Shown in pieces: positions 1-64,000 of a DNA stretch of 64,000 nt; the stretch's first letter is position 1; each line of letters opens with the position of its first letter. The DNA is from Halobacteriovorax sp. GTDB lineage: Bacteria > Bdellovibrionota > Bacteriovoracia > Bacteriovoracales > Bacteriovoracaceae. Below the pieces are notes generated by a model that was not told where the DNA came from, made no database searches, and saw nothing but the letters and a program-made list of their open reading frames with translations. The stretch lies in NCBI GenBank assembly GCA_002720865.1, contig PBIO01000020.1:62001-126000 (forward strand). Reading direction: 5' to 3'. Made by a program: the position numbers and the translations under genes.

Positions 1-735
1 GGTGGATTTTATAAAGTGGAAAAGATGCTAATGGGACCAACTGAAGTTCCAAAGGTTCTTCACTGGTTTAAGTGGGAGGCCTACTGGACCTGGTTGTCGG
101 GGATGTTTTTGCTCATCATGATGTTTTATATTGATGGCGGGGAACAGCTGGTTGACCCTGATCTTTGGGAAATCACCGGGACTCAGGCCATTTTTTGGGG
201 CCTTGGGAGCATTCTCGTTTCTTGGGTTTTTTATGATCTTCTGTGGGAGTCTCCCCTAGCAGAAAAGTCAGGCGTGGCCCATACCCTTACAATTCTCTAC
301 GCGGCTGGAATGATTTATCTTTTATGTCATACCATGTTTCATCGAATTGCCTTTATTCACGTGGCAGCAATTCTTGGGACCTGGATGGTTGGAAATGTTC
401 TTTTAAGAATTATTCCCCGAATGAAACAAATGGTTGAGATGAGTAAGAAAGGCGAGGCCATTGACCCCAAATGGGCCATCAATGCTAAGAATCGCTCAAC
501 TCATAATACTTATTTTACTCTCCCAATTATTTTTATCATGTTCACGAATCACTTTCCGAATATTTATGCCCACGAGCATAATTGGCTATTATTGATTCTT
601 ATGACCATGGCGGGAGCCAGTGTTAGGCATTATTTTGTGATAAGAGAAAAGGACGATATGAAAGCAAAGATTTTTGCGGCAATAGGAATCCTTTTGATTA
701 TTGGAACTATCGCCGCTTCTTATGAATTAGCCTAG
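1..735 (+). CDS. PuuD-like urate hydroxylase/oxidase N-terminal membrane domain (5' partial)
   Basis: The frame is open from base 1, so the gene begins outside the window; a GTG at 16 lies inside conserved sequence and is not needed as a start. The visible 244 residues contain HWFKWEAYWTWLSG, typical of the Urate_ox_N (DUF989, PuuD) membrane domain, followed by about six more hydrophobic segments and many membrane His residues (HTMFHR, THNTYF, HEHNW). In PuuD this domain precedes a cytochrome c; here the protein stops after the membrane part, so the cytochrome domain is missing or separate. The family oxidises urate in purine breakdown, but no other urate genes are visible, so the substrate is inferred. 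The stop overlaps the convergent SulP gene by 9 bp. Confidence 0.75.
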   Translation, partial: GGFYKVEKMLMGPTEVPKVLHWFKWEAYWTWLSGMFLLIMMFYIDGGEQLVDPDLWEITGTQAIFWGLGSILVSWVFYDLLWESPLAEKSGVAHTLTILYAAGMIYLLCHTMFHRIAFIHVAAILGTWMVGNVLLRIIPRMKQMVEMSKKGEAIDPKWAINAKNRSTHNTYFTLPIIFIMFTNHFPNIYAHEHNWLLLILMTMAGASVRHYFVIREKDDMKAKIFAAIGILLIIGTIAASYELA

Positions 736-2373
736 ATTATCATCGGCAATATGCCATTCAAGATCTTCTATTACGCTAAGTTCGACAATTCCTTCAGCTT
801 TACCAAGTAAGGTGGCACATTCTTTACTTAGGTTAAGAAGATGTAGTTTTTTTCCATTCTGAGAATAACGTTCAGTGATATTTTGTAAGGCCTCAATGCC
901 AGAATGATCCCAAACTCTTGATTTAGCAAAGTCAATTACCACATGCTCTTCATCTTCTTTAAAATCAAAAATATCTTTAAAAGAAGTTATAGAACCAAAA
1001 AAGAGCGGTCCGTCCAATTCATAGACAGTCTTCCCATCAACAGTTCTCTTTCTTGAGTGCATAGACTTTCCATGCTCCCAAGCAAAAACAAGGGCCGACA
1101 TAATAATACCAATCATCACAGCTATAGCGAGATCAGCAAAAACCGTGATTATAGAAACACTAGTAATAACGATTATATCTGAGAGAGGAATTTTTCCGTG
1201 TAGTCTTAAACTAGACCATTCAAAGGTACCAATCACAACCATAAACATAACACCAACTAAAGCAGCTAGCGGAATCATTTCAATTAAGCTTGATCCAACA
1301 ACCACAAAGGCCAAAAGAAAAATTGCCGCTGAGATACCAGAGCTTCTTCCTCTTCCTCCACCTCTAATATTGATCATACTTTGACCGATCATGGCACAAC
1401 CACCCATACCGCCAAAAAATCCATTGATCACATTAGCAAGTCCTTGCCCGACACATTCTTTATTACCATTTCCTCTTGTCTCAGTAAGCTCATCGATTAA
1501 CGTAAGAGTCATCAGCGATTCAATAAGACCCACGGCCGCTGCCAGAACGGCGTAAGGGAGGATCAACTTAAAGGCTTCAAAAGAAAAAGGAATCTGGGGA
1601 ATAGCAAAACTTGGAAGACCCGCCTGAATCGTTGTTAAGCTTGGGTCCATATCTTGAACAAAATCAAGAACCGTTCTTACGGAACCTGGATGAATCTTAT
1701 TTAAAAAGTATCCAATTACAGAAACCACGACAATTCCTGCAAGAGTCGCAGGAATGGCCTTTGTTAGCTTTGGTAGAAAAACACTAATAATCATTGTAAG
1801 TGCAATAAGAGCGCACATGATCATAAGCGGAGTTGCTGCTAGTAGCTCTCCGTTCACAGTAAACTGACTAAGCTGGGCCTGAAAAATAATAATGGCCAAT
1901 CCATTTACAAAACCTAGCATCACCGGATGCGGGACAAGTCTAATAAATTTACCTAGCCTAAGAACACCAAAGAGAATTTGTATAAGACCCATTAAGATGA
2001 CCGCTGAAAAAAGATATCCCAGTGCATCTGCTGTAACCACTTCAAAAGAGGCTCCGGCCTTAGTTCCCATTTCGACAACCTTGGCCACCAGAGGAGCAAA
2101 GATAACGGCAACGGCCCCGGTTGATCCAGAAATCATTCCAGGTCTACCACCAAAAAGAGCTGTGATTAAACCCATCATAAAAGCTGCGTACAAACCAACT
2201 TTCGGATTTACTCCGGCCACGAATGAGAATGCGATGGCCTCAGGAATCAGGGCCAAGGCCACGGTAAGTCCAGAGAGTAAGTCGTTTTTTAAATTTCTTG
2301 GTTTTTCAATTTTTAAAGAGATAAGCCGATTATCAGTATGAGTCAGCTCATTGCTATGCTTTTTTTGATCCAC
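727..2373 (-). CDS. SulP family anion permease with STAS domain
   Basis: The 548-residue inner-membrane protein has the SulP order: an N-terminal transmembrane core (about residues 25-420, with PEAIAFSFVAGVNPKVGLYAAF near the start) and a cytoplasmic STAS domain (about 440-540). SulP proteins carry sulfate, bicarbonate or other anions, and the substrate cannot be read from sequence. The GNGNKECVGQGLANVINGFFGG stretch with the following GGCAMIGQSMIN is typical of the bacterial, often bicarbonate-linked, clade. The start is GTG at 2373, chosen because AAGGA lies five to six bases upstream. The gene stands alone, convergent with the PuuD-like gene. Confidence 0.9.
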   Translation of the reverse strand: MDQKKHSNELTHTDNRLISLKIEKPRNLKNDLLSGLTVALALIPEAIAFSFVAGVNPKVGLYAAFMMGLITALFGGRPGMISGSTGAVAVIFAPLVAKVVEMGTKAGASFEVVTADALGYLFSAVILMGLIQILFGVLRLGKFIRLVPHPVMLGFVNGLAIIIFQAQLSQFTVNGELLAATPLMIMCALIALTMIISVFLPKLTKAIPATLAGIVVVSVIGYFLNKIHPGSVRTVLDFVQDMDPSLTTIQAGLPSFAIPQIPFSFEAFKLILPYAVLAAAVGLIESLMTLTLIDELTETRGNGNKECVGQGLANVINGFFGGMGGCAMIGQSMINIRGGGRGRSSGISAAIFLLAFVVVGSSLIEMIPLAALVGVMFMVVIGTFEWSSLRLHGKIPLSDIIVITSVSIITVFADLAIAVMIGIIMSALVFAWEHGKSMHSRKRTVDGKTVYELDGPLFFGSITSFKDIFDFKEDEEHVVIDFAKSRVWDHSGIEALQNITERYSQNGKKLHLLNLSKECATLLGKAEGIVELSVIEDLEWHIADDNLG

Positions 2374-2493
2374 ATTTATTCCTTAATTTTTTAATGAATT
2401 AGATTGATGACAGCTAAGCACAGATGCGTCAATAGCGAGGGCTTACAAGTGAACATTCCTTAATAAAAATTCATTTAATTAAATAATATGCCT

Positions 2494-3513
2494 TTAGGCT
2501 TTAATCATTCTAAAGTCATTTAGATTATAGCCTGTTTCGGCTATTTCGATAAGGAGCTTATGCTTTTTAAAGAGATTATAAGTATCAAAATTTTCAATTG
2601 CAGCTTTTAGTTCTTCCTGCCCTATCCTTCCATCAAAAAAGGCTCCTGCTGCACCAGTGTCCCCATCCCTTCCATCTGTGCCGAAGCTTAAGAGCTCAAA
2701 ATCTTTATTTAACTTCATTAATTCAAGACCCATTAGAGCCACCCAATGAGTATTCCTACCGCCAAGTCCTTTTTTAGTAACATTGACTGAGGCTTCACCT
2801 AATGTGATTAAACTTGAGTGTTCTTCTAATAAATCCATATGTGTTTTAATATTCTCTTCAATGCTTAAATTTACTTCTTCAATATGAAAATTAGAAAAAA
2901 GCTTCTTGGCCGTCTCTTTTAAATGATTTTTTGTCATCGTTACTTCGTAGCTATGGCCGTTATCCCCGCCAATAATTGGGGAAGAGCCCACATCAGAGAC
3001 AATATCTCCTTCAACATCTGATTCAATAAAGCAGTGTACATGGGCCGGCAGGTACAGATCACCTAACTTCCCTCCCTTTACTTGGCTTATCTTTTTTCTT
3101 TCGGAATTAATCTCATGAATTCTTTTTCCAGATAGTAAAAGATCTCCATAAATTCTTTGAAGTTCTTCTAATTCAATTCCTTCAATTGGTAGCTCCATAA
3201 GAGAGCTAGCTCCTCCGGATAGACAAAAGAGTACTAGATCATTTTCTCCTAAAGACTTAGCTGCTTTTATAAGTTTTTGAGCTCCGTCTGTTGAACGTAA
3301 ATCAGGAATAGGATGACCGCTATGAGGTCCAATGATTATCTCAGACTTAAACTTAAGCCCTAAGTCTTTTAGCTCTGTGGCCATGCGGGGAGCTGTTTTA
3401 CCAGCTCCGTGTAGATGTAATTTCTTTTTATGATGATCTTTTAAGAAATCTAAATTATAGGTAGGCGCTAAATGATTTAAAACCTCTAGCGCCTGAAAAA
3501 CTAAATTACTCAC
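2494..3513 (-). CDS. Glycerate 2-kinase, GckA/TtuD (MOFRL) family
   Basis: This 339-residue cytoplasmic protein phosphorylates D-glycerate to 2-phosphoglycerate if it follows its family. Visible signatures are HLHGAGKTA near residue 34, GPHSGHPIPD, the glycine-rich LFCLSGGASSLME, NSERKKISQVKGGKLG, and the MOFRL-domain LSFGTDGRDGDTGAAGAF in the C-terminal third. It is shorter than usual (about 420 residues): the N-terminus is trimmed and the normal TGTNVND end is replaced by TGYNLNDF. The start is a GTG overlapping the end of the upstream DUF547 lipoprotein by 8 bp, so translation is probably coupled. A glycerate kinase joined to a DUF547 lipoprotein has no obvious functional logic. Confidence 0.85.
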   Translation of the reverse strand: MSNLVFQALEVLNHLAPTYNLDFLKDHHKKKLHLHGAGKTAPRMATELKDLGLKFKSEIIIGPHSGHPIPDLRSTDGAQKLIKAAKSLGENDLVLFCLSGGASSLMELPIEGIELEELQRIYGDLLLSGKRIHEINSERKKISQVKGGKLGDLYLPAHVHCFIESDVEGDIVSDVGSSPIIGGDNGHSYEVTMTKNHLKETAKKLFSNFHIEEVNLSIEENIKTHMDLLEEHSSLITLGEASVNVTKKGLGGRNTHWVALMGLELMKLNKDFELLSFGTDGRDGDTGAAGAFFDGRIGQEELKAAIENFDTYNLFKKHKLLIEIAETGYNLNDFRMIKA

Positions 3514-4978
3514 AACCTACGACAATCTTACGTAAGCTTCTTCTCACACCTTTAGTGTTCTGACGAAACTTTAAAGTTAACTCATCCGGGTGAAAGCTAG
3601 CCTCTTCACGGTACTCATGCTTGGTTTCCCAAGTAAAGTAACCATTATTCTCGACTTTTGCGACAGCGCCAAAATCAACTTCAACAACCGACTCAACTTC
3701 CTTTTTATCCTTAGAATTAAGCTCACCTCTAATAATATAAAGATCAGCTTCTCTATTTCTAATAATACAAAGGTTCGCTTCAGTTACAGTGTTTTTAGTT
3801 AGCTTATGCTCTTTACCGCTAATTAGATTTCGACAGACAGAGATAACTTTTTCTTGCTCACTTTGAATAAGAGCGGCACATGGATTAGCTCTATCTTCAT
3901 CACCACTATCAGCTCCTTCTCCAGAGCCTTCGCCTCCCTGCTGCTCTTCTTCAGAAGGCAGCTCAGGCTTATCATCTTCATCAATTACAGTTTCCGAGGT
4001 TAAACCATTTAGAGTCCAGTCATACTTTTGAAATTTTACTTTATGAAGGATATCTCCACCATGATGCTGGATAAAGGCCTTTACTGAACCTTTGTCAGCA
4101 ACAAAATGATCTTCGTACCAATCAAAAAGCTTAGTCAGGTAAGTTTTCTTGTCATCATTATCATGTTTAATCATTCTAGGAAGAAGAAGCGATGCTTTTG
4201 TTACTTCATCTAACTGAGTTTCAAGAATCTCTTCTCTATAAGCCTTGTTAAGCGTAATAGGACATCCCTTTGAAACACAAATAACGGCAAAGTGATAACG
4301 ACCATCTTGATCATTTGTTAATCCAGAAAGGTATTTCTTTTCAACCGTATTTAGAGATACTAGCTCTTCGCTATGGACTCTTATAAACCTAGCATCAAAA
4401 ATTTGATGTTTATTAAAACCTTCACTTAGATCTAAAATTGATTTCAGTCTCTTGCCATCCTTTATATAGAATCTATTGATTAGTCTGATGGCAAAGTAAT
4501 TATAGGCATTCACGTAGAAGGCTTTTTTATAGGCGTCTGACTTTCCTTTTAACGCATCTGCGGCCCTAAACTTTCTTTCAATCTTTGTTACTAGATTAAT
4601 AAAAGTTTTATCCTTTTTTGTACGTAGATCATGAAGACGCTCATAATCAACTCTTGTATCGAAAGCCTCTCCCACCTTATTAATAGGAAGAACAAAAGTT
4701 CCAAAGAAGATATCAAGTAAGTCCTCTAAACTTTTCTCAACCACAACTGGCGGTTTATCAGTGGTCTGATCGTCTGCTTCAGAGTCATCAGTATTCGTTT
4801 GAGAATCTTCTACAGTAGTATCGTCCTCATCAAGACTAAGGGTTGTATCCTTAGTTGTAGAGGTTTCAGTTGTTTGTCTTTGAACCGGTGGTAGTTTATC
4901 TTTTTGATACTTGCTACAACCTTGCATAACAAACAAGACCATTAAAAATAGAACCAAAACATTACATGCGTGCTTCAC
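3506..4978 (-). CDS. DUF547 domain lipoprotein with acidic linkers
   Basis: A 490-residue exported lipoprotein. The signal peptide ends in the lipobox VMQGC (Cys21, followed by Ser, so outer-membrane retention is expected). A Thr/Asp/Glu-rich linker (about 25-80) leads to a DUF547 domain (about 85-320) with the conserved FYVNAYNYFAI, YHFAVICVSKGCP and LFDWYEDHF blocks. A second acidic linker (about 335-365) precedes a unique C-terminal domain with paired cysteines. DUF547 has no established enzymatic role; the Cys-Pro block is its most conserved feature. The start is GTG at 4978 with AGGAG seven bases upstream. It is the largest of three DUF547 proteins in the window and leads a two-gene operon with glycerate kinase. 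Confidence 0.85.
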   Translation of the reverse strand: MKHACNVLVLFLMVLFVMQGCSKYQKDKLPPVQRQTTETSTTKDTTLSLDEDDTTVEDSQTNTDDSEADDQTTDKPPVVVEKSLEDLLDIFFGTFVLPINKVGEAFDTRVDYERLHDLRTKKDKTFINLVTKIERKFRAADALKGKSDAYKKAFYVNAYNYFAIRLINRFYIKDGKRLKSILDLSEGFNKHQIFDARFIRVHSEELVSLNTVEKKYLSGLTNDQDGRYHFAVICVSKGCPITLNKAYREEILETQLDEVTKASLLLPRMIKHDNDDKKTYLTKLFDWYEDHFVADKGSVKAFIQHHGGDILHKVKFQKYDWTLNGLTSETVIDEDDKPELPSEEEQQGGEGSGEGADSGDEDRANPCAALIQSEQEKVISVCRNLISGKEHKLTKNTVTEANLCIIRNREADLYIIRGELNSKDKKEVESVVEVDFGAVAKVENNGYFTWETKHEYREEASFHPDELTLKFRQNTKGVRRSLRKIVVGCE

Positions 4979-5081
4979 GGTATTCTCCTAATTATATAAA
5001 CAAGTTTTTATATAACGCGAAGCATTAATAAGCAGGCCACCCTGTAGAATTTACAAAGTAAAATCAAGTAGTTAACAGCTA

Positions 5082-6329
5082 TTATAAGATTAAATTCACC
5101 ACTGCACCGGTCATCATAGTGGCTATTGTCCCGGCAATAAGACTTTTAAAGGCCAGCTTAGCAATCTCTGAACGGCGCTCTGGGGCCAAGGTTCCAAGGG
5201 ATCCCACGATCAAACCAAGGCTAGCAAAATTGGCAAATCCACACATGGCATAGGTCATAACCAATCGGCTTTTCTCACTTAACGATTCTGTCCCAAGAGA
5301 AGACATTTTTTTATAGCTTACAAATTCATTGAGCACGGTCTTTGTGCTCATGAGCTCCGAGGCCACGGCCACCTCTGCGGGAGGTATTCCCATCATCCAA
5401 ACAAAAGGCATCAAGACATAGCTAAAAAGTGATTCAAGAGTAATGCTTTTTCCATTTAGTTCCGGAAGAAAAGCTAAAACTTGATTTATTAAACTGACGA
5501 TAGCAAATAAAACAATGATCATGGCCACGATACTAAAGAGAAGTTGAATTCCTTCCATCGTTCCTTTCACCAATGCATCCATTGTATTTTGAGTTGTTCT
5601 TTTTAAAGTAAAATCCCCTTCAAGAAGATCTTCATCACTTCCGGGTACAAAGAGATGGCCAATGATTACGGCCGCAGGAGTGCTGACTAAAGAAGCAACT
5701 AAAATATGACCTAGTGAATTTGGAATCACCTTAGATATAATCGATGCATAAAGCACCATGACGGTTCCGGCCACTGTTGCCATCCCCGCCGTCATAATAA
5801 TAAAAAGAGTACTTCGGCTCATATTTTTTAAATATGGCCTAACTAAAAGCGGCGCTTCCACAATTCCCAAGAAAACATTAGAGGCCACACCTAAACCTTG
5901 AACCCCACTAATCTTTAAAAACTTTTGTAGAAGCTTACTTAATAGACTTACCACAAACTGAAGAACTCCCCAGTGAAATAAAACCGCTGAAAGTGCGCTC
6001 ATGACAAGAACGATTGGCAGTACTCTAAAGGCCACGATAAAGCTTGCTCCCTGACGAGTTTCCTCAAAGGGAAGAGCCCCTCCTGCTAAATAACCAAACA
6101 TAAAACTGGCCCCTGCAGAAGTTGCCTTTTCAATCATCAGAACAATTGAATTCAAAGCAAAAAAGAAATCCTGTAGAAAAGAAATTTTTAAAAATAATAG
6201 AGCAAAGATCACCTGCAAGAGAACTCCTACTCCCACCTTTTTCCAGGACACCGCTTTTTTATTCTCACTAAAAAGAAAGGGAAGGCCTATAAAAACGAGG
6301 AGTCCTAAAATACTTTGCATATAAGTCAT
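5082..6329 (-). CDS. Concentrative nucleoside transporter (CNT/NupC family)
   Basis: The 415-residue inner-membrane protein should import nucleosides with H+ or Na+. It has the CNT core: GYLAGG with a nearby ASFIVAFRVLPIVLVMSALSAVL, then the gate segment NVFLGIVEAPLLVRPYL (usually GQTEAP in NupC), the repeat-2 helices with PPAEVAVASELM (typical CNT GxxxxEFVA-like position, about 320-335), and CGFANFASLGLIVGSLGTLAPERR near the C-terminus. I placed the start at ATG 6329 because AAGGA precedes it by eight bases; an upstream TTG at 6356 would overlap the divergent gene. Only 14 bases separate the two divergent start codons. A scavenging role for nucleosides released from prey or debris is inference. 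Confidence 0.88.
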   Translation of the reverse strand: MTYMQSILGLLVFIGLPFLFSENKKAVSWKKVGVGVLLQVIFALLFLKISFLQDFFFALNSIVLMIEKATSAGASFMFGYLAGGALPFEETRQGASFIVAFRVLPIVLVMSALSAVLFHWGVLQFVVSLLSKLLQKFLKISGVQGLGVASNVFLGIVEAPLLVRPYLKNMSRSTLFIIMTAGMATVAGTVMVLYASIISKVIPNSLGHILVASLVSTPAAVIIGHLFVPGSDEDLLEGDFTLKRTTQNTMDALVKGTMEGIQLLFSIVAMIIVLFAIVSLINQVLAFLPELNGKSITLESLFSYVLMPFVWMMGIPPAEVAVASELMSTKTVLNEFVSYKKMSSLGTESLSEKSRLVMTYAMCGFANFASLGLIVGSLGTLAPERRSEIAKLAFKSLIAGTIATMMTGAVVNLIL

Positions 6330-6331
6330 GA

Positions 6332-6337
6332 TATAAT
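6332..6337 (+). promoter_or_regulatory. -10 box TATAAT for leaderless pgsA-like mRNA
   Basis: A perfect TATAAT lies six bases before the ATG of the PgsA-like gene, which has no Shine-Dalgarno. Transcription would begin at or within a base or two of the ATG. No good -35 is visible 17 bp upstream. Confidence 0.5.
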
Positions 6338-6343
6338 TCCTTA

Positions 6344-6898
6344 ATGAATGTCCCAAACACTCTAACTGTACTTAGAATACTAGCGACACCGGTTGCGCTA
6401 TACTTCTATGTTACTCAAAATTTTGGTCTTTGTGCAATTGCTGTGCTCTTCGCGGCCCTTACGGATTTTTTTGATGGCGTTCTAGCGAGAAAGCTTGATC
6501 AATGCACGAGCCTTGGAGCACTTCTCGACCCTGTCGCTGATAAGTTCTTTGAAATGAGTTTTACTTTGGTGATGGGCTACTTAGGCGATCTTCCCTGGTA
6601 TTATGTCTTTTTATTAAACCTTAGAAATTTTTCTCAACTTCTCTCCATACCTATTCTCATGTGGTGGAAGAAAATTAACTTTAAAGTAGAACCAAAACTT
6701 CCCGCAAAATGGGGAAGCGCTCTTGGTATGATTGTGATTGGATTTGTGCTTATTTATAAAATGACTGATTTAACCGCAACACTATATCCAATTAATATTT
6801 TGGTTTCCGTAAGTGCTGGTTTTGAAGTTTATATGTTGCTCACTTACCTTCCAAGATTTTTTCAAATATATCAGGGAAAGCACGACACTTTTGACTAG
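6344..6898 (+). CDS. CDP-alcohol phosphatidyltransferase (PgsA-like)
   Basis: The 184-residue inner-membrane enzyme has the complete CDP-alcohol phosphotransferase motif DGx2ARx8Gx3Dx3D (D44, G45, A48, R49, G58, D62, D66). The N-terminus MNVPNTLTVLRILATPV is canonical for PgsA/CLS-like members and fixes the start at 6344 although no ribosome-binding site is present. Members transfer a phosphatidyl group from CDP-diacylglycerol to glycerol-3-phosphate or another alcohol; the acceptor cannot be decided here, and a second PgsA may exist elsewhere. It is divergent from the nucleoside transporter and ends in a 4-bp CTAG stop shared with the convergent MOSC gene. Confidence 0.88.
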   Translation: MNVPNTLTVLRILATPVALYFYVTQNFGLCAIAVLFAALTDFFDGVLARKLDQCTSLGALLDPVADKFFEMSFTLVMGYLGDLPWYYVFLLNLRNFSQLLSIPILMWWKKINFKVEPKLPAKWGSALGMIVIGFVLIYKMTDLTATLYPINILVSVSAGFEVYMLLTYLPRFFQIYQGKHDTFD

Positions 6899-7374
6899 AG
6901 AAGTTTTAACTCGTCTCCGACCTTAATCGTTCCGGACTTGATAATTTTTGCCCTAAGCCCGCCCTTATTATTTTCATTAAGCCACTTAAAAGTTCCCTCT
7001 CCAGCAGCAAAGTCCATCCAGGCGCAAGGGGTGCAGTCACTATGTCCTTCAAATTCAACTTCACCAACGGAAAACCTTTTTCCCATTAAGCTTAGTGGAT
7101 CTATTCCAGAAACTAACAAGTTCCTTCTAAAAACAATCGGATCAGCTTTATGTCCTGTTACCGAACTCATTTCCTTTAAGGCGTCCTCACTTATAAATGA
7201 AACCTGTCCGCCATATTCTTTTTTAAAGTCATAGAATCGATCTCCCACAAGTCCTTGCCCTTCGTGACATTCAACGGAATCGGGGGTCAAGGTCGGGGCC
7301 TTTCCAGGCTCCCCTTTCTTATGTTTCCAGTAATTTGACTCGGGAGAAATATAAATTTTTGATAGTTTGCTCAT
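6895..7374 (-). CDS. MOSC domain protein
   Basis: A cytoplasmic protein of 159 residues made of a single MOSC (molybdenum cofactor sulfurase C-terminal) domain. Seen are GLVGDRFYDF, a VFRRNLLVSGID block, and HSDCTPCAWMD carrying the conserved cysteine pair expected to bind or transfer sulfur. Stand-alone MOSC proteins such as YiiM act with molybdenum cofactor in reducing hydroxylated compounds; the specific role here is unknown. I chose ATG 7374, which has AAAAAGG just upstream; an upstream-extended frame to 7425 gives 17 extra unconserved residues. It overlaps the convergent PgsA-like gene by 4 bp. Confidence 0.85.
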   Translation of the reverse strand: MSKLSKIYISPESNYWKHKKGEPGKAPTLTPDSVECHEGQGLVGDRFYDFKKEYGGQVSFISEDALKEMSSVTGHKADPIVFRRNLLVSGIDPLSLMGKRFSVGEVEFEGHSDCTPCAWMDFAAGEGTFKWLNENNKGGLRAKIIKSGTIKVGDELKLL

Positions 7375-7450
7375 ATACCTTTTTATAATGATAAAAAGTT
7401 CTAGGCAATAGCTACTTAGGTTCAATAGAATTAAGTCCTAAGGAGCTTTC

Positions 7451-7999
7451 ATGAAAACCCTATTCTTTTGCCTATTTCTTGTACTACTTACAAATTGTGC
7501 CACTCTTAATGAAGATGAATGCCGCACCGGTGACTGGTATGGGCAAGGTCTAAAAAATGGAAGAGAAGGCCGCAATCTTTTATCGGCCCATACAAAGGCC
7601 TGCAGCGAATACGGAATCAACCCAAATATCGCCGAGTACACCAAAGGCTTCGGGGCCGGAATCAAATCCTACTGCACTCCCGAAAATGGATACCGCGTAG
7701 GCGTCGAAGGAAAAACCTATCAAAAAGTTTGTCCCATCAGAATGGAAAAAGCCTTCCTAGCAAAATACCGCCTCGGAAAAAAAATCTACGACAATATTCA
7801 AACCTTAAATACCCTCAATAGCGAACTTCAAAACCTAGAATCAAAACTCGCCTCCACAACCGGCGAGCAGTACAATAGAGATCAGATCAAAAATCAAATC
7901 TACTCCAAAAGATCCGAGATCAGCCGCGTAAAGAAAAAGATCATCTTCCTAAAGGCCCAGTCCGGCTACGATATGGAAGATATCGTCGATTACTTCTAA
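7451..7999 (+). CDS. DUF2799 lipoprotein
   Basis: A 182-residue lipoprotein with lipobox LLTNC (Cys16, then Ala, so outer-membrane retention is predicted). The central part has the DUF2799 look: CRTGDWYGQGLKNGREG, a KACSEYGINPN block, and the CPxxxExxFLxxYxxGxxIY segment around residues 95-115. The last 65 residues form a predicted coiled coil (QTLNTLNSELQNLESKL). Function is unknown for the family. AAGGAG lies six bases before the ATG. The gene appears monocistronic. Confidence 0.85.
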   Translation: MKTLFFCLFLVLLTNCATLNEDECRTGDWYGQGLKNGREGRNLLSAHTKACSEYGINPNIAEYTKGFGAGIKSYCTPENGYRVGVEGKTYQKVCPIRMEKAFLAKYRLGKKIYDNIQTLNTLNSELQNLESKLASTTGEQYNRDQIKNQIYSKRSEISRVKKKIIFLKAQSGYDMEDIVDYF

Positions 8000-8064
8000 A
8001 AACCCACTAACCTCCTTCATTTTTGGGATGCTATATAGCTGTAATTAAACACGTTTGCATAAAT

Positions 8065-8084
8065 AGTCAACCAATTGGTTGACT
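8065..8084. promoter_or_regulatory. Perfect 20-bp palindromic operator of the ArsR-AHSA1 operon
   Basis: AGTCAACCAATTGGTTGACT is a perfect inverted repeat ending 23 bases before the first possible start codon of the ArsR-family gene. It is placed where an autoregulating repressor would block transcription, and a TTGACT inside its right half could serve as a -35. The binding protein is inferred to be the product of the adjacent gene. Confidence 0.7.
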
Positions 8085-8107
8085 GTATTCAAAAAGGCCG
8101 TTAACTT

Positions 8108-8443
8108 GTGTTTATGGAGCTTGATCAAAAGGAAATTGACCGTCTCTTCTTTGCTTTAAGCGATAGCACGCGAAGAGGGATGCTAAGTGCTTTGACAGAG
8201 GGAGAGAGTAGCTTAACTGAGCTTGGTTCTAGTTATGGACTAACTAAGCAGGCCATCTCAAAGCATATTAAGGTTTTGCACGATGCCGGTCTGATTACCA
8301 AAAGACGTGATGGCAGGATTCAACGTTGTCGTTTGAACCCGGAGTCACTGCAAAAGGTTGAAGAGGTTATTGGTAGTTATAGAAAATTTTGGGAGCATCA
8401 GTTCAATGCTCTAGAAGATTATATCGAATCACTCGATGAATAA
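8108..8443 (+). CDS. ArsR family winged-helix repressor
   Basis: A 111-residue DNA-binding protein. The FFALSDSTRRGMLSALTEGE start, the LTKQAISKHIKVLHDAGLI recognition helix (about 46-64) and the RDGR wing are typical of the ArsR clade paired with AHSA1/SRPBCC proteins. The metal-binding cysteines of classic ArsR/SmtB are absent, so it probably does not sense arsenic despite the name. The start is either GTG 8108 or ATG 8114; AAAGG upstream fits the GTG better. It is followed 19 bases later by the AHSA1-like gene, and the 20-bp palindrome upstream is its likely operator. Confidence 0.88.
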   Translation: MFMELDQKEIDRLFFALSDSTRRGMLSALTEGESSLTELGSSYGLTKQAISKHIKVLHDAGLITKRRDGRIQRCRLNPESLQKVEEVIGSYRKFWEHQFNALEDYIESLDE

Positions 8444-8462
8444 AATAGGATAGGAGCCAAAA

Positions 8463-8876
8463 ATGGAAAGATTAAAATTAGACATGAATAGAGATTTTAA
8501 ATGTAAAGCTGAAACCCTTTTTAAGGCCATTGGTGAGGGAGTTCTTTTTAAGATGACCGGAGTTATAGAGGGAAAGTGGAGCGCTGACTTTAAGGAAGGC
8601 GGAGCTATTCACTTAGAGTGGAATGACTGCAGTCCCGTTAAAGGTGTTTTTACTAAAATTACTCCCCATACAAATATTGACTTTACTTGGGATTATTTTT
8701 CAAAGGGTGCCGACAAATATATCGAGACTGATATTAATATTATCATCACTGAAAATGAAAACGGATCAAATCTACAGCTTATTCATACGGGCTTTCATAG
8801 TGAAGCAGATCGCGCAGATCATAATGATGGATGGACTTCTTCGGTTAAAGACTTTAGCGAGATGATGGAGTCTTAG
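8463..8876 (+). CDS. AHSA1/SRPBCC family protein
   Basis: A small 137-residue cytoplasmic protein with the AHSA1/START-like fold: an N-terminal strand and helix with the KAETLFKAI segment, a central GGAIHLEWND block, VFTKITPHTNIDFTW, and a C-terminal helix after HNDGWTSSVKDF. The family has a hydrophobic cavity for unknown ligands and is very often encoded beside an ArsR repressor, as here. RBS AGGAG sits before the ATG. It overlaps the convergent PilZ-like gene by 4 bp (TTAG). The ligand and trigger of the operon are unknown. Confidence 0.82.
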   Translation: MERLKLDMNRDFKCKAETLFKAIGEGVLFKMTGVIEGKWSADFKEGGAIHLEWNDCSPVKGVFTKITPHTNIDFTWDYFSKGADKYIETDINIIITENENGSNLQLIHTGFHSEADRADHNDGWTSSVKDFSEMMES

Positions 8877-9535
8877 ATAAACTTAATTCCTACTTTGAAG
8901 AGCTTCCCCGAGTCGGGAAGCTCTCTAACTGACATGACCTCCCCTTTTAAGTAAGGAGAGAGAGGTTTTCCATTCATTTCGGAAGCCTCAATCATATCTC
9001 CCTTATGAAACTCTCCCACATCGTCTACTTTAAAACTCATTCCACTTTTAGAAATATCGTTTAAGGAATAAATCTTACCTTTCGTAGGTGGATGATCAGA
9101 AAAATGTACTTTTATAAACTTCTCCCCCTGAATGGGATTTCGGTCGTGGGTTCTTTCATGAATATGAGCATCTTCGTTTTCTTTTTCAACAAACTCTAAT
9201 CCGTCTACAAAGTTTTCCGAGACTCTCATGATTTTTTTAGGAAGGGAGAAGATAATATAGTCTGAATCAACTTCTCTTATATTTAATTTTGTTGCTAATA
9301 GTTTTTCAGAAGAATAGAGAAAAATATTCTCTCGCCCATTAAAGCTAAAGCCTTTGGTGGCCGTAGGATAGAGATGGACAAGCTTACTTAGCTGATCAAT
9401 TTTTTTGATATGGGCATGAAAGACTAAGCGGTCCCCGGAATTTTGCCAAATCCATACTTTTTCTTTTTTTGAAGAGATCACTTTTAATAAATCGATAATC
9501 TCTAAATCATCTGTTATTTCTTTTGACTCGCTCAT
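8873..9535 (-). CDS. PilZ-like domain protein
   Basis: A 220-residue cytoplasmic protein. The C-terminal half (about 130-220) resembles PilZ: LNDISKSGMSFKVDD matches the DxSxxG motif, followed by a GEF..GDMIEA strand pair and a GIKFI end. The usual RxxxR c-di-GMP arm is not clear (candidates are KKIMRVS near residue 100 or the ERTHDR segment), so binding of c-di-GMP is uncertain. The N-terminal half looks like a YcgR-type beta-barrel. A strong intrinsic terminator ends only about 12 bases before its ATG and no Shine-Dalgarno is visible, so expression may depend on read-through or a leaderless start. Confidence 0.6.
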   Translation of the reverse strand: MSESKEITDDLEIIDLLKVISSKKEKVWIWQNSGDRLVFHAHIKKIDQLSKLVHLYPTATKGFSFNGRENIFLYSSEKLLATKLNIREVDSDYIIFSLPKKIMRVSENFVDGLEFVEKENEDAHIHERTHDRNPIQGEKFIKVHFSDHPPTKGKIYSLNDISKSGMSFKVDDVGEFHKGDMIEASEMNGKPLSPYLKGEVMSVRELPDSGKLFKVGIKFI

Positions 9536-9546
9536 AATAATATAAA

Positions 9547-9574
9547 AAGCCCCAAGCTACGAAACAAGGGGCTT
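9547..9574 (-). terminator. Intrinsic terminator after the secreted metalloprotease gene
   Basis: AAGCCCC (9547-9553) pairs with GGGGCTT (9568-9574) and is followed on the minus strand by a T run. It separates the metalloprotease gene from the PilZ-like gene. Confidence 0.75.
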
Positions 9575-9594
9575 AGTTCCGGCACGTAGATACG

Positions 9595-10860
9595 TTACGG
9601 TTGAAGGATTATATTAACAGAATTCGAGAAATTGCCAAGAACTCTGCGGTTGCGATCCAGCGGAAGGACCCTAAATTGATAGGAGCCCCATCCCGGCAAT
9701 TGCCTCGCTGGGTTAAGGCTATAATTCCCTTTCTTTCCACTAACGATGACATAGCCGCCACCATTAACTGGATCAACATTTCTTCCATTAGGATTTGAAA
9801 AAGTAGCATTAGGTTTTGTCGCTTCAAGGACAAAGCCTCTTGCACCACTAATCCCACTTACATCAATAAAGATGGGCACAATGGCATTTGGGTTTCTAAT
9901 GGTAACCGAAGTTTGTCCATTAACTGTAGGCGTTGGTACCTGGGTATCCCCGCCTCCGTTATCACCGCCGCCGCCATTTGTTGGTTTGTACCAGCAAAGG
10001 GGTCTATAGCCGTAGGCATACTCCTTACTCGCTCGATTACATGAACCTTTATTAGGATCAGATTGCCCCATATCTTCATCATCTTCGACCGGACAAATAG
10101 ACCCAGCAAAGTAAGTATCTAGCCTACATTGAGGCTGTGGGTGTTTATTATAGGTTGTGCTTACAACTGACGGATCAGGTGTATCAAACTGTGGTGTATT
10201 TCCATTGGCAAAGAGTGAGGCTGCCGCTTGCCCTGCCATTGAAAATCTCATGCAAAGGGCCTGCTCTTTTGATTTTTTAAAACTGGCTTCACATTTCTCT
10301 CTTACAAAATTAGGAATACTCATTCCCTTTATAATTTCTTCATTATCATCTTTAGCAAAAACTTTTCTCAGACATTTAGAGTTGGCAAAATAATCACTCT
10401 GCCCTTCACTAGCGGCCCAAGTTCCTGGGTATTTCGGAGCTCCACCTATATGATGTCCAACTTCGTGGCAGGCAACTAAGGCAAAACCATCGGCCGTCAT
10501 CACATGGTGTCTAGCAAGACCACCAAACATCTTTATAATAAAGTTACTTCCTTGCCTTTCAGCGTAAGCGTTCACCTCAGAGTTATGCCACTCTCTTTGA
10601 ATAACGAGGTTGCCATTAAATTTTCTAACGATGGGAGCATAAACATCATAGACCTTATCCAAGACCATATTAAATTCAGACTCATCAATCCCTCTAAGAC
10701 CACGCATGCTCTTATCCCATTTTTCATAGGGTGGAATCTTCATATCGTTTTTGGGTAAATATCCGTGACCATCAACACATGAAAGTGCTGAAGTTGAGTA
10801 GACGGAAGTAACTAGAGCAGCCACGCCTAAAAGACGGGTCAGCTTTCCAGTGAGTTTCAT
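9595..10860 (-). CDS. Secreted M48-like zinc metalloprotease with C-terminal beta domain
   Basis: A 421-residue exported protein. An N-terminal signal peptide ends near TSALS. The catalytic zincin motif is HEVGHH (H132, E133, H136), with a plausible third ligand in SEGQSDYFANSKC, as in M48-type enzymes. Cysteine-containing segments follow to about residue 295, then a GGGGDNGGGD linker and a C-terminal domain (about 310-421) that looks like an all-beta adhesion or carbohydrate-binding module. It is probably an extracellular or periplasmic protease; substrate unknown. No clear RBS is seen. A terminator lies just downstream. Confidence 0.75.
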   Translation of the reverse strand: MKLTGKLTRLLGVAALVTSVYSTSALSCVDGHGYLPKNDMKIPPYEKWDKSMRGLRGIDESEFNMVLDKVYDVYAPIVRKFNGNLVIQREWHNSEVNAYAERQGSNFIIKMFGGLARHHVMTADGFALVACHEVGHHIGGAPKYPGTWAASEGQSDYFANSKCLRKVFAKDDNEEIIKGMSIPNFVREKCEASFKKSKEQALCMRFSMAGQAAASLFANGNTPQFDTPDPSVVSTTYNKHPQPQCRLDTYFAGSICPVEDDEDMGQSDPNKGSCNRASKEYAYGYRPLCWYKPTNGGGGDNGGGDTQVPTPTVNGQTSVTIRNPNAIVPIFIDVSGISGARGFVLEATKPNATFSNPNGRNVDPVNGGGYVIVSGKKGNYSLNPARQLPGWGSYQFRVLPLDRNRRVLGNFSNSVNIILQP

Positions 10861-11009
10861 TGCAGGCTCGCTGTTGCAGGTTTGTATAAATTCTTTTCGT
10901 CCTGCCTAGAAGCGAACTGAGGAATGCCCCATGAACAAAGGGGATCCGGAAAATCCTTCCAGATTTTTTATAGTCTATTTCACAATAACGGGGTCTTAAA
11001 CGGAGTACT

Positions 11010-11792
11010 CTACTTTTTTGCGCGGAGTTTTTGAGGGCGTTTACCTACTGGAGCACCGAGGTCATGATCTAAATGCCAACGGTCGACTAAGAGGTCATCT
11101 TTTTCAATTCTGTAATGATCAAGCTCTTCATCAAGCTCACTAAGTCTTCTTATCAGTTCTTTTTGAAGTCTAATTTGATCTCTTTTTTGAGTCACCATGA
11201 GTTCTAAGGCTTTTTGCTTAGCTTTTTGGAGCTCAACAATTTTCAAATCGTATTCGCTGGCCTTTAAAACTTTTTGCTGATCATAGCTCCAAATAAAGTG
11301 GTTAACGTCATTCAGTTGTTTAAAGAAATCCTTTTTTCTTTTTAAAAGTACGATTCTATATTTTGAAGCCTCTTGCACTCTTTTCATGAGTTGCTTTGAT
11401 CTAAAGTGAAGAAGAGTTCCTCTTCGAAAATAGTCCGAATTCTCCCAGCAAGAATAAAGATCTTTTACAAAGATAACGAAAAACTTTTCTTCAACATTTC
11501 TAACGTAGCCCTGACAAAAATTTGAATCTTTTGAAGCGACAGTAAAGTTAACTAAATCCCCTGCCCTAAAAAATTTAATATTCTTATCTTCTGATGAGAT
11601 CTTTAAAATATTCGTGCTTTTGTCGCGGTCAGTAACTCTTCCTGTGAATTGAGAATAATCATATTCCTTATCAAACCAACTATCTTCCTTGGTGATAATA
11701 AACCTATCGTCATTATCTAGCCCGCTTTGGGCCCAAGCATTAATGGATAGAGCTAAAAGTATGAGGGTTAACTTATAACGCAACTGATTCAT
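11010..11792 (-). CDS. Exported protein with C-terminal coiled coil, unknown function
   Basis: A 260-residue protein with a signal peptide cleaved after INAWA. Residues 45-125 form a beta-rich segment with two cysteines (FCQGYVRN and YSCWENS) that could make a disulfide. Residues 130-250 are almost entirely charged helix (KAKQKALELMVTQKRD, RRLSELDEELDHYR) and probably form a coiled coil. The extreme C-terminus is basic. I do not recognise the family. It is divergent from the transaldolase gene and stands alone. Confidence 0.6.
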   Translation of the reverse strand: MNQLRYKLTLILLALSINAWAQSGLDNDDRFIITKEDSWFDKEYDYSQFTGRVTDRDKSTNILKISSEDKNIKFFRAGDLVNFTVASKDSNFCQGYVRNVEEKFFVIFVKDLYSCWENSDYFRRGTLLHFRSKQLMKRVQEASKYRIVLLKRKKDFFKQLNDVNHFIWSYDQQKVLKASEYDLKIVELQKAKQKALELMVTQKRDQIRLQKELIRRLSELDEELDHYRIEKDDLLVDRWHLDHDLGAPVGKRPQKLRAKK

Positions 11793-11858
11793 TCCCTTTT
11801 TATCTAAAAAAAGTTATTCTCCTTAAAATTATAACACAGACAGAACAAGGAGATGGGA

Positions 11859-12503
11859 ATGGAGTTTTTTATCGATACAGGAATGGTTGATGAGATCAAA
11901 AAAGCTGCCGAGTGGGGAATTGTTGACGGAGTTACTACGAATCCTTCCCTGATCGCAAAATCTGGAAGAACTCAGGTTGAAGTTATCAAAGAGATTTGCG
12001 AAATCATAGATGGTCCTATCTCAGCTGAGGTAATTGCCACAGATAAAGACGGAATGCTTAAAGAAGCTTATGACATAGCGAAGTGGCATGATAATGTCGT
12101 TATTAAGCTTCCCCTAACAGAGGCCGGAATCGCCACTTGTGCTAGGTTAAGTAAAGACGGTATCAAAACCAATGTAACCCTATGCTTTAGTTCCAATCAA
12201 GCGCTCTTAGCGGCTAAGGCCGGTGCAACCTATATCTCTCCTTTTCTAGGAAGGCTGGATGATATTGGTCATAATGGAATGCAGTTAATTGAAGAAATTC
12301 GTATGGTATATGACAACTATGGCTTTACTACCAAGATCCTGGCAGCCTCGATAAGACATGCCCTTCATTTACGTGACTGCACACTTGTTGGGGCAGACGT
12401 TGCGACCATGCCATACAAGGTTATTGAAGCTCTATATAAACACCCCTTAACAGAAAAGGGTCTAGACACCTTTTTAGCTGATCATGCGAAGGCAAATAGC
12501 TAA
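11859..12503 (+). CDS. Transaldolase / fructose-6-phosphate aldolase-type (TalC family)
   Basis: The 214-residue cytoplasmic enzyme belongs to the short transaldolase class of the non-oxidative pentose phosphate pathway. It starts MEFFIDTG, has GVTTNPSL, the Schiff-base lysine in VVIKLPLT (Lys83), TNVTLCFS, and the SPFLGRLDD phosphate-binding block. I chose ATG 11859 rather than ATG 11853: AAGGAG ends immediately before 11853, which leaves no spacing, but gives six bases to 11859, and the family begins exactly there. Transaldolase and fructose-6-phosphate aldolase activities are not separable by eye. Confidence 0.93.
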
Positions 12504-12574
12504 GATACTGATTATTCGTTAATTATATAGAGTAATTCACTCAAGATTATTCCGAATTACCCGATAATAAGAGT

Positions 12575-13417
12575 ATGAAATTGCTCACACTCTTATTATT
12601 GCTTATTTGCCTATCTTCCTGTCTTGGAGGAACTGGTGGGACCACAAAAATTTCAACGGGTGGGGCCGGACCAATTGCTCCTGGCACTCCTATTAGGTGG
12701 TCAAATGCAACTTTAGCTGCACCACTTGATATCAATACTTCAACGGATTTTACCAATGCATTTGTGGCGGCAGATTTGGATGGAAGTGGACGCCACCCCA
12801 TCGATCAGATGTCTAAGCTTTGGAATGATGCCCATACAGGATATACCTTTATAAAAATTCCTAGTGATAATGTTGCCAATAAGGCCTACGCCAATGTTTC
12901 AGATTTTCGAGACGGTGAAATGGGTGTTTATAAAAGTTTTACTTGGTTTTCAAATGTTAGCTCCAGCGCTTTGGCCATTACCCAATTTTTTGGTTTTAGA
13001 AGAAACGTAGGTACTGCTAACGAGTATATTGAGTTAAACCATGCGGACATTATTGTGAATTATCGGGATTATGATTTTAGCACTGATTCCTCGAGCACTT
13101 CTGATTATGACTTACACTCTGTTATCTTACATGAAATGGGTCATCTTTTAGGCCTTTCTCATAACTGGAACGATACTTCCGTTATGGGACCATTTTTAGG
13201 CATTACTCAAAGTAACAGAAGCCTCTATGCCGCTGACGTTACAACAATTAATAATAATTACCAGGCCGGAAATCCTATCACTGCCGGGGGCGGCGGTGGA
13301 TTTGCAACTTTTTCTCCAGTTCCAGGTGAAGGCGATGCTGTTGAAGGAATGTTTGAATTAAGAGCTGACGGTAAATGCCATCATACTGTTAACGGAGTTA
13401 AAGTTCTAGTACACTAG
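12575..13417 (+). CDS. Matrixin-type (metzincin) metalloprotease lipoprotein
   Basis: A 280-residue lipoprotein with lipobox LSSC (Cys16). It carries the full metzincin zinc motif HEMGHLLGLSH (H186, E187, H190, H196) and a Met-turn SVMGP (Met204), as in matrixins (M10A). The region before it has the beta-strand order of a matrixin catalytic domain. Glycine-rich stretches flank the catalytic part at residues 19-32 and 228-233. The very short C-terminus contains one Cys. It should be an outer-membrane-anchored endopeptidase. The fatty acid hydroxylase gene starts 8 bases after its stop, so the two are probably co-transcribed. Confidence 0.85.
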   Translation: MKLLTLLLLLICLSSCLGGTGGTTKISTGGAGPIAPGTPIRWSNATLAAPLDINTSTDFTNAFVAADLDGSGRHPIDQMSKLWNDAHTGYTFIKIPSDNVANKAYANVSDFRDGEMGVYKSFTWFSNVSSSALAITQFFGFRRNVGTANEYIELNHADIIVNYRDYDFSTDSSSTSDYDLHSVILHEMGHLLGLSHNWNDTSVMGPFLGITQSNRSLYAADVTTINNNYQAGNPITAGGGGGFATFSPVPGEGDAVEGMFELRADGKCHHTVNGVKVLVH

Positions 13418-13424
13418 GACTTGT

Positions 13425-14195
13425 ATGAATGAAGGAATAATTAGAACAGTTATATTTGCCCTAACCTTATTCTGCTTTGGTTTTCTAGAAGCATCCTTCG
13501 CCTATCGTAAAAGAGTCATGAGCCGTAAAGATCGCTGGCCTTCAAATATTGGAATCGTTTTTATCGATACGTTTTTGGTTCGCCTAGTATATCCAATGGG
13601 TGCAGTTGGGATAGCTTATTACTGCGAAGCTAATAATTATGGGATCTTTAATTGGATCAATCTTTCTTACTGGCCTTCTATAATCCTCACGATCATTTTT
13701 ATGGATTTAATTATTTATGGTCAGCATGTTCTTACTCATAAAATTAATTTTCTTTGGAAGCTTCATCAAGTCCATCACTCTGATAGAGACTTAGATTTTA
13801 CAAGCGCTCTTCGTTTTCATCCTATTGAGATAATTTTTTCTATGATGGTAAAAACTATGGCCATTTCTATTATTGGGGCTAGCCCTAAAGGCATTCTTGT
13901 TTTTGAGATTATTCTCTCTAGTATGGCCATATTTAATCATTCGAATTTATATCTTCCCGCACCACTTGAGAAAATTATTCGTTATGTTTTTGTTACACCG
14001 CAAATGCATATTATTCATCACTCTGAAGAGCAGTTTGAGTCGGATACTAATTTTGGATTTAATTTATCAATATGGGATAGGTTATTTGGAACTTATACGG
14101 ATAAATGGAAAAGCTCTAAGGTCATTGGTCAGCGAGCTTTTCAAAGAGAAGCTGATCAAAAGCTTCTTCATTTATTAAAGCAGCCATTTCTTTAG
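13425..14195 (+). CDS. Fatty acid hydroxylase superfamily (sterol desaturase-like) membrane protein
   Basis: The 256-residue integral membrane di-iron protein has the histidine boxes of the family: HVLTH (H101, H105), HQVHH (H114, H117, H118), RFHPIE, and HIIHH about 80 residues later, and ends with WDRLFGTYTD. Such enzymes hydroxylate or desaturate lipids or hopanoid/sterol-like molecules; the substrate is unknown. It follows the matrixin lipoprotein closely, which may only reflect shared transcription. The stop is a 4-bp TTAG overlap with the convergent histidine kinase. Confidence 0.88.
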   Translation: MNEGIIRTVIFALTLFCFGFLEASFAYRKRVMSRKDRWPSNIGIVFIDTFLVRLVYPMGAVGIAYYCEANNYGIFNWINLSYWPSIILTIIFMDLIIYGQHVLTHKINFLWKLHQVHHSDRDLDFTSALRFHPIEIIFSMMVKTMAISIIGASPKGILVFEIILSSMAIFNHSNLYLPAPLEKIIRYVFVTPQMHIIHHSEEQFESDTNFGFNLSIWDRLFGTYTDKWKSSKVIGQRAFQREADQKLLHLLKQPFL

Positions 14196-15289
14196 TCCAC
14201 CAGTGGTAGTTCGATGACAAAGCAGGTCTTCTTTTGGTCTTTTAAATAAAATTTTCCACCATGATCTTCAATTATTCTTCTAGAAATACTTAAGCCAAGT
14301 CCAGTGCCTTTACCGGGGTCTTTGGTCGTGAAAAATGGTTGAAGGATTTTTTCTCTTAACTCTAAGTCAATTCCCTCTCCACTATCTTGAATCTCGATTA
14401 AGAGTTTATCTTTATTTAATGAGCTAGTAAGTTCGATTAGTTTTTCATCGACATTTTGAACGGCATCAAATGCGTTGTTTAAGAGGTTTAAAACAACTTG
14501 GCTAAGCTGCCCTCCCCTTCCAAGAACATAGGAGTCTTCACTTTGTGTAGTATTGGCCCTAAATTCGATATCATTAATTTTAAATCTTTCCTGACAAAGA
14601 TTTAGTGAATCACTAAATACTTCTGAAATATTAACATTTGCTTTTGGATCTAGGCTTCCGTCTCGAGAAATTGCTTTAAGGCCCAAAATAATTTTTGAGA
14701 TTCGATCACAGGTATCCTTAACATCACCTAGCTCATCTTCTATTTTTTCTTTTTCAAGTTTACCTTTTTCAATAAGCTTATTAAGAAGTTGAACTTTTGT
14801 TGAAATAATCGCTAACGGATTATTTAGCTCATGGGCAATCCCTGCGGCCATCTCTCCAATTGTTGAAAGCTTAGACGAAGAGGCCAGTAGTTCCCTCTGT
14901 TCTAAAACTTTCTTTTCGGCTTCTTTTTTATCGGTAATATCTCGGCTATAAGAGCAAAGCCCAGTGGGCTGACCATCGACGAAGACTAAATTAACTGACA
15001 GCTCGGCATAAAATACAGCGTCGTCTTTTTTTCTTTGAATCAACTCTCCTTCCCAAGAGCCATTCTCTTTAATAGCTTCGACAATTTCTTCTGTATTATG
15101 TGTTAAATGAGAATTAAAAATATCCACATTTTTGCCTAAGAGTTCCCCCTCATCATATCCATACAACCTATGGGCCGCGGGATTTGCAAACTGAACATTT
15201 CCTTCCATGTCGGCAAAGACAAAGGCCTGAGGACACCACTGTATAAGCGACTTGAAGTTTATCTTTTCATTGTTTTCGGGGTTGGACAT
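14192..15289 (-). CDS. PAS-domain sensor histidine kinase (soluble)
   Basis: A 365-residue cytoplasmic kinase. An N-terminal PAS domain (about 10-120) with the MEGNVQFANPAAHRLYGY block precedes a HisKA domain with phospho-acceptor His153 in AAGIAHELNNPLA, and a HATPase domain with N (LLNNAFDAV), G1 (DSGEGID), F (LQPFFTTK) and G2 (GTGLGLSI) boxes. No transmembrane segment is present. It is the third gene of an operon after an ECF sigma factor and its zinc-finger anti-sigma candidate, 9 bases downstream of the latter. No response regulator is adjacent, so its partner is unknown. Confidence 0.92.
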   Translation of the reverse strand: MSNPENNEKINFKSLIQWCPQAFVFADMEGNVQFANPAAHRLYGYDEGELLGKNVDIFNSHLTHNTEEIVEAIKENGSWEGELIQRKKDDAVFYAELSVNLVFVDGQPTGLCSYSRDITDKKEAEKKVLEQRELLASSSKLSTIGEMAAGIAHELNNPLAIISTKVQLLNKLIEKGKLEKEKIEDELGDVKDTCDRISKIILGLKAISRDGSLDPKANVNISEVFSDSLNLCQERFKINDIEFRANTTQSEDSYVLGRGGQLSQVVLNLLNNAFDAVQNVDEKLIELTSSLNKDKLLIEIQDSGEGIDLELREKILQPFFTTKDPGKGTGLGLSISRRIIEDHGGKFYLKDQKKTCFVIELPLVD

Positions 15290-15298
15290 TAAAAGATT

Positions 15299-15550
15299 TT
15301 AAGCGTCCTTAGATGCTTTTTCAATAATCTCTTTCTCTAAATTGCTTAGCTTAATATCATCTATTTGAAAGCGACTTTTCATGACTTTAGTCACTGTTTG
15401 ATTAATGTATTCAATTTGTTTCTTATAGGCAGCGCAGGCCTTACAGATTCCAAGATGCATCCAAAACTTCATTGTCTCAAGGGGACCCAGCCTTCGATCT
15501 TCGTCGCAGCAAATTTCGGTAATTTCTTTACAGCTCAACATCCATTTCAT
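15299..15550 (-). CDS. Zinc-finger (zf-HC2-like) anti-sigma factor candidate
   Basis: A small 83-residue protein with an early Cys (SCKEITEICCDED) followed by HLGICKAC, the Hx3Cx2C zinc motif of zf-HC2 anti-sigma factors (ZAS domain). There is no transmembrane helix, so it would be a soluble anti-sigma factor. It sits 29 bases downstream of the ECF sigma gene and immediately before a histidine kinase, a context that supports the call. The start could also be the ATG three codons later. Confidence 0.75.
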   Translation of the reverse strand: MKWMLSCKEITEICCDEDRRLGPLETMKFWMHLGICKACAAYKKQIEYINQTVTKVMKSRFQIDDIKLSNLEKEIIEKASKDA

Positions 15551-15579
15551 GGATTAATCTCCATTGAACAATCCTCGTT

Positions 15580-16170
15580 CTACAGCCCTGCGCTCTTTTC
15601 CACGCATTCTCTCAATCTATTTTTACCTCTATAAAGAAGTTGTCTTAAATTGGTGTTTGTTACTTCTAAAATGTTACAAACCTCTTGCGTGCTTTTTTCT
15701 TCCACCACTTTTAGATAAAACGCTGCCTTTTGCTGAACTGGAAGGCCTTCCAAACACTTCTCAATAATATCAATCATTTGACTTTGATTTACATAACGCT
15801 CTGGTTCACTAATTGGGTTTGACCAGTGATCATTTTCAGCGAACCTGGACTCCATGACCTCTTCGATTGGATCTGCTTTTTCAAACCGACCATTCTGCCT
15901 ATAGGCCTCGGAGCATTTATTATAAAAGATTCCAAAAAGGAAAGTCCTTACATGAGACCTTCCTTCAAAACGAGGTAAGATCTCAAAGAAGGTGGCCCAG
16001 GTATTATGGCAAATATCTTGAACTTTCTCTTCTGAGATCCCCATGCCCAAGCCCGCTTTATAAAGATGAGTGGTATAGGCGTTCACAACCTCAGATATGG
16101 CCGTTTTATCCCTATTTTGAAGCTTCTTAAGGAAGCTAGGGCTTCTAAAATGTTCATTTTTTTTTGCCAT
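15580..16170 (-). CDS. ECF RNA polymerase sigma factor
   Basis: The 196-residue protein has sigma region 2 (about 15-85: VNAYTTHLYKAGLG, VQDICHNTWATFFEILPRF, RTFLFGIFYNKC) and region 4 (about 135-190: CLEGLPVQQKAAFYL, STQEVCNILEVTNTNLRQLLYRGKNRLRE). I chose ATG 16170; the longer GTG form (16206) adds 12 unconserved residues over a promoter-like sequence. No Shine-Dalgarno precedes 16170, but TATACT lies 8 bases upstream, so it may be leaderless. It heads an operon with the anti-sigma candidate and the histidine kinase, and is divergent from arsM. Confidence 0.88.
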   Translation of the reverse strand: MAKKNEHFRSPSFLKKLQNRDKTAISEVVNAYTTHLYKAGLGMGISEEKVQDICHNTWATFFEILPRFEGRSHVRTFLFGIFYNKCSEAYRQNGRFEKADPIEEVMESRFAENDHWSNPISEPERYVNQSQMIDIIEKCLEGLPVQQKAAFYLKVVEEKSTQEVCNILEVTNTNLRQLLYRGKNRLRECVEKSAGL

Positions 16171-16178
16171 AGGTGTTA

Positions 16179-16184
16179 AGTATA
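16179..16184 (-). promoter_or_regulatory. -10-like TATACT before the ECF sigma gene
   Basis: TATACT on the minus strand ends 8 bases before the chosen ATG, with no ribosome-binding site between, as expected for a leaderless or nearly leaderless mRNA. Confidence 0.4.
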
Positions 16185-16274
16185 TATTATTACAAGTATG
16201 TCTCACTAAAAATTAATTGCTACATGTGTAACAAGAGCCTATGTTAACACACTAACAAACAAAGGTTAATCAAA

Positions 16275-17342
16275 ATGACTGAAAACAACCAAAAGAATAT
16301 TGATGTGCAAGAGTATTACGGAAAAGTGCTTCAAAAATCCGACGACTTAAAAACTAATGCTTGCTGCACGATCGTTAAATATCCCGATCATATTAGAGAG
16401 ACAATGTCCTTAATCCACGATGAGGTCATGGAGAAATATTATGGCTGCGGCCTAACTATTCCTCAGGGTTTAAAAGACTGTAAGGTTTTAGACCTAGGCT
16501 CTGGTTCAGGTAGAGATTGCTACCTAATGAGCCGACTCGTTGGAGAAAATGGAGAAGTTGTTGGGGTTGATATGACCGACGAGCAACTTGATGTTGCCCG
16601 CAGACATGAAGAGTATCACGCAAAACAATTTGGCTACTCAAAACCAAATACAAAATTCTTAAAAGGATATATCGAAAAATTAGATGAACTAAATCTAGAA
16701 GATAATTACTTTGATGTGATCGCTTCAAATTGCGTTATCAATCTTAGTCCCGATAAAGAAGCTGTTTTAAGAGAGGCCTACCGCGTTTTAAAACCGGGAG
16801 GAGAGCTCTACTTCTCAGATGTTTATTCAGACCGAAGAGTTCCGGAGCATTTACAAAATGACGAAGTCCTTTGGGGAGAATGCTTAAGCGGTGCCCTTTA
16901 TTGGAATGACTTTTTAGCAATTTCTAAAAAAGTTGGATTCCTAGACCCAAGAACAGTTGAAATTGCTCCTATTACCATCGAGTCAAAAGAAGTTGAAGAA
17001 AAGGTCGGTGATATAAAGTTTTATTCAATTACCTATCGTCTTTTTAAACTTCCTGAACTCGAGTCCGCTTGTGAAGATTATGGTCAGTCTGTGGTTTACA
17101 AAGGGACGGTAGAATATGAACCAAATATTTTTGTTTTAGATGGAAATCACGCCATAGAAAAAGGTGTAGAGTTTAAGATCTGTGGAAACTCTTGGCGAAT
17201 GCTTGAGCAATCAAGATTCAAAAAGCATTTTGATTATAATGGAAATTTTGAAAAGCACCTTGGGATTTTTGAAGGTTGTGGGGGTGAATCTCCCCTTGAA
17301 AATATCCCTCAAAAGGGCGGAAACGGTGGGAGCTGTTGCTAA
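16275..17342 (+). CDS. arsM: Arsenite S-adenosylmethionine methyltransferase
   Basis: This 355-residue cytoplasmic enzyme should methylate As(III) using SAM. The Rossmann motif I VLDLGSGSGRDC (71-82) and VGVDM are followed by SNCVIN and GECLSGALYW. Its cysteines C30, C58, C153 and C203 match the As-binding set of the algal CmArsM (44, 72, 174, 224): the C30-C58 gap is 28 and the C153-C203 gap is 50, as in that enzyme. The protein ends in a glycine-rich GGNGGSCC tail. Translation is coupled to the next gene through TAATG. It leads an operon with a DUF547 protein and a radical SAM enzyme. AAAGG precedes the ATG by nine bases. Confidence 0.92.
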   Translation: MTENNQKNIDVQEYYGKVLQKSDDLKTNACCTIVKYPDHIRETMSLIHDEVMEKYYGCGLTIPQGLKDCKVLDLGSGSGRDCYLMSRLVGENGEVVGVDMTDEQLDVARRHEEYHAKQFGYSKPNTKFLKGYIEKLDELNLEDNYFDVIASNCVINLSPDKEAVLREAYRVLKPGGELYFSDVYSDRRVPEHLQNDEVLWGECLSGALYWNDFLAISKKVGFLDPRTVEIAPITIESKEVEEKVGDIKFYSITYRLFKLPELESACEDYGQSVVYKGTVEYEPNIFVLDGNHAIEKGVEFKICGNSWRMLEQSRFKKHFDYNGNFEKHLGIFEGCGGESPLENIPQKGGNGGSCC

Positions 17343-18106
17343 TGAAAGTTTTTATACTTGTGAGTCTTAGTTTTTTGAGTTTTTCTGGCTTTGCCTTTGA
17401 TCAAAATCACAAGGTTTTTGATCAGCTTTTAAAGGAAAATGTCGTCTTCAAGGGACAACAATCTTTAGTAAACTATAAGAGCTTAAAAAAGAACCCTGCA
17501 AAACTTAATGATTACTTAGCTTCCCTTTCTGCAGTTAAAAAAACTGAATTTGATACTTGGACAGCAGGAAATAAGTTAGCCTTTTTAATTAATGTCTATA
17601 ATGCTTTTACTTTAAAATTGATCATCGATAACTACCCTACTAAAAGCATTAAAGACTTAGGGACTCTTTTTAAGAGCCCTTGGAAGAAAAAGTTTTTTAA
17701 GTTATTTGGAAAAGAAACGCATCTAGATGAAGTAGAGCATGTTATGATCCGAAAAAACTTTGACGAGCCCAGGATTCATTTTGCTGTAGTTTGCGCTTCA
17801 ATTGGTTGCCCTCCCCTACATAGATTTGCTTTCACGGGAAATCTCTTAGAGAAGCAATTAAAGGAAGCTACTAAAGTTTTTCTAATGGATAGAGATAAAA
17901 ACTCTTATGACCCCATAAAAAAGAAGCTTAAGTTATCAAAAATTTTCAAATGGTATGGGGATGACTTTAATAAAAAATATGGTGGATACTTAAAGTTTGT
18001 TAGCACTAGAATTACGAGTGATAAGAAACATCAAGGCTTAATCGCCAAGGATAATGTTAGTTCTAGCTGGAATAGCTATGATTGGAACTTAAACGAAACT
18101 AAATAA
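17342..18106 (+). CDS. Secreted DUF547 protein in the arsM operon
   Basis: A 254-residue exported protein with a cleavable signal peptide (SFSGFA). Unlike the other two DUF547 proteins here it has no lipobox. Conserved blocks are VNYKSL, LAFLINVYNAFTLKLI, IHFAVVCASIGCPPL, SKIFKWYGDDF and the C-terminal YDWNLN. The start is ATG 17342, overlapping the arsM stop by one base; it also ends in TAATG with the radical SAM gene, so all three are translationally coupled. DUF547 genes occur beside arsenic methylation and arsenosugar genes in other bacteria (family context, from memory), but their role is not established. Confidence 0.88.
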   Translation: MKVFILVSLSFLSFSGFAFDQNHKVFDQLLKENVVFKGQQSLVNYKSLKKNPAKLNDYLASLSAVKKTEFDTWTAGNKLAFLINVYNAFTLKLIIDNYPTKSIKDLGTLFKSPWKKKFFKLFGKETHLDEVEHVMIRKNFDEPRIHFAVVCASIGCPPLHRFAFTGNLLEKQLKEATKVFLMDRDKNSYDPIKKKLKLSKIFKWYGDDFNKKYGGYLKFVSTRITSDKKHQGLIAKDNVSSSWNSYDWNLNETK

Positions 18107-19050
18107 TGGCTGAACTAAGTCCAAACAAATTCAAAGATAAGTACCTAACGGCCAAGGAAGAGAAACGAGCTTTTGTTCCTATGAAGAAAATGGAAACTCT
18201 TTGGTTTAATACGGGAACTCAATGCAATTTAAAATGTGCAAATTGCTATATTGAATCATCACCGACTAATGATCGTTTAGTTTATCTTACAGCGGATGAT
18301 GTCAGACCTTTTCTCGCTGAAATTGTTGAGAATAAGAATAATAGAATCTCTTTGGATCGAGTTGCCTTTACCGGTGGCGAGCCATTTTTAAATCCCAATA
18401 TGTTTGAGATTTTAGAGGAAACCTTCAAGGCAGGCCTTAAAGCACTTGTGCTAACCAATGCCTACAAAGTCATTTCAAGAGCTGAAAATAAATTTTTGGA
18501 ATTAAAAAAGAAGTATAATTCAAATCTTAGTCTTAGAGTATCTCTAGATCACTATACAAAAGCAGTTCATGAACAGCAACGAGGAGAGGGAACATTTGCC
18601 CCTACTCTAAAGTCTCTCAAGTGGCTCTATGACAATGGCTTCAATATCTCTCTCGCGGGAAGAAGTATTACTGGTGAAGACTTGGATTTGGCCAGAAGTG
18701 GATACCAAAAGCTTTTAGAGGATCATGATATTGGTCTTAAATTAAGTTCAGAAAACCTTGTCATTTTTCCAGAAATGGATGCTATGGAAGATGTCCCTGA
18801 AATCACGATTGATTGCTGGGGAATCTTAAAGAAGACTCCTGAAATGCAAATGTGCTCTACTGAAAGAATGATCGTTAAGTCAAAGGACAAAGAGAAGGCC
18901 CAAGTTCAAGCCTGCACCTTAATCGCTTATGACGAAAGCTTTAATATGGGTGAGACTTTGGAGGAATCCTTTCAAGATGTTTACTTAAATCATCCCTTTT
19001 GTTCCAAGTTCTGTGTTCTCGGTGGAGCTAGCTGCTCTTCCACTTCATAG
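18106..19050 (+). CDS. Radical SAM protein with C-terminal Cys cluster (arsenic operon)
   Basis: The 314-residue cytoplasmic enzyme has the radical SAM CxxxCxxC motif in QCNLKCANCY (C40, C44, C47) and the GGEPF SAM-binding motif. The C-terminal third carries at least seven more cysteines (DCWG, MQMCS, QACTL, FCSKFCVLGGASC), consistent with a SPASM/twitch-type second iron-sulfur cluster. It is not the standard ArsS sequence, though its place downstream of arsM suggests a similar step, namely adenosyl or other radical-based modification of methylated arsenic. That link is inference. The protein ends GGASCSSTS, echoing the Gly-Cys tail of ArsM. Confidence 0.85.
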   Translation: MAELSPNKFKDKYLTAKEEKRAFVPMKKMETLWFNTGTQCNLKCANCYIESSPTNDRLVYLTADDVRPFLAEIVENKNNRISLDRVAFTGGEPFLNPNMFEILEETFKAGLKALVLTNAYKVISRAENKFLELKKKYNSNLSLRVSLDHYTKAVHEQQRGEGTFAPTLKSLKWLYDNGFNISLAGRSITGEDLDLARSGYQKLLEDHDIGLKLSSENLVIFPEMDAMEDVPEITIDCWGILKKTPEMQMCSTERMIVKSKDKEKAQVQACTLIAYDESFNMGETLEESFQDVYLNHPFCSKFCVLGGASCSSTS

Positions 19051-19075
19051 GTACACGCTTCCTTTTGGAGCTTTC

Positions 19076-19331
19076 AATAGTTTAGGGGAACCTTGCGCGA
19101 AGGATTTTCTCGATATTTAAGTTTGTTAAACTATTCAATTGCAATAATCTTTAAAAACGGACCGATTACCATGGTGATGAATAATGCCAGGTCTGTTTTT
19201 GACCTAAAAATAATCCAGCTGCTCTATAGTGCGTCGATAAACCTTGGATAACGACGAAAGCTTGCTAGCTTCTTGCTTACCTGGATTTTTTCATCACCAT
19301 TTAAGTAGGTCAGTTTTAGTCTAAAAAGATT
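19076..19331. other. Highly structured convergent intergenic region, candidate noncoding RNA
   Basis: This gap between converging genes is rich in pairing. AATAGTTTA (19076-19084) pairs with TAAACTATT (19127-19135) around a small CCTT/AAGG hairpin (19091-19103). A second, nested structure follows: AATCTTT (19146) with AAAGATT (19325), AAAAC and GACC (19154-19163) with GGTC and GTTTT (19308-19317), ATGGTGATGAA (19171-19181) with TTCATCACCAT (19290-19300), and CCAGGT (19187) with ACCTGG (19279). Inside lie CGTCG/CGACG and AAGCT/AGCTT hairpins. It could be a stable RNA, an elaborate two-way terminator or a decayed inverted-repeat element. No ORF or known RNA motif was recognised. Confidence 0.45.
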
Positions 19332-19342
19332 TCTTAAACACC

Positions 19343-20638
19343 CTACGATTTTTCGCTTCTAACTTGTTGATTCTTCCAAAAGGAAGCGTGTACCGAAATG
19401 GGAAACCAGATATGAGTGAGTAGCTCTCCCACCCAGTGATAGTCTGCGAAACCGTAGTGGGTATAACAAAAAACCGAGAAGATGCCATAAATAACTCCGG
19501 TGTTTAATCCAAGGAGCATAGCAGGAAACATAAACCAGATGGCATACCAGCCGTTATACACTGGAGTGAAAAACATGAGACCCGCAAAAATTAAATAGAA
19601 CATTTTCAAACAAAACTCTTGCTCAAAATTCCAATTCTTTTTTAGAAGTTCTCTTAAACAAAATATTCCAAGCATTATAATAAAGCCGGCATAAAAATAG
19701 GCCGTAATTTGCCTAGCTTCATCATCCATAATATCAAGAACTCGAGTTAAAATAGAGTAAAAACCCGGATTCCAAACCCAGTCTATTGTAAACTCTCTAA
19801 GACCTTTTAGTTTTTCAAGACCTACCATCCAATGCATAAACAGTGGCAAAGAGGAAGCCACTACAGTAAGAGGAATTATTCTTTTAATAGATTCTTTAAA
19901 TCCGGAGGTACTTTTGAAAAGTAAAAATGGAATGGCTGCAACTCCCAAAATCTTTGTCCAAATAGAGAAGAAAATAAAGATTAAGCTTTTAGAGAAGTTT
20001 TTCTTTTTTTGAGTGAGAAAGAGTAGAAAGAAAAAGGCAGCTAAAAGGTCTATATGAATGGCCTGAATGAACTCCTTTCCCATTATGGGAAAAACTGCAA
20101 CTAGCATCCAAGGTTTGACTAAAGACTTAAGTTTACTAAAACAGAAAAATACTAAAACAGCGTTTAATACCATTAAAACTCTAAGCCCTATATCAAGCCC
20201 AAAGATGCCACCGATACCAAACCAAATGATTCCTATTGGTGGATAAACCGTGGTCAAGTGGTCAAAACCTATTCTCTCTCTACCTGAGAAAACGAGGTGA
20301 TCTAAAACACTACTATTCGGTGGGTGTAAATACGGATTCTCACCTCTAAACAAAGCATTACCTTCCCAGAGGTAGCGATAATGGTCATTTTCATAAAGGG
20401 GTTCACTAAAAAGAAGTGTAACAACCCCAAAGATAAAGACACCTATTGGAAGCTCAAAGCTTTCTAGCAGTTTTTTATTATGTAAGGCTAAAACGACCAC
20501 AAGAAAAAGAAGAGTAAAGGCTATATAATATATTCCACCGTCATATTCAGGTCCCGGGCTTTTAAAAACTATTCCAAGTGTCGTTAAAATGAAACAAGTA
20601 AGAAGCCAAAGGGTAGAAATGATGTTAAAAGTATTCAC
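19343..20638 (-). CDS. Integral membrane GT-C type glycosyltransferase (GT87/DUF2029-like)
   Basis: A 431-residue inner-membrane protein with about ten hydrophobic segments. The first large periplasmic loop contains YENDHYRYLWEGNALFRGENPY, the acidic motif and NPY found in polyprenyl-phosphate-sugar mannosyl/glucosyltransferases of the GT-C fold, and a later TTVYPPIGIIWFG. It would transfer a sugar from a lipid-phosphate donor outside the membrane. The start is GTG 20638 with no Shine-Dalgarno but an extended -10 directly upstream. It is divergent from a GT2 enzyme with only 24 bases between start codons, and the GT2 could make its lipid donor. The acceptor is unknown. Confidence 0.75.
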   Translation of the reverse strand: MNTFNIISTLWLLTCFILTTLGIVFKSPGPEYDGGIYYIAFTLLFLVVVLALHNKKLLESFELPIGVFIFGVVTLLFSEPLYENDHYRYLWEGNALFRGENPYLHPPNSSVLDHLVFSGRERIGFDHLTTVYPPIGIIWFGIGGIFGLDIGLRVLMVLNAVLVFFCFSKLKSLVKPWMLVAVFPIMGKEFIQAIHIDLLAAFFFLLFLTQKKKNFSKSLIFIFFSIWTKILGVAAIPFLLFKSTSGFKESIKRIIPLTVVASSLPLFMHWMVGLEKLKGLREFTIDWVWNPGFYSILTRVLDIMDDEARQITAYFYAGFIIMLGIFCLRELLKKNWNFEQEFCLKMFYLIFAGLMFFTPVYNGWYAIWFMFPAMLLGLNTGVIYGIFSVFCYTHYGFADYHWVGELLTHIWFPISVHASFWKNQQVRSEKS

Positions 20639-20644
20639 TAATAA

Positions 20645-20653
20645 ATAATAGCA
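20645..20653 (-). promoter_or_regulatory. Extended -10 (TGCTATTAT) of the GT-C gene
   Basis: TGCTATTAT on the minus strand ends six bases before the GTG start of the GT-C gene. Together with the lack of a ribosome-binding site this suggests a leaderless mRNA. Confidence 0.45.
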
Positions 20654-20662
20654 GGAATAAAC

Positions 20663-21373
20663 TTGAATAGACCAGAAAGAGATACAGTCGTTGTCATTCC
20701 GGCCTTCAATGAAGAAGAGTCAATTGGTTTAGTCCTCGATGGGCTACCTAAAGAGCGTCTTTTAGAGATCATCGTGGTCAATAATAATAGCACTGACAAA
20801 ACGGCAGAGATGGCCATTAATCATGGAGCAAAAGTCATTCTTGAAGAGAGAATGGGCTACGGACAGGCCTGTCTTTCTGGAATAGAGCTGGCCTATAGCT
20901 ACAACCCTAAAATTATTGCTTTTATCGACGGCGATTTTTCTGACTTTCCAGAGGAGCTTTCTCAAATTCTATTAGAAGTTGACCGAGGAGCTGACCTTGT
21001 GATCGGCTCGCGTACTAGAGGTAAAGCTGAACCAGGGGCTCTTTTACCTCAAGCGATATTTGGAAACTGGTTAGCGACGACTCTTATGAGATTATTTTTC
21101 AAAGGACCAAGCTTTACAGACCTTGGTCCCTTTCGCGCCATAAGAACTGAAAAACTTAAAGAAATCGGAATGGTTGATACTAACTTCGGTTGGACTGTGG
21201 AAATGCAGGTAAAGGCTCTTATTCATAAGCTCAACTGCACCGAGATTTCAGTTGGGTATAAAAAAAGAATTGGCGTAAGCAAAATAACAGGGACTCTAAA
21301 GGGAACTTTTAAAGCTGGTTATAAGATTCTAGGAACCATTTTTTGGCTTAAGCTACGAAGCTTTTTTAGGTGA
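20663..21373 (+). CDS. GT2 family glycosyltransferase (polyprenyl-phosphate sugar synthase-like)
   Basis: A 236-residue cytoplasmic GT-A enzyme. VVIPAFNEEESIGLVLDGLP begins the nucleotide-sugar domain, NNNSTDKT follows, and the metal site is FIDGDFSDFPEEL (usual DxD as DGD). The C-terminal half has GSRTRGKAEPGAL and GPFRAIR, seen in dolichyl/undecaprenyl-phosphate sugar synthase-like proteins that lack the membrane anchor. The start is a TTG with AGGA five to six bases upstream. It is divergent from the GT-C gene and may supply its donor. Similar GT2 enzymes occur in arsenosugar-like clusters, so a link to arsM is possible but unproven. It overlaps the HD-GYP gene by 21 bp at the 3' end. Confidence 0.82.
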   Translation: MNRPERDTVVVIPAFNEEESIGLVLDGLPKERLLEIIVVNNNSTDKTAEMAINHGAKVILEERMGYGQACLSGIELAYSYNPKIIAFIDGDFSDFPEELSQILLEVDRGADLVIGSRTRGKAEPGALLPQAIFGNWLATTLMRLFFKGPSFTDLGPFRAIRTEKLKEIGMVDTNFGWTVEMQVKALIHKLNCTEISVGYKKRIGVSKITGTLKGTFKAGYKILGTIFWLKLRSFFR

Positions 21374-22321
21374 GACGGTCTTTGCAAATAAATCAAGGAG
21401 CTGCTTATCAAACTTCCCATGACTTTCACGCATTATAGAAATTGCCTCTCCAACATTAAAGGCATCTCGATAGCTTCTCTTTGTAATTAAAGAACAAAAT
21501 GTATCTGCAATTGAAACAATTTTAGCCGGATGGTAAATATCTTTATCTCTTAAGCCGTTTGGATATCCATTTCCATTTGGCTGCTCATGGTGCTGCATAA
21601 CAATTTGCAATACCTCCGACCTAATCCCTTTGACGCGATCTAAGAGCTGTCTTCCTATTTCTGGGTGCCTATTCATTTCCTTTCTCTGCTCTGGAGTAAG
21701 CTGGTCAGTATCTTCCGGATCAAAAGTTAGCTGCCCTACCCCAACGTCATGTAAGAAGCCACCCAGTCCAATCACTTTTAAATTAGTATCTGATGTAATT
21801 CCATTGGCCTTACCAAGAAGTACCGAAAAAATACTCACCATAACAGAATGTTTTAAAATATAAGGCTGGTTGGAAAGCATGGTCATAATACTTAAGACCC
21901 CCTTGGAGTCCTTACTTAAAACATCAATACAGCCAGAAACAACATTGCTAGCATTATAGACAGACCTCTCATCAACTTTCATCTCATCGATCATCTCGTG
22001 ACAGGTAAATTGAGCTAGGTCTCTAAGTAATGTCACAGATTCTTCAGGGCTAAATCGATCGGCATTATCAACTAACTGCTCACCTAATCTTTCAATAAAC
22101 TGACCGTAAACATCGTATTCTTTTGCGGCCACAAAAAAATGAGTTATCCCTTTATCTTCGTAAAGATGAACTCGCTCCCAATCAATAACATCCCCTTTCT
22201 TAAAAATTTTGGTAAAGGAAGTTTCAGTTCTTTGAATATAAACATCAAAGTTTAAAGCGCGATTAAAACGCTTCAAAATATTTAGGGAAATATCAATATG
22301 ACTTCTTGTCTCTTTTGCCAT
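21353..22321 (-). CDS. HD-GYP domain protein (c-di-GMP phosphodiesterase-like)
   Basis: A 322-residue cytoplasmic protein. The N-terminal third (about 1-125) is an unassigned sensory region. The HD-GYP domain (about 140-315) has FLHDVGVGQL for the HD pair, HPEIG, and QHHEQPNGNGYPNGL, a full GYP motif, followed by IVSIADTFCSLIT. An early HSVM histidine ligand is present. It probably hydrolyses c-di-GMP. No linked response-regulator domain exists. It is convergent with the GT2 gene and overlaps it by 21 bp. Confidence 0.9.
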   Translation of the reverse strand: MAKETRSHIDISLNILKRFNRALNFDVYIQRTETSFTKIFKKGDVIDWERVHLYEDKGITHFFVAAKEYDVYGQFIERLGEQLVDNADRFSPEESVTLLRDLAQFTCHEMIDEMKVDERSVYNASNVVSGCIDVLSKDSKGVLSIMTMLSNQPYILKHSVMVSIFSVLLGKANGITSDTNLKVIGLGGFLHDVGVGQLTFDPEDTDQLTPEQRKEMNRHPEIGRQLLDRVKGIRSEVLQIVMQHHEQPNGNGYPNGLRDKDIYHPAKIVSIADTFCSLITKRSYRDAFNVGEAISIMRESHGKFDKQLLDLFAKTVSPKKAS

Positions 22322-22396
22322 CTCGTCTTCTATTATAATACGGCCCTAGGTAGACTCAACTAGGCAAAACTAACAATTTCAAGGATTTAAGTAGAA

Positions 22397-22417
22397 GGCC
22401 CGAGTAAACCTCGGGCC
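22397..22417 (-). terminator. Intrinsic terminator after the spondin-domain gene
   Basis: GGCCCGAG (22397-22404) and CTCGGGCC (22410-22417) form an 8-bp stem with a 5-base loop, followed on the minus strand by TTCTACTT. Confidence 0.75.
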
Positions 22418-22427
22418 AAAACACTAT

Positions 22428-23078
22428 TTATTTTAAAACTTCAATTCTTACAGTTGCAGGCATATTTGAGAAGCCATACTGTTCTAAATCAATATCTCCT
22501 GAACCTGTCAGACCTTTAAACTCAGATACTACCCCTTCGGCGTTATCTGTATCTCTTGCATTATGACTTCCACAAGGAGGTCCAGGTACAGTGTCACAAG
22601 ACTCGCTATTGAACTCTGTTCCAGCGTCATAAACTCCTACTGAAACCTCTTTCATTCTTCTTGGAAGTTTTACACTTTGAACTCCTAAAAAGGCATCATT
22701 AGTTGTGGCGAGCATACTAACTAAAGAAAGTCTCACTTTAGAAGCGTTCTTAGTTTTAATTAAAACCTGAACTGATTTACCAGGACGAATATTATTATCG
22801 GCCGTTTCATAATTATCGACTCGGCTTCTTCCGAGTGTTCTTAATTCGTCCTCTAAAACACTGGTCCCGCCATCTTCGGCTAATAGAGTAAGTCCAGCAG
22901 TCGCTGGTTTTCCTATCTCAAAAAGCTTGGTTGATTCTGAATGAAGAGCAACGACTGGCACTGTCAGAACCTGAGCTTTAGTGGTGTTCGTAATAGTAAC
23001 TAAAAACTTCTTAGTCTTACTTCCAGAGGCAAAAGCCATACATGGGAGCAACAATGACGCAATAAGCAATGTTTTCAT
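22428..23078 (-). CDS. Secreted spondin_N domain protein
   Basis: A 216-residue exported protein with a signal peptide ending FASG. The mature part is a spondin N-terminal domain: FLVTITNTT, TVPVVALHS, LFEIGKPATAGLTLLAEDG, SMLATTNDAFLGV, VYDAGTEFNSESCDTVPGPPCG. The bacterial family is secreted, found in many marine and predatory bacteria, and has no settled function, perhaps matrix or surface binding. An AGGAG-type RBS lies before the ATG and a terminator follows the stop, so it is a single-gene unit. Confidence 0.88.
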   Translation of the reverse strand: MKTLLIASLLLPCMAFASGSKTKKFLVTITNTTKAQVLTVPVVALHSESTKLFEIGKPATAGLTLLAEDGGTSVLEDELRTLGRSRVDNYETADNNIRPGKSVQVLIKTKNASKVRLSLVSMLATTNDAFLGVQSVKLPRRMKEVSVGVYDAGTEFNSESCDTVPGPPCGSHNARDTDNAEGVVSEFKGLTGSGDIDLEQYGFSNMPATVRIEVLK

Positions 23079-23204
23079 ATAATCCTCCAGGATTCTTTGT
23101 GTATTGGTGTAACAAAACTTTTAAACGTGACACATATTTGTAGCCAAGTTATATTTGTTAATATATTTACAAACAAAATAAGGCCTTGGTCAAGTAGGAA
23201 ATTT

Positions 23205-24140
23205 ATGAAGAAAGTATTTTTTATTTTAATGGCGATAAGTTTTGTTGGATGTTACCAAGTTGGAAATCTTCCACCTATTGAAGATCCTTTTGTAGGGAAT
23301 TTCTTAGTTTGTGCAAAAGATAATACAACTGGGCCATTTAAAACTTTTGGCACCTTAGAATCAAATTTAAAAAAGTTCTTTGACTCATTTGTTGTTGCTC
23401 CGGATGGCTCCTCCTTGCCCCCCGAGTTAGATTATTCTTCTAATATTAACTATGACAGCCGCGTAGATTATCAAAAGCTATTAAATGAAAAGGAAAGCAC
23501 TACCACTAAAGAGCTTCGCTCTTCTATATTAGGTCATATTAATGCAATTGATTTGAACTCAACTAATAATGAAGAAATAGTCGCTGCCTTACTAAATGCA
23601 TATAATTTTATTGCCATAGATATTGTCATTCAAAATAGCTGTGAAGGATTAATTAAATCTATCGCCAATCTAGGTGGAGAGAATTCCTTTAAGGCTTTTT
23701 CCGATTCAATAAACTTCGGTTATCAAGTCGCCGGCAAGGTCATGAGCCTCGATCAAATTGAAAAAGAAAAAATTGCTGAATTAACAAACTATGAAGACGC
23801 AAGGATTCACTTTGCTGTAATTTGCGCAAGTGCAGGCTGTCCAGTTTTACTCCATAAACCATTTAATAAAGATGAGCTTGACGAGCAATTAAGCTTTATT
23901 ACCAGAGCTGGCCTAAGGCTTCCTAGAATGTTTGAAAATCGTGGTGAAACAACTTTCTTAAGCCAAATATTTGATTGGTATCTAGACGACTTTATCTCTG
24001 ACATTGCCAGAGAGGAAGATTTTGATACTGATGAAGAGTTCATCCAAGCCTTTGTAAAAAAGTATACACCTGAAGGAACCAGCTTTAATATTAATGATAT
24101 AGAATTTGTAAACTACGACTGGACGTTAAATAGCCCATGA
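23205..24140 (+). CDS. DUF547 lipoprotein upstream of an outer-membrane barrel gene
   Basis: A 311-residue lipoprotein with lipobox SFVGC (Cys16). I placed the start at ATG 23205, after AGGAA, since the 36 residues that extend to 23097 lie before the signal peptide. The DUF547 domain covers roughly residues 50-300 with LLNAYNFIAIDIVI, RIHFAVICASAGCP, FDWYLDDF and the C-terminal NYDWTLN. Its stop overlaps the next start (ATGA), so it is translationally coupled to a predicted beta-barrel protein, which suggests both act at the outer membrane. Confidence 0.87.
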   Translation: MKKVFFILMAISFVGCYQVGNLPPIEDPFVGNFLVCAKDNTTGPFKTFGTLESNLKKFFDSFVVAPDGSSLPPELDYSSNINYDSRVDYQKLLNEKESTTTKELRSSILGHINAIDLNSTNNEEIVAALLNAYNFIAIDIVIQNSCEGLIKSIANLGGENSFKAFSDSINFGYQVAGKVMSLDQIEKEKIAELTNYEDARIHFAVICASAGCPVLLHKPFNKDELDEQLSFITRAGLRLPRMFENRGETTFLSQIFDWYLDDFISDIAREEDFDTDEEFIQAFVKKYTPEGTSFNINDIEFVNYDWTLNSP

Positions 24141-25228
24141 AAACTATCACAATAATCTATTCACTTTTATTTTCAAGCAATGCCATCGCGAGCCTTCCAA
24201 TCACTATCGAGCTTAATGCAAAAACTAACTCCAATATTGATAGGGTTTCTAATCCTGTAAAGAAGGACGTCTATAGTCAACAGGCCTCTTTAAAGACTAA
24301 ACTTAAATTTAAACCCTTTAAAAAATTCATTTTAATAGATCTACCTACTGTTGATTTAGAATACACTCCCTCATTAACGGAAAAGGTCAGAAACTTTAAT
24401 TTAAGTAATACTTTAATTGGTCTCTATTTGCCAAAAAGAGGACTTATCTATAGCGGCTCCTTTAATACTTCCTATACAAAATCAATCTTTACAAATGAAG
24501 ATCAACAAATTGAAGATTCTAAGAACTGGTCTATTGGGCTAGATGGCGGTGTCGCAAAAGATTTAACTAAGAAATATAATTTAGGCTTCAATCTTGGAAT
24601 AAGAAGTCAGTCCTATTTAGAAGCGGCAAACCCCCTTGAGGCACTTCCTCTTAAGGACGACAACTTGAGACTTTCTGGTAAACTGACTCAAAAGTATAAG
24701 ATCAATAAAGGACATACCCTTATAGTTCCTATTAGTTTTACGGATAAAATCTATAAAGAGAAGCGGGCCCTAAATGCAACGGGAAACCAGGTTAGTACTT
24801 CAGCCGAAACCATTCACACTTACAAAGTAGGTTTTAGCTATTTATTAAAACAAGCAAAATACAGACTAACTCCAAACCTGGGGTACACTTATAATAAAGA
24901 TACTGTCGAAGGGGGAAGAACTTATAAAGGTCCTGAACTTAAAGTAAATTTCGCTTACTTTTTCGAAAAATTTAGTTTTAACTCAAGACTCTCTTATAAA
25001 GTTCGAGACTATAAATCTCAATTGGTAGACACAGCTAATACAAGCGGAACCTCTCCTCTTTTAGAGGCTAAAATTGTCGGTTTTAATGCTAATATAGAGG
25101 TGCCCTTTGGGGCAAAAAAGTCCTATCACTTCTTGACCGGTTATGAACACCAAGGTCTAAAGTCCAATAGGATGGCTGACGATAATGCTAATGAAATTAT
25201 TAAAATAGGCCTTAGGCTTAAGTTTTAA
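24137..25228 (+). CDS. Predicted outer-membrane beta-barrel protein
   Basis: A 363-residue exported protein with signal peptide ending AIAS. The rest shows alternating amphipathic strands (TKLKFKPF, RGLIYSGSFNTSYTKS, YNLGFNLGIRSQSY, HTYKVGFSYLL, RLTPNLGYTYNKD, FNSRLSYKVRDY) and ends in Phe (IKIGLRLKF), the usual C-terminal signal for BAM insertion. I recognise no specific porin family. It is coupled to a DUF547 lipoprotein and followed 13 bases later by a small acidic secreted protein, so the three probably form one envelope operon. Confidence 0.72.
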   Translation: MKTITIIYSLLFSSNAIASLPITIELNAKTNSNIDRVSNPVKKDVYSQQASLKTKLKFKPFKKFILIDLPTVDLEYTPSLTEKVRNFNLSNTLIGLYLPKRGLIYSGSFNTSYTKSIFTNEDQQIEDSKNWSIGLDGGVAKDLTKKYNLGFNLGIRSQSYLEAANPLEALPLKDDNLRLSGKLTQKYKINKGHTLIVPISFTDKIYKEKRALNATGNQVSTSAETIHTYKVGFSYLLKQAKYRLTPNLGYTYNKDTVEGGRTYKGPELKVNFAYFFEKFSFNSRLSYKVRDYKSQLVDTANTSGTSPLLEAKIVGFNANIEVPFGAKKSYHFLTGYEHQGLKSNRMADDNANEIIKIGLRLKF

Positions 25229-25241
25229 CGAAGGATATATT

Positions 25242-25469
25242 ATGAAAACTCTTTTATCACTTTTTATGGTCTTTCTCATGACAGTCTCAGTAGCAAATGC
25301 TTCAGGGGGCGGTGGAGGCTCTTATGAAGGCGATAGTGGCTCCTCTGACCTAGCCGAAGAGCTAGCCGAAGAAGAAATTGAAGAAGCTAAAAAACAAGCG
25401 CAAGAGGAAGCTGTTGAAGAAGCCAAAAAGCAGGCACAAGAGGAAGAAGAAAGCGAAGATGAAGAATAA
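25242..25469 (+). CDS. Small secreted Glu/Ala-rich repeat protein
   Basis: A 75-residue protein with a signal peptide (VANAS), a GGGGG stretch, then a highly charged helix with two copies of the unit EEAKKQAQEE and an acidic end EEESEDEE. It probably forms a single long helix after export. GAAGGA precedes its ATG. Its operon position after the barrel protein suggests a role in the same complex or as a spacer, but this is a guess. A bidirectional terminator follows. Confidence 0.65.
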   Translation: MKTLLSLFMVFLMTVSVANASGGGGGSYEGDSGSSDLAEELAEEEIEEAKKQAQEEAVEEAKKQAQEEEESEDEE

Positions 25470-25479
25470 GAAATAAAAA

Positions 25480-25504
25480 GGCCAGGTTAAACCTGGCCAT
25501 ATTT
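25480..25504. terminator. Bidirectional intrinsic terminator
   Basis: GGCCAGGT (25480-25487) pairs with ACCTGGCC (25491-25498), with A and T tracts on either side. It serves the plus-strand barrel operon and the minus-strand gene ending at 25505. Confidence 0.8.
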
Positions 25505-25957
25505 TTACCTCTTTAAGAAGTCTTTAATCAGTTTTCGAATTTTTCTTTTTGACTCTAGTCTTAATTCATAAGCATCTCTTTTCCCTTCACAGCGAGAAAT
25601 AGCAGCACTATTATACCTCCATGCGCTATCGGTTTGAATGGTCTTAAAGTCATCTTCAACAGTTTTACTTAAACTTCCCTCGATCATTCCTCTAGCGTCC
25701 TCAAGCCAAGTTTGCTTAAGAACCTTTTCTCCGACTGAAAAGTATCCGTACTTATAATAAGTAGAGTTACTTGAAGGCTTTGTAGTACATTTGCCTAGGT
25801 CAGTTAAATAACGGGCCACGGTAATTTCACATCTCTTAAGCTCTCCTACTTGCTTACAGCCTCCTTCATGAGCATAGGCCGTAGTCGTATTAATCAAGAA
25901 AAACACAGGCATTATTGTAAAAAGTCCAAAAGTTAGTATATTTTTAATTGTTTTCAT
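25505..25957 (-). CDS. Secreted protein of unknown function
   Basis: A 150-residue exported protein, signal peptide ending TTAYA. The mature part has four cysteines (GGCKQ, KRCEIT, GKCTT, SRCEGK), likely two disulfides, and a basic C-terminal helix (LESKRKIRKLIKDF). I do not recognise the family. It lies 22 bases downstream of another secreted cysteine-containing gene on the same strand, so the two are probably an operon. Confidence 0.6.
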   Translation of the reverse strand: MKTIKNILTFGLFTIMPVFFLINTTTAYAHEGGCKQVGELKRCEITVARYLTDLGKCTTKPSSNSTYYKYGYFSVGEKVLKQTWLEDARGMIEGSLSKTVEDDFKTIQTDSAWRYNSAAISRCEGKRDAYELRLESKRKIRKLIKDFLKR

Positions 25958-25979
25958 TTTTATCTCCTAATTTTAAAAG

Positions 25980-26600
25980 TTAGTTATTAAGAACATCACC
26001 TAGCACGTCTCTCCATGATCCTTTCTTAGCTTTTGCGCTTGCTGAAACAGTACAAGCATAAACGGGGTTTCCATTAACTTGCGGCTGGGCAATGGCCTTA
26101 GCAGTACATTTATACTTTTTAAACATTCCACCAAAAGTTGAGCTATGAACGGTTCTTGTCACTGGTCTTGTGATGACAGCGTTGATCACTTCACAAGAAG
26201 CATTTGTTCCAAAGTTTTTCTGACATTCAAGAAGAGCTAGTTTTCTTGATTCTTTTAAAGCATGAGCTTCACAGCCATTTTTATCATTAGTATCAAATTG
26301 AAAATACTTCTCGATTGTTTGTGGCACAGCTAAAACTTCTTCTGTAGGAACTAAAACGGAGGGCTTACCCATCTTTTTACATTCTTTTTTGAATTCCTGC
26401 TGACAAAGAGCAATAACTCTTTCTTGTGCCACTCTCTTCCCTTCTTTTTCACAGTTCTTTTTATCTTCGGTTCTATGAACATACTGAATCGTTTTAGATT
26501 TTTTCTTGCTGTTAGTTATGGTGTCTAAAATGTCTCCAAGTCCTCCAGCTTCTGCTTGAAAAGTAAAAATTAAACTCATACCTACCATTAGGTTTTTCAT
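25980..26600 (-). CDS. Secreted Cys-containing protein of unknown function
   Basis: The start is ATG 26600 with GGGAG six to seven bases upstream, giving 206 residues; a 24-residue upstream extension has no signal-peptide logic. The signal peptide ends FQAEA. The mature region has eight cysteines and the repeated theme CEKEGKRVAQERVIALCQQEF and CEAHALKESRKLALLECQKNF, two similar 20-residue helices about 70 residues apart, so it may contain an internal duplication. Family unknown. Likely co-transcribed with the next minus-strand gene. Confidence 0.6.
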   Translation of the reverse strand: MKNLMVGMSLIFTFQAEAGGLGDILDTITNSKKKSKTIQYVHRTEDKKNCEKEGKRVAQERVIALCQQEFKKECKKMGKPSVLVPTEEVLAVPQTIEKYFQFDTNDKNGCEAHALKESRKLALLECQKNFGTNASCEVINAVITRPVTRTVHSSTFGGMFKKYKCTAKAIAQPQVNGNPVYACTVSASAKAKKGSWRDVLGDVLNN

Positions 26601-26825
26601 GTTGCGCTCCCAGTTAGCGTTGTTATTAAGATTTCGATGAACGCAATCTACCAGCTGCCAAATTTTTCTCAATCCCCGAAGGACTCAAAGTGTTTCACCC
26701 CCCTATGAAACATAGAGGAATTACATAGGATAAGTTGTTGAAATCAGGGTGTATAAAAAGCTGACAGGGTAGTAAATCCTTCACTACCAAAGGCCCAGAA
26801 TCTCTTTTAAACGTACAATTAGCCT

Positions 26826-27623
26826 ATGTCTGACTGGCAAGAACTCTACATAAAGATCTTAAAGGATTTTTGGAATGATAAGAAAAAGATAAACCCCTCT
26901 TTTTCGATGCGCTCCTTTGCCAAATTTTTGAACTGCTCTCCTTCAGTCCTTTCGCTGATACTAAATGGAAAAAGACCACTTACGACAACTAAAGCTATTG
27001 AGTTTTCAGCAAAATTAAAATTGGACTTTAAGCTTCAAGAGAAGTTCTTAGAGGCCGTAGCAAAGGACGAGTTTTACCGCTTAAACGAAACAGAAAGAAA
27101 AGAGAGAAGCTTAAAAGAAAGTCTCGACTATAAACAATTACAGTTAGATCACTTTAAAGTCATTCATGATTGGTATCACTTTGGAATTCTTAATCTTTGC
27201 TTAATTAAAGGGTTTCAATCAAACACCTCTTGGATTGCCAACTCTCTAGGCATAACTGTGATTGAAGCAGGGGAGGCCATCAATAGACTAAAAAGATTGA
27301 ACCTTCTAAGGGAGGAAAATGGGGAGCTGATTCGAACTGAACAATCTCTTGAAACCCCAAGTGATATTCCTTCAAGCGCTATACGTAACTTTCATCACCA
27401 AAACATAGCAAGGGCCAAGGCCTCATTAGAATCGGTAGACTTAGAGAATAGAGATATAACGTCAATTATGATGCCCGTTGATAAGACCAAATTACTTGAA
27501 GCCAAAAAAATGATTAAGAACTTTAGAAAAGAGCTATCCGCCTTTTTAAAATCGGGTGAAACCCATGACCAAATTTATAGTCTAAATATCCAACTCTTTC
27601 CTCAAAGTCAGGAGCTTGAATAA
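26826..27623 (+). CDS. TIGR02147/DUF4423 family regulator
   Basis: A 265-residue cytoplasmic protein. The N-terminus has a helix-turn-helix (FSMRSFAKFLNCSPSVLSLILNGKRPLT, about 26-53), a middle winged segment follows, and the C-terminal half shows TIGR02147 hallmarks SSAIRNFHHQNIARAKASLE and the ending YSLNIQLFPQSQ. These proteins are expanded in Fibrobacter and Bdellovibrio relatives, commonly next to genes for exported proteins. Translation is coupled (TAATG) to two paralogous exported proteins. Small inverted repeats upstream (GGTAGT/ACTACC at 26768-26788 and CTATG/CATAG at 26703-26715) could be its own operators. Confidence 0.85.
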   Translation: MSDWQELYIKILKDFWNDKKKINPSFSMRSFAKFLNCSPSVLSLILNGKRPLTTTKAIEFSAKLKLDFKLQEKFLEAVAKDEFYRLNETERKERSLKESLDYKQLQLDHFKVIHDWYHFGILNLCLIKGFQSNTSWIANSLGITVIEAGEAINRLKRLNLLREENGELIRTEQSLETPSDIPSSAIRNFHHQNIARAKASLESVDLENRDITSIMMPVDKTKLLEAKKMIKNFRKELSAFLKSGETHDQIYSLNIQLFPQSQELE

Positions 27624-28525
27624 TGTTAAAGTTCCTAATTTTTATTATTTTTACGGGGTCCGTATACGCAAGTGACTTTAGCGACTTGAAAAAAGAAAGA
27701 GTTAAAAACTACTTTATAAACGAAGCCGCCGTCGTTCTTAAAGAATTATCCACCGTCCAAGAAATCTTTAAGATCTCTAACGTAGAGATCGACCTTAAAA
27801 ACTTAAGGGCTTCTTTAGAGAAGGTTTCTATAGAAGTGACGAAAGAAGAGCTTGTGGATAACACAGGCTCAATCGTCGATGTCATTGGTGAGCCAAACTT
27901 CTTAAAGCTTCATCTAGATACTTGGATAAATTTTCAAAAACAAAATTATGACTTAAGACCTTTAATCATTCATGAGCTTCTTCGTATAAGTAGTATCAAC
28001 GATGACGACTATCTAATAAGTCGGCCTCTATATTCACAGCTAACATCAACTAATAAGGATGAAGGTGGTCAAACACCTTATTGTAATCTAAGAGTTTCAA
28101 AAACTAAGACATCAACATCAAAAAAGAAGTTTTCTGGGGTTGGTTTTGAGCCTATGAACACAAGAGGTGGTGTCATGATTTTTAATTCTAACCGCCAAAA
28201 CAAATCCTTTGAGAATGCAGTCGCTGATGTAAAAGAGAAATGTGAAAAAGCCGGCTACTATGGTTTTGAGTATATCTCAGGTCAAACTCGGATGGAACGT
28301 AGAAATACAAATGGTTTTATCAAGATGGAGACTAAAACAAGTATTAAGGCCTATTGCTTTAAAGATAAGGTCAAAAAGAGGAAGAAGAAGGATATCCGAA
28401 AAGAAACCTGCAAAAAAATAAACTCGTGTGAACAGATCTACAAAGCGGCACCCAGCGGACAGGTTGACCTGGAAAGCTACAACTCGCTTAAGAGTCAAAA
28501 AAAGGAGAACAAATGCGCCTCCTAG
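27623..28525 (+). CDS. Exported protein, paralog of the next gene (TIGR02147 module)
   Basis: A 300-residue exported protein (signal SVYAS). It resembles the following gene product in the TPYC-type motif (GGQTPYCNL vs KGKTPYCSL) and the C-terminal block CKKINSCEQIYKAAPSGQ vs CDLAKACEQVYELAPMGQ. The N-terminal half may contain a helical domain with LIIHELLRISSINDDDYL. The stop overlaps the next start by 13 bp and its own start overlaps the regulator stop by one base, so all three genes are one tightly coupled operon. Function unknown. Confidence 0.7.
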   Translation: MLKFLIFIIFTGSVYASDFSDLKKERVKNYFINEAAVVLKELSTVQEIFKISNVEIDLKNLRASLEKVSIEVTKEELVDNTGSIVDVIGEPNFLKLHLDTWINFQKQNYDLRPLIIHELLRISSINDDDYLISRPLYSQLTSTNKDEGGQTPYCNLRVSKTKTSTSKKKFSGVGFEPMNTRGGVMIFNSNRQNKSFENAVADVKEKCEKAGYYGFEYISGQTRMERRNTNGFIKMETKTSIKAYCFKDKVKKRKKKDIRKETCKKINSCEQIYKAAPSGQVDLESYNSLKSQKKENKCAS

Positions 28526-29433
28526 TCCTAATGACTCTATTTATAAGTTTCTTCTCATTAGCACACGCTGAAGAGAAAAAAGAAAAGAAAGATACTATTG
28601 TACGAGTTAAGACAAAGAGAAAGAAACCCGCAATTCTTTTAAATCCAAAGCTAGATAAGATTCCTTTAGAGTTACTAAGGTTTGATACCAAAAGAATTAG
28701 CCGAGAGCAGATTGAACAAAGACTAAGATCGGGCGGTGATGACGTTGGAAATGGAGGCGATGAGATAAGAAGAACGGTACTAGAGCAAATCGAATCGATA
28801 AAAAAAGAAGCTGGACCTGCTTATCCAATACCAGATTTAAGCACAAAAGGCCTTGCCGTAGTTTCGAATTTAGAATTGGCAAGTGTACAGATTCCAGCTG
28901 CTAACACTCCGGAAGGAATACTAATCAATAGAGAACTTTGGAAAAAACTATCTGGTGACAATAAAGACTTAAGAATCCTACTATTGAATCTTCTATTTGT
29001 AGAAGACGAGCAAAAGGAAAAAGCCTTATCGATTTACTCTATTTTGGATGCAAGAAAAGGAAAAACACCCTACTGCTCTTTGACTCCCCAATCTCATAAA
29101 CTAATAAAAGTTCCAAGAACAAAGACCTTTTCAGGAGCAGAGTCTAGTCAATGGCTTAGCTCACTTGCCTTAAAAGAATGTAATAAGAAAGGTCTCAACG
29201 AATGTAGGGTTTTAGAAACCGGTAAGAAAGGTTTTGGTAAATGGGCCAAGAACTTTGCTACTTATCAAGGCTTTGAATACAAAGTCACAAAGAAGAGTTC
29301 ACAAGAAATAAAAAGCCAGGTCTGTGACCTGGCTAAAGCTTGCGAGCAAGTTTATGAATTAGCTCCAATGGGACAATTAACTTCAAAAGACTTTCTAATC
29401 TTAGAAAATAAAATTGAAAGGAATTGTTTTTAA
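28513..29433 (+). CDS. Exported protein, paralog of the previous gene
   Basis: A 306-residue exported protein (signal LAHAEEKK). After a basic linker it has a glycine/Asp patch GGDDVGNGGDEIR, then a domain homologous to its neighbour with the TPYC motif around residue 190, and a C-terminal CEQVYELAPMGQ block. AAAGGAG precedes the ATG. It ends with a 4-bp TTAA stop shared with the convergent gene. The tandem duplication behind one regulator suggests paired secreted factors with different partners; that is inference. Confidence 0.7.
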   Translation: MRLLVLMTLFISFFSLAHAEEKKEKKDTIVRVKTKRKKPAILLNPKLDKIPLELLRFDTKRISREQIEQRLRSGGDDVGNGGDEIRRTVLEQIESIKKEAGPAYPIPDLSTKGLAVVSNLELASVQIPAANTPEGILINRELWKKLSGDNKDLRILLLNLLFVEDEQKEKALSIYSILDARKGKTPYCSLTPQSHKLIKVPRTKTFSGAESSQWLSSLALKECNKKGLNECRVLETGKKGFGKWAKNFATYQGFEYKVTKKSSQEIKSQVCDLAKACEQVYELAPMGQLTSKDFLILENKIERNCF

Positions 29434-29891
29434 TTTACTCTATCTTCAAAATCAAAACGAGTTCCGTCAATATAACCACGCATTCCGCAGTTGTTCCACT
29501 TACAGTGACCATCTGTATCTTTGAACTCAAGACCTTTTTCGTCTTTGATGATTTCTAATCTACAAATATCTCCTTGGAAGTTTTTCTCTCCTATATAAAG
29601 GAACTTATTCTTTGAAACCTTTTTAGCAACTCCTTCCATATAGCAGCTATGTCCATTGGTGAACCAAGTATCCATAGCAAACTTAATTTTACGACTACTA
29701 ACCTTCTCTACAACAAGTTTATCAGTTACATTTGACTCCACCCAATCTGCTTCTGCTTCTTCACTATGGTCAATTACCATAATCGCGTGATCGTACAGGT
29801 AGGTTCCCTCTACTTTTGAAGCTAAATTTTGAAAAAGTCCCGCCTGAGCAGCAGATGACATTAAAAGGACAGATAAGATTAGTGCTTTCAT
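29430..29891 (-). CDS. Secreted protein of unknown function
   Basis: A 153-residue exported protein (signal AAQAG). The mature part is beta-rich with six cysteines, including NGHSCYME, DICRLEI and a CKWNNCGMRGYIDG pair near the C-terminus. It may be a small disulfide-stabilised barrel. I do not recognise the family. GGAG-like RBS before ATG. Convergent with the exported-protein operon, sharing the stop tetramer. Confidence 0.6.
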   Translation of the reverse strand: MKALILSVLLMSSAAQAGLFQNLASKVEGTYLYDHAIMVIDHSEEAEADWVESNVTDKLVVEKVSSRKIKFAMDTWFTNGHSCYMEGVAKKVSKNKFLYIGEKNFQGDICRLEIIKDEKGLEFKDTDGHCKWNNCGMRGYIDGTRFDFEDRVN

Positions 29892-29971
29892 AAATTCTCC
29901 TAGATTTTTAAAACAAGGTATAAGTACCTGATTTCAAAATAAAAGCCACAGAACCTGTAAAGAATTCAGAG

Positions 29972-30011
29972 GACATGTCGTCATCTTCCACCTTTTTAGG
30001 CCTGACATGTC
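29972..30011. promoter_or_regulatory. Two copies of the palindrome GACATGTC, 32 bp apart
   Basis: GACATGTC, itself a perfect 8-bp palindrome, occurs at 29972-29979 and 30004-30011, each flanked so that GGACATGTC...GACATGTCC forms a larger inverted repeat. The 32-bp spacing is about three helical turns. It lies upstream of the strongly ribosome-bound secreted-protein gene at 30134 and before A/T tracts. It resembles a cooperative regulator site; the binder is unknown. Confidence 0.5.
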
Positions 30012-30133
30012 CAGGAAACGAATTAAAAAAAACGGTTTTTTTGGATTTTTTTTTAGTTCCCTCGTACAACCCTTTCAACAAAACAACACAGGGCCTTCGG
30101 GCACACATATTAAACATATCTGTAGGAGGATAT

Positions 30134-30562
30134 ATGAAAAAATTATTAGTTTTACTTGCACTTGTTTCAACTTCAGCTTTCGCTCTACCTTACAATGCTA
30201 AAAGCATGTCAGGTGACAAGGTTCACTTTCAAAAAGCATCTACTTGGGTAAATTCTTACTACTCAAAGTCACTTTGTTTTGACGGTACCGATTTTCACGC
30301 TGTAGTTCGTAAATGTGCAGAGTGGGAAACTTCAGAAGACAACAGAAGATGTGTTAAATACATCATGGTTAATGCTACTCAACCACAAGAGTCAACTCGT
30401 CAAAGATGTGCTTCTTACGAAGGTGGAGAAGATGACAGATGTACTGAGTGGGAAACTGTTCGTTACTTCCAGTCTGAAAACAAGACGATCAAGTTCTTCC
30501 GTGACGAAGACATGCAAGACCTTGTAAAGACTGTAAAAATCACTGTTCCAAGCTGTAACTAG
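30134..30562 (+). CDS. Small secreted cysteine protein A (paralog of the 31464 gene)
   Basis: A 142-residue exported protein; ATG 30134 has the near-perfect TAGGAGGA RBS, suggesting high expression. The signal peptide ends AFAL. The mature part has six to eight conserved cysteines in blocks shared with the gene at 31464: KVHFQK.STWVN, YSKSLC, KCAEWE, DNRRCVK, STRQRC, DDRC.EWETV, and a terminal SCN. Family unknown, possibly a Bacteriovoracia-specific secreted fold. A strong terminator follows, so it is transcribed apart from the regulator downstream. Confidence 0.72.
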   Translation: MKKLLVLLALVSTSAFALPYNAKSMSGDKVHFQKASTWVNSYYSKSLCFDGTDFHAVVRKCAEWETSEDNRRCVKYIMVNATQPQESTRQRCASYEGGEDDRCTEWETVRYFQSENKTIKFFRDEDMQDLVKTVKITVPSCN

Positions 30563-30592
30563 TTAATACTACTAGTCTCTCCTTTATAAATT

Positions 30593-30615
30593 GGGGCCCG
30601 CGACGGGCCCCTTTT
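30593..30615 (+). terminator. Strong intrinsic terminator
   Basis: GGGGCCCG (30593-30600) pairs with CGGGCCCC (30604-30611) with a 3-base loop, then TTTT. Confidence 0.9.
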
Positions 30616-30646
30616 CTATAAAAATTACAGCGAAGCGGAAATAACA

Positions 30647-31462
30647 ATGGCTTATGTTAACAATCTAACAATGATTTCAAATTCAGCTACTCCCCAAAGC
30701 GGCTGTGAATCTAAAGACTTGATCAATCAAGTTGCTCTAGATCTCGCCAATTACCTTGATGGTTTTTCCAACAAAAATTTTGGGATTCGTATACTTGCAA
30801 ATGAATCAGAAGTTAACGAAAGGACTATAAAGAGATTACTTTCTAGAAAAAATCATCCCTCTGGGGGAACCCTATTAAAACTCTATACGGCCTTTACTGG
30901 AAAGTTTGAACTGGAACAAGTTTTAAGAGCTTGTCCAGATCTGGTAAGACGAGAAATAGAAGCACGCTGTCCCGACAAAAAAGGGAATAAGAAGTATTGC
31001 AAAACCAATTTTTTAGCTCTTATTGAAAAAGACCCTCTTTTAGGTGAACTTTATGTGCTCGCAGGAACTGGTCCTCTTTATAAGGACTCCGTCGTCTTTA
31101 GATATGGTCAGTATGGATTGGAACTTTTAGAGAAACTAGAATCACTTCATATACTAAAGCTAATTGATAAAAACACTTATGGCCTAGGTCTTAACAGCCC
31201 CACTTTTACTGCGGCAGTTATTAAAGAACTTGGTAGCCGTTTTGTGTCTAGATATTCAAAACCAGAACTCGCTGACGTAAAAGGTAATAATGTTATGAAC
31301 TTTTACGCTGAGGGATTAAATGATGAAGGTCTTCAAGCTTGGATTAAAGCTGATGAAGAAGCCTTTATGGCCAAAGTAAAAATAGCGAAGGACCCCAAGT
31401 TTAAGGGAACAATTCCTGTTTTTACTTTTAACACCACTGATACAATGGAATCGGAGAAGTAA
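30647..31462 (+). CDS. Helix-turn-helix regulator of the secreted-protein module
   Basis: A 271-residue cytoplasmic protein. The N-terminus has a lambda-repressor-like helix-turn-helix (IRILANESEVNERTIKRLLSRKNHPSGGTLLKLY, about 45-80). The rest resembles the C-terminal regulatory part of Bdellovibrio-type regulators, with VFRYGQYGLELLEKLESLHIL in a winged arrangement. It is not a clear TIGR02147 member but looks analogous. The next gene starts one base after its stop, so it is coupled to a paralog of the secreted protein encoded upstream. Confidence 0.62.
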   Translation: MAYVNNLTMISNSATPQSGCESKDLINQVALDLANYLDGFSNKNFGIRILANESEVNERTIKRLLSRKNHPSGGTLLKLYTAFTGKFELEQVLRACPDLVRREIEARCPDKKGNKKYCKTNFLALIEKDPLLGELYVLAGTGPLYKDSVVFRYGQYGLELLEKLESLHILKLIDKNTYGLGLNSPTFTAAVIKELGSRFVSRYSKPELADVKGNNVMNFYAEGLNDEGLQAWIKADEEAFMAKVKIAKDPKFKGTIPVFTFNTTDTMESEK

Positions 31463-31463
31463 A

Positions 31464-31868
31464 ATGTACAAATTAATTATCTTATTCGCTCTTTTCTCTC
31501 AAAGCCTTTTCGCAGGCGTTGGGGGTATCGAAGGTGGCTCAGTACACTTTCAAAAAGACTCAACTTGGGTCAATATGGTTTATAGTCGTACACTTTGTTA
31601 TAAAGAAAAAGCTTATTTTGCCAAATCTAAAAAGTGCAAGAAATGGGAAGAAGATAGTGACAATCGAACTTGTGTAAAATCGAAGATTGAAACCATTATT
31701 CAGCCTATGCATTCAACAAGACAAAGATGTAAAAAATATGCAGATGATAGATGTGTACTTTGGGAAACAGTTCCTTTCACACAAAAACGAGATCGAATCG
31801 TTAAGTTTAAAGATGAAGACGGAAACGTTCTTAAAGTAGAAAACTTAAGAGTAAAATCTTGTAATTAA
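31464..31868 (+). CDS. Small secreted cysteine protein B (paralog of the 30134 gene)
   Basis: A 134-residue exported protein (signal SLFAG). It shares with the 30134 product the blocks SVHFQKDSTWVN, YSRTLC, KKCKKWEEDSDNRTCVK, HSTRQRC, DDRCVLWETV, VKFKDEDG and SCN, roughly 45% identity by eye. Translation is coupled to the regulator. The two paralogs flank the regulator gene but only B is in its operon. Role unknown. Confidence 0.72.
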   Translation: MYKLIILFALFSQSLFAGVGGIEGGSVHFQKDSTWVNMVYSRTLCYKEKAYFAKSKKCKKWEEDSDNRTCVKSKIETIIQPMHSTRQRCKKYADDRCVLWETVPFTQKRDRIVKFKDEDGNVLKVENLRVKSCN

Positions 31869-31872
31869 GTAA

Positions 31873-34275
31873 CTAGAGGCGGTTATCTTTAACCGCCTCT
31901 TTATATCTATTTGAAATGATCTTAAAGAGATCCATAGACTTATCAAACCAAATTTCTCTACCAAGTCCCTTTGGACCAATTTTGACAGCCTTTTGACTTC
32001 CTTTGCGATTTGCGAGCTTTTGACGCTCACTCATATGATTGAACTCAAGTACCGCATCATATTCCTTCTTTTGAGCAGCACTTAATTTATCAACCGGAAA
32101 CTGTCCGGCCAAAGCTAAATTTACATTCACATAGAAGTCCTCGTCAAAGACGCCACGGTCATTTTTCTTACCTTCAAAGGTTAAAACTTTATTTGCTCCG
32201 ACAGCACTTCCATTAGCTCCACCGAAATTAGAGCCGCCATAAGAAGCAAAATTTGTATTTATACTATTCTTTTTAGATCTATTCGAATCAAGCTTAAGCC
32301 CATTGCCTCCACTAACCCTACAATTAGCTCCCTTACAATCAGCAACATTGCCATAGCCCATTCTATTTTTAATCTCTGAGCTTCCTCGATCTTTCTGACC
32401 AACAAATTTCCCAATCTGACCGTAATCAACCCCACCTTTTCGGTTCCTAAGCGCTCCATTACCGATCAAGCTTGATTGGTTTAAAAAACGTCTTTGTTTA
32501 TCATCTAAAGAAAGCGCTTTAAGTCCTGCTTTCTCCACTACAGAAATGATTTGTTTTCTCGCGGCAATATTTTGAACTAAGTTAGTTCTCATCAATTTAG
32601 CAACTGAATCACAAGGGTTTGGCGTAGGTGGAATTGATTTATCAGTGATGTCTACTAAATGATTAAGATATAGTTTTAAATGCTTTTTCCCCATATCTCG
32701 ACCTGCAACATATGATCTACAGTCATTTAGTATTGAGTTTCTATTTGGCATTGCCGCTTGTATGGAATTGAGCTCCCTTACTTTAGCCATTTGAAATTCA
32801 CTACGTTCTGCGGCCATATTGGCTTTTAAAGTCGTGGCATTTTTTTGAACCGTTGCCACTCCAAATTGTAGATTATTCTGATTCTTTTTTACCTCTTCAG
32901 CTTGCTTACTCGTAATCTCCTTATAATCTTTTGCTTGTGTTTCTTTTTGGGCGGCCTCTCCTTCTAAGGATAGATCTAGTGCCTTAACCCCTTCAAGGCA
33001 CTTATTATAATCCTGAGCTTGGGAGCACTTATACTTGCAACAAACGGTATTATCTTTTGAGCAAACTTCCTTTGGCTCCTCTAAGCCCTCCATATCAAAG
33101 TCTGTATACTGACTCATCCTAGCTAGAGCTAAACACTGCTTATTAGAATTATAATTAGCAATTCCTTTTGATTTGGCAAGTGCATCGGTTGCCATAGGTT
33201 GCTCTTCTAAATGTTTTTCAAGGGCCTTATAAGTACCGATAAAATATTTAGCTGGTTCTCCATTTGGCTTTTTTGCCTCAGCAACAACTTGAGACCAAGG
33301 GACGGAGGATCTATTCTTACAATCCTCAGCTTCTTTAGCAAAACAGCTTTTAGAAAGCTCTTCACTAAAAGTGTTTTCATTATTTTCATCTTTTTCGGGA
33401 TCATAGTCTTTCATTTCAGTCACAGCTGGTATGGCAGCATCGGTTCCTAAATCAGAAAACCCACCCCCAGCAAAATCAATCGGCCCACTTGGGTCCGGAA
33501 CATCATTTAGTTCAGAAATTTGGTCAAAGCCAGTATAGTTCGGGTCAGTTTCTGGACCAGGATCGTAATTAGTACCTGGAACTCCATTAATATCAGCAGA
33601 TGTGACATGCCCGCTTCCCCCTAAAAATGGATAATAATCATGATCTTTTCCATCAGCAGAATAAATAAGTGTACCTGGAATAAGTAAGTTTTTTACTGGC
33701 ACATACCTCTCCGGGTCTAAAGACAAACAACCTAAAGAAGTCCCTGCAAGACCAGCTCCGACATTCTTACTTTTATGGATCAAAATTTCTCTATTTTGTA
33801 CTTGGCCATTTACTCCAGGTTCTAATCCAATAAGAGCTCTATAAGGACCTACTGTATCTCCAGTTCCAGTTCCTCCGGTTTTTAAAAAGCCTCTACTACT
33901 TTTATAACTTTGATTGGTATTACTAAAGAGTTCAGCTGGGCTCCAACCAGGACCTGAGTTTTTCCCATGAGCCACCCATTCTTCCCTTACCATTTTAGGG
34001 TTTGGACCAATCTGAAAAATATAAAATCTTTTGTTATCTGACTTAGTACTATAATTTGCTATGGCCATAAGATTATGACCTGGAATTTTTTCATTTTTTT
34101 TATAGTAAAACCAACCCTTAACTGCCGTTTCAAAATCCTTCTTTCTTACTTCGCCATTTTTAAAAATACTGGAATACCAGCTATCGATCGTGTCATTAAG
34201 AAACTGTTCATCTGTAAGTTCGGGAGTAGCATTTGCACACAGGCTGAATAGAAGACTAAGTATAAGGATTTTCAT
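31873..34275 (-). CDS. L,D-transpeptidase-like (YkuD_2) exported protein with long C-terminal extension
   Basis: An 800-residue exported protein. After a signal peptide (SLCANA) a catalytic domain resembling YkuD_2 murein L,D-transpeptidases spans about residues 30-215: WVAHGKNSG, ELFSNTNQSYKSSRGFLKTGG, GLEPGVNGQVQNREILIHKS (H167) and the active-site TSLGCLSLD (Cys183). Such enzymes crosslink or edit peptidoglycan. The remaining 585 residues are unusual: an acidic linker, a CCKYKCSQAQ cluster, coiled-coil helices (430-510) and a glycine/asparagine-rich stretch (650-690). ATG 34275 is preferred; no Shine-Dalgarno is present, but TGCTAAAAT ends 8 bases upstream. A role in predator or prey wall modification is inference. 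Confidence 0.75.
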   Translation of the reverse strand: MKILILSLLFSLCANATPELTDEQFLNDTIDSWYSSIFKNGEVRKKDFETAVKGWFYYKKNEKIPGHNLMAIANYSTKSDNKRFYIFQIGPNPKMVREEWVAHGKNSGPGWSPAELFSNTNQSYKSSRGFLKTGGTGTGDTVGPYRALIGLEPGVNGQVQNREILIHKSKNVGAGLAGTSLGCLSLDPERYVPVKNLLIPGTLIYSADGKDHDYYPFLGGSGHVTSADINGVPGTNYDPGPETDPNYTGFDQISELNDVPDPSGPIDFAGGGFSDLGTDAAIPAVTEMKDYDPEKDENNENTFSEELSKSCFAKEAEDCKNRSSVPWSQVVAEAKKPNGEPAKYFIGTYKALEKHLEEQPMATDALAKSKGIANYNSNKQCLALARMSQYTDFDMEGLEEPKEVCSKDNTVCCKYKCSQAQDYNKCLEGVKALDLSLEGEAAQKETQAKDYKEITSKQAEEVKKNQNNLQFGVATVQKNATTLKANMAAERSEFQMAKVRELNSIQAAMPNRNSILNDCRSYVAGRDMGKKHLKLYLNHLVDITDKSIPPTPNPCDSVAKLMRTNLVQNIAARKQIISVVEKAGLKALSLDDKQRRFLNQSSLIGNGALRNRKGGVDYGQIGKFVGQKDRGSSEIKNRMGYGNVADCKGANCRVSGGNGLKLDSNRSKKNSINTNFASYGGSNFGGANGSAVGANKVLTFEGKKNDRGVFDEDFYVNVNLALAGQFPVDKLSAAQKKEYDAVLEFNHMSERQKLANRKGSQKAVKIGPKGLGREIWFDKSMDLFKIISNRYKEAVKDNRL
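31875..31900 (+). terminator. Terminator embedded in the 3' end of the convergent gene
   Basis: AGAGGCGGTTA (31875-31885) pairs with TAACCGCCTCT (31890-31900), then TTATAT. The arms overlap the last codons and stop of the minus-strand gene ending at 31873. Confidence 0.8.
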
Positions 34276-34283
34276 TTGAATCA

Positions 34284-34292
34284 ATTTTAGCA
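34284..34292 (-). promoter_or_regulatory. Extended -10 (TGCTAAAAT) of the transpeptidase-like gene
   Basis: TGCTAAAAT on the minus strand ends 8 bases before ATG 34275, with no ribosome-binding site, consistent with leaderless transcription. Confidence 0.4.
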
Positions 34293-34404
34293 TGTATAAA
34301 ATGAAAAACGCGGGCTTAACGAATTTGCCTCTTAAGTGGTTGATTTAGCTCGAGTAAATTCATCAAATTTAGTGATTTTGGTGGCAATCAAATGAGGCAT
34401 TTTA

Positions 34405-34512
34405 ACATAAAAAAGCCCTCTCTTATGAGAGGGCCCTTTTTTGTGGGGTGTGAGGGCAATCTCTTGCCTTCAGCCGAGGGGATGCAATCCTCGACTATGT
34501 GGGTCCGTATTC
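34405..34512 (-). ncRNA. Candidate 3'UTR-derived RNA: two hairpins plus an intrinsic terminator
   Basis: On the minus strand after the stop of the gene at 34513, a hairpin CGA..GGAT/ATCC..TCG (two-base bulge, about 34475-34493) is followed by GGCAA-GAGA-TTGCC (34454-34467; GNRA-type loop) and then by a terminator at 34415-34434 (GCCCTCTC/GAGAGGGC, TTAT loop in plus orientation) with T runs on both strands. The order looks like a small stable RNA or a regulated leader of the transpeptidase gene. GCCCTC after the second hairpin could alternatively pair with the terminator arm GAGGGC. No Rfam family was recognised. Confidence 0.35.
34411..34442. terminator. Strong bidirectional intrinsic terminator
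   Basis: An 8-bp GC-rich stem (GCCCTCTC/GAGAGGGC) has an A run on one side and a T run on the other. On the minus strand it separates the gene at 34513 from the transpeptidase-like gene. Confidence 0.9.
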
Positions 34513-35097
34513 TTATTTTTTAAATATTCTAGCAAAAACTCTTCTGATTTTTTCTCCAGCAGTATCTCCACTATCTTCTTCTTGATCATCAGCAATATCT
34601 CCTGATTGATCATCACCAGTTTGATCATCTTCATCTGGTGTATCTTGTTGAGCCTCAGGGTCTAAAACTGTAGAACATCCTGGGTACTTTTTAATATTCT
34701 TGATGATGTCCTTAATACATTTATTAGAGACAGTTTTATATGATCCCTTTTTATCAATAATCGTCGCCAATAACATATCAGAGTCCAGCTCATGAAGAGT
34801 TGGCCTAACTGACATTATGGCCCTACAACGTCCCTTACCATCGGCAACAGTTGTTTTTAAATCTACTTTAATGGCCATGACATTATCATTTTCCTGCTCA
34901 GCCTCTTCCATAGAGATAACTTTGAATCCCTTTTTAGTTAAGTAATCATCAGCAGCCTGGGTTACAATTTGGTTCAAACCATCATTTGTATAGGTAGGAT
35001 GAACTGCTAATTTACAAGTGTCGTGAACAAGTCTCACATCACCGGCCATGGCCTTGAAAGTGAGCACAAAAAGGCATAGTAGAAAAAGATTTTTCAT
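34513..35097 (-). CDS. Secreted protein with acidic tail, unknown function
   Basis: The start ATG 35097 follows AAGGAG by about eight bases and gives 194 residues. The signal peptide ends KAMAG. A compact domain (about 20-140) has four cysteines (DTCKLAV, GRCRAIM, NKCIKDI, PGCSTV) and a mixed alpha/beta pattern that could be a small binding fold. The next 45 residues are almost all Asp/Glu/Gln/Gly, then a basic end RRVFARIFKK. Family unknown. A terminator region follows. Confidence 0.62.
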   Translation of the reverse strand: MKNLFLLCLFVLTFKAMAGDVRLVHDTCKLAVHPTYTNDGLNQIVTQAADDYLTKKGFKVISMEEAEQENDNVMAIKVDLKTTVADGKGRCRAIMSVRPTLHELDSDMLLATIIDKKGSYKTVSNKCIKDIIKNIKKYPGCSTVLDPEAQQDTPDEDDQTGDDQSGDIADDQEEDSGDTAGEKIRRVFARIFKK

Positions 35098-35190
35098 CAG
35101 CAAGTCTCCTTGAGGGGTTTAAAAGTTGAATAATAACAGTGCGTTGTGTCCGTCTGAAGAACTTATACACTGCGTTGTAAAAATTTTAAA

Positions 35191-35218
35191 GGGCCCTTGT
35201 AAAATCTACAAGCCCCCC
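35191..35218 (-). terminator. Probable terminator of the phospholipase D gene
   Basis: On the minus strand CTTGTA pairs with TACAAG and, with a 2-base bulge, GGG with CCC, followed by TTTAAAATTTTT. The remaining 35104-35366 region is AT-rich and holds two direct TTACAAG copies (35248 and 35272) of unknown meaning. Confidence 0.5.
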
Positions 35219-35366
35219 TTTTACGATAACTTAGGGAGACTCAATAATTACAAGTAGTTAGGGTTATGAGTTTACAAGAAATTAACAATTACTTATATCA
35301 TATTAACTTAACATATCTTACATTTATGTCTAATTATTAGATTAGTTTTAATATTTCAATCTATTT

Positions 35367-36878
35367 TTACATTAAGGGCTCAAAGAGCCGAGCAGGAATC
35401 TTCCAGTTTCTCATACTTTTTATGGCCTCTTTTGGAGCTCCACCAAAAACATCAACAGAATTTCCTTTTCCGTCCGTGGCCTGCATATCATCTGTAATCT
35501 CATAGGCCTGAGTCATTCTCTCTTTAATATTATTTCTAAGGTCCTGAACAATCTCTTTTGAGCCATCACAGAAAATCGCCATCTCATTATTAAAATGATC
35601 TGAGCGATTATCAATATTATAGGTTCCAATCATAATTGAATCGTCATCATAGATTTGAGTTTTCGCATGAAGACCCCATCTAACATCTTTTACTTTCTTC
35701 TCCGCTACTGGATTATTATCTAGAAAATCAGCATTATAAATAAAAGGTCTAAGACCCAGCTTTTCATAATTAAAGACTTGGTCATAAAAAAGCGCTGAAA
35801 CATAGTAAGCATCAGTTGAGTTTAGGCTATTGGTTAAGGCCGTCACCTCTTTTCCGTTGGCAAGTAAGTCTTTTATGGTCTGTCCGTAAGGTTTATTTAG
35901 AATCCAGTATGGAGACTCTATAAAGAGTGACTTCTTAACAGCATACATCTTATTAAAGATAACTTTTCTTAAAAGACGATATTTATCATAATCTTCAAAA
36001 AGTAGTGAAGCTCCTCTACTGCCAGGAAGATCCGAGGCAAAAGTCATCTTAGGACAATTATAAACTGGAAATTTCTTAAGAATTTCCATACCTACTTTCA
36101 TAATTTTTGGTGAAGCGAGCTTAACTTCTTCAGTAACTTTAAAAAATTCACGAGCCTCTTTTCTTTTTCGTTCGTGAATTTCAAGTTTCAAAGTGTTTCT
36201 ACGTCTTTGGGACCTAACAAGTGGAGAAAACTCTTCCACAATAAAGGGAGTCGCTTCTTTAACCATTCGTTTGTGGTTCCAGTATCCCATAAAGCTATCT
36301 CTCATGGTTCTGGCCATAGGACCTTTGACCCAAACATCCCTATCAAGGAAGTTATACTCTTTATCCATATCAAAGTAGTCATCACCAATATTTCGTCCAC
36401 CAGTAATAGCCTCAACTCCGTCCATAGCTATGAGTTTTCGATGGTCTCTGAACTGAGCCGTAAGTGGATCGAGGGCCCGATTATGATAAGCTATTTCGAT
36501 TCCATACTTATTAAGGACTTCAGCATAGTACTCATTAACTTCAAAGATGGTTATGGATTTATCAACGATGATTTTCACTTTAAATGGCTTATTAGCCTTT
36601 TGCATTTGACGACTTTTTCTCATGAGCTCAAGTAAAAGTATCTTACCTGTTAAATCTCTCTCCCAGATAAAGTACTCCATAACAATTTCTTTCTCAGCTC
36701 TTCTGATCATGTCTATTCTTAGGGCCAATGAAGCTAGTCCATTATGAAGCATTCTCAGGTCATTCTTCTTTCCATCTACGGCCGTTTCATGAACGTCGTA
36801 ATAAGGATAATCCCCAAAGCCATAGGCTACGGAACTAAATAAGCTGAATATAACTAAAACTAGCTTCAAACGAATCAT
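35367..36878 (-). CDS. Exported phospholipase D-like protein
   Basis: A 503-residue protein with a signal peptide (VAYGF) and two PLD HKD motifs: DHRKLIAMDGVEAITGGRN (H146, K148, D153) and, about residue 405, HAKTQIYDDDSIMIGTYNID. The layout resembles cardiolipin synthases, but an apparently cleavable signal peptide and no second transmembrane helix suggest a periplasmic or secreted phosphodiesterase acting on phospholipids. In a predator it could attack prey membranes; this is inference. No operon partner is on this strand nearby. Confidence 0.87.
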   Translation of the reverse strand: MIRLKLVLVIFSLFSSVAYGFGDYPYYDVHETAVDGKKNDLRMLHNGLASLALRIDMIRRAEKEIVMEYFIWERDLTGKILLLELMRKSRQMQKANKPFKVKIIVDKSITIFEVNEYYAEVLNKYGIEIAYHNRALDPLTAQFRDHRKLIAMDGVEAITGGRNIGDDYFDMDKEYNFLDRDVWVKGPMARTMRDSFMGYWNHKRMVKEATPFIVEEFSPLVRSQRRRNTLKLEIHERKRKEAREFFKVTEEVKLASPKIMKVGMEILKKFPVYNCPKMTFASDLPGSRGASLLFEDYDKYRLLRKVIFNKMYAVKKSLFIESPYWILNKPYGQTIKDLLANGKEVTALTNSLNSTDAYYVSALFYDQVFNYEKLGLRPFIYNADFLDNNPVAEKKVKDVRWGLHAKTQIYDDDSIMIGTYNIDNRSDHFNNEMAIFCDGSKEIVQDLRNNIKERMTQAYEITDDMQATDGKGNSVDVFGGAPKEAIKSMRNWKIPARLFEPLM

Positions 36879-36936
36879 GCCTTATAGACTGCAAAGATTT
36901 TGCCAAAAAATATAAGTGATATTAGGGAGATAGAAA

Positions 36937-36967
36937 GGAAAACTGTCTAAACTTTAGACAGTTTTCC
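36937..36967 (-). terminator. Long perfect hairpin terminator
   Basis: GGAAAACTGTCTAAA (36937-36951) is perfectly complementary to 36953-36967. A short T-rich segment follows on the minus strand. It ends the small gene at 36975. Confidence 0.75.
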
Positions 36968-36974
36968 AAAAAAG

Positions 36975-37280
36975 TTAGCGACAGCTAACTGAGCGTAAAC
37001 AAGTTCTAATTGATTGATTTCCAAGCTCAGTACATCTTGCAACTGCAGATGCCACGTCATCCCCGGCATATCCTTTTGCTGAACAAAACGATAAATAAGG
37101 AACACAGCTAACTTGACGAGCACAGCTCTTCTCTAAAAAGCTTCCTACACTTGTGCAATTTTCAATTGCTAAAGTTACTGAATCTCCAGAAAAACCTTTT
37201 GCCGTACATTTTACTTTGCTCTCATGAGCAGTCACATTGAAACTTAAAACCAGCATGGCCAGCGCGATAAACATTTTCAT
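36975..37280 (-). CDS. Small secreted protein made of two tandem cysteine repeats
   Basis: A 101-residue exported protein (signal NVTAH). The mature part is two 35-residue repeats: CTAKGFSGDSVTLAIENC...CARQVSC and CSAKGYAGDDVASAVARC...CLRSVSC. Each repeat has four cysteines and the theme AKGxxGDxVxxAxxxC. Similar short repeats occur in Bdellovibrio-type secreted proteins of unknown function. AGGAGA RBS and a perfect terminator make it a complete single-gene unit. Confidence 0.7.
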   Translation of the reverse strand: MKMFIALAMLVLSFNVTAHESKVKCTAKGFSGDSVTLAIENCTSVGSFLEKSCARQVSCVPYLSFCSAKGYAGDDVASAVARCTELGNQSIRTCLRSVSCR

Positions 37281-37451
37281 AATCTCTCCTTTATAGGCTT
37301 ATTATTATCTTTTGACCTATGGACGGAAAAGGGCCCTGACACTTGTTTTACAAAGGAATAAGAATAAATTACAGAACACTTGCGCAATGCGTCATATTTG
37401 ATATAAACCCCTGAATCTTTAATTTTAAGCTCATATCCTAGGGGGTAAAAG

Positions 37452-38714
37452 GTGGCTAAACTCATTCATAAATTGGCCCTATTGCTGGTTATTTTCAACT
37501 TAGTTGGATGTAACTTCATGAAAACTAAGCATTTAGACTCTCCATTTAAAGTCGTCTTATCAGAGCTAGAAGCAGACCTAGAACAAAGAGGTACATCTCA
37601 AGATAAAAAGAGGTTAGAGCGTGCCCAAAGAATAGAGGCGATAAAAAAAGCTATTGTTCATAAACTTAATGATCGACCGGAGTTAACAGGTCAAATGAGT
37701 AATGATTTAAACGAAACTCATAACTTTGTTCAGGCCAATCAATTTCAATTAGAAAAATGGCTTAAAGAAGTTAAATCTCTCCAAGAAGAAATGATTTCCT
37801 TGGTTCAAGAGCTTGGAAAAGAAAACTTTAAGATGAATAAAAAAGGACAGCTGATCAATTCAAAAGAAGATATTGCGAAGAATCAGGTTCTTATCTATTT
37901 TACTCTTCAGTACTTAAGAGAGTTTAACAAGAAGCAACTTCAAATCATTCTTCCACTTACTCTTGGATCGATGAAAAAAGAATTTGATAAAGATCAAGCA
38001 ATTGTCGACTTTAGAACTGAAGTTCTTGACCTTCACTTAACAATGGTAGGTGCCATCCAAGTTGCAGATAAGGATATTGAGACAACTCTAGTATCTCTTA
38101 AGTCACTTAAGAAACATGGAGCTATTAACAAAAGAATTTCTAAGGTAATCAAAAAATCTTTAAAATCTATAAAAAAGAAAGAGCATAAGCACCGCAAGGG
38201 ACTCTTTCATACTACTGACATTTTATCTGAAGAAGAAAAAGAAAACTTTGAAAAGCTTAAAGCTGACTACAATAAAAAAATTGCTGGGATGAGCTTTCTT
38301 TTTGATCCAGCGAACCCAGACTCTGTTATCTCTAAAATATTGGTAACTATTTCTAATCTTACTTGGGGTCTTGTGAATTCAGTAATAGGAGCAGGAGTCG
38401 TTCTGACTGCAGCCATTGTTTCCCCTTTTACGAGGTATGTAGATTTCCCAACGATTAAACTATCTGCCTCTGGACAACAGCTTTACGTCGATGTTTCGGG
38501 GTTAACTCCAGTCGCTGGAAAAATGAGCCTAGGTATTTTTGAACTAGATAATCATGGTGGATATTATTTTGCCTCTGGTCATGAAGGTGGTCATGCAAAG
38601 CAATCGGCCTTACTAGGTCCACTTTACCTACCAGTCGTAGTCTTTAGTTATATTATTCAAGGACACTCTGGTTCTTTTATGGAAACTTGGGCCGATAACT
38701 GGGCCGTAGATTAA
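37452..38714 (+). CDS. Lipoprotein with C-terminal HEGGH (HExxH-type) motif
   Basis: A 420-residue lipoprotein (lipobox NLVGC, Cys20). Residues 30-290 are nearly all charged helix. The C-terminus holds a hydrophobic segment (about 300-325) and then HEGGHAKQSALLGPLYLP (H377, E378, H381) with a later TWADNW. The HExxHxxQSxxLGPLYLP pattern occurs in C-terminal domains of some polymorphic-toxin-like proteins; whether it is an active zinc peptidase is uncertain. GTG 37452 is used, with GGGGG six bases upstream. The next gene, another HExxH protein, begins about 20 bases after the stop. Confidence 0.65.
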   Translation: MAKLIHKLALLLVIFNLVGCNFMKTKHLDSPFKVVLSELEADLEQRGTSQDKKRLERAQRIEAIKKAIVHKLNDRPELTGQMSNDLNETHNFVQANQFQLEKWLKEVKSLQEEMISLVQELGKENFKMNKKGQLINSKEDIAKNQVLIYFTLQYLREFNKKQLQIILPLTLGSMKKEFDKDQAIVDFRTEVLDLHLTMVGAIQVADKDIETTLVSLKSLKKHGAINKRISKVIKKSLKSIKKKEHKHRKGLFHTTDILSEEEKENFEKLKADYNKKIAGMSFLFDPANPDSVISKILVTISNLTWGLVNSVIGAGVVLTAAIVSPFTRYVDFPTIKLSASGQQLYVDVSGLTPVAGKMSLGIFELDNHGGYYFASGHEGGHAKQSALLGPLYLPVVVFSYIIQGHSGSFMETWADNWAVD

Positions 38715-38737
38715 ACCTTAACTACATGGGAAGAATG

Positions 38738-39727
38738 ATGAATTTAAAAAAGTTCAAGATAGTTCTTCTCATGTTCATTTATTCCTTTGGCCTGAGAGCT
38801 TCAGAGGAGCTTCGCTTTCCAAACAAATTCAGACTCGTTAAGAAAACCAAATTAAAACACTTAGGTCCTGAAAATCACATCACTGGAATTGATTCGAATA
38901 GAAATTTCACGGACCTTGATAAAGATGGGGTTTACGACTTAGTAGACTCTGATATCGACGGTGATGGAGTGACGAACTACCTCGATCTTCATCCCTTAGA
39001 CAAAAACAAAAAAGGAAGAGATTCTGACCTGGATGGTATTCCAGATTTTGTAGATTTTGAAGTTTTAGGAAAGCTTAAAGAAGGAATGAACAAAGCTTCC
39101 GCCAATTATCAAAAGGAACTTTTTGTTCAAAAAGGAATCATTTTATTTAACGGAGATTTCTTATTCAGTAATCAAGAAGTTAAGCGAATTTCCGAACTTT
39201 ATCTAAAAAAAGAGCTTAAGGGGTTAATGAAACTCTCAAATCTAAAAGTTCTTTTTAAGCAGCCTACACATTCGATGGGATATCGGGCTAAGTTCAGACA
39301 TAACCATAAAGCTATTACCCTCTATGAAAATCATGATCATAAGATCAAACCCTTTCACCAGGAACTAACGATAGCTCATGAAAGTTTTCATGCACTATCA
39401 ACTGAAAACAGCGAGTTCTATGAGGAGTTTTTAAATCTCTCTGGCTGGAGCGAACATAACGATGGAATAAGTCACGAAGGACGCTTTTTTAATCCCGCAA
39501 TTTTTCAAACCTCACCAGAGCTTGTTATAAAAACCCTTCAAAACCCTGAGTTTCCAAATGACTATTCTAAATTGGGTCCTGAGGAAATGTTTGCAGAATG
39601 CGCCACAGCGAGCCTTTTCAATAGGAAGAACGAATCTACTCTATTCAAGTATCCTTATTTAAAACGGTTTAAAAAGACCTCATTACATAATTTCTTTGTA
39701 AGCCACTTTCGTACACTATTGAATTAG
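38738..39727 (+). CDS. Secreted HExxH protein with thrombospondin type 3 calcium repeats
   Basis: A 329-residue exported protein; starts at 38726 and 38735 are possible, but GGAAG favours the later ATGs. After the signal peptide, TSP3-type calcium repeats DLDKDGVYDLVDSDIDGDG and DSDLDGIPDFVD lie near residues 60-105. A helical region follows, then HESFHALS (about H214, E215, H218) with EEMFAE downstream as a possible third ligand, a zincin-like arrangement. It is likely co-transcribed with the HEGGH lipoprotein. A calcium-stabilised extracellular protease is a fair guess. Confidence 0.68.
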   Translation: MNLKKFKIVLLMFIYSFGLRASEELRFPNKFRLVKKTKLKHLGPENHITGIDSNRNFTDLDKDGVYDLVDSDIDGDGVTNYLDLHPLDKNKKGRDSDLDGIPDFVDFEVLGKLKEGMNKASANYQKELFVQKGIILFNGDFLFSNQEVKRISELYLKKELKGLMKLSNLKVLFKQPTHSMGYRAKFRHNHKAITLYENHDHKIKPFHQELTIAHESFHALSTENSEFYEEFLNLSGWSEHNDGISHEGRFFNPAIFQTSPELVIKTLQNPEFPNDYSKLGPEEMFAECATASLFNRKNESTLFKYPYLKRFKKTSLHNFFVSHFRTLLN

Positions 39728-39729
39728 TG

Positions 39730-39735
39730 TATTCT
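39730..39735 (+). promoter_or_regulatory. -10-like TATTCT before gshA
   Basis: TATTCT ends 8 bases before the gshA ATG, which has no Shine-Dalgarno. It fits a nearly leaderless mRNA, weaker than the other cases. Confidence 0.3.
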
Positions 39736-39743
39736 GATGCCTT

Positions 39744-41303
39744 ATGAAAGCAGTATTAAATCAACTCAAAAATATTAATATTAGCTCTGAGCTAAGACGA
39801 GGGCTAGAAAAAGAATCTTTAAGGGTCTCGCCCGAAGGTTATATTTCAGAAAAACCTCATATGGAGTCCCTAGGCTCAGCCCTAACTCATCCATTTATTA
39901 CCACAGACTATTCCGAAGCACTCTTAGAGTTTGTCACGCCCATTTATAATGATCCTAAAAAAATGCTTACCTTTTTGGAAGAATTACATATTTATACACT
40001 TAAGAATATGGGTAATGAAGTTCTTTGGGCAAACTCAATGCCTTGCCTTTTAAAAAAAGAAGAAACTATTCCAATCGCTAATTACGGAAGCTCTAATATT
40101 GGAACTATGAAATCGGTCTATAGGAAAGGACTTAAGGCAAGGTATGGCTCAGCCATGCAAGTCATCTCTGGAATACATTTTAATTTTTCCTTAACCGATA
40201 ATTTTTTTGAAAAGTATCAGGAAATCAAAGAAGATAATTCTTCACTGCAGAATTTTAAATCAGCTCGCTATATGAACGCGACGAGGAATATTCACCGTTT
40301 TTCTTGGTTAATCCCTTTTTTATTCGGGTCTTCTCCTGCGATCTGTCGTTCCTTTTTAAATAAAGCCCCTAAAGATTTTGGCCTTCAGGAATTCGATGAT
40401 AAAGGAACACTTTTTTTTGAAGGAGCCACTTCATTGAGGCTTAGTAATTTGGGCTATACGAACTCCTCCCAAAATAAAATTAAGATCTGTTATAATGAAA
40501 TCGACTCCTACGCAAAGGGACTTAGAGAGGCCATTACAACTCCAGAACCAAGTTACGAAAAGATAAATGGGTCAGACCCATCAATATTTAATCAATTAAA
40601 TTCGAATATTTTGCAAATCGAGAATGAGTATTATTCCGGGGTTAGACCAAAAAGGGTTACAAACTCTGGTGAGTCCCCGACCAATGCTTTGCTCAAAAGA
40701 GGTGTTGAGTATATTGAGCTTAGATCTGTTGATGTTAATCCTTACTCACCCATCGGAATTGATCTGGAACAAGTTCTCTTTCTTGATGTCTTTTTAGTTT
40801 ATTGTATTTTAAAAGATCATGATGGTCTTTGTGAAGAAAGGACTAAACGTTTTCGTGAAAATCAAGAAAGCGTTGCAAGACATGGTCGCCAAAAAAACCT
40901 GACTCTCTTTAATGGCACTGAAGAAGTTAGTGCAATAACTTGGGCGCAAGAATGTTTTGAGGCTTTTCTGGAAATTGCTGAAAAAATAGATCTTGAAAGA
41001 GGAAACTCCGAATACTCAAATGCAGTCCTTAAGTTTAGCAAATCTATAGATGACACCAGTAAGTTAAACTCCGAAAGGATTCTCAATGAAATGCAGGAAA
41101 AAAATAAATGCTTTTTCAGTCATACTCTCAGCAGATCACATAAAATTTCTGATGAGTTAAGAAGCGCGGAACTAGACTCCCAAGTTGAAGCTGAGCTGAT
41201 TAATGAGGCAAAAAATTCACTTCAAAAGCAAAGGGAGATTGAATCATCAGATAAGACTAATTTCTCTGAGTTTTTGGACCAATATTTTAAGCAAAATATG
41301 TAG
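39744..41303 (+). CDS. gshA: Glutamate-cysteine ligase (proteobacterial type)
   Basis: The 519-residue cytoplasmic enzyme joins glutamate and cysteine, the first step of glutathione synthesis. Family blocks are RRGLEKESLRVSPEGYIS, HPFITTDYSEALLEFVTP, NYGSSNIGTMKSVYRKGL, GIHFNFSL and GVEYIELRSVDVNPYSPIGI. Length matches E. coli GshA (518). The start aligns with the family; no RBS is seen. No gshB is visible in this window. It is followed 59 bases later by the RND exporter gene, possibly by chance. Confidence 0.95.
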   Translation: MKAVLNQLKNINISSELRRGLEKESLRVSPEGYISEKPHMESLGSALTHPFITTDYSEALLEFVTPIYNDPKKMLTFLEELHIYTLKNMGNEVLWANSMPCLLKKEETIPIANYGSSNIGTMKSVYRKGLKARYGSAMQVISGIHFNFSLTDNFFEKYQEIKEDNSSLQNFKSARYMNATRNIHRFSWLIPFLFGSSPAICRSFLNKAPKDFGLQEFDDKGTLFFEGATSLRLSNLGYTNSSQNKIKICYNEIDSYAKGLREAITTPEPSYEKINGSDPSIFNQLNSNILQIENEYYSGVRPKRVTNSGESPTNALLKRGVEYIELRSVDVNPYSPIGIDLEQVLFLDVFLVYCILKDHDGLCEERTKRFRENQESVARHGRQKNLTLFNGTEEVSAITWAQECFEAFLEIAEKIDLERGNSEYSNAVLKFSKSIDDTSKLNSERILNEMQEKNKCFFSHTLSRSHKISDELRSAELDSQVEAELINEAKNSLQKQREIESSDKTNFSEFLDQYFKQNM

Positions 41304-41362
41304 GACTTGACCTGCTTTAAAGCGATGATAAACTATTGTTATCATTAATCTAGGCTGAATCA

Positions 41363-43633
41363 TTGTTTAAATTTTTTGCGAAGCATTCACTACTTTCATT
41401 TATTCTATTGTTGATTCCAACGATCTGCTCCTTTTTCTTTTTAGATCAAATGAGCTCTGACCCAAGCTTTGATCGACTCTTAATTAAAAATGACCCCGAG
41501 AAGATCTTCTATAAAGCCGTTACGGATGAGTTTGGAGAGGATAATTCAGCTCTAGTGTATTTCGAAGGACCAGAAATTCTTAAGAGAGAAAACCTAATTA
41601 AAATTAGGCAATTTGTTTGGGATATTGAAGAGCTTGAGGAAGTTAAGCAAGTAGATTCTCTTTTTACAACTCCTCATTTTGTTGGTGAAGATGGACTACT
41701 CTCAACGATCCCTGCCCTTGAAGATCTCCCTGAGGATCAAGCTGAGATAGATAGAATCATTCAATCAACGGTTGAAAATCCTTTAATAGCAACCAGACTT
41801 ATAGCCAAAGATAAATCCTCAATTGTCATCAATATTCAGCTAGATAGTAGCAAGAGGGCCCTCAAGGAAATTGCTCTTCTTATCAATACCAAACTCGCAA
41901 GTATTGATCCTAAAGTTACTCAAAAATTTCAAACGGGAATACCTTCAATCGAGCTTTTTACCTTTGGAGAAATGACCCAAAGTCAAAAAAAGCTTCTTCC
42001 TTTTGTTATTTTGGCAATTTCTTTCTTTGTATTTCTCGGTACGAGGTCCATTCATGCGGCCCTAATCCCTTGCATCGTCGTTTTCCTCGGCATTTTATGG
42101 ACTGGCGCTTGTATGGTTTTTCTTAAGATTCCGGTACAACTGCTAGTTAGCTGTGTTCCGGCTATTACTTTTATTCTCGCTACTACTGAAATCGTTCATA
42201 TTATGACGGCCTACAAAGAGCAGCTCTTAAAAGGAAATTCTAAAGCTATGGCCATAAGTGAAGCGATGGATGAGGTAGCGCTACCGATCTCTTTAACGGC
42301 CTTAACGACGACTCTTGGATTTGGAGCAATTTGTGTTAATAAAATCATCATGCTTCAAGAATTTGGCATCGTCAGTGCCATTGCACTTGTGTCTAGTTTT
42401 ATTATCACGGTTCTATATACTCCCTTACATATTAAGCTCTTCGCTTCTTCTAAGATAAAAAAGAGTAAGGAAGCCTCTGATCTAATTATTTTTAAGAAAA
42501 TCTCAAAAAAATTCTTTAATTTGAAAAATTATAAAAAGTTTGTTTTCACATCACTATTTGTTTATATGGCCTTTAATCTTTATCAATCTAAATTTGTTTT
42601 AACTGATAACGATTCTATCAATTTAATAAAGAAAACTGCTGAGCCAAGAATAAATCTAGATAAGTTTGAAGAGCATTTTGGAGGAATTAAATCAGTATTT
42701 TTAATTCTGGAGTTAAGCGAAAGTAATTTCAAAGACCCTAAATATTTAAAAGTCCTTTTTGAACTTGAAAGAGAGCTTAATAATTTTCCTGAGTTTTATG
42801 ATGCAGAATCTTTTGGCGGGCTTATGGCCCATATAAACAATCAGATGATCACTTCAGTAAGTGGTGTGGATCAGTATCAAACTCCCGCTTCAAAGCAATT
42901 GGTGGCTCAGTACCTTCTTTCATTGACGAGAGATGATTATGAGAAGTACGTCTCAGCCGACTTTAAGAAAGCAAATCTAACGATTAGGCATAGTATCAGC
43001 TCTTCCCACGATCAGGAAAAAGCCATGCTAAAACTACAAAGCTATCTAGAGAAAAGACTAAGCGGCCTACCCATAGGTTTTAAGTTTACAGCTAGGAGTA
43101 TTCTTAATCAAAGAGCTGGTAAAACAATCATTAAGGCTCAAACCCAATCCATTTTAATGATGATCATTATCATTTTTATTTTAATGTCCATTTTATTTAA
43201 AGACCTTCGAATGGGGCTTGCAGCTATCCCTCCTAACTTTCTTCCAATCTTAGGTCTTTTTGGCTCCATGGGATTTCTTGGAATCCCTCTTAATATTGGC
43301 TCCTGTATTGTAGCGGCTATTACAGTGGGAATTGCTGTAGACGATACAATACATTTTTTCACGAGATTTAAAGAAAACTTAGAAAAGACAAAACCTGCTG
43401 AGCTCGCTGTTAAGGAAACACTAGACGAGGAGTCCGCTCCAATCGTAATTACCTCAATTTCTTTATCTATTGGGTTTTCAATTCTAATGCTCTCTCAGAT
43501 GGTTCCCTTAAACCAATTTGGTCTCCTATCCGCCATAGTAATCTTACTCGCAATGTTAGCGGATTTGGTTGTTACGCCAGCGATTATGACGATTATGGGA
43601 CGTATCTACACCGATAAAAATAGTCGGAATTAG
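41363..43633 (+). CDS. RND superfamily exporter (MMPL/patched-like)
   Basis: A 756-residue inner-membrane protein with two similar halves, each a large periplasmic loop plus six helices. SSD-like segments include ITFILATTEIVHIMTAYKEQ and AITVGIAVDDTIHFFTRFKENL, the latter typical of MMPL proteins. The start is TTG 41363, needed because the first transmembrane helix lies at residues 10-28; only a weak TAGG is upstream. It is followed by a LolA-like protein and a predicted barrel with a FecR-like domain, so the three probably form a cell-envelope lipid export system like the HpnN/MMPL-associated type. Confidence 0.87.
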   Translation: MFKFFAKHSLLSFILLLIPTICSFFFLDQMSSDPSFDRLLIKNDPEKIFYKAVTDEFGEDNSALVYFEGPEILKRENLIKIRQFVWDIEELEEVKQVDSLFTTPHFVGEDGLLSTIPALEDLPEDQAEIDRIIQSTVENPLIATRLIAKDKSSIVINIQLDSSKRALKEIALLINTKLASIDPKVTQKFQTGIPSIELFTFGEMTQSQKKLLPFVILAISFFVFLGTRSIHAALIPCIVVFLGILWTGACMVFLKIPVQLLVSCVPAITFILATTEIVHIMTAYKEQLLKGNSKAMAISEAMDEVALPISLTALTTTLGFGAICVNKIIMLQEFGIVSAIALVSSFIITVLYTPLHIKLFASSKIKKSKEASDLIIFKKISKKFFNLKNYKKFVFTSLFVYMAFNLYQSKFVLTDNDSINLIKKTAEPRINLDKFEEHFGGIKSVFLILELSESNFKDPKYLKVLFELERELNNFPEFYDAESFGGLMAHINNQMITSVSGVDQYQTPASKQLVAQYLLSLTRDDYEKYVSADFKKANLTIRHSISSSHDQEKAMLKLQSYLEKRLSGLPIGFKFTARSILNQRAGKTIIKAQTQSILMMIIIIFILMSILFKDLRMGLAAIPPNFLPILGLFGSMGFLGIPLNIGSCIVAAITVGIAVDDTIHFFTRFKENLEKTKPAELAVKETLDEESAPIVITSISLSIGFSILMLSQMVPLNQFGLLSAIVILLAMLADLVVTPAIMTIMGRIYTDKNSRN

Positions 43634-43714
43634 TTTGCCGTTACATTTGCCTTTAAAAAGCTTCTAAATGTAGTAAAATTCATTAATTAGAACATTTTTA
43701 TATCAGGATGATTT

Positions 43715-44506
43715 ATGAAGATCGCAATTTTAGTTTTTCTCTTTTCCATCTCTTTTTCCGTACAATCGGCCTGCTCTAAGGACGGAAAATCTATAATGGA
43801 GCTACAAGAAAAAAAGCAAAAAGTTAAGTTTGAATCAGAAGAACAGTCAGTCGTTCTCTTGGACGTAAAATCTAAACAAAAAGAAAAAAGAACCATGAAA
43901 CATTATGCTGTGAAAGCCTCTGACGGTTCTGAAAAAGCTCTCTTAACCTTTGTTGAGCCCGCTGATATTAAAGGCTCTGCTGTTTTAAACTGGCGAGATA
44001 AATCAAGTGATGATCAATGGGTCTATCTTCCAGCATTGAAAAAACTTCAAAGAATTGCCAGTGGAAGTAAAAGAAAATATTTTATGGGCACAGACTTCAC
44101 CTTTGCTGACCTAGAGGGTGAAGTTCTAAAAAACTATAACTACACTTGTGAAAAGGAAGAAGCTTGCCCTTCAAAAAAAGGTAAATGCTTTTTAGTCACC
44201 GCAACTCCAAAAAACAAAGACATAAAAAGAACTACTGGTTATACCAAAAGGGTTCTATGGGTAGAAACCAACCGCTACGTTACTCACAAAATTGAATATC
44301 ATAATTTGAAAGGTAAGCATTTTAAAACTGCAGAGTATTTAAAATGGAAAAAAGAAGGAAAGGTATGGCGTCCGAACCTAGCCGTCATGAGCCGTGAAGG
44401 AAAGCATAAGACTTATATTAAAGTTAAAAAGAGAACACTTAATACTGAAATAAAAGACGTGGTATTTTCAAAAAGATATATCGAAAAAGAAATGCATATT
44501 AAATAA
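43715..44506 (+). CDS. LolA-like outer-membrane lipoprotein-sorting protein
   Basis: A 263-residue periplasmic protein (signal SVQSA) with the LolA/LppX-like pattern of the outer membrane lipoprotein-sorting protein family: ALLTFVEPADIKGSAVLNW, DDQWVYLPALKKLQRIASGSKRKYFMGTDFTFADLE, TKRVLWVETNRYVTHKIEY, and RPNLAVMSREGKHKTYIKVKKRTLNTEIKDVVF. These typically sit next to RND exporters and may carry lipids across the periplasm. It lies 81 bases after the RND gene and 14 bases before the barrel gene. Confidence 0.86.
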   Translation: MKIAILVFLFSISFSVQSACSKDGKSIMELQEKKQKVKFESEEQSVVLLDVKSKQKEKRTMKHYAVKASDGSEKALLTFVEPADIKGSAVLNWRDKSSDDQWVYLPALKKLQRIASGSKRKYFMGTDFTFADLEGEVLKNYNYTCEKEEACPSKKGKCFLVTATPKNKDIKRTTGYTKRVLWVETNRYVTHKIEYHNLKGKHFKTAEYLKWKKEGKVWRPNLAVMSREGKHKTYIKVKKRTLNTEIKDVVFSKRYIEKEMHIK

Positions 44507-44520
44507 ATGGAATAAATTAT

Positions 44521-46560
44521 TTGAAAGCGGGATATCCCCTCCTCTTCTTTTTTCTAGCAGCTTTTCCTTACTTAGCATTCAGCTATAGTGCGGATGATTC
44601 TTTAATCGGCAAAGTCGCCGCTCTAAAGGGAAAAGTAATCGCCTATAATAATCGCGGTAAAACAATCCAATTTCTCAAAAAGGGTGATCCAATTGCAGGC
44701 AAATTGATGCTTGTGACAAGAGATAAGTCAGGCGTTAGGATTCAGTTTAAAAATGGCGAAAAGCTCATATTAAAATCAAACTCGAAGGTAACGATAAAAG
44801 GTGATTTAATCACCTTAAGAAGAGGACTCTTAAAGTACCATGACCCAAACGGACACTATGAAACCTTTAAGTTTAAATTTTCCAAATTTGACACCGTTTA
44901 TGTTGGTAAAAGTCTTGTCATGGGTAGGACTGGAAAGAAACCATTTATTACGGCCCTTAATGAAACAAAGATTAGAATTAGTCAAAACAACACCTCTAAG
45001 AAAGTAACTAGCGACCTTAGAGTACCAGATATTAGTAAATTTCTAAGTGCCGCGAGAATTCCAAAACCGAATCTTCCAACGAGTACTGTTTCCGACGACT
45101 CTCCTCCAACTGATAGTACCGAAGAAGTAGAAGATATTTTTGGTGATGACCCTGGATTGGATTCAGATGACGAACCTGAAAACTTTCAAGCCAGCGGTCC
45201 CGATGAGAGCAGTACTTCAGAAGTTGAAGATATTTTTGGCGATGGTCCAGATTCCAGCACTACTGAAGTAAAGCCAGCCCCGGAGCTAGTTTTAAAAATG
45301 GATACGGACGGAGAGGAGGAGCTAGTTGATCTTATTGATATCAATTGGAAGATTGGTTTTTATTCAACTTTTTATCTTAGCAAACCTCCAGAAGATAGCA
45401 AAATTGACGATCGTTTCATGCATTTGGACTTCAAACTAAACTTCAACGATAAAATTAATATTTCAGATGAAACAAACTTTTTTCATAGCGGATGGGTTGA
45501 GTTTAGTAACAGAAAAGAGGTAAGAGATGACAACTTTATCTCTATAACTGGAAGAGAGACAAAGAAGCCAATTATCATGATTAACGAATTCTATTGGCTT
45601 AAGTCTATGGATAAGTTTGATATAACATTAGGTAAAAAAATTGTTCGATTAGGAAAAGGGATGCTCGTATCGCCCGTGGATAGAATTTCTCCAAGTGATT
45701 CCATTATCCCTGGAAATTCGGAAAGACTTGGAGCCTTTATCACTTCCTTTGACTATTACTTAGGTAACTCAAAGTTCACCTTTCTTTGGGTTCCTTATCT
45801 TAACACTTCAAAGTCTCCCCACCCACAATCGAGATGGTCCACGAGAACTGATGGAACAAACTTTGATATCACCTCTGTCTTTCCTGAGGGTCTAAGTTGG
45901 AAATCAACTCGCAATATTCTAAAGTGGGAAACCACCTTTAAGGGCTATGATATTTTCTTAGCTGTTTTTAACGGTGCCAACCCAGATCCGGTAATAAAAA
46001 ATAAGATCACGACTGTCCAAAATCGACCTGAGTTTGAAATCAGACAAGAGTTTGTACCAGTTACCAATTTGAGTGGAGGTTTTTCAACAACATTTGGTGG
46101 TCTTGAGCTTCATGGTGAGTACCTCAAACAAAACGCCTCTGAAGGAAAAGATGATAGCTATTCTCAATTCATGGGTGGATTTAGATATTCTTTTGATGAA
46201 TGGCCAAGAAATATAGGGCTCACCCAAATAGACGTCATTATGGAGTATATAAAAGAATCCCTTGACCAAGAGATCAGCTTTCCATTTACCCTTTTCAGCT
46301 CAATCAAATCTAGGCTCTTTAGGGATAATCTGCTGGGCACTTTTAATTTCCAAGTTAGTGAGAAGCTAAGCTATAACTTGGGTTTTAATCTCGATAGGCA
46401 AAACTCTGGAACCGCCTATTTACTAGGTATGGGCTATCGCATGGCAAATTCGGCTCAAATGACTTTTCGTTATGAAAGCTATAGTGGTGAAACCACTTCT
46501 CTTTTTGGTTTATGGGATCATAATGATAATTTGGCTTTTGAATATACCAAGGACTTTTAA
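44521..46560 (+). CDS. FecR-like domain plus predicted outer-membrane barrel
   Basis: A 679-residue exported protein. Residues 30-100 resemble a FecR domain (GKVAALKGKVIAYNNRGKTIQFLKKGD, VRIQFKNGEKLILKSNSKV). An acidic linker (about 180-265) contains the motif EVEDIFGD twice. The C-terminal 400 residues look like an outer-membrane beta-barrel (DUF1302-like; YWLKSMDKFDITLGKKIVRLGKG, SFDYYLGNSKFTFLWVPY) ending in Phe. It starts with TTG 44521 in the operon. FecR-like plus barrel in one chain is unusual. It probably accepts cargo from the RND/LolA partners. Confidence 0.75.
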   Translation: MKAGYPLLFFFLAAFPYLAFSYSADDSLIGKVAALKGKVIAYNNRGKTIQFLKKGDPIAGKLMLVTRDKSGVRIQFKNGEKLILKSNSKVTIKGDLITLRRGLLKYHDPNGHYETFKFKFSKFDTVYVGKSLVMGRTGKKPFITALNETKIRISQNNTSKKVTSDLRVPDISKFLSAARIPKPNLPTSTVSDDSPPTDSTEEVEDIFGDDPGLDSDDEPENFQASGPDESSTSEVEDIFGDGPDSSTTEVKPAPELVLKMDTDGEEELVDLIDINWKIGFYSTFYLSKPPEDSKIDDRFMHLDFKLNFNDKINISDETNFFHSGWVEFSNRKEVRDDNFISITGRETKKPIIMINEFYWLKSMDKFDITLGKKIVRLGKGMLVSPVDRISPSDSIIPGNSERLGAFITSFDYYLGNSKFTFLWVPYLNTSKSPHPQSRWSTRTDGTNFDITSVFPEGLSWKSTRNILKWETTFKGYDIFLAVFNGANPDPVIKNKITTVQNRPEFEIRQEFVPVTNLSGGFSTTFGGLELHGEYLKQNASEGKDDSYSQFMGGFRYSFDEWPRNIGLTQIDVIMEYIKESLDQEISFPFTLFSSIKSRLFRDNLLGTFNFQVSEKLSYNLGFNLDRQNSGTAYLLGMGYRMANSAQMTFRYESYSGETTSLFGLWDHNDNLAFEYTKDF

Positions 46561-49500
46561 TCTTCTTTATTAATCCACTCTTCTTTAAGAGCTACTTTTC
46601 GATAGCGCTTAGAGATGACACCAAAGATATTTTGATTAGGTTTAATCAACATATCTGAAGTTAGCTTTTTTAACTTACTAGAACTTTTCGAATCTCCACT
46701 ATTTAGCAAGTTTTCATTATTTTGAGCTATTCCATTTTGAGCACCCGCATCCACATCATCCTCAAAAAGGTCATTTGGATCAAAAACTTTTTTATCGAAA
46801 AGAAGTGGTTTCCTCCAACTTCCAAGCTTTTTATATTTCGTAATATTTTTAAGTAAATCTTTTTCAAGGGTTGACTCTTCCCTCAGACTTCTTTGGCTCT
46901 CCTCAAAATTAACTCCAACCGCGGAACCCACACCTTTATTCTTTGCATATTTTTTAACAAAAGCTTTATCGAACTTGATTGGTTTTGCTCCAACTTTTCT
47001 TCTCATTTTATTTAACTGCTTAATAGCCTTCTGACTGAACTTAAGTCTTTGTGCTGTTTTTCGTTTATTGCTTCTACTCCAATCATACAAAGAGCGTTTT
47101 CCATTTGAGACACTATTAAAGTTACGATAGATTCCTCTCATACCAGACTCTTTTACAGCTTGAGTAAGAGTTTTCTTAGCCTTTACCTTTTGCTCTTTGG
47201 TGCCCGTCAGTATTACTTTAGGAGGAGCCTGTTTCATACAGGTGTCTTTTTCTCGACAGGAACAACTAGAGTCAACTTTTCCATCCGAGCCCAAACAGGA
47301 ATTTGGTCTCTTTGCACTAGAACTAGATAAAGTTCCTATATTATTTTTAGATTCTCCGGAAGACTTGGTACTACCCGTTCCCCCTCCGGCGATATTCATA
47401 GAGCCTTTAGCACTTCCTCCGGCTCCCCCCATTTTTTCGGCCAAGGTATCTTCTTCATTTCTAATTGTGTTATTATGATACTTATCAAACATCTCAGTAA
47501 TCTCTCTAAGCTTACCTGCTTTATCTCGATTACTTTTAGCGGCTTTAGAGGCTTCTCCTTTTAGACCACCAGCCATTGCCATCATAATCCCACCACCTAC
47601 AACTGAAGCGATACTCCCACCCTTGTTTGCACACACATAAGGATAGCTTGCAAGCTCAATAGCACCCATGCCTGCCGCAGCGGCACCAATTCCCATGATG
47701 TTTCCATAGTTAGAGGATTTTTCATCATAGGCCTGGGCCATCATCTCATAGCCTTTTATTGCAAAGTCAAAGGCCATCCGTTGATACTCCATGCTATTCT
47801 TATCCATAGAGGCTGCCTTAGCTTCAAATTCTGCTTGAAGACCTTTTAATCTTCCTTCCACTTCTTTTGAATGATCAACTTCATTCATAAGGGCCATAAG
47901 TGAGCCAATACCCAATATGGCATTAGAAGCACAACCGTTCCCTGTAACAACTGAAACGAGACTTGTGATCATTCCCGCTGCCGCAGTCATTCCCCCTTTC
48001 TTTGAAAGGCTAGCTAGCTTTTTACCTTCGGCGGCTAGATCCGCTTCAATCCCTTGACCTTCTTCGGCGGCGGATTTTAAATTAGCTAAACATTTTTGTT
48101 TAATTTCTTCAGTGTCTTGATTATGACAATCAAAGTAGAGACCTTTTAATTCTGCTTCTTGTTTTGCCGTTAAACAATCACCGGCCTGACAATTAAAATT
48201 AGTTCCTGCGGGGCAAGTTTTTGGAGCATTACATAACTTGGTACCAATATTATATTCTAGCTCTCCAAGACATTGCTTTTTTTCATCTGCCGGCTTAGCA
48301 TCACATTGAGGCTTTCCTTGTGCATAAGCATCAACTTGCTGCATACAAATATCTTGGGCATTGATATCTGGTTTGCTCTCACAATCTGCAATAGCCTTCT
48401 TATAGCTATTAGCATCCTCTCTTAGACCATCTTTACAGGCCTTAGGATTAGATTCTTTTTCACAGTTTTTAAAATTATCTACAAACTTATTTAGCCTTTC
48501 TAAACACTGAGTTCTAGCGGCGGGGTCAGTTCTTTCCTCACAGCTACTCTTTTCAGCTTTATATCTTTCACTATCTGCTTCGAGCTGGTCACGGCAGGCC
48601 TGATCAGCACAAGCGGCGTAACTCTCAGCTAGTCCATCGACATTTTTACGACATGAATCCTGTAGACCTGGAGTTGGTTCACTATCACAGGCTTTAATCT
48701 CAGCTTCATACTTCGCTCTATTTTTATTTAACTCACCTCTACAGGCTTCATCTTCACAAGCCAGGTAGCTATCCATAAACTTATTTAAACGTTCTTTACA
48801 GCTAGAGGCTTCGCTTCCACCTAGACTTTTACAGCGGGCATCTTCAACCAGATAAGCATCTTTATCTTCCCTTAACTTATCTTTACAATAAGAATCATTC
48901 CCACATTTTTCATACTCAGAGACATATAATTCTAAATTATTTAAGCATCGACTTTTATCTGTACCAGACTCTCCGTTACATCTTTCAACCTCGGCCCGGT
49001 ATTCATCCTTTTCTTTAGAAAGCCTTTCCTTACAGGCCATATCAGAACCACAGGCATCATGTTTAGCAAGGTAAGTCTCTAGGTCTTTTAGACACTTTGA
49101 TTTGGAATCTCCACCCATCGACTCACAACGCTCCACCTCAGCCTTATAGGCATCTTTATCTGCAAAAAGACGATCTTTACAAGTCTGATCTTCCCCGCAA
49201 GCTTCAATTGAGGCCACAAACTTACTTAAGCGATCTAAACATTTTGATTTTTCTGGCTCAGACTGAGCCTCACATTTATTAACTTCTGCTACGTACTGAT
49301 CTCTGTCCTGACGTAGTTTATTTTTACATTGTATATCGTCGCCACATTTCTCAAATTCAGCGACAAATCGCTCTAATTTACCTAGGCATTCTGTTTTTCC
49401 CGCTTCCGGAAGTGCTTCACAGCGATTAAGCTCTGCTAGATACTCATCCCTTTCTCTAAAGAGATCATCTTTACAAGTAACATTACTACCGCAAGCATCT

Positions 49501-52500
49501 AGCCTTGCGACAAACTTAGCGAGTCTAGCAAGGCAAACTGTTTTCTCCTCTCCTGGAAGAGCCTCACAACGATTCTTTTCAGCTAAGTACTCATCTTTCT
49601 CTCTTCTTAAGCGATCTTTACAAGATTGATCTTCACCGCAAGCCTCATGTGCGGCAACATATTTATCTAAGTCAGCCAAGCATGACTTCTTTTCCTCGCC
49701 GCTTTTAGCTTCACAAGCTTCAAGCTGAGCTAAATACTCATCTCTATCCTTAATAAGATTATTTCTACAAACAAGATCCGTTCCACATTTTTCATATGAG
49801 TCGACAAATTTTTGAAGCCTATCAAGACAAGCGGTCTTATCGGGGTCTTGCTTTTCATTACATGAATTAAGCTCAGCTACATACTCATCACGATCTTTTT
49901 TAAGCTGATCTTTACATAATTGGTCATTTCCACAGGCCGTGTACTTTTCAACATAGGCGTTAAGTCGATCCATACAAACTTTCTTCTCGTCTGCAGAGTT
50001 AGCTTCGCATTTTTCAACTTCAGCTAAGTATTCGTTTTTTTCTTTCTTTAGGTTTAGTTTACAGACTTGATCAGAGCCACATTTTTTATAATTCTCTACG
50101 AATGCATTTAATTGATTAACACAAAGCTCTTTATCCGGCTCAACCATTGCATTACAACGTTTTAAATTTTCATTGTACTCATCTTTGTCAGATAAAAGGG
50201 CATCTTTACAAGTTTGGTCAACGCCACAAGCTTCATACTCCTTTAAGAAATTACTAAGCATATAACGACACTGAGCTCTTGCTTCTGTTGTTGCCTTGCC
50301 ATCACATTTTGCCACTTCCGCTTGATAAAGCATTCTATCTTCATTTAGCTTATCCTTACAAACTTGATCACTTCCACAAGCATCAAGCTTTGAGACATAT
50401 TTTTCAAGATTATCTAAACAATTAGAAATTTCTTCACTCGGCTTAGCCTCACAGCTAGCAACTTCATTTTGATAGGCCACTCTATTTGCTTCAAGCTCAT
50501 CTTCACAGCTTGCAACCCCATTACATGCTTTTATTTTTGCAATATAACTTTCAAGATTTGAATGACATTTGCTACTTTCAGTGGCTGGCTTTGAATCGCA
50601 TTTAGCGACCTCTGCTTCATAAGCCTCTTTTTGAGAGAGCAGCTTATCTTTACAGGCCTGATCAGTACAAGATTCATAATTTGCAACAAACTCATCTAAA
50701 TTTTTAATACAGCTTGTTTTTTGAGCTCCTGATTTTGTATTACAGTTCGCCAGGGCATTTTGATAATTCTCTTTATCTGCAAAGAGCTGATCTTCACAGG
50801 TTTTATTTCCGCCGCAGGCCTTTATGCTATCAGCAAACTTATCAACCTTTGCTATACAAGAGTTCTTCTCGGCCGTACTTCCTAAGGCGTCACATTTAGC
50901 GATTTCATTTCGATACTGATCTTTTTGGGCAACAAGCTTATCCTTACAAACTTTATCAGCGCCGCAGGCCTCCACTGAGGCAACAAAATCATCTAGTTGC
51001 TGTATACATTTATCAGCCTGGATAGGATCCGCCTTAGCATCACATTTGGCCTTTTCTGTACGATACTCATCCCTAAAACTAACAAGTTCGTCCCTACAAG
51101 CTAGATCCCCACCACAATTCTCAACGGCCGCAACAAATTTATTCAGTTGACTAAAACAGGTATCTCTAGAGCTACCACTCTTCGCTTCACAAATGGACGC
51201 TTCTGCCTCATAGGCATTCCTATCAGCATCAAGCTTATCTTTACAGGCCTGATCCGATCCACAGGCCTTGTATTTCGTAACAAATTTGTCTAAATTACTA
51301 AAGCAGGTCGTTTTTTCAGATCCCGATTTAGCGTCACAGTTGGCCACTTGGCTTTCATACTCAACCTTATCTTGTCTTAACTTTTCTTCACAAGTGGTGC
51401 TTCCATTACAAGCTTCATAGTTAGCTACATAGTCATTAAGCTGATTAAGACATTTAGATTTTTCTTCACCGGTTTTTAATTCACATTTTGAAAGATAGCT
51501 TGAGTATTCAAATCTTTCTCTATTAAGCTTGTCCTTACAGGCAATATCAGATCCGCATAACTCAAACTTATCCACGAAAGCTTCAAGCCTAGTTATACAA
51601 GTTTCTTTTTCTGTAGGACCTTTAATATCACATTTTGCTTTTTCAGCTATATAATCATTTCTCTGTTTTTCTAGCTCAGACTTACAGGCGGCATCATCCT
51701 TACAAGCATCATATTTGGCGACGTATTTATCCAACCTTTCTAAACAGAGCTCTTTTTCAGCAAAGGCCTGAGCCTCACACTTACCAACTTCTTTTTGATA
51801 GTTTTCTTTATCTGTCATTAAGGCAGTTTTACAATTTTCATCGCTACCGCAGGCCTTATACTTCCCAAAAAACCTATCTATATCATCAAAGCATCTAACT
51901 CTTTCATTACCTTCTTTTTTCTCACAAAGAGCCACTTCACCTTGGTAAGTATCTTTATCAGCTAAAAGTTTATCCTTGCAGGCATTGTCACCGTTACAAC
52001 CATCGACAAGCTCAACAAAGGCGTCCAGGTTTTGTAAACAACGACTTCTCTCTTCTGTCGTAAATTTCGTTTCGCAATTACTCACTTCACTGGTGTATTG
52101 AGCTCTCTCATTTTCAAGTTGCTCTCTACACATAAGATCGTTTCCACAAGCGTCAACCTTATCAACGTATTTTTCAAGATTATCTAAACAGCGATTCTTA
52201 TCTGTTAAAACAGTTTTAGCATTACAGCTATCTCTTGCGGTGATATAGGAATCTTTATCTCCTAAAAGTCTTTGCTCACAAATTGATGTCGTACACGAAA
52301 CAAGCTTATCAACGAACCCATCTAGAGTATCGATACATTTACTATTTCCGTTACATTTCCTAGCCTCGGTAGTGTACTCACTTAATTTTTTATCAAGATC
52401 GTCAGTACATTCTTGTCTACCTTGTGGAGTAGCAATGGCATTACAGTTTAAGGTTCCACCCTGAAGCCAGCTATTTTGTTTTGAACTAAAACAGAACTCA

Positions 52501-52661
52501 TACTTACAACTCCAGGTCTTACCTGTTACAGCGGAACTTGAAGTACAGATTGTTTTTTCATTAGCTAGAGAACTACCTGCGGGATAAGTACAAGCAAAAG
52601 AATTAGCGGACCAAAGGCCGAAGCTAAATGCTAGCAATAGGTAGGTAAGCCAGTTTTTCAA
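46557..52661 (-). CDS. Giant exported protein with about 27 four-cysteine helical repeats
   Basis: A 2034-residue protein. A signal peptide ends near NSFA (residue 23). Residues about 121-1450 are tandem 48-51-residue repeats of consensus Cx5Cx17Cx10C, such as ACGSDxxCKDKL..DKDEYxAEVxxCE.....KxxCLxxLxxFVxxY; I count 26 well-formed units plus a degenerate first one. Each looks like a helix pair whose cysteines could staple both ends. Residues 1480-1720 hold two hydrophobic, Gly/Ala-rich segments (SLVSVVTGNGC, GIGAAAAGMGA), then a basic Ser/Gly-rich C-terminus. No known family recognised. It ends in a 4-bp stop overlap with the barrel gene. Confidence 0.85.
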   Translation of the reverse strand: MKNWLTYLLLAFSFGLWSANSFACTYPAGSSLANEKTICTSSSAVTGKTWSCKYEFCFSSKQNSWLQGGTLNCNAIATPQGRQECTDDLDKKLSEYTTEARKCNGNSKCIDTLDGFVDKLVSCTTSICEQRLLGDKDSYITARDSCNAKTVLTDKNRCLDNLEKYVDKVDACGNDLMCREQLENERAQYTSEVSNCETKFTTEERSRCLQNLDAFVELVDGCNGDNACKDKLLADKDTYQGEVALCEKKEGNERVRCFDDIDRFFGKYKACGSDENCKTALMTDKENYQKEVGKCEAQAFAEKELCLERLDKYVAKYDACKDDAACKSELEKQRNDYIAEKAKCDIKGPTEKETCITRLEAFVDKFELCGSDIACKDKLNRERFEYSSYLSKCELKTGEEKSKCLNQLNDYVANYEACNGSTTCEEKLRQDKVEYESQVANCDAKSGSEKTTCFSNLDKFVTKYKACGSDQACKDKLDADRNAYEAEASICEAKSGSSRDTCFSQLNKFVAAVENCGGDLACRDELVSFRDEYRTEKAKCDAKADPIQADKCIQQLDDFVASVEACGADKVCKDKLVAQKDQYRNEIAKCDALGSTAEKNSCIAKVDKFADSIKACGGNKTCEDQLFADKENYQNALANCNTKSGAQKTSCIKNLDEFVANYESCTDQACKDKLLSQKEAYEAEVAKCDSKPATESSKCHSNLESYIAKIKACNGVASCEDELEANRVAYQNEVASCEAKPSEEISNCLDNLEKYVSKLDACGSDQVCKDKLNEDRMLYQAEVAKCDGKATTEARAQCRYMLSNFLKEYEACGVDQTCKDALLSDKDEYNENLKRCNAMVEPDKELCVNQLNAFVENYKKCGSDQVCKLNLKKEKNEYLAEVEKCEANSADEKKVCMDRLNAYVEKYTACGNDQLCKDQLKKDRDEYVAELNSCNEKQDPDKTACLDRLQKFVDSYEKCGTDLVCRNNLIKDRDEYLAQLEACEAKSGEEKKSCLADLDKYVAAHEACGEDQSCKDRLRREKDEYLAEKNRCEALPGEEKTVCLARLAKFVARLDACGSNVTCKDDLFRERDEYLAELNRCEALPEAGKTECLGKLERFVAEFEKCGDDIQCKNKLRQDRDQYVAEVNKCEAQSEPEKSKCLDRLSKFVASIEACGEDQTCKDRLFADKDAYKAEVERCESMGGDSKSKCLKDLETYLAKHDACGSDMACKERLSKEKDEYRAEVERCNGESGTDKSRCLNNLELYVSEYEKCGNDSYCKDKLREDKDAYLVEDARCKSLGGSEASSCKERLNKFMDSYLACEDEACRGELNKNRAKYEAEIKACDSEPTPGLQDSCRKNVDGLAESYAACADQACRDQLEADSERYKAEKSSCEERTDPAARTQCLERLNKFVDNFKNCEKESNPKACKDGLREDANSYKKAIADCESKPDINAQDICMQQVDAYAQGKPQCDAKPADEKKQCLGELEYNIGTKLCNAPKTCPAGTNFNCQAGDCLTAKQEAELKGLYFDCHNQDTEEIKQKCLANLKSAAEEGQGIEADLAAEGKKLASLSKKGGMTAAAGMITSLVSVVTGNGCASNAILGIGSLMALMNEVDHSKEVEGRLKGLQAEFEAKAASMDKNSMEYQRMAFDFAIKGYEMMAQAYDEKSSNYGNIMGIGAAAAGMGAIELASYPYVCANKGGSIASVVGGGIMMAMAGGLKGEASKAAKSNRDKAGKLREITEMFDKYHNNTIRNEEDTLAEKMGGAGGSAKGSMNIAGGGTGSTKSSGESKNNIGTLSSSSAKRPNSCLGSDGKVDSSCSCREKDTCMKQAPPKVILTGTKEQKVKAKKTLTQAVKESGMRGIYRNFNSVSNGKRSLYDWSRSNKRKTAQRLKFSQKAIKQLNKMRRKVGAKPIKFDKAFVKKYAKNKGVGSAVGVNFEESQRSLREESTLEKDLLKNITKYKKLGSWRKPLLFDKKVFDPNDLFEDDVDAGAQNGIAQNNENLLNSGDSKSSSKLKKLTSDMLIKPNQNIFGVISKRYRKVALKEEWINKED
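48310..52300 (-). repeat. Tandem coding repeat array, unit about 147 bp
   Basis: The array encodes about 27 units of roughly 49 residues with four cysteines each. Divergence between neighbours is considerable at both protein and DNA level, so the array is old and probably under purifying selection on the cysteines. Some units have 48 or 50-53 residues, always in multiples of three bases. Confidence 0.85.
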
Positions 52662-52880
52662 AGGTATCCCTTCTTTGTAATCAAAATACGTACGTTATGG
52701 ATTTATTATCGGTTTATTCTGAGAAAATCCGTAACCTATTTTTAGTTAAAGTGAGTATTTTCGATAACTTAACCTAGTATTTCACTTCGTTTCCAAGGAT
52801 TTTGGCTGCCTACAATTTAGGCCTTTGCTCCTTTTTGCCTCCCTTTAAGTAAAGCTAACAAGTTGAAATATAATAAGCCT

Positions 52881-53438
52881 ATGAAGAAACTGATTTTGCT
52901 CACCTCCACAATACTGGCCCTAAGTTCTTGTGTTATGTCTCCAGAAACTTATGACCCCGCTACTGACGATGGAACCTATACGGGAACCGCCACAGTTTAT
53001 GATGGAGAAGGAACAGACCCGGACTTTGTTCAAAGAGTTTGCCCCACGATCACGGCCAGCCTAACGGTCTCTAACGGAAATATTTCTTATAATCTTTCAG
53101 ATGATTTCAATGGCTATATCCATGATGGCGATGTTCAAATTACCCATACTGGAACATCCGTCGTTAGCTTAAACAATCAGTTTTCTATTTCCCACGACTA
53201 TAGTCCAGGGGCCAATGTTCAATCAAATGATATTGCACTTTTAAAAGTTTGCGATACTAGCTTTGGACCACCAAGGGACCTATCGAACCTTAGCACTCTT
53301 ACAATTAATTTTGGAAAGACAGGCTTTACTGGAGAATTTGGTTTTAGTCAGGCCAGAGCTTCTATCTTTTACGGCGTCACCTGCTCTGATGGAAAGTTCC
53401 TTCCCTTATGCTTTTACTTCTGGGAAGGAACTAAGTAG
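52881..53438 (+). CDS. Lipoprotein of unknown function
   Basis: A 185-residue lipoprotein with lipobox LSSC (Cys17). I use ATG 52881, since a TTG at 52863 only adds six residues before the signal peptide. The mature part is all-beta: TYTGTATVYDGEG, ITASLTVSNGNISYNL, VQITHTGTSVVSLNNQFSISH, and a C-terminal TINFGKTGFTGEFGFS, with four cysteines (RVCPTI, KVCDTS, TCSDG, LCFYF). It looks like a small immunoglobulin- or lipocalin-like domain. It stands alone between the giant repeat gene and the VWA gene. Confidence 0.68.
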   Translation: MKKLILLTSTILALSSCVMSPETYDPATDDGTYTGTATVYDGEGTDPDFVQRVCPTITASLTVSNGNISYNLSDDFNGYIHDGDVQITHTGTSVVSLNNQFSISHDYSPGANVQSNDIALLKVCDTSFGPPRDLSNLSTLTINFGKTGFTGEFGFSQARASIFYGVTCSDGKFLPLCFYFWEGTK

Positions 53439-53475
53439 GTGCCAGTTACCTTTTGGGACTGACTGCGTAAAAATT

Positions 53476-55515
53476 CTATTTTTGAACAGGATTTTTAATC
53501 TCATTAGCCAGTTCAACTAATTCAATAAACTCTTGTCTATAGCTATACTTATCAGAACCCTTGGCGCTCTTAGCAATACTAAGAACATCCGATAATTTCT
53601 TATCTCCTACTCTCGAATCTTCTTTTAAGATTTGAGCGTAAGTGGCAACAGCGGCCGCAAATCTAAAGTCTTCTGAGGCATTTTTAAATTCCGTATTAGA
53701 ACCATTTAAAGGAAACTCCACTTTAGTTGAAGTCTTCCCTTCCGGTTCCTTATAACGAAGTTTAACCGTTAGAAGCTCCGCACTTCCCGTCTCTTCTTTT
53801 AAAACTTTTACTGGTTCTGCTTTGGCCACTTGATACTTTAGCTTATCTATCCCAGGGCCCTTAAACTTTACCCCTGCAGGAATAATTTCATAAAAGGCCG
53901 TTACCGTATGACCAGCGCCAACTTCTCCCGCATCCTTTTTATCATCATTAAAATCACGGGCCTTAAGCATTCTATTTTCATAACCCACAAGTCTGTAGCC
54001 AGAAACTTTGGCAGGATTAAACTCCACCTGAAACTTTACATCCTTTGCAATCGTCATCAGTGTTCCAGATAAATCCTCATTTAAAACTTTCTTGGCCTCA
54101 TTCATATTATCAATATAGGCGTAGTTTCCATTTCCGTTTTGAGCAAGTGTCTCAAGAGTATCATCCTTATAGTTCCCCATTCCAAGCCCAAGTACTGTTA
54201 GAAAAATCTTAGATTCTGCTTTCTTTTTAATAAGCTTAAGAAGTTCGCTTCTTCCGGTGGTCCCCACATTAAAGTCTCCATCCGTCGCTAAGATAACTCG
54301 GTTAATTCCGCCTTTAATATATCCTTCCATGGCCGTTTTATAAGCAAGCTCAATTCCAGCTCCACCATTTGTTGATCCACCGGCATTAAGTCTATTTAAG
54401 GCCTGAATAATATCTACCTTCTTATTGGCAGGTGTGGGCTTAAGAACAAGTCCAGAGGCCCCGGCATAAACCACGATTGAGATTCTATCGCGCTCATCCA
54501 GTTTTCGAAGAAGCATTTTTAGCGACTCTTTTAAAAGAGGAAGCTTATTAGGATTACTCATACTCCCACTTACATCCAAAAGAAAAACTAAATTCGAATT
54601 AGGACGACTATTTAAAGCAATCTCTTTTCCCTTAAGTCCAATTCGAACAAGCTTATATTCACTATTCCAAGGAGACTTTGCCACTTCCATATTAACTGAA
54701 AAAGGTGTCTTCCCCGTAGGAGCTGGGTACTTATAATTAAAATAATTAATAAACTCTTCAACCTTAACTGAATCTTTAGGAGGAAGAGTTCCATTATTAA
54801 TAAAACGTCTCATATTCGAGTAAGAAGCCGTATCAACATCCACGCTAAAAGTTGATAGCGGGTTATCAAGCACGCGGATAAACTCATTAACTTTCGCCTC
54901 TGCATACGACTCAGTATCAGCTGGGGCTGCCGGTGGATGCCCAGGCCAAGGAGCGATACTCCCCACAGCTCCCCCGCCTTTTAAGCCAAAGCTCGCTACC
55001 GATTCCATGCTCGCCTGTGGCGCCATGGCCCTACGACTCTTCATCTTCGCCATAGATTTCTTCATCACTCTCGTTCTTTGAACTTCTTTTTTCTCAGCTC
55101 TAGCTATAGCAGGAGCACTGGCAATATCTTGCTCCATCTCGGTTACATCAGCCAACTGATCTACTGAACTATCTTTTGTATTAAAGACCTGCGTAGTAAC
55201 AGGATCTTTAATTGCTGTTTTTTGAATAACAACCACAACCAACATGGCCGCGATAGCTCCCCCTAGCCCCCACTTCATAAACCAGGAAGTTTTTGACGTA
55301 GGCATGACCTTTTCACGTTGCTCATAAGTAAGACGTGGCTCCGATTCGGATTTTAGCTCTTCCTTAAGAAGACCCGCTTGTTTTTGAATCGTTTTTACTT
55401 CTTCCTGTGCTTCTTTGTCTTTTTGCAGTTCCATTTCAAACTCCTTAGCTTCAGTTGCGGGGAGTTCACCTAATGCATAGGCAGTAAGACGAGGGTCATC
55501 TAAAAGTTTACTCAT
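53476..55515 (-). CDS. VWA-domain membrane protein with anti-sigma-like N-terminus (YfbK family)
   Basis: A 679-residue protein. Residues 1-50 resemble an anti-sigma N-terminal region (DPRLTAYALGELPATEAKEFE) without zinc cysteines. A single transmembrane helix follows at about 80-100. Then come a YfbK N-terminal block, a VWA domain with MIDAS FLLDVSGSMSN, and a DUF3520 C-terminus. I chose ATG 55515 with GAGGAGG seven bases upstream; it overlaps the sigma gene stop by 8 bp. With the ECF sigma factor it probably forms a membrane-tethered sigma-control module, responding to an unknown surface signal. Confidence 0.88.
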   Translation of the reverse strand: MSKLLDDPRLTAYALGELPATEAKEFEMELQKDKEAQEEVKTIQKQAGLLKEELKSESEPRLTYEQREKVMPTSKTSWFMKWGLGGAIAAMLVVVVIQKTAIKDPVTTQVFNTKDSSVDQLADVTEMEQDIASAPAIARAEKKEVQRTRVMKKSMAKMKSRRAMAPQASMESVASFGLKGGGAVGSIAPWPGHPPAAPADTESYAEAKVNEFIRVLDNPLSTFSVDVDTASYSNMRRFINNGTLPPKDSVKVEEFINYFNYKYPAPTGKTPFSVNMEVAKSPWNSEYKLVRIGLKGKEIALNSRPNSNLVFLLDVSGSMSNPNKLPLLKESLKMLLRKLDERDRISIVVYAGASGLVLKPTPANKKVDIIQALNRLNAGGSTNGGAGIELAYKTAMEGYIKGGINRVILATDGDFNVGTTGRSELLKLIKKKAESKIFLTVLGLGMGNYKDDTLETLAQNGNGNYAYIDNMNEAKKVLNEDLSGTLMTIAKDVKFQVEFNPAKVSGYRLVGYENRMLKARDFNDDKKDAGEVGAGHTVTAFYEIIPAGVKFKGPGIDKLKYQVAKAEPVKVLKEETGSAELLTVKLRYKEPEGKTSTKVEFPLNGSNTEFKNASEDFRFAAAVATYAQILKEDSRVGDKKLSDVLSIAKSAKGSDKYSYRQEFIELVELANEIKNPVQK

Positions 55516-55996
55516 TTGTAGCCTCCTCAAATTTTGCCCGTAGGATTTTCATTCCTTCATGAATAAGAACCCCAACATTAGAAACAGAATGTCCGGTGAT
55601 TTCAGCAATTTCTTTATAACTTCTTCCCTCTTGAAACTTAAGGATGATGACTTCTTGATAAGTTTCTTTAAGTTTTAAAAGCTCTGCAAAGACTTCCGTC
55701 TTTAGGAGCTCTTCTTCAGGAAGGTTGGTTAGTGAAAAATGCTCATCTTCGTTCAATTCCATTGTCCCCTTGTTTTTACGGAGCCTATCGATGGCCAGAT
55801 TTCTGCAGACAACATAGAGCCACTGAGGAATATGATCCTTCACTTTCGCGTGTGTTTGTTTCCAGAGTTTGAGAAGAGCCTCTTGAACCACTTCCCTAGC
55901 TGCCTCAAGATCTCCTGTGATCTTTCGGGTATAGCGTAGGAGTGCTCCTTCGTAGGATCTCACCACCTCCTGGAACCACTGCTCTTTTGTTTGCAC
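55508..55996 (-). CDS. ECF RNA polymerase sigma factor
   Basis: The 162-residue protein has sigma region 2 (LLRYTRKITGDLEAAREVVQEALLKLW, QWLYVVCRNLAIDRLR) and region 4 (LLKLKETYQEVIILKFQEGRSYKEIAEITGHSVSNVGVLIHEGMKIL). The start is GTG 55996 with GGAGG five bases upstream. It is translationally coupled to the VWA/anti-sigma-like gene. Its target promoters cannot be read from this window. Confidence 0.92.
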   Translation of the reverse strand: MQTKEQWFQEVVRSYEGALLRYTRKITGDLEAAREVVQEALLKLWKQTHAKVKDHIPQWLYVVCRNLAIDRLRKNKGTMELNEDEHFSLTNLPEEELLKTEVFAELLKLKETYQEVIILKFQEGRSYKEIAEITGHSVSNVGVLIHEGMKILRAKFEEATNE

Positions 55997-56114
55997 TGGA
56001 CCTCCAAGGCCGTTTCTATAAGGACAACGGATGAGTAGCTATTTTCTTAGGAAAAAAATGAAAAATCTAGAGAATTCAGCGGTTTATGCTATTATTTATG
56101 GGAATGGAGGCACT

Positions 56115-56297
56115 ATGAAATGGACTATTTTACTTTTATTACTGGCCGGATGCGGAACTGCTAAGGATGTCTATATCGACAATAAGTACGACCTTTGTCG
56201 TAGAGCCTGTGATTTGAAGTATAGTAAGTATGATTACCAAAAAAAGTCTGCTTGCTTGAACAAATGCCAACAGCGAAAAAATAACGACGTAAAGTAA
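56115..56297 (+). CDS. Small lipoprotein with twin Cx3C helices
   Basis: A 60-residue lipoprotein (lipobox LAGC, Cys13). The start is ATG 56115 with GGAGG four bases upstream. The mature 48 residues contain CRRAC and CLNKC separated by 17 residues, an alpha-hairpin pattern with two likely disulfides. No family recognised. It resembles in miniature the helix-pair repeats of the giant protein, but the spacing differs. Confidence 0.62.
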   Translation: MKWTILLLLLAGCGTAKDVYIDNKYDLCRRACDLKYSKYDYQKKSACLNKCQQRKNNDVK

Positions 56298-56300
56298 GCC

Positions 56301-57497
56301 TTATAATCCATCAGGTAGAGAATCATTAATACATGAAAATAGCTTTTTCATATTAGACCCTGTCGAGTTCTGAAGTGGTCCAAAATGATTATAGGCCCAG
56401 CCCGCATAAAAATGCGGAGTAACACATCTATTTGCTCCCGGTTTTAGCCCAGAGCTATTGCGATTTCCAGGATGGGTATGTTTCGAAGAACTCGTATTTA
56501 CTTGAATAGAAAAAGTTTGAAGTAATTTATTAACGCCGCAAAAAGCATTAAATCTTTGATGACTACTTCCTAGTAACTTTATCAGATCACCTTGCGACCT
56601 GGCGCTAGTTGAGCAAGTTGGATAATCACTATTCCACTGCTTAATACAAGGATTGATATTTCCACTGTATTTTGGAGTGAACTGATAGAGCCCAATATTT
56701 AAACGACTTGATGGTGGTTGATATTTGTCATTATAGAACTTAACACCTGCAGGCTTTCTATAGCCGCTAGGTGCTACTGAACTAGCGACACTTTTTGAGG
56801 AAGAACTATCCGCCGTGCTCAGAGATTCGGCATAGGCAAGGCAACCAAAAAAGGCTCCCCAATGTCTTTCCAACTTGAGCTTCTCTTGTGAATCCCCATT
56901 TAGGTAGCCCACTCTATATTGATTATGAAGTTTCGCAAAGCTATTGGCCTTGGAAATGGTGCCGCTATCGGGAACTTTCTTAACTGTTTTTCTTAATGAA
57001 GAATTAGAAACCTCACAAAGAGGATGGCTAAAAAGTCCTACCTCATTATGAGTATTTAAATCAGAAGATGTGCCATAGTAACTGGCTATACTTTGAATTG
57101 TAACTTTTCTAGGAGCCGACTGCTCTCTAATAAAAAAGGCCATTGTATCTGAGAATCGATCTTGGTTTTCAAAATCATCATGACAACTATCTGCTACGGT
57201 TTCAACAGAGTTATCTCTTAAACTTAAAAGCTCATTCATTGATTCACTATCATCTACCCAGCGACCAAAGTAAGTAGCCACCTCTTCAAAAACATCAGTT
57301 TCTGAACTAGGAATAGGCTGAGCAACTGTTGAATCCTCGTCTTCCTCTACTTCTTCTCTTTGATCTGTTTCAGCAGTTGAACATTCTTTGGAGTCGTTAT
57401 TAACTGAGTCTCCCCCACAATTAGTCTCTTGCTCTTCAACACATGAAGATAATAGTAATGAAAAACCAATGAGTAGAGTGACAGTTATATTTTTCAT
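56301..57497 (-). CDS. Lipoprotein with a lysozyme/lytic-transglycosylase-like region
   Basis: A 398-residue lipoprotein (lipobox LLSSC, Cys19). An acidic, low-complexity linker covers about 25-70. From about residue 200 a domain resembles the lysozyme superfamily: GCLAYAESLS (possible catalytic Glu), then NIGLYQFTPKYSG, like the GLMQ motif of lytic transglycosylases. At least seven cysteines in the domain suggest disulfides. The resemblance is partial and I cannot exclude another fold. It could cut peptidoglycan at the cell surface. The start is ATG 57497. Confidence 0.55.
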   Translation of the reverse strand: MKNITVTLLIGFSLLLSSCVEEQETNCGGDSVNNDSKECSTAETDQREEVEEDEDSTVAQPIPSSETDVFEEVATYFGRWVDDSESMNELLSLRDNSVETVADSCHDDFENQDRFSDTMAFFIREQSAPRKVTIQSIASYYGTSSDLNTHNEVGLFSHPLCEVSNSSLRKTVKKVPDSGTISKANSFAKLHNQYRVGYLNGDSQEKLKLERHWGAFFGCLAYAESLSTADSSSSKSVASSVAPSGYRKPAGVKFYNDKYQPPSSRLNIGLYQFTPKYSGNINPCIKQWNSDYPTCSTSARSQGDLIKLLGSSHQRFNAFCGVNKLLQTFSIQVNTSSSKHTHPGNRNSSGLKPGANRCVTPHFYAGWAYNHFGPLQNSTGSNMKKLFSCINDSLPDGL

Positions 57498-57613
57498 AAC
57501 TACCACTTCGGGAATGGAACAAAATTACTGAGAAAAGAATATCCGAACTAGAGGTACAGGAATACCCTACCTGTCAGGTATTAACTTAGACAGTATTAGA
57601 CAAAAGAGGGCCC

Positions 57614-58093
57614 CTAGAGCTCGTCGTTCATCTTTTTTACCTTCTCTTTTAATTCTAGTTTATAGGTCTCAAGTTTTTTAGAAATCTCTTCATCAGAAGT
57701 TCCAAGAATTTGTACGGCCAAAAGTCCCGCATTCTTACCACCATTCACAGCTACTGTTGCAACGGGAACTCCCCCGGGCATCTGTGCGATTGAAAGAAGT
57801 GAATCAATACCTTCTATTGAGTTTGAGGAGTTTATAGGCACTCCGATAACGGGAAGAGTTGTTAAAGAAGCTACCATTCCTGGTAAATGAGCAGCACCTC
57901 CGGCACCAGCGATGATTACGCTAAAGCCATTTTTTTTAGCTGACTTTCCAAAGTCCACCATTTTCTCAGGAGTTCTATGAGCAGATACAACCTCCACATG
58001 AACTTCTAAGTCAAAGCTCTTAATGGCATCGATGGCCTCATTCATAATATTTAAATCTGAACTTGATCCCATAATGACGGCTATCTTTTTCAT
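57614..58093 (-). CDS. purE: N5-carboxyaminoimidazole ribonucleotide mutase
   Basis: The 159-residue cytoplasmic enzyme converts N5-CAIR to CAIR in purine synthesis. It has the family start [46 protein letters not shown], and [15 protein letters not shown]. It overlaps purK by 4 bp (ATGA type) and is its operon partner. Confidence 0.96.
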
Positions 58094-59187
58094 ACTTCCT
58101 CACCAGTTATAATAACTTTTTCTTTTATCTCTAATCTTAGTTTTTTCATTTCTTCTAAGTTCCCTAAAAGTGTAACATGCCCCATCTTTCGACCAGATCT
58201 ACTCTCTTTCTTATTATAGAGATGATAATAGGCCTTACTCTCAAGCTCTTTTGGGATTTTAACTTGGGTAGGTCCCGTCGCTCCACTCCCAATCAAATTC
58301 ATGGTTAAGCTTTCCTTAGCAGGCATGGTTTTACCTAGGGGCATCCCCGCGATGGCACGGATATGATTTTCAAACTGACTACAAGGAGCGCTTTCTATCG
58401 TATTATGACCAGAGTTATGAACTCTTGGAGCAAGCTCATTTACCCAAAGCTTTTTATTTTCATCCACAAAAAACTCAACGGCCAGAGTACCTACATAATC
58501 TAATTTCTCAGCTATCTTTTTAGTAATAAGATTCGCTGAGTCCTTTAACTCACTTGTAACTTGAGCGGGATTAACCTGATAGTCCAATAGGTTTAACTCT
58601 GGGTTCATGACCATTTCTACCATGTCATACACTTCAATTTGACCACTAGTATTTCGACTACAAACCACGGCCACTTCTTTAACAATATCGACTCGGTCTT
58701 CTATAAGACAATCTTTTCCAAGAAATTCAGATGGTTTCTCACCACTCTTGGCTACCCAAACCCCTTTTCCGTCATAGCCCCCCGTTCTTAACTTAACGAC
58801 TTTTCCATCCACAATGCTCTCTTGAGTTAAAACCTCTAAAGTGAAGTCGCTGGTGGGAACATCAATATCTTTTAAAAATTGTTTTTGAATTCCTTTATCC
58901 TGAATCGTCTCAAGAACCTGTGAGGAAGGATAAACTTTTGTAAGCTGCTCTAGTTTCTTTAGTCCTGAAAGAGAAATGCTTTCAATTTCAAAAGTCACCA
59001 CGTCGCAATTCTTAAGGGCCAAACAGTCATTTTCCTTAGAGAAGTCTCCATTAATAAATTCGTCGGCCAGCGTACTACACGGCGCGTCTTTTTGATCCAG
59101 AATTGTGGAGGAGAAACCAAGGCTTTTTATAGAAGGGAGCATCATAAGTGCCAGTTGCCCGCCACCGAGAATGCCTATATTTTTCAT
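58090..59187 (-). CDS. purK: N5-carboxyaminoimidazole ribonucleotide synthase
   Basis: The 365-residue ATP-grasp enzyme makes N5-CAIR from AIR, bicarbonate and ATP. Seen are [22 protein letters not shown], the ATP-grasp [12 protein letters not shown], and the active-site region [29 protein letters not shown]. It is directly upstream of purE with translational coupling. No PurR-type box or purine riboswitch is evident in the 43 bases upstream. Confidence 0.96.
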
Positions 59188-59230
59188 ATTTTAGATATCT
59201 CAAAACTCTCCGGTTTTGGCCAAAAAAGAA

Positions 59231-59686
59231 TTATCTAAGTTGAATCAGCTCTACTAAACCTTCTAAGAAAAGATTTTCACTTTTATTTCTACAAATCCTT
59301 TCATAATTTGTTTCAGCATTTTCTAGTCTTGATTCCACAACTTTTTTATTGTTCTGACAAACTTGGCGATTGTTCATGGAGCTTTGTCTGTTTTGCCCTT
59401 CACAGGCGCTAACGGCCCTATCAAAGGCCACGAAGCCAACTTTAAATGAGTCAATTGAGCTTTGGTAATCCATCTTAGCTAGTGAAATATGCTGGCAAAG
59501 AGTATCTCTATTTGGATTTCCTGATTCAGATTCATTGACCGCGTCCTGCCAATGGGCCTGTGCCTTTTCAAAGCTATCCACAGCATACTCATAAGAGTCC
59601 ATACCCGCTTCAAAATTTAAACTACAATTAGAACTGTGAGCGCAAATGCTCCATAGAAAAAGACTTAGTGTCATCATTATCTTCAT
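59231..59686 (-). CDS. Secreted helical Cys protein of unknown function
   Basis: A 151-residue exported protein (signal CAHSS). The mature part is helical with six cysteines (NCSLN, TLCQH, SACEGQ, QVCQNN, ERICRN) and the recurrent pattern AVDSFEKAQAHW and SIDSFKVGFVAFDRAV, an internal helix repeat. I do not recognise the family. It is 43 bases upstream of purK; co-transcription is possible but unlikely to be functional. Confidence 0.6.
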   Translation of the reverse strand: MKIMMTLSLFLWSICAHSSNCSLNFEAGMDSYEYAVDSFEKAQAHWQDAVNESESGNPNRDTLCQHISLAKMDYQSSIDSFKVGFVAFDRAVSACEGQNRQSSMNNRQVCQNNKKVVESRLENAETNYERICRNKSENLFLEGLVELIQLR

Positions 59687-59792
59687 TAACTACTCCATGT
59701 TAATTACTAAATTCTGCATAAATTCTATGAATAACCGAGAGCTAACGTCAAACTTAAGGGGTCAATAATATCAAGTAGTTAAAAATGTAAGA

Positions 59793-61745
59793 TTATGCTT
59801 CTAGGGGTAATTCAATCACAAAAGTAGTTTTACCGTCCTTTAGCTCATAATAGAGATTCCCGCCATTTTGCTCCGCTAGTTTTTTTGAAATACTAAGACC
59901 AAGACCTGTTCCAACACCAATATCTTTAGTCGTAAAAAATGGATTGAAAATTTTCTCTAAGGTTTCACTATCTATTCCACTTCCTGAATCTTGAACGATA
60001 ATCTTTCCAATATTTTGATTTTTTTCAGCCTCTACTTTTATAAAGGCGTCGTCCTTGTCCTTATTGGCGTCGACTGCATTTCCAATTAAGTTTACTAAAA
60101 TTTGAGAGATTTGAATTTCGTCGCAAAAAACTCTGAAGTCCTCAAAGTCAGTTTTTTCAATGGGGACATAATCAGCCTTAGACTTGGCATTAATTAACTC
60201 TAAACTATCATCGATAATTACTGAAACCTTACAGCTCTTTTTCCCTTCATCTTCAGTTCTTCTGGTAAACTTCATCAGTGTTCGAATAATTTTAGAAACC
60301 CTTTCAACTGTTTCTAAAATCGTATCTTGATTCTTAACAATTAGCTCATCATTTCCAAGGCTTCTTTTTGTCATCAGACTAGAGGCAGAAATGATGGCCA
60401 AGGGATTATTAATTTCATGGGCCACTCCAGCGGCCATTTCCCCAAGAGTAGCGAGCTTTGACGATTGAATACTAGTCAAACGCTCTTCATCTAGCATTTT
60501 ATGAAGCTCAACCTCTTCAGTTTTATCCCAGTTTATTCCGAACATGATTAAAGGGTTTCCCTTCTCGTCCCTTTTTACATCTCCTCTACTTCCAATATAT
60601 TTCTTAGTCCCATCTTTTTGAGTGATAGCAAAAGTCGTGTTAAATTCCTTCTTCCCATCAAGAGCATCTTGAACTTCTTGTGAAGCTTTCTCTTTATATT
60701 CAGGATGTAATGAGGACTCCCATGCTTCATAATGGCCACCAAAGTCTTCTTCATTTAGGCCATAAAGTTTGTACATGCTCTCGTCCCAATGAAGAATATT
60801 ATCCTTTAAATACCAAATCCAAATTCCAAGACTCATGGACTCTAAAATAAAATTTAGCTCTTCTTGCTTTTTCTTAATCTCATGCCTTTGAGATTTAGAG
60901 CTAAAGTACTGAAAGCCAATAATACTTACGGTGACAAAATTAATAAGTAAAAAAACCACCAGAAGTATTAATGTATTAGATGATTGAAAAAGGCTTTGAT
61001 AATTATTAACGATTCTTTCTTTAGGCGTTAACTCCAGAATAAACTTTGCATTGGCGTAGGAGAATTCAGAGCTTGCGGCTAAAGAGTTATAATTTCCAGA
61101 AGAAGTATCATAGGCCAGCTTCTCATTAATTTTTATCTTATATTCATAATGATTATCGAGAATACTTTCGAAAAGTGAATCTAACCTGTACACACCAATG
61201 ATAAAGCCATTATTTTTTTTATCAAAATAAGTCGGATGAACCGACAATATGCCAATCCCCCCTTGTTTTAATTCTATGGGATTTGTATAGACTCCCCTTC
61301 TATTCCTTAAAGATCTTTCAATTGCCTCTTTTCGATTTGTCTCTTTATTTAAAATTAGGTTTATGGCCGCTTCATTCCCTTTTAGTGGATTAATCCAAGT
61401 TACTTTTGTATTTTCATCGGCCCATTCAATAGCCAGGGTTCCTTTAAAGTTTTCTAAATAGTGATCCGAATCTTCCTTCCATTTTTTATATTCACTATCA
61501 CTAGGAAGAGTAAATCTATTGGCCATTCTATCTAGGGCCAACACTCTCTCTTTAAAGATTTGTTTAATAAGTTTTACTTCTCTTTCTGATTGAGCCTTTA
61601 AGGCTATTCGAAGCTGCTGATTAGTCTCATTTTTATAATCTTTATAAAAGAGGAAGGTGAAGATAAGTAAGAGGGCAAGGAAGCCTATACTTAATAAAAT
61701 GCTTCTCTTAACAGATTGATCTTTTTCTAATTCGCTTCCCAACAT
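59793..61745 (-). CDS. CHASE-PAS membrane sensor histidine kinase
   Basis: A 650-residue inner-membrane kinase. Transmembrane helices at about 14-34 and 257-280 flank a periplasmic CHASE-like domain (about 60-240; [41 protein letters not shown]). A PAS domain follows (about 292-412), then HisKA with His443 in [13 protein letters not shown] and a HATPase with [18 protein letters not shown] and GTGLGLSIS. No response regulator is adjacent. No RBS is seen; TAAAAT ends 8 bases before the ATG. Confidence 0.9.
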
Positions 61746-61753
61746 AGGTTAAT

Positions 61754-61759
61754 ATTTTA
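61754..61759 (-). promoter_or_regulatory. -10-like TAAAAT before the CHASE histidine kinase
   Basis: TAAAAT on the minus strand ends 8 bases before the ATG; no Shine-Dalgarno is present. It fits the leaderless pattern seen elsewhere. Confidence 0.4.
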
Positions 61760-61806
61760 ATAGAAAATATTAAGAAAAGGGATTTTATTTAATTGAATAA
61801 TAAAAA

Positions 61807-61827
61807 AAGGGAGGCATGACCTCCCTT
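61807..61827 (-). terminator. Intrinsic terminator of the aldehyde dehydrogenase operon
   Basis: AAGGGAGG (61807-61814) pairs with CCTCCCTT (61820-61827), followed on the minus strand by a seven-T run. Confidence 0.9.
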
Positions 61828-61854
61828 GTTAATCTCTAGTTTTTTATTCAGATA

Positions 61855-62694
61855 TTAAACGCCAATAGGATGCCAAACAGTTTTTGCTTCAACGAAGTCT
61901 AAGATGAGATCAAGAGATCTTTCTTTTTCTCTTCTTGGGATCATCCTTTTCATATTATCAATCGAAGCAATTCTTAGCTCGTGATAAACATCAGTTCGTT
62001 CGTTTTGAAATGAGATGGCGCGAACTTCCATATGGTTTCCGATAAAACCTTTGATTTCATCTAAGTCACCAGTAAGAAGATTTACAACTCCACCAGGAAG
62101 GTCTGAAGTTTTAAACACTTCGGCCAGTGGGGCTAAGACAGCGGGACAACCTTTTCCAAGAATAGTCACGACTGAGTTTCCACCAACTAAGATGGCGCAA
62201 ATATTATCAACAAGTCTTGCGAAGTTAAATTCATCCGCTTCAATAAGAGTAACAACGCCCGTTGCTTCTGGAGTCGTAAAGTTATGAAAAGGTCCTGAAA
62301 CAGGATTAACTGCTCCCATGACCTGTTGGTACTTATCGCAAAACCCAGAGTAGTAAACAAAAGTATCGATAGCTTCATCTACCATCTTGTTGGCTTCACT
62401 GTCTGATTTTCCTAGGGCATTTTTGAATAGGTCTACAAACTCGACTCTCTTCCCTTCAGTCATCTCGGCCATTCTATATAGAATTTGCGAACGAAGAAAA
62501 GCAGTCTTGCTGGCCCAACCTGGCTGAGATTTTTTAGAGTTCTCTACTGAGTTTCTAAAGTCTTTTCTCGAGGCCTGACAAAGTCTAGCGTATTGCTCGT
62601 CAGTTCCTGACTTATTAAAAGAATAAGAGCGACCAGATTCAGTTCTTGGAAACTCTCCGCCAATAAAAAGTTTTACTGTCTTTATAACTTTCAT
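61855..62694 (-). CDS. Truncated aldehyde dehydrogenase-like protein (no catalytic Cys)
   Basis: A 279-residue cytoplasmic protein similar to the N-terminal, NAD-binding half of aldehyde dehydrogenases: LFIGGEFPRTESGRSYSF, LRSQILYRMAEMTEGKR, GVVTLIEADEFNFARLVDNICAILVGGNSVVTI, and LPGGVVNLLTGD. It stops before the catalytic cysteine, so it should be inactive alone. It is translationally coupled (TAATG) to the full-length ALDH. This full/short pairing occurs in other bacteria and suggests a pseudoenzyme subunit, rather than a random truncation; that is inference. Confidence 0.82.
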   Translation of the reverse strand: MKVIKTVKLFIGGEFPRTESGRSYSFNKSGTDEQYARLCQASRKDFRNSVENSKKSQPGWASKTAFLRSQILYRMAEMTEGKRVEFVDLFKNALGKSDSEANKMVDEAIDTFVYYSGFCDKYQQVMGAVNPVSGPFHNFTTPEATGVVTLIEADEFNFARLVDNICAILVGGNSVVTILGKGCPAVLAPLAEVFKTSDLPGGVVNLLTGDLDEIKGFIGNHMEVRAISFQNERTDVYHELRIASIDNMKRMIPRREKERSLDLILDFVEAKTVWHPIGV

Positions 62695-64000
62695 TATTTC
62701 ACCTCCAAGTATGGAAGCAGCCCGTGACGGCCACCTTCGCGGCCAAAGCCACTTTCTTTATATCCACCAAAGGGTGAAGTTGGATCAAATTTATTATATG
62801 TATTGGCCCAGATTACACCGGCCTTTAACCCGCCGGCCACCTGATGAACTTTCGATCCTTTCTCAGACCAAATTCCCGCCGCTAGTCCGTACTGAGTATC
62901 ATTTGCTTTTACGATAGCCTCTTCAGGAGTTCTAAAAGTCATGATGGAAAGAACTGGTCCAAAGACCTCGTCTCTTACAATCATGTCTGAAGTTGAGCAA
63001 TTATCAAAGAAGCATGGAGCGTGATAATAACCTTTACGTGGAACTTTAACGTCTGCTTGATGAAAATCAGCTCCGCCTTTTTTAGCCTGTGCAACCATTT
63101 CTTTAATCTTAACAAGCTGCTCTTTATGGTTAATGGCACCAATATCTGTGTTCTTATCCATTGGATCACCAACACGAAGAGAGGACATTCTCTTTTTCAG
63201 TTTTTTAACAACGATATCGTGAACCGACTCTTCAACAAGAAGCCTAGAACCAGCACAGCAAACATGCCCTTGGTTAAAGTAAATACCATTAATAATTCCC
63301 TCAATGGCCTGATCAATAGCCGCGTCAGCAAAAATAATATTAGCTGACTTACCACCAAGCTCAAGAGTAAGTTTTTTGTTGGTATGACCAATATTTTTAG
63401 CGATCAGCTTTCCAATATCAGTTGAGCCCGTAAAGGCAACTTTATTAACATCTTTATGATCAACAAGTGCGGCACCTGTAGGACCTTCTCCTGTTACAAT
63501 ATTTACAACACCTTTTGGTAGTCCTGCTTCCTGGCATACTTCCGCTAAAAGAAGGGCCGTAAGCGGGGTCTGCTCAGCTGGTTTTAAAACAACCGTATTC
63601 CCACAGGCCAAGGCCGGGGCGATCTTCCAAGCGGCCATAAGAAGCGGAAAGTTCCAAGGAATAATCTGTCCACAAACACCAATGGATTTTACATCTTTAC
63701 CTGGGTAAACATATTCAAGTTTATCGGCCCATCCGGCGTTATAAAAAAAGTGCGCGGCCGCAAGTGGAATATCCACATCTCTTGATTCTTTAATTGGTTT
63801 GCCACCGTCGAGTGTTTCAAGCACAGCAAATTCTCTAGCTCTTTCTTGAAGAATTCTAGCGATTCTAAATAGGTATTTGCCTCGATCTTTTCCAGACATC
63901 TTCCCCCACTCGCCTTCGTACGCTTTACGAGCAGCCTTAACGGCCTTATCGATATCTTTCTCATTACCAATAGCAAACTTACCAAGGGATTCTTCAGTGG
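62694..64000 (-). CDS. Aldehyde dehydrogenase (5' end outside the window)
   Basis: The frame remains open to base 64000, so the gene starts beyond the window; the ATG at 63899 is internal. The visible 435 residues include IIPWNFPLLMAAWKIAPALACGNTVVLKPAEQTPL, GVVNIVTGEG, FTGSTDIGK, the catalytic glutamate ELGGKSA, the nucleophile region NQGHVCCAGSRL, and EVFGPVL. This NAD-dependent enzyme oxidises aldehydes; the substrate is unknown. It leads the pair with the truncated homolog and the terminator beyond. Confidence 0.92.
   Translation of the reverse strand, partial: TEESLGKFAIGNEKDIDKAVKAARKAYEGEWGKMSGKDRGKYLFRIARILQERAREFAVLETLDGGKPIKESRDVDIPLAAAHFFYNAGWADKLEYVYPGKDVKSIGVCGQIIPWNFPLLMAAWKIAPALACGNTVVLKPAEQTPLTALLLAEVCQEAGLPKGVVNIVTGEGPTGAALVDHKDVNKVAFTGSTDIGKLIAKNIGHTNKKLTLELGGKSANIIFADAAIDQAIEGIINGIYFNQGHVCCAGSRLLVEESVHDIVVKKLKKRMSSLRVGDPMDKNTDIGAINHKEQLVKIKEMVAQAKKGGADFHQADVKVPRKGYYHAPCFFDNCSTSDMIVRDEVFGPVLSIMTFRTPEEAIVKANDTQYGLAAGIWSEKGSKVHQVAGGLKAGVIWANTYNKFDPTSPFGGYKESGFGREGGRHGLLPYLEVK

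Follow-up and report, generated by a model that had tools for sequence, protein, structure and literature searches.

A probable nested pair of mobile-element remnants at a convergent gene junction of Halobacteriovorax sp.

The Locus and its Fold

In the window, that is, the whole stretch of 64,000 nucleotides of Halobacteriovorax sp. DNA analyzed here, a radical-SAM gene on the plus strand (18106–19050) and a membrane-protein gene on the minus strand (19343–20638) converge on a strongly structured segment. The TAG stop of the former (19048–19050) abuts the structured element, and the last residues of the membrane protein, VHASFWKNQQVRSEKS, are read into its right end. The stretch 16275–19050 carries an ORF that we take, from reading its sequence, to be methyltransferase-like, then an ORF of unknown family and then the radical-SAM gene, which scores 67 bits against the arsenosugar radical-SAM family TIGR04167 (threshold 300); it is possibly an arsenic-related cluster. 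Two ORFs of the window, at 17336–18106 and 23097–24140, share by eye the motif ARIHFAV(V/I)CAS(I/A)GCP, the former reading PRIHFAV at the motif start, and are probably paralogues.

The segment was originally predicted to be an unannotated RNA or a decayed repeat lying in a convergent gap at 19076–19331. The genes are convergent, but the minus-strand ORF ends inside the feature and not outside it. All the predicted nested helices (7 bp, 5+4 bp, 11 bp and 6 bp) and the preceding 9-bp stem are present. The 7-bp helix AATCTTT/AAAGATT pairs 19147–19153 with 19325–19331, the 11-bp helix is ATGGTGATGAA/TTCATCACCAT, the 6-bp helix is CCAGGT/ACCTGG and the 9-bp stem is AATAGTTTA/TAAACTATT. The inner part had thus been seen, but not the extent: the feature covers 345 bp (19050–19394), and the inverted repeat 19050–19085/19359–19394, with 20 bp perfect at the foot and 36 bp at 81% identity, had been missed. 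By itself, 19070–19335 folds moderately better than dinucleotide shuffles, with a z of −2.36 on the plus strand (3/200 equally stable) and −3.20 on the minus strand (1/200). For 19045–19400 the z values are −7.21 and −6.81 on the two strands, with none of 100 shuffles equally stable on either, and they are extreme because the outer inverted repeat is included. The strong fold arises because two inverted-repeat layers add up.

The left outer end (19050–19085, plus strand, 36 bp, GGTACACGCTTCCTTTTGGAGCTTTCAATAGTTTAG) begins with the G that is also the last base of the radical-SAM stop codon. The right outer end (19359–19394, minus strand, GGTACACGCTTCCTTTTGGAAGAATCAACAAGTTAG) is its inverted counterpart. 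Between these ends, which together are called the shell here, the left interior (19086–19153) holds the 3′ half of the 9-bp stem, and no homologue was found for it. It is followed by a putative MITE derivative of 165 bp (19154–19318, plus strand) and by the right interior (19319–19358).

The Inner Layer

The MITE derivative has a decayed left terminal inverted repeat (19154–19192, plus strand) and a right one of the AAACTGACCTACTT type (19279–19317, minus strand). Its core, 19190–19318, recurs at six further sites of the same genome with 78–92% identity over 118–129 bases. The 12-base end occurs exactly 25 times in that genome, and 53 times if one mismatch is allowed, versus 13 times for a reversed-pattern control. 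Four full copies measure 223–224 bp from one 12-base end to the other, and each has a near-perfect target duplication of about 8 bp around it. At C31:133812 (contig 31) only the two ends are left, 50 bp end to end. Compared with the full copies of about 225 bp, the copy at 19154–19318 lacks about 60 bp after the left end, and its left end and target duplication are decayed. With terminal inverted repeats of 39 bp and dispersed non-coding copies, the inner layer is, as judged from sequence, a MITE, and the terminal repeats and target duplications suggest a DDE-type insertion sequence (IS) as its parent.

Many occurrences of the 12-base end are no more than about 120 bases away from a contig end. 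Eight contig-end sites have in common a stretch of 105–121 bases that is 97–100% identical and whose first 30 bases or so resemble the MITE end, as would be expected of a collapsed multi-copy IS with MITE-type ends. A query made from this IS end matched only the own genome among the 39 genomes searched and none of the relatives. A parent transposase with MITE ends was not seen in the draft assembly, from which the IS interior is missing. The multi-copy repeat with the end AAACTGACCTACTT breaks this assembly at many contig ends (C5, C8, C11, C19, C26, C27, C28, C31 and C32), and the same end is common to at least two different interiors (L022/L030 versus L029).

The Outer Ends and Y1 Transposases

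The outer ends belong to a dispersed family, whose 36-bp pattern, from 16 aligned ends, is GGTAC..G.TT.CTTTT.........A.....TTA. With a sequence-only model, 20 ends were found in the own genome (G000) at E ≤ 0.004, and 9 of the 59 related genomes, the own one counted, had matches. Six of these nine, the own genome and five relatives, carry several strong ends, and all six are of the source organism's family. When 84,980 species genomes were scanned for the exact pattern, 37 stretches matched, among them contigs of Halobacteriovorax sp. bin.43, an Oligoflexia MAG, a Halobacteriovoraceae MAG and a Bacteriovoracaceae MAG; single matches in unrelated taxa are near the number estimated to occur by chance.

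Ends also occur in inverted pairs. Columns 6–17 are identical within each of six pairs of the own genome, compared with a mean of 0.80 for unpaired ends. Variants distinguished include the GGTACACGCTTCCTTTTGGA type, considered with the transposase gene of contig C19, a C31 type and a GCGTTTCCTTTTCCG type. The enclosed sequences are 200–1046 bp long and non-homologous: in a BLASTN comparison of 17 pair interiors, similarity was confined to transposase genes and MITE cores, and the other contents are an esterase-like gene (C11), a gene of 116 aa (C14:1251172), the MITE core (C14:735633) and plain spacer. Folded as DNA, ten single ends gave minimum free energies of 0 to −3.7 kcal/mol, and for each at least 16 of 200 shuffles were equally good. 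Read outwards, the ends at G000:C14:1251584, G016:C31:25211 and G016:C105:3804 give AAAAGGAA(A/G)CGYGTACC with ATG immediately after it, which amounts to a Shine-Dalgarno-like stretch at start-codon distance; the ATG after the first of them starts a real ORF. The end at C11:113796 gives the adjoining ORF a new C-terminus.

At two places in the own genome, C19 (761 bp) and C31:389 (768 bp), an end pair encloses a gene for a Y1 transposase. The C19 protein scores 39.8 bits against PF01797 (Y1_Tnp; cut-off 23) and 66.5 against the NCBIfam model of the REP-associated tyrosine transposase (RAYT), below its cut-off of 80, and matches TnpArep (PDB 4er8) at E 2.5e-5. The end variants match the RAYT flanks of their own genome in G000, G002 and G013. 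In G013, the variants GGTACGTCGATA and GGTACGCGGACA each also occur at one or both flanks of a RAYT gene, and so does GGTACGCGGGTC in G002. A scan of RAYT flanks, run without a shuffle control, gave an inverted pair with a score of at least 15 at 19 of 30 loci, at least one of which (L222) is plain AT-rich sequence. The outer ends are associated with RAYT genes, and the sequences suggest that the RAYT moves them.

One alternative is that the outer repeat is an unrelated two-ended insertion, such as a DDE-type MITE, and that its link to RAYT genes is coincidental. DDE elements typically have long perfect inverted ends, the interiors vary, and the single ends, unlike GTAG REPs, are no more palindromic than shuffles. 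However, these ends flank two separate Y1 genes of the own genome as well as some in G002 and G013, the flank variants match the dispersed ends of each genome, and long terminal inverted repeats around RAYT genes have been published (PMC3733652). We regard a coincidental link as quite unlikely.

As for the shell at 19050–19394, no transposase gene lies inside it. Columns 18–39 of its right end are closest to the left end of the C19 RAYT element (19/22), and the right interior shows a weak likeness to the sub-terminal part of the same element, for which 27 of 500 shuffles were equally good in the best of the interior tests. This similarity is just suggestive, and we do not regard it as proof that the shell arose from the C19 element by deletion; the shell may formerly have been, or have copied, a RAYT element.

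Empty Sites in Sister Species

The junction was compared with those of G001 and G002, the two genomes of the same genus examined. In G001, TAG, AAGCTCCCATATA and GAAATGGG follow each other directly, and in G002 the two convergent genes overlap with no gap; neither has a shell. In the own genome, TAG is followed by GTACACG...CGTGTACC and then by GAAATGGG, so that the shell lies between TAG and GAAATGGG. Since the shell is absent in both sisters, an insertion here is far more probable than two losses. The membrane protein has lost the overlapping tail that it has in G001 and G002, and its new C-terminal tail comes from the inserted element. No target duplication was seen at the outer ends of 19050–19394, and about 13 bp of the G001 junction are missing at the own-genome junction.

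Two further loci can be compared. Three states are seen at C14:1251172: in G002 the stop and start simply overlap as ATGA, in G001 precisely one 34-bp end separates them, and in the own genome the G001-type end is joined by a second, inverted end that precedes the next gene. Mobilization of the 116-aa gene as cargo is rejected as likely, the gene having one end in G001 and none in G002. At the convergent junction C14:735633, the end pair is present in both the own genome and G001, with parallel changes at positions 6, 9 and 13 of the two ends; G002 has no ends and about 390 bp of other sequence there, which makes this comparison ambiguous. For this end family, the sister species supply natural empty sites, a clean solo insertion of 34 bp among them, and these bear on the question of how, if at all, RAYT-type enzymes mobilize their repeats.

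Position Relative to Stop Codons

Fifty-seven ends were located in the regions retrieved, and one at a contig edge was dropped. Of the remaining 56, 20 start at −4 to +1 from the end of an in-frame stop of an ORF of at least 70 codons, whereas in the window 173 of 6773 intergenic start positions do so; note that orthologous loci and paired ends are non-independent and that the control comes from one genome. By genome, the numbers are 10/20 in G000, 3/15 in G016, 3/8 in G013, 3/6 in G001, 1/3 in G021 and 0/4 in G002. A stop trimer is present at 33 of the 56 ends, and 17 of these 33 are in frame with an ORF of at least 70 codons versus 88 of 1452 intergenic window positions with such a trimer, so a target preference for TAG is insufficient alone as the full cause. 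The placement is mildly surprising, as is the solitary 34-bp end at an ATGA overlap. Selection against gene damage in a dense genome may lie behind the placement, and, according to PMC3733652, the termini of GTAG REPs often give flanking ORFs a TAG stop.

A more specific idea, which we offer tentatively and consider rather doubtful, is that a tyrosine transposase of Halobacteriovorax-like bacteria sets single ends of 34–36 bp, and not whole elements alone, at gene boundaries, preferring sites right behind in-frame stops or in ATGA overlaps, that pairs come to bracket unrelated DNA (spacer, native gene or MITE), and that older ends shift towards the type of the transposase now present. If this were true, the shell would be one outcome of an insertion system guided by stop codons, and the rule of placement would show which single-stranded DNA or transcription-linked target such enzymes use.

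The same placement is relevant to the alternative that the shell has been retained because it serves both convergent genes as a bidirectional 3′ boundary, in the form of an RNA stem or a terminator. The ends abut in-frame stops far above control, and the orthologous convergent locus C14:735633 keeps its end pair in two species with both ends changed at the same three positions. Yet there is no terminator-like site at the outer stem, the sisters are without the shell at this junction, and a genome-wide change of end type with the RAYT explains the paired changes without an RNA stem. Such a retained boundary is, in our view, very unlikely.

Does the Segment Encode an RNA?

The stable fold on both strands, the two inner hairpins and the ability of REP-type elements 3′ of genes to act as RNA elements (PMC3733652) would fit transcription of the gap into a true structured non-coding RNA, either 6S-like or new. 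Such an RNA is nevertheless highly improbable given the dispersal of the sequence, the searches below and its absence from the orthologous junction in both sisters examined. No Rfam family reached its gathering score in the 64 kb. At E ≤ 10, five chance-level matches were obtained in 18900–19600, none of them 6S, the best being a miRNA with 22.1 bits against a gathering score of 249. A 6S or other Rfam RNA is thereby rejected, and the proposed resemblance to 6S RNA comes down to a rod-like outline alone, with neither a sequence nor a covariance match.

Covariation is weak: with RNAalifold on eight copies of the inner layer, none of 26 pairs had both sides changed. When the terminal stem was imposed, 4 of 28 pairs had one sequence each with both sides changed, and 5 of 500 shuffles scored as high. 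These changes come mostly from the decayed copy at C14:735633, and terminal inverted repeats yield such changes anyway; we read them as terminal inverted repeats and not as a single RNA with covariation. No promoter-like site was found at the feature. Of two terminator-like sites on the minus strand, one (19207–19187) lies inside the MITE and has a weak T tail, and the other (19435–19413) lies outside the element.

The repeat half of the original prediction held and the RNA half found no support: both layers are dispersed inverted-repeat elements, an outcome that the prediction itself had set against the RNA. One candidate RNA is removed, and covariation tests on such gaps can mislead, since the paired ends change in step, both following the transposase, and so mimic the compensation seen in RNA stems.

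Interpretation

We conclude that the segment is very probably a nested pair of mobile-element remnants, a MITE inside a transposase-less, RAYT-type shell, as suggested by the inverted repeat, the end family and the absence in both sisters. The outer layer would be a two-ended element whose 36-bp ends serve as the terminal inverted repeats (TIRs) used by a REP-associated-type Y1 (HUH) tyrosine transposase. Such an element, here without its transposase gene, would have entered a formerly abutting or overlapping convergent junction right at the stop codon of the radical-SAM gene. Next, a MITE derived from a DDE-type IS would have inserted into the shell, and about 60 bp of it would have disappeared later; the inner element would thus be the younger one, and the whole feature would be without RNA function. 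Some observations count against this reading. The shell has neither a transposase gene nor a target duplication at its outer ends, the left end and target duplication of its MITE are decayed, its interior has no convincing RAYT homology, the other pair interiors are mutually non-homologous, which is unusual for copies of one element, and the solitary 34-bp end in G001 indicates that a pair need not be one element everywhere.

Comparison with Known Systems

The inner layer resembles IS-derived bacterial MITEs in its 39-bp inverted ends, the target duplications of about 8 bp at its full copies, its dispersal and its lack of an ORF, and differs from them in that no parent transposase was identified, the parent interior being missing from the draft assembly.

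The outer family is neither a GTAG REP nor a REPIN. A GTAG REP is a palindromic hairpin with a GT(A/G)G foot, whereas at least 16 of 200 shuffles folded as well for all ten ends. REPINs, as far as parts of the literature describe them, are short conserved doublets; here no significant single-end hairpins were found, and the 17 pair interiors of 200–1046 bp share RAYT and MITE matches alone. Like RAYT/REP systems as described in PMC2817692 and PMC3733652, this one shows transposase and ends that change together and ends that lie 3′ of coding regions.

The closest known system is the TIRtron/TIRYT class, in which RAYT-type transposase genes lie between long terminal inverted repeats (Di Nocera et al., 2013, PMC3733652). 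No recognized description of the present end family was found in the part of the literature covered, and Bdellovibrio is not mentioned in the main text of PMC3733652 or in the available parts of PMC2817692 and PMC6006769. The outer family differs in that its ends start with GGTAC, while a GGGGWSAS motif is reported for some TIRs (PMC3733652), in that its hosts are Halobacteriovorax-type bacteria, and in that the copy at 19050–19394 has a nested MITE and no transposase. The two are alike in having a Y1 transposase gene enclosed by inverted repeats that are not related to GTAG REPs, seen in the present family at C19 and C31 and not in the copy at 19050–19394, and in being moderately abundant dispersed repeats that occur as singles and dimers. 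The dispersed ends are also cognate to the transposase, with 20 of them in the own genome and variants that match the RAYT flanks. On these features, the outer family matches the TIRtron-type organization and would be an addition to the published class.

What the first reader, a model, noticed from the sequence alone, without database searches (positions are those of the whole stretch)
46557..52661. A 2034-residue exported protein built from about 27 four-cysteine helix-pair repeats
The repeat Cx5Cx17Cx10C recurs about every 49 residues through residues 121-1450 with near-invariant cysteines, while the sequence between them drifts. Placing C3 and C4 around the turn and C2 with the following C1 at the other end suggests each unit is an antiparallel helix pair stapled at both ends, making a long disulfide-rigid rod. 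The array is followed by hydrophobic Gly/Ala segments that may sit in a membrane. I recognise no family; the vertebrate GLG1 Cys repeat is the only loose analogue. A rod spanning or projecting from the envelope, for contact or attachment, is the most attractive idea.
Basis: partly seen in the sequence, partly recalled or inferred. Interest (0 to 1): 0.75.

Follow-up and report, generated by a model that had tools for sequence, protein, structure and literature searches.

The report
Fixed-length cysteine-stapled helical envelope rod
A family of bacteria that includes Bacteriovorax-type predators makes giant exported proteins from 26-27 copies of a cysteine-stapled helix pair, and the array length and the partner genes of a hydrophobe-export pump stay the same across genera, which suggests a fixed-length strut in the cell envelope that no database has named.

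Summary
Window 46557-52661 (minus strand) encodes a 2034-aa signal-peptide protein with 130 Cys and 27 four-Cys units. It matches nothing in Pfam, NCBIfam, PHROGs or PDB sequences. AlphaFold2 on six units gives two confident helices per unit (mean pLDDT 86). (1) Array length is fixed: 27 units (1325-1328 aa) in three genera and 26 in a fourth, although protein identity falls to 35%. (2) The array is linked to other genes. A divergent lipoprotein occurs only in genomes with 4-Cys arrays. One outer-membrane-barrel orthologue occurs in exactly the 15 genomes with a 4-Cys or related 6-Cys array (6 of 48 genera) and in no other, mostly beside LolA-like and MMPL (RND) genes. (3) The C-terminal module and a ~26-residue tail ([IL][FW]xxI[ST]xRY) are near-universal in this family (122 of 129 genomes) and tag about 10 proteins per genome, including L,D-transpeptidases. 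Best explanation: a disulfide-stapled, fixed-length envelope strut that works with an AmeABCD-like hydrophobe exporter and evolved from a single-unit ancestor. Topology, cargo and disulfide pairing are inferred. Not GLG1-like, not Sel1-like by Pfam.

The parts
46557..52661 (-). gene of the 2034-aa exported Cys-array protein
   Evidence: full-length homologues in 7 further genomes
52593..52661 (-). signal peptide, residues 1-23 (mature protein would begin at Cys24)
   Evidence: sequence LKNWLTYLLLAFSFGLWSANSFA|C; hydrophobic peak
52296..52592 (-). N-terminal cap, residues 24-122, containing a 6-Cys-type unit
   Evidence: Cys spacing 15-13-5-16-12-18; found by a profile built only from 6-Cys arrays
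48306..52295 (-). 27 four-Cys helix-pair units, residues 123-1452
   Evidence: AF2
48090..48305 (-). C-terminal 6-Cys cap, residues 1453-1524, homologous to the single unit of short paralogues
47298..48089 (-). module with two Gly/Ala-rich hydrophobic hairpins (a Cys at each tip) around an amphipathic helix, residues 1525-1788
   Evidence: AF2 of this part is low-confidence (mean pLDDT of whole model 62)
47238..47297 (-). Cx10CxCx5C cluster, residues 1789-1808, invariant in the aligned family
46560..46655 (-). conserved C-terminal tail, residues 2003-2034 (PNQNIFGVISKRYRKVALKEE...)
52863..53438 (+). divergent lipoprotein (lipobox LSSC), present only in genomes with the 4-Cys array
44521..46560 (+). 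outer-membrane beta-barrel-like protein with an N-terminal FecR-like domain; full-length orthologues in exactly the array-bearing genomes
43715..44506 (+). LolA-like periplasmic carrier (PF17131, E=6.8e-49)
41363..43633 (+). MMPL-family RND inner-membrane transporter (PF03176, E=6.1e-25)
31873..34293 (-). unlinked 806-aa L,D-transpeptidase (YkuD_2) carrying the same C-terminal tail
   Evidence: tail E=3.2e-8

Best explanation
The protein is an exported, disulfide-stapled alpha-helical repeat rod of set length. It most likely serves as a strut, spacer or conduit in the cell envelope for a hydrophobe/lipid export route made of an MMPL-type RND pump (inner membrane), a LolA-like carrier (periplasm) and a beta-barrel (outer membrane), together with a dedicated lipoprotein. 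Shown: signal-peptide ORF, 27 units, helix pairs by prediction, constant array length, co-occurrence and mostly adjacency with these genes, C-terminal tail shared with other exported proteins. Inferred: oxidised cysteines, pairing across turns, periplasmic location, rod shape, and that the array sets or spans a distance between layers of the envelope. The module probably arose from single-unit envelope proteins, still present in nearly all relatives, by unit expansion, as a 4-Cys version and a 6-Cys version.
For: Array of 27 units (1325-1328 aa) in genera g1, g34, g55 and 26 units (1278-1284 aa) in g60, although whole-protein identity to the window falls to 36%. 4-Cys arrays occur in 12 of 129 family genomes and the lipoprotein in the same 12 (one, G148, is probably a contaminating contig, so 11). 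Full-length barrel orthologues (E<1e-80) occur in exactly the 11 4-Cys genomes plus the 4 6-Cys-array genomes, and in none of the other 113; at genus level 6 of 6 versus 0 of the rest, 1 in 12 million by chance if genera were independent. MMPL, LolA and barrel flank the array gene in g1, g55 and g60 with the gene order rearranged; LolA and barrel do so beside the 6-Cys arrays; in G035 the trio is on another contig but present. In G028 (g27) fewer Cys units (6) are combined with an array of about 70 decapeptides that scores against DotG/IcmE, a protein described as corresponding to VirB10 of type IV secretion (PMC10432156). AF2: two helices per unit, mean pLDDT 86. AmeABCD, an RND pump + LolA-superfamily protein + outer-membrane DUF1302 protein + second periplasmic protein, exports apolar compounds (PMC6394551).
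Against: No measured localisation, topology or disulfides. The hydrophobic hairpins are weak membrane segments, and their AF2 model is poor. G035 has the trio unlinked. In g33/g27 no MMPL gene was found next to LolA and barrel. The barrel does not hit Pfam's DUF1302, so kinship with AmeA is not shown. pTM 0.61 and no coordinates, so length per unit is unknown. Short paralogues sit beside peptidoglycan enzymes rather than transporters.
Confidence: 0.4

Rival explanations
1. A peptidoglycan-associated scaffold. The array is an expanded version of the family's small envelope proteins, whose job is to place cell-wall enzymes; the transporter link is secondary.
For: Short paralogues with the same C-terminal module have VanY carboxypeptidase and C92 (YiiX-like) genes next door at several loci, and three tail-bearing proteins are themselves YkuD_2 L,D-transpeptidases, one of them in this window.
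Against: The array-bearing members are not next to these enzymes but next to the MMPL/LolA/barrel set; barrel presence tracks arrays exactly.
Confidence: 0.2
2. A surface-exposed or secreted rod for prey contact or delivery (the first reader's idea; in a stronger form, the two hydrophobic hairpins insert into a target membrane).
For: Exported, long, cysteine-rich protein in a family that contains predators (relatives named Halobacteriovorax, Bacteriovoracaceae); two-hairpin layout recalls translocators, with a non-significant phmmer hit to AopB (E=0.21); wall-modifying enzymes share the tail.
Against: No significant translocator match; no secretion machinery found alongside; fixed length and partner genes fit an envelope machine at least as well; the predatory habit of the array-bearing MAGs is not known.
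Confidence: 0.18
3. A cysteine-based reservoir or binder: repeated Cys pairs act in redox buffering, metal binding or binding of small hydrophobic ligands rather than as a rigid rod.
For: 130 Cys; weak structural resemblance to serum albumin domains (Z about 5), which may only be a common arrangement.
Against: Cys flank helix ends at fixed spacings as in stapled helices; no His is conserved in the units; length constancy would not be needed.
Confidence: 0.07

Closest known systems
AmeABCD apolar monoterpene exporter (HAE3-type RND; Castellaniella defragrans, PMC6394551)
   Same: RND/MMPL pump with a LolA-superfamily periplasmic protein and an outer-membrane protein in one cluster
   Different: Ame has no Cys-array protein or this lipoprotein; its barrel is DUF1302 and its LolA is DUF1329, here FecR+barrel and PF17131; AmeC not seen here
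Helicobacter cysteine-rich Hcp / Sel1-like repeat proteins (from own knowledge)
   Same: secreted alpha/alpha repeats with Cys pairs stapling helices
   Different: 36-40-aa repeats of the Sel1/TPR superfamily; here 49 aa with four Cys, and no Sel1 match in Pfam
GLG1 cysteine-rich repeat, PF00839
   Same: repeated four-Cys units
   Different: no match of PF00839 in this genome at E<=10
DotG/IcmE decapeptide repeats (type IVB secretion)
   Same: the G028 homologue carries such repeats N-terminal to its Cys units
   Different: absent from the window protein; 577 bits against a cut-off of 750, driven by repeats only
CHCH (twin CX9C) proteins (own knowledge)
   Same: helix hairpins fixed by Cys at helix ends
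   Different: single hairpins with CX9C; here CX17C and CX13C in 27 tandem units

Membership tests
GLG1 / Cys_rich_FGFR (PF00839) | match to the Pfam model | tested here: not met
   no match at E<=10 in the window's genome; not listed for P0001 at E<=1
Sel1-like / Hcp repeats | match to Sel1 or TPR models in Pfam | tested here: not met
   no Sel1/TPR family among hits at E<=1
Sel1-like / Hcp repeats | shared three-dimensional fold | tested here: inconclusive
   Foldseek best E=0.21; VIA-align best Z 7.7, to designed helical repeats; within the range of common arrangements
CHCH (twin CX9C) | two CX9C motifs per hairpin | tested here: not met
   spacings are Cx17C and Cx13C
AmeABCD-like RND exporter (the neighbourhood) | HAE3/MMPL-type RND pump | tested here: met
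   PF03176 E=6.1e-25; conserved next to the array in g1, g55, g60; membership of the HAE3 lineage itself was not tested with a tree
AmeABCD-like RND exporter (the neighbourhood) | LolA-superfamily periplasmic protein | tested here: met
   PF17131 E=6.8e-49
AmeABCD-like RND exporter (the neighbourhood) | DUF1302 outer-membrane protein | tested here: inconclusive
   barrel-like sequence with weak FecR N-terminus, no DUF1302 hit
AmeABCD-like RND exporter (the neighbourhood) | export of apolar compounds | not testable with these tools
   needs a mutant and transport assay
DotG/IcmE | NCBIfam NF033900 above its cut-off | tested here: not met
   only the G028 homologue hits, 577 of 750 bits, by its repeats
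C-terminal sorting tags of the CTERM kind (the tail) | short conserved motif at the C-terminus of otherwise unrelated exported proteins | tested here: met
   about 50 distinct ORFs of 287-2141 aa, hit always ending 0-26 aa from the C-terminus, with and without the shared module
C-terminal sorting tags of the CTERM kind (the tail) | hydrophobic stretch plus basic end and a dedicated processing enzyme | not tested
   no long hydrophobic stretch is evident in the tail by eye; enzyme not searched; no CTERM model hit in NCBIfam

The most novel reading that the evidence does not exclude
The array is a molecular ruler: a disulfide-stapled rod of fixed unit number that bridges or spaces the layers of the envelope as a structural part of an RND lipid/hydrophobe exporter, anchored through a clade-specific C-terminal tag system that also places cell-wall enzymes in Bacteriovoracaceae.
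Probability: 0.22. Interest if true: 0.85.

Novelty: new variant of a known kind. Interest (0 to 1): 0.64.

Why it matters
Repeat arrays usually change copy number quickly; an array held at 26-27 units across genera whose units have diverged beyond recognition implies strong selection on length, as for a spacer or ruler. It would add a new structural component to the poorly understood MMPL/LolA/barrel exporters. The tail gives a handle on a clade-wide set of exported proteins, including wall enzymes, in a bacterial family that contains predators.

Tried and rejected
GLG1/PF00839 (no match). Plasmid and phage collections (no match to the repeats). PDB by sequence with the protein and with a repeat profile: no significant hit (AopB E=0.21 and EFHC1 E=0.36). 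The weak Pfam hits DUF7387 and UPF0150 are below their cut-offs. First genome-contig scan with the wide alignment failed for lack of conserved stretches; the closer alignment gave 5 named MAG loci. Sliding-window alignments A9 and A11 were discarded because MAFFT slipped register by whole units; the gapless 10-row A12 was used instead. G148 was excluded from the tallies: its matches have the same scores as those of G001, and its neighbouring genes are as close to the window's as G001's. Unit-by-unit orthology between genera could not be shown: co-linear offset 0 scores no better than shifted offsets for G035 and g60, slightly better for G059, clearly for G002, so constancy of number may reflect either no indels with saturated divergence or balanced turnover. 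PDB fold comparison showed only common helical-repeat arrangements. Searches of the held papers for these terms in Bdellovibrio/Bacteriovorax/Halobacteriovorax found no description of this protein or of the tail.

Full report
What is there. The window's reverse strand carries one ORF from 52661 to 46557, 2034 residues, TTG start preceded by AAGGGA. A signal peptide (residues 1-23) is followed by a Cys-rich cap, 27 units of the form Cx5Cx17Cx10Cx13 (26 strict, one with a longer first loop), a second cap, a Gly/Ala-rich hydrophobic module, a Cx10CxCx5C cluster and a conserved tail. The Cys order is not a chance effect: shuffled sequences give 0.12 matches on average and at most 2, against 26. 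The repeats are old: mean 34% identity between equal-length units and no tandem repeat at the DNA level.

Relatives. Whole-genome searches place close homologues in the same genus (88% and 57% identity) and one at about 41% in another genus. Named matches are Halobacteriovorax MAGs and Bacteriovoracales/Bacteriovoracaceae MAGs, so I take the family to be Bacteriovoracaceae. The C-terminal module occurs in 122 of 129 genomes of the family, but among the other families sampled in the phylum only one weak match appears (E=3.7e-4). Most members are short (about 400-900 aa) with a single Cys unit; long arrays are the exception.

Two kinds of arrays. The 4-Cys type occurs in 12 genomes, one of which (G148) looks like contamination by a contig of the G001 species. 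A 6-Cys type, unit about 70 aa, is expanded in G034, G110, G111 and G028 only. In G028 the protein has only 6 Cys units plus about 70 decapeptides of DotG/IcmE type; DotG/IcmE of Legionella has such 30-bp repeats (PMC2639597) and is described as corresponding to VirB10 (PMC10432156).

Constant length. The 4-Cys array has 27 units and spans 1325-1328 aa in the three genomes of g1, in G035 (g34) and in G059 (g55), and 26 units, 1278-1284 aa, in three g60 genomes. Within g1 units are co-linear. Between genera the unit-by-unit signal is mostly lost. The number of units is thus conserved although the sequence of individual units is not.

Partners. Blast clustering of neighbours shows an MMPL-type RND transporter, a LolA-like protein and a FecR+barrel protein beside the array gene in g1, g55 and g60, with the array-lipoprotein pair inverted relative to the trio between genera; LolA and barrel also sit beside the 6-Cys arrays together with PilZ/GAF sigma-54 activators. 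The divergently encoded lipoprotein is found in exactly the 12 genomes that show 4-Cys arrays. The barrel has full-length orthologues in exactly 15 genomes, the 11 reliable 4-Cys and the 4 6-Cys genomes; all other matches are weak hits, nearly all of them to the FecR-like N-terminus. In G035 the trio lies on another contig, so the co-occurrence does not depend on linkage there. Genomes are not independent, but at genus level the barrel match is 6 of 6 against 0 among the other genera.

Structure. AF2 of six units with a ten-row gapless alignment: mean pLDDT 86.3, pTM 0.61, twelve helices, alternating about 22 and 18 aa. Foldseek finds no significant relative in the PDB (best E 0.21); VIA-align's best are designed helical repeats at Z 7.7 and some albumins at Z about 5, within the range of common helical arrangements. 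The C-terminal model is poor outside the repeats (mean pLDDT 62). Coordinates are not given, so Cys distances and rise per unit could not be measured.

Disulfides (inference). Among single-unit homologues several keep C2, C4, C5 and C6 but lack both C1 and C3, and one keeps the C5-C6 equivalent without C3 and C4. This suggests pairs C1-C3, C2-C4 and C5-C6 in the 6-Cys unit. The 4-Cys unit corresponds to C3-C6, leaving C1u-C2u and C3u-C4u, each across a turn. Counting from the 5th Cys (residue 73) to the C-terminal cap, successive Cys pair off without remainder.

The tail. The last ~26 residues match a motif shared by about ten proteins per genome in this family: [DQE]I......[AVS]S[IL][FW].[IV][IL][ST]NRY, R invariant and Y in 40 of 41 aligned tails. 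A 30-column profile finds 12 distinct large ORFs in the window's genome and nothing in two genomes of other families. In about 50 distinct ORFs the hit always ends within 26 aa of the C-terminus. Three carriers are YkuD_2 L,D-transpeptidases, one of them in this window. Short tail-bearing members often have VanY carboxypeptidase or C92 genes next door. This looks like a sorting or docking tag; its enzyme or receptor was not sought.

Mechanism. The best-supported reading is an envelope strut working with an RND/LolA/barrel exporter of the kind described for AmeABCD (PMC6394551). Shown: sequence, repeats, predicted helices, constant length, co-occurrence. Inferred: periplasmic place, rod shape, disulfide state, role in transport. 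A wall-scaffold role and a surface-rod role remain open.

Novelty. The repeat, the module and the tail have no match in the libraries searched, and I found no paper in the held library that describes them. Stapled alpha-alpha repeats and RND/LolA/barrel exporters are known kinds, so I call it a new variant of a known kind.

Noticed in passing
window 31873-34293 (-): An 806-aa YkuD_2 L,D-transpeptidase ends in the same conserved C-terminal tail as the array protein.
   Followed up: yes
L017:5779-11016 (-), genome G028: A homologue of the array protein carries about 70 DotG/IcmE-like decapeptide repeats N-terminal to six 6-Cys units and the same C-terminal module and tail.
   Followed up: partly
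G000 contig C10, 50769-52436 and 120776-122443 (L063, L132): Two same-scoring copies of a 622-aa family member (and of its 828-aa neighbour) lie 70,007 bp apart on a 125,792-bp contig; possible assembly duplication or a large repeat.
   Followed up: no
L129 (G148:C140): A contig of a g9 genome whose array matches score identically to those of G001 and whose neighbouring genes are as close to the window's as G001's; probably contamination of that MAG.
   Followed up: partly
L187, L070, L017, L021, L057: A pair of PilZ/GAF/sigma-54-activator genes is kept next to single-unit members (g3) and next to 6-Cys arrays (g33, g27), suggesting common regulation and descent.
   Followed up: partly
L062, L022, L065, L066, L067, L069, L195: A VanY D-Ala-D-Ala carboxypeptidase-like gene lies directly downstream of short tail-bearing members in several genera.
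   Followed up: partly
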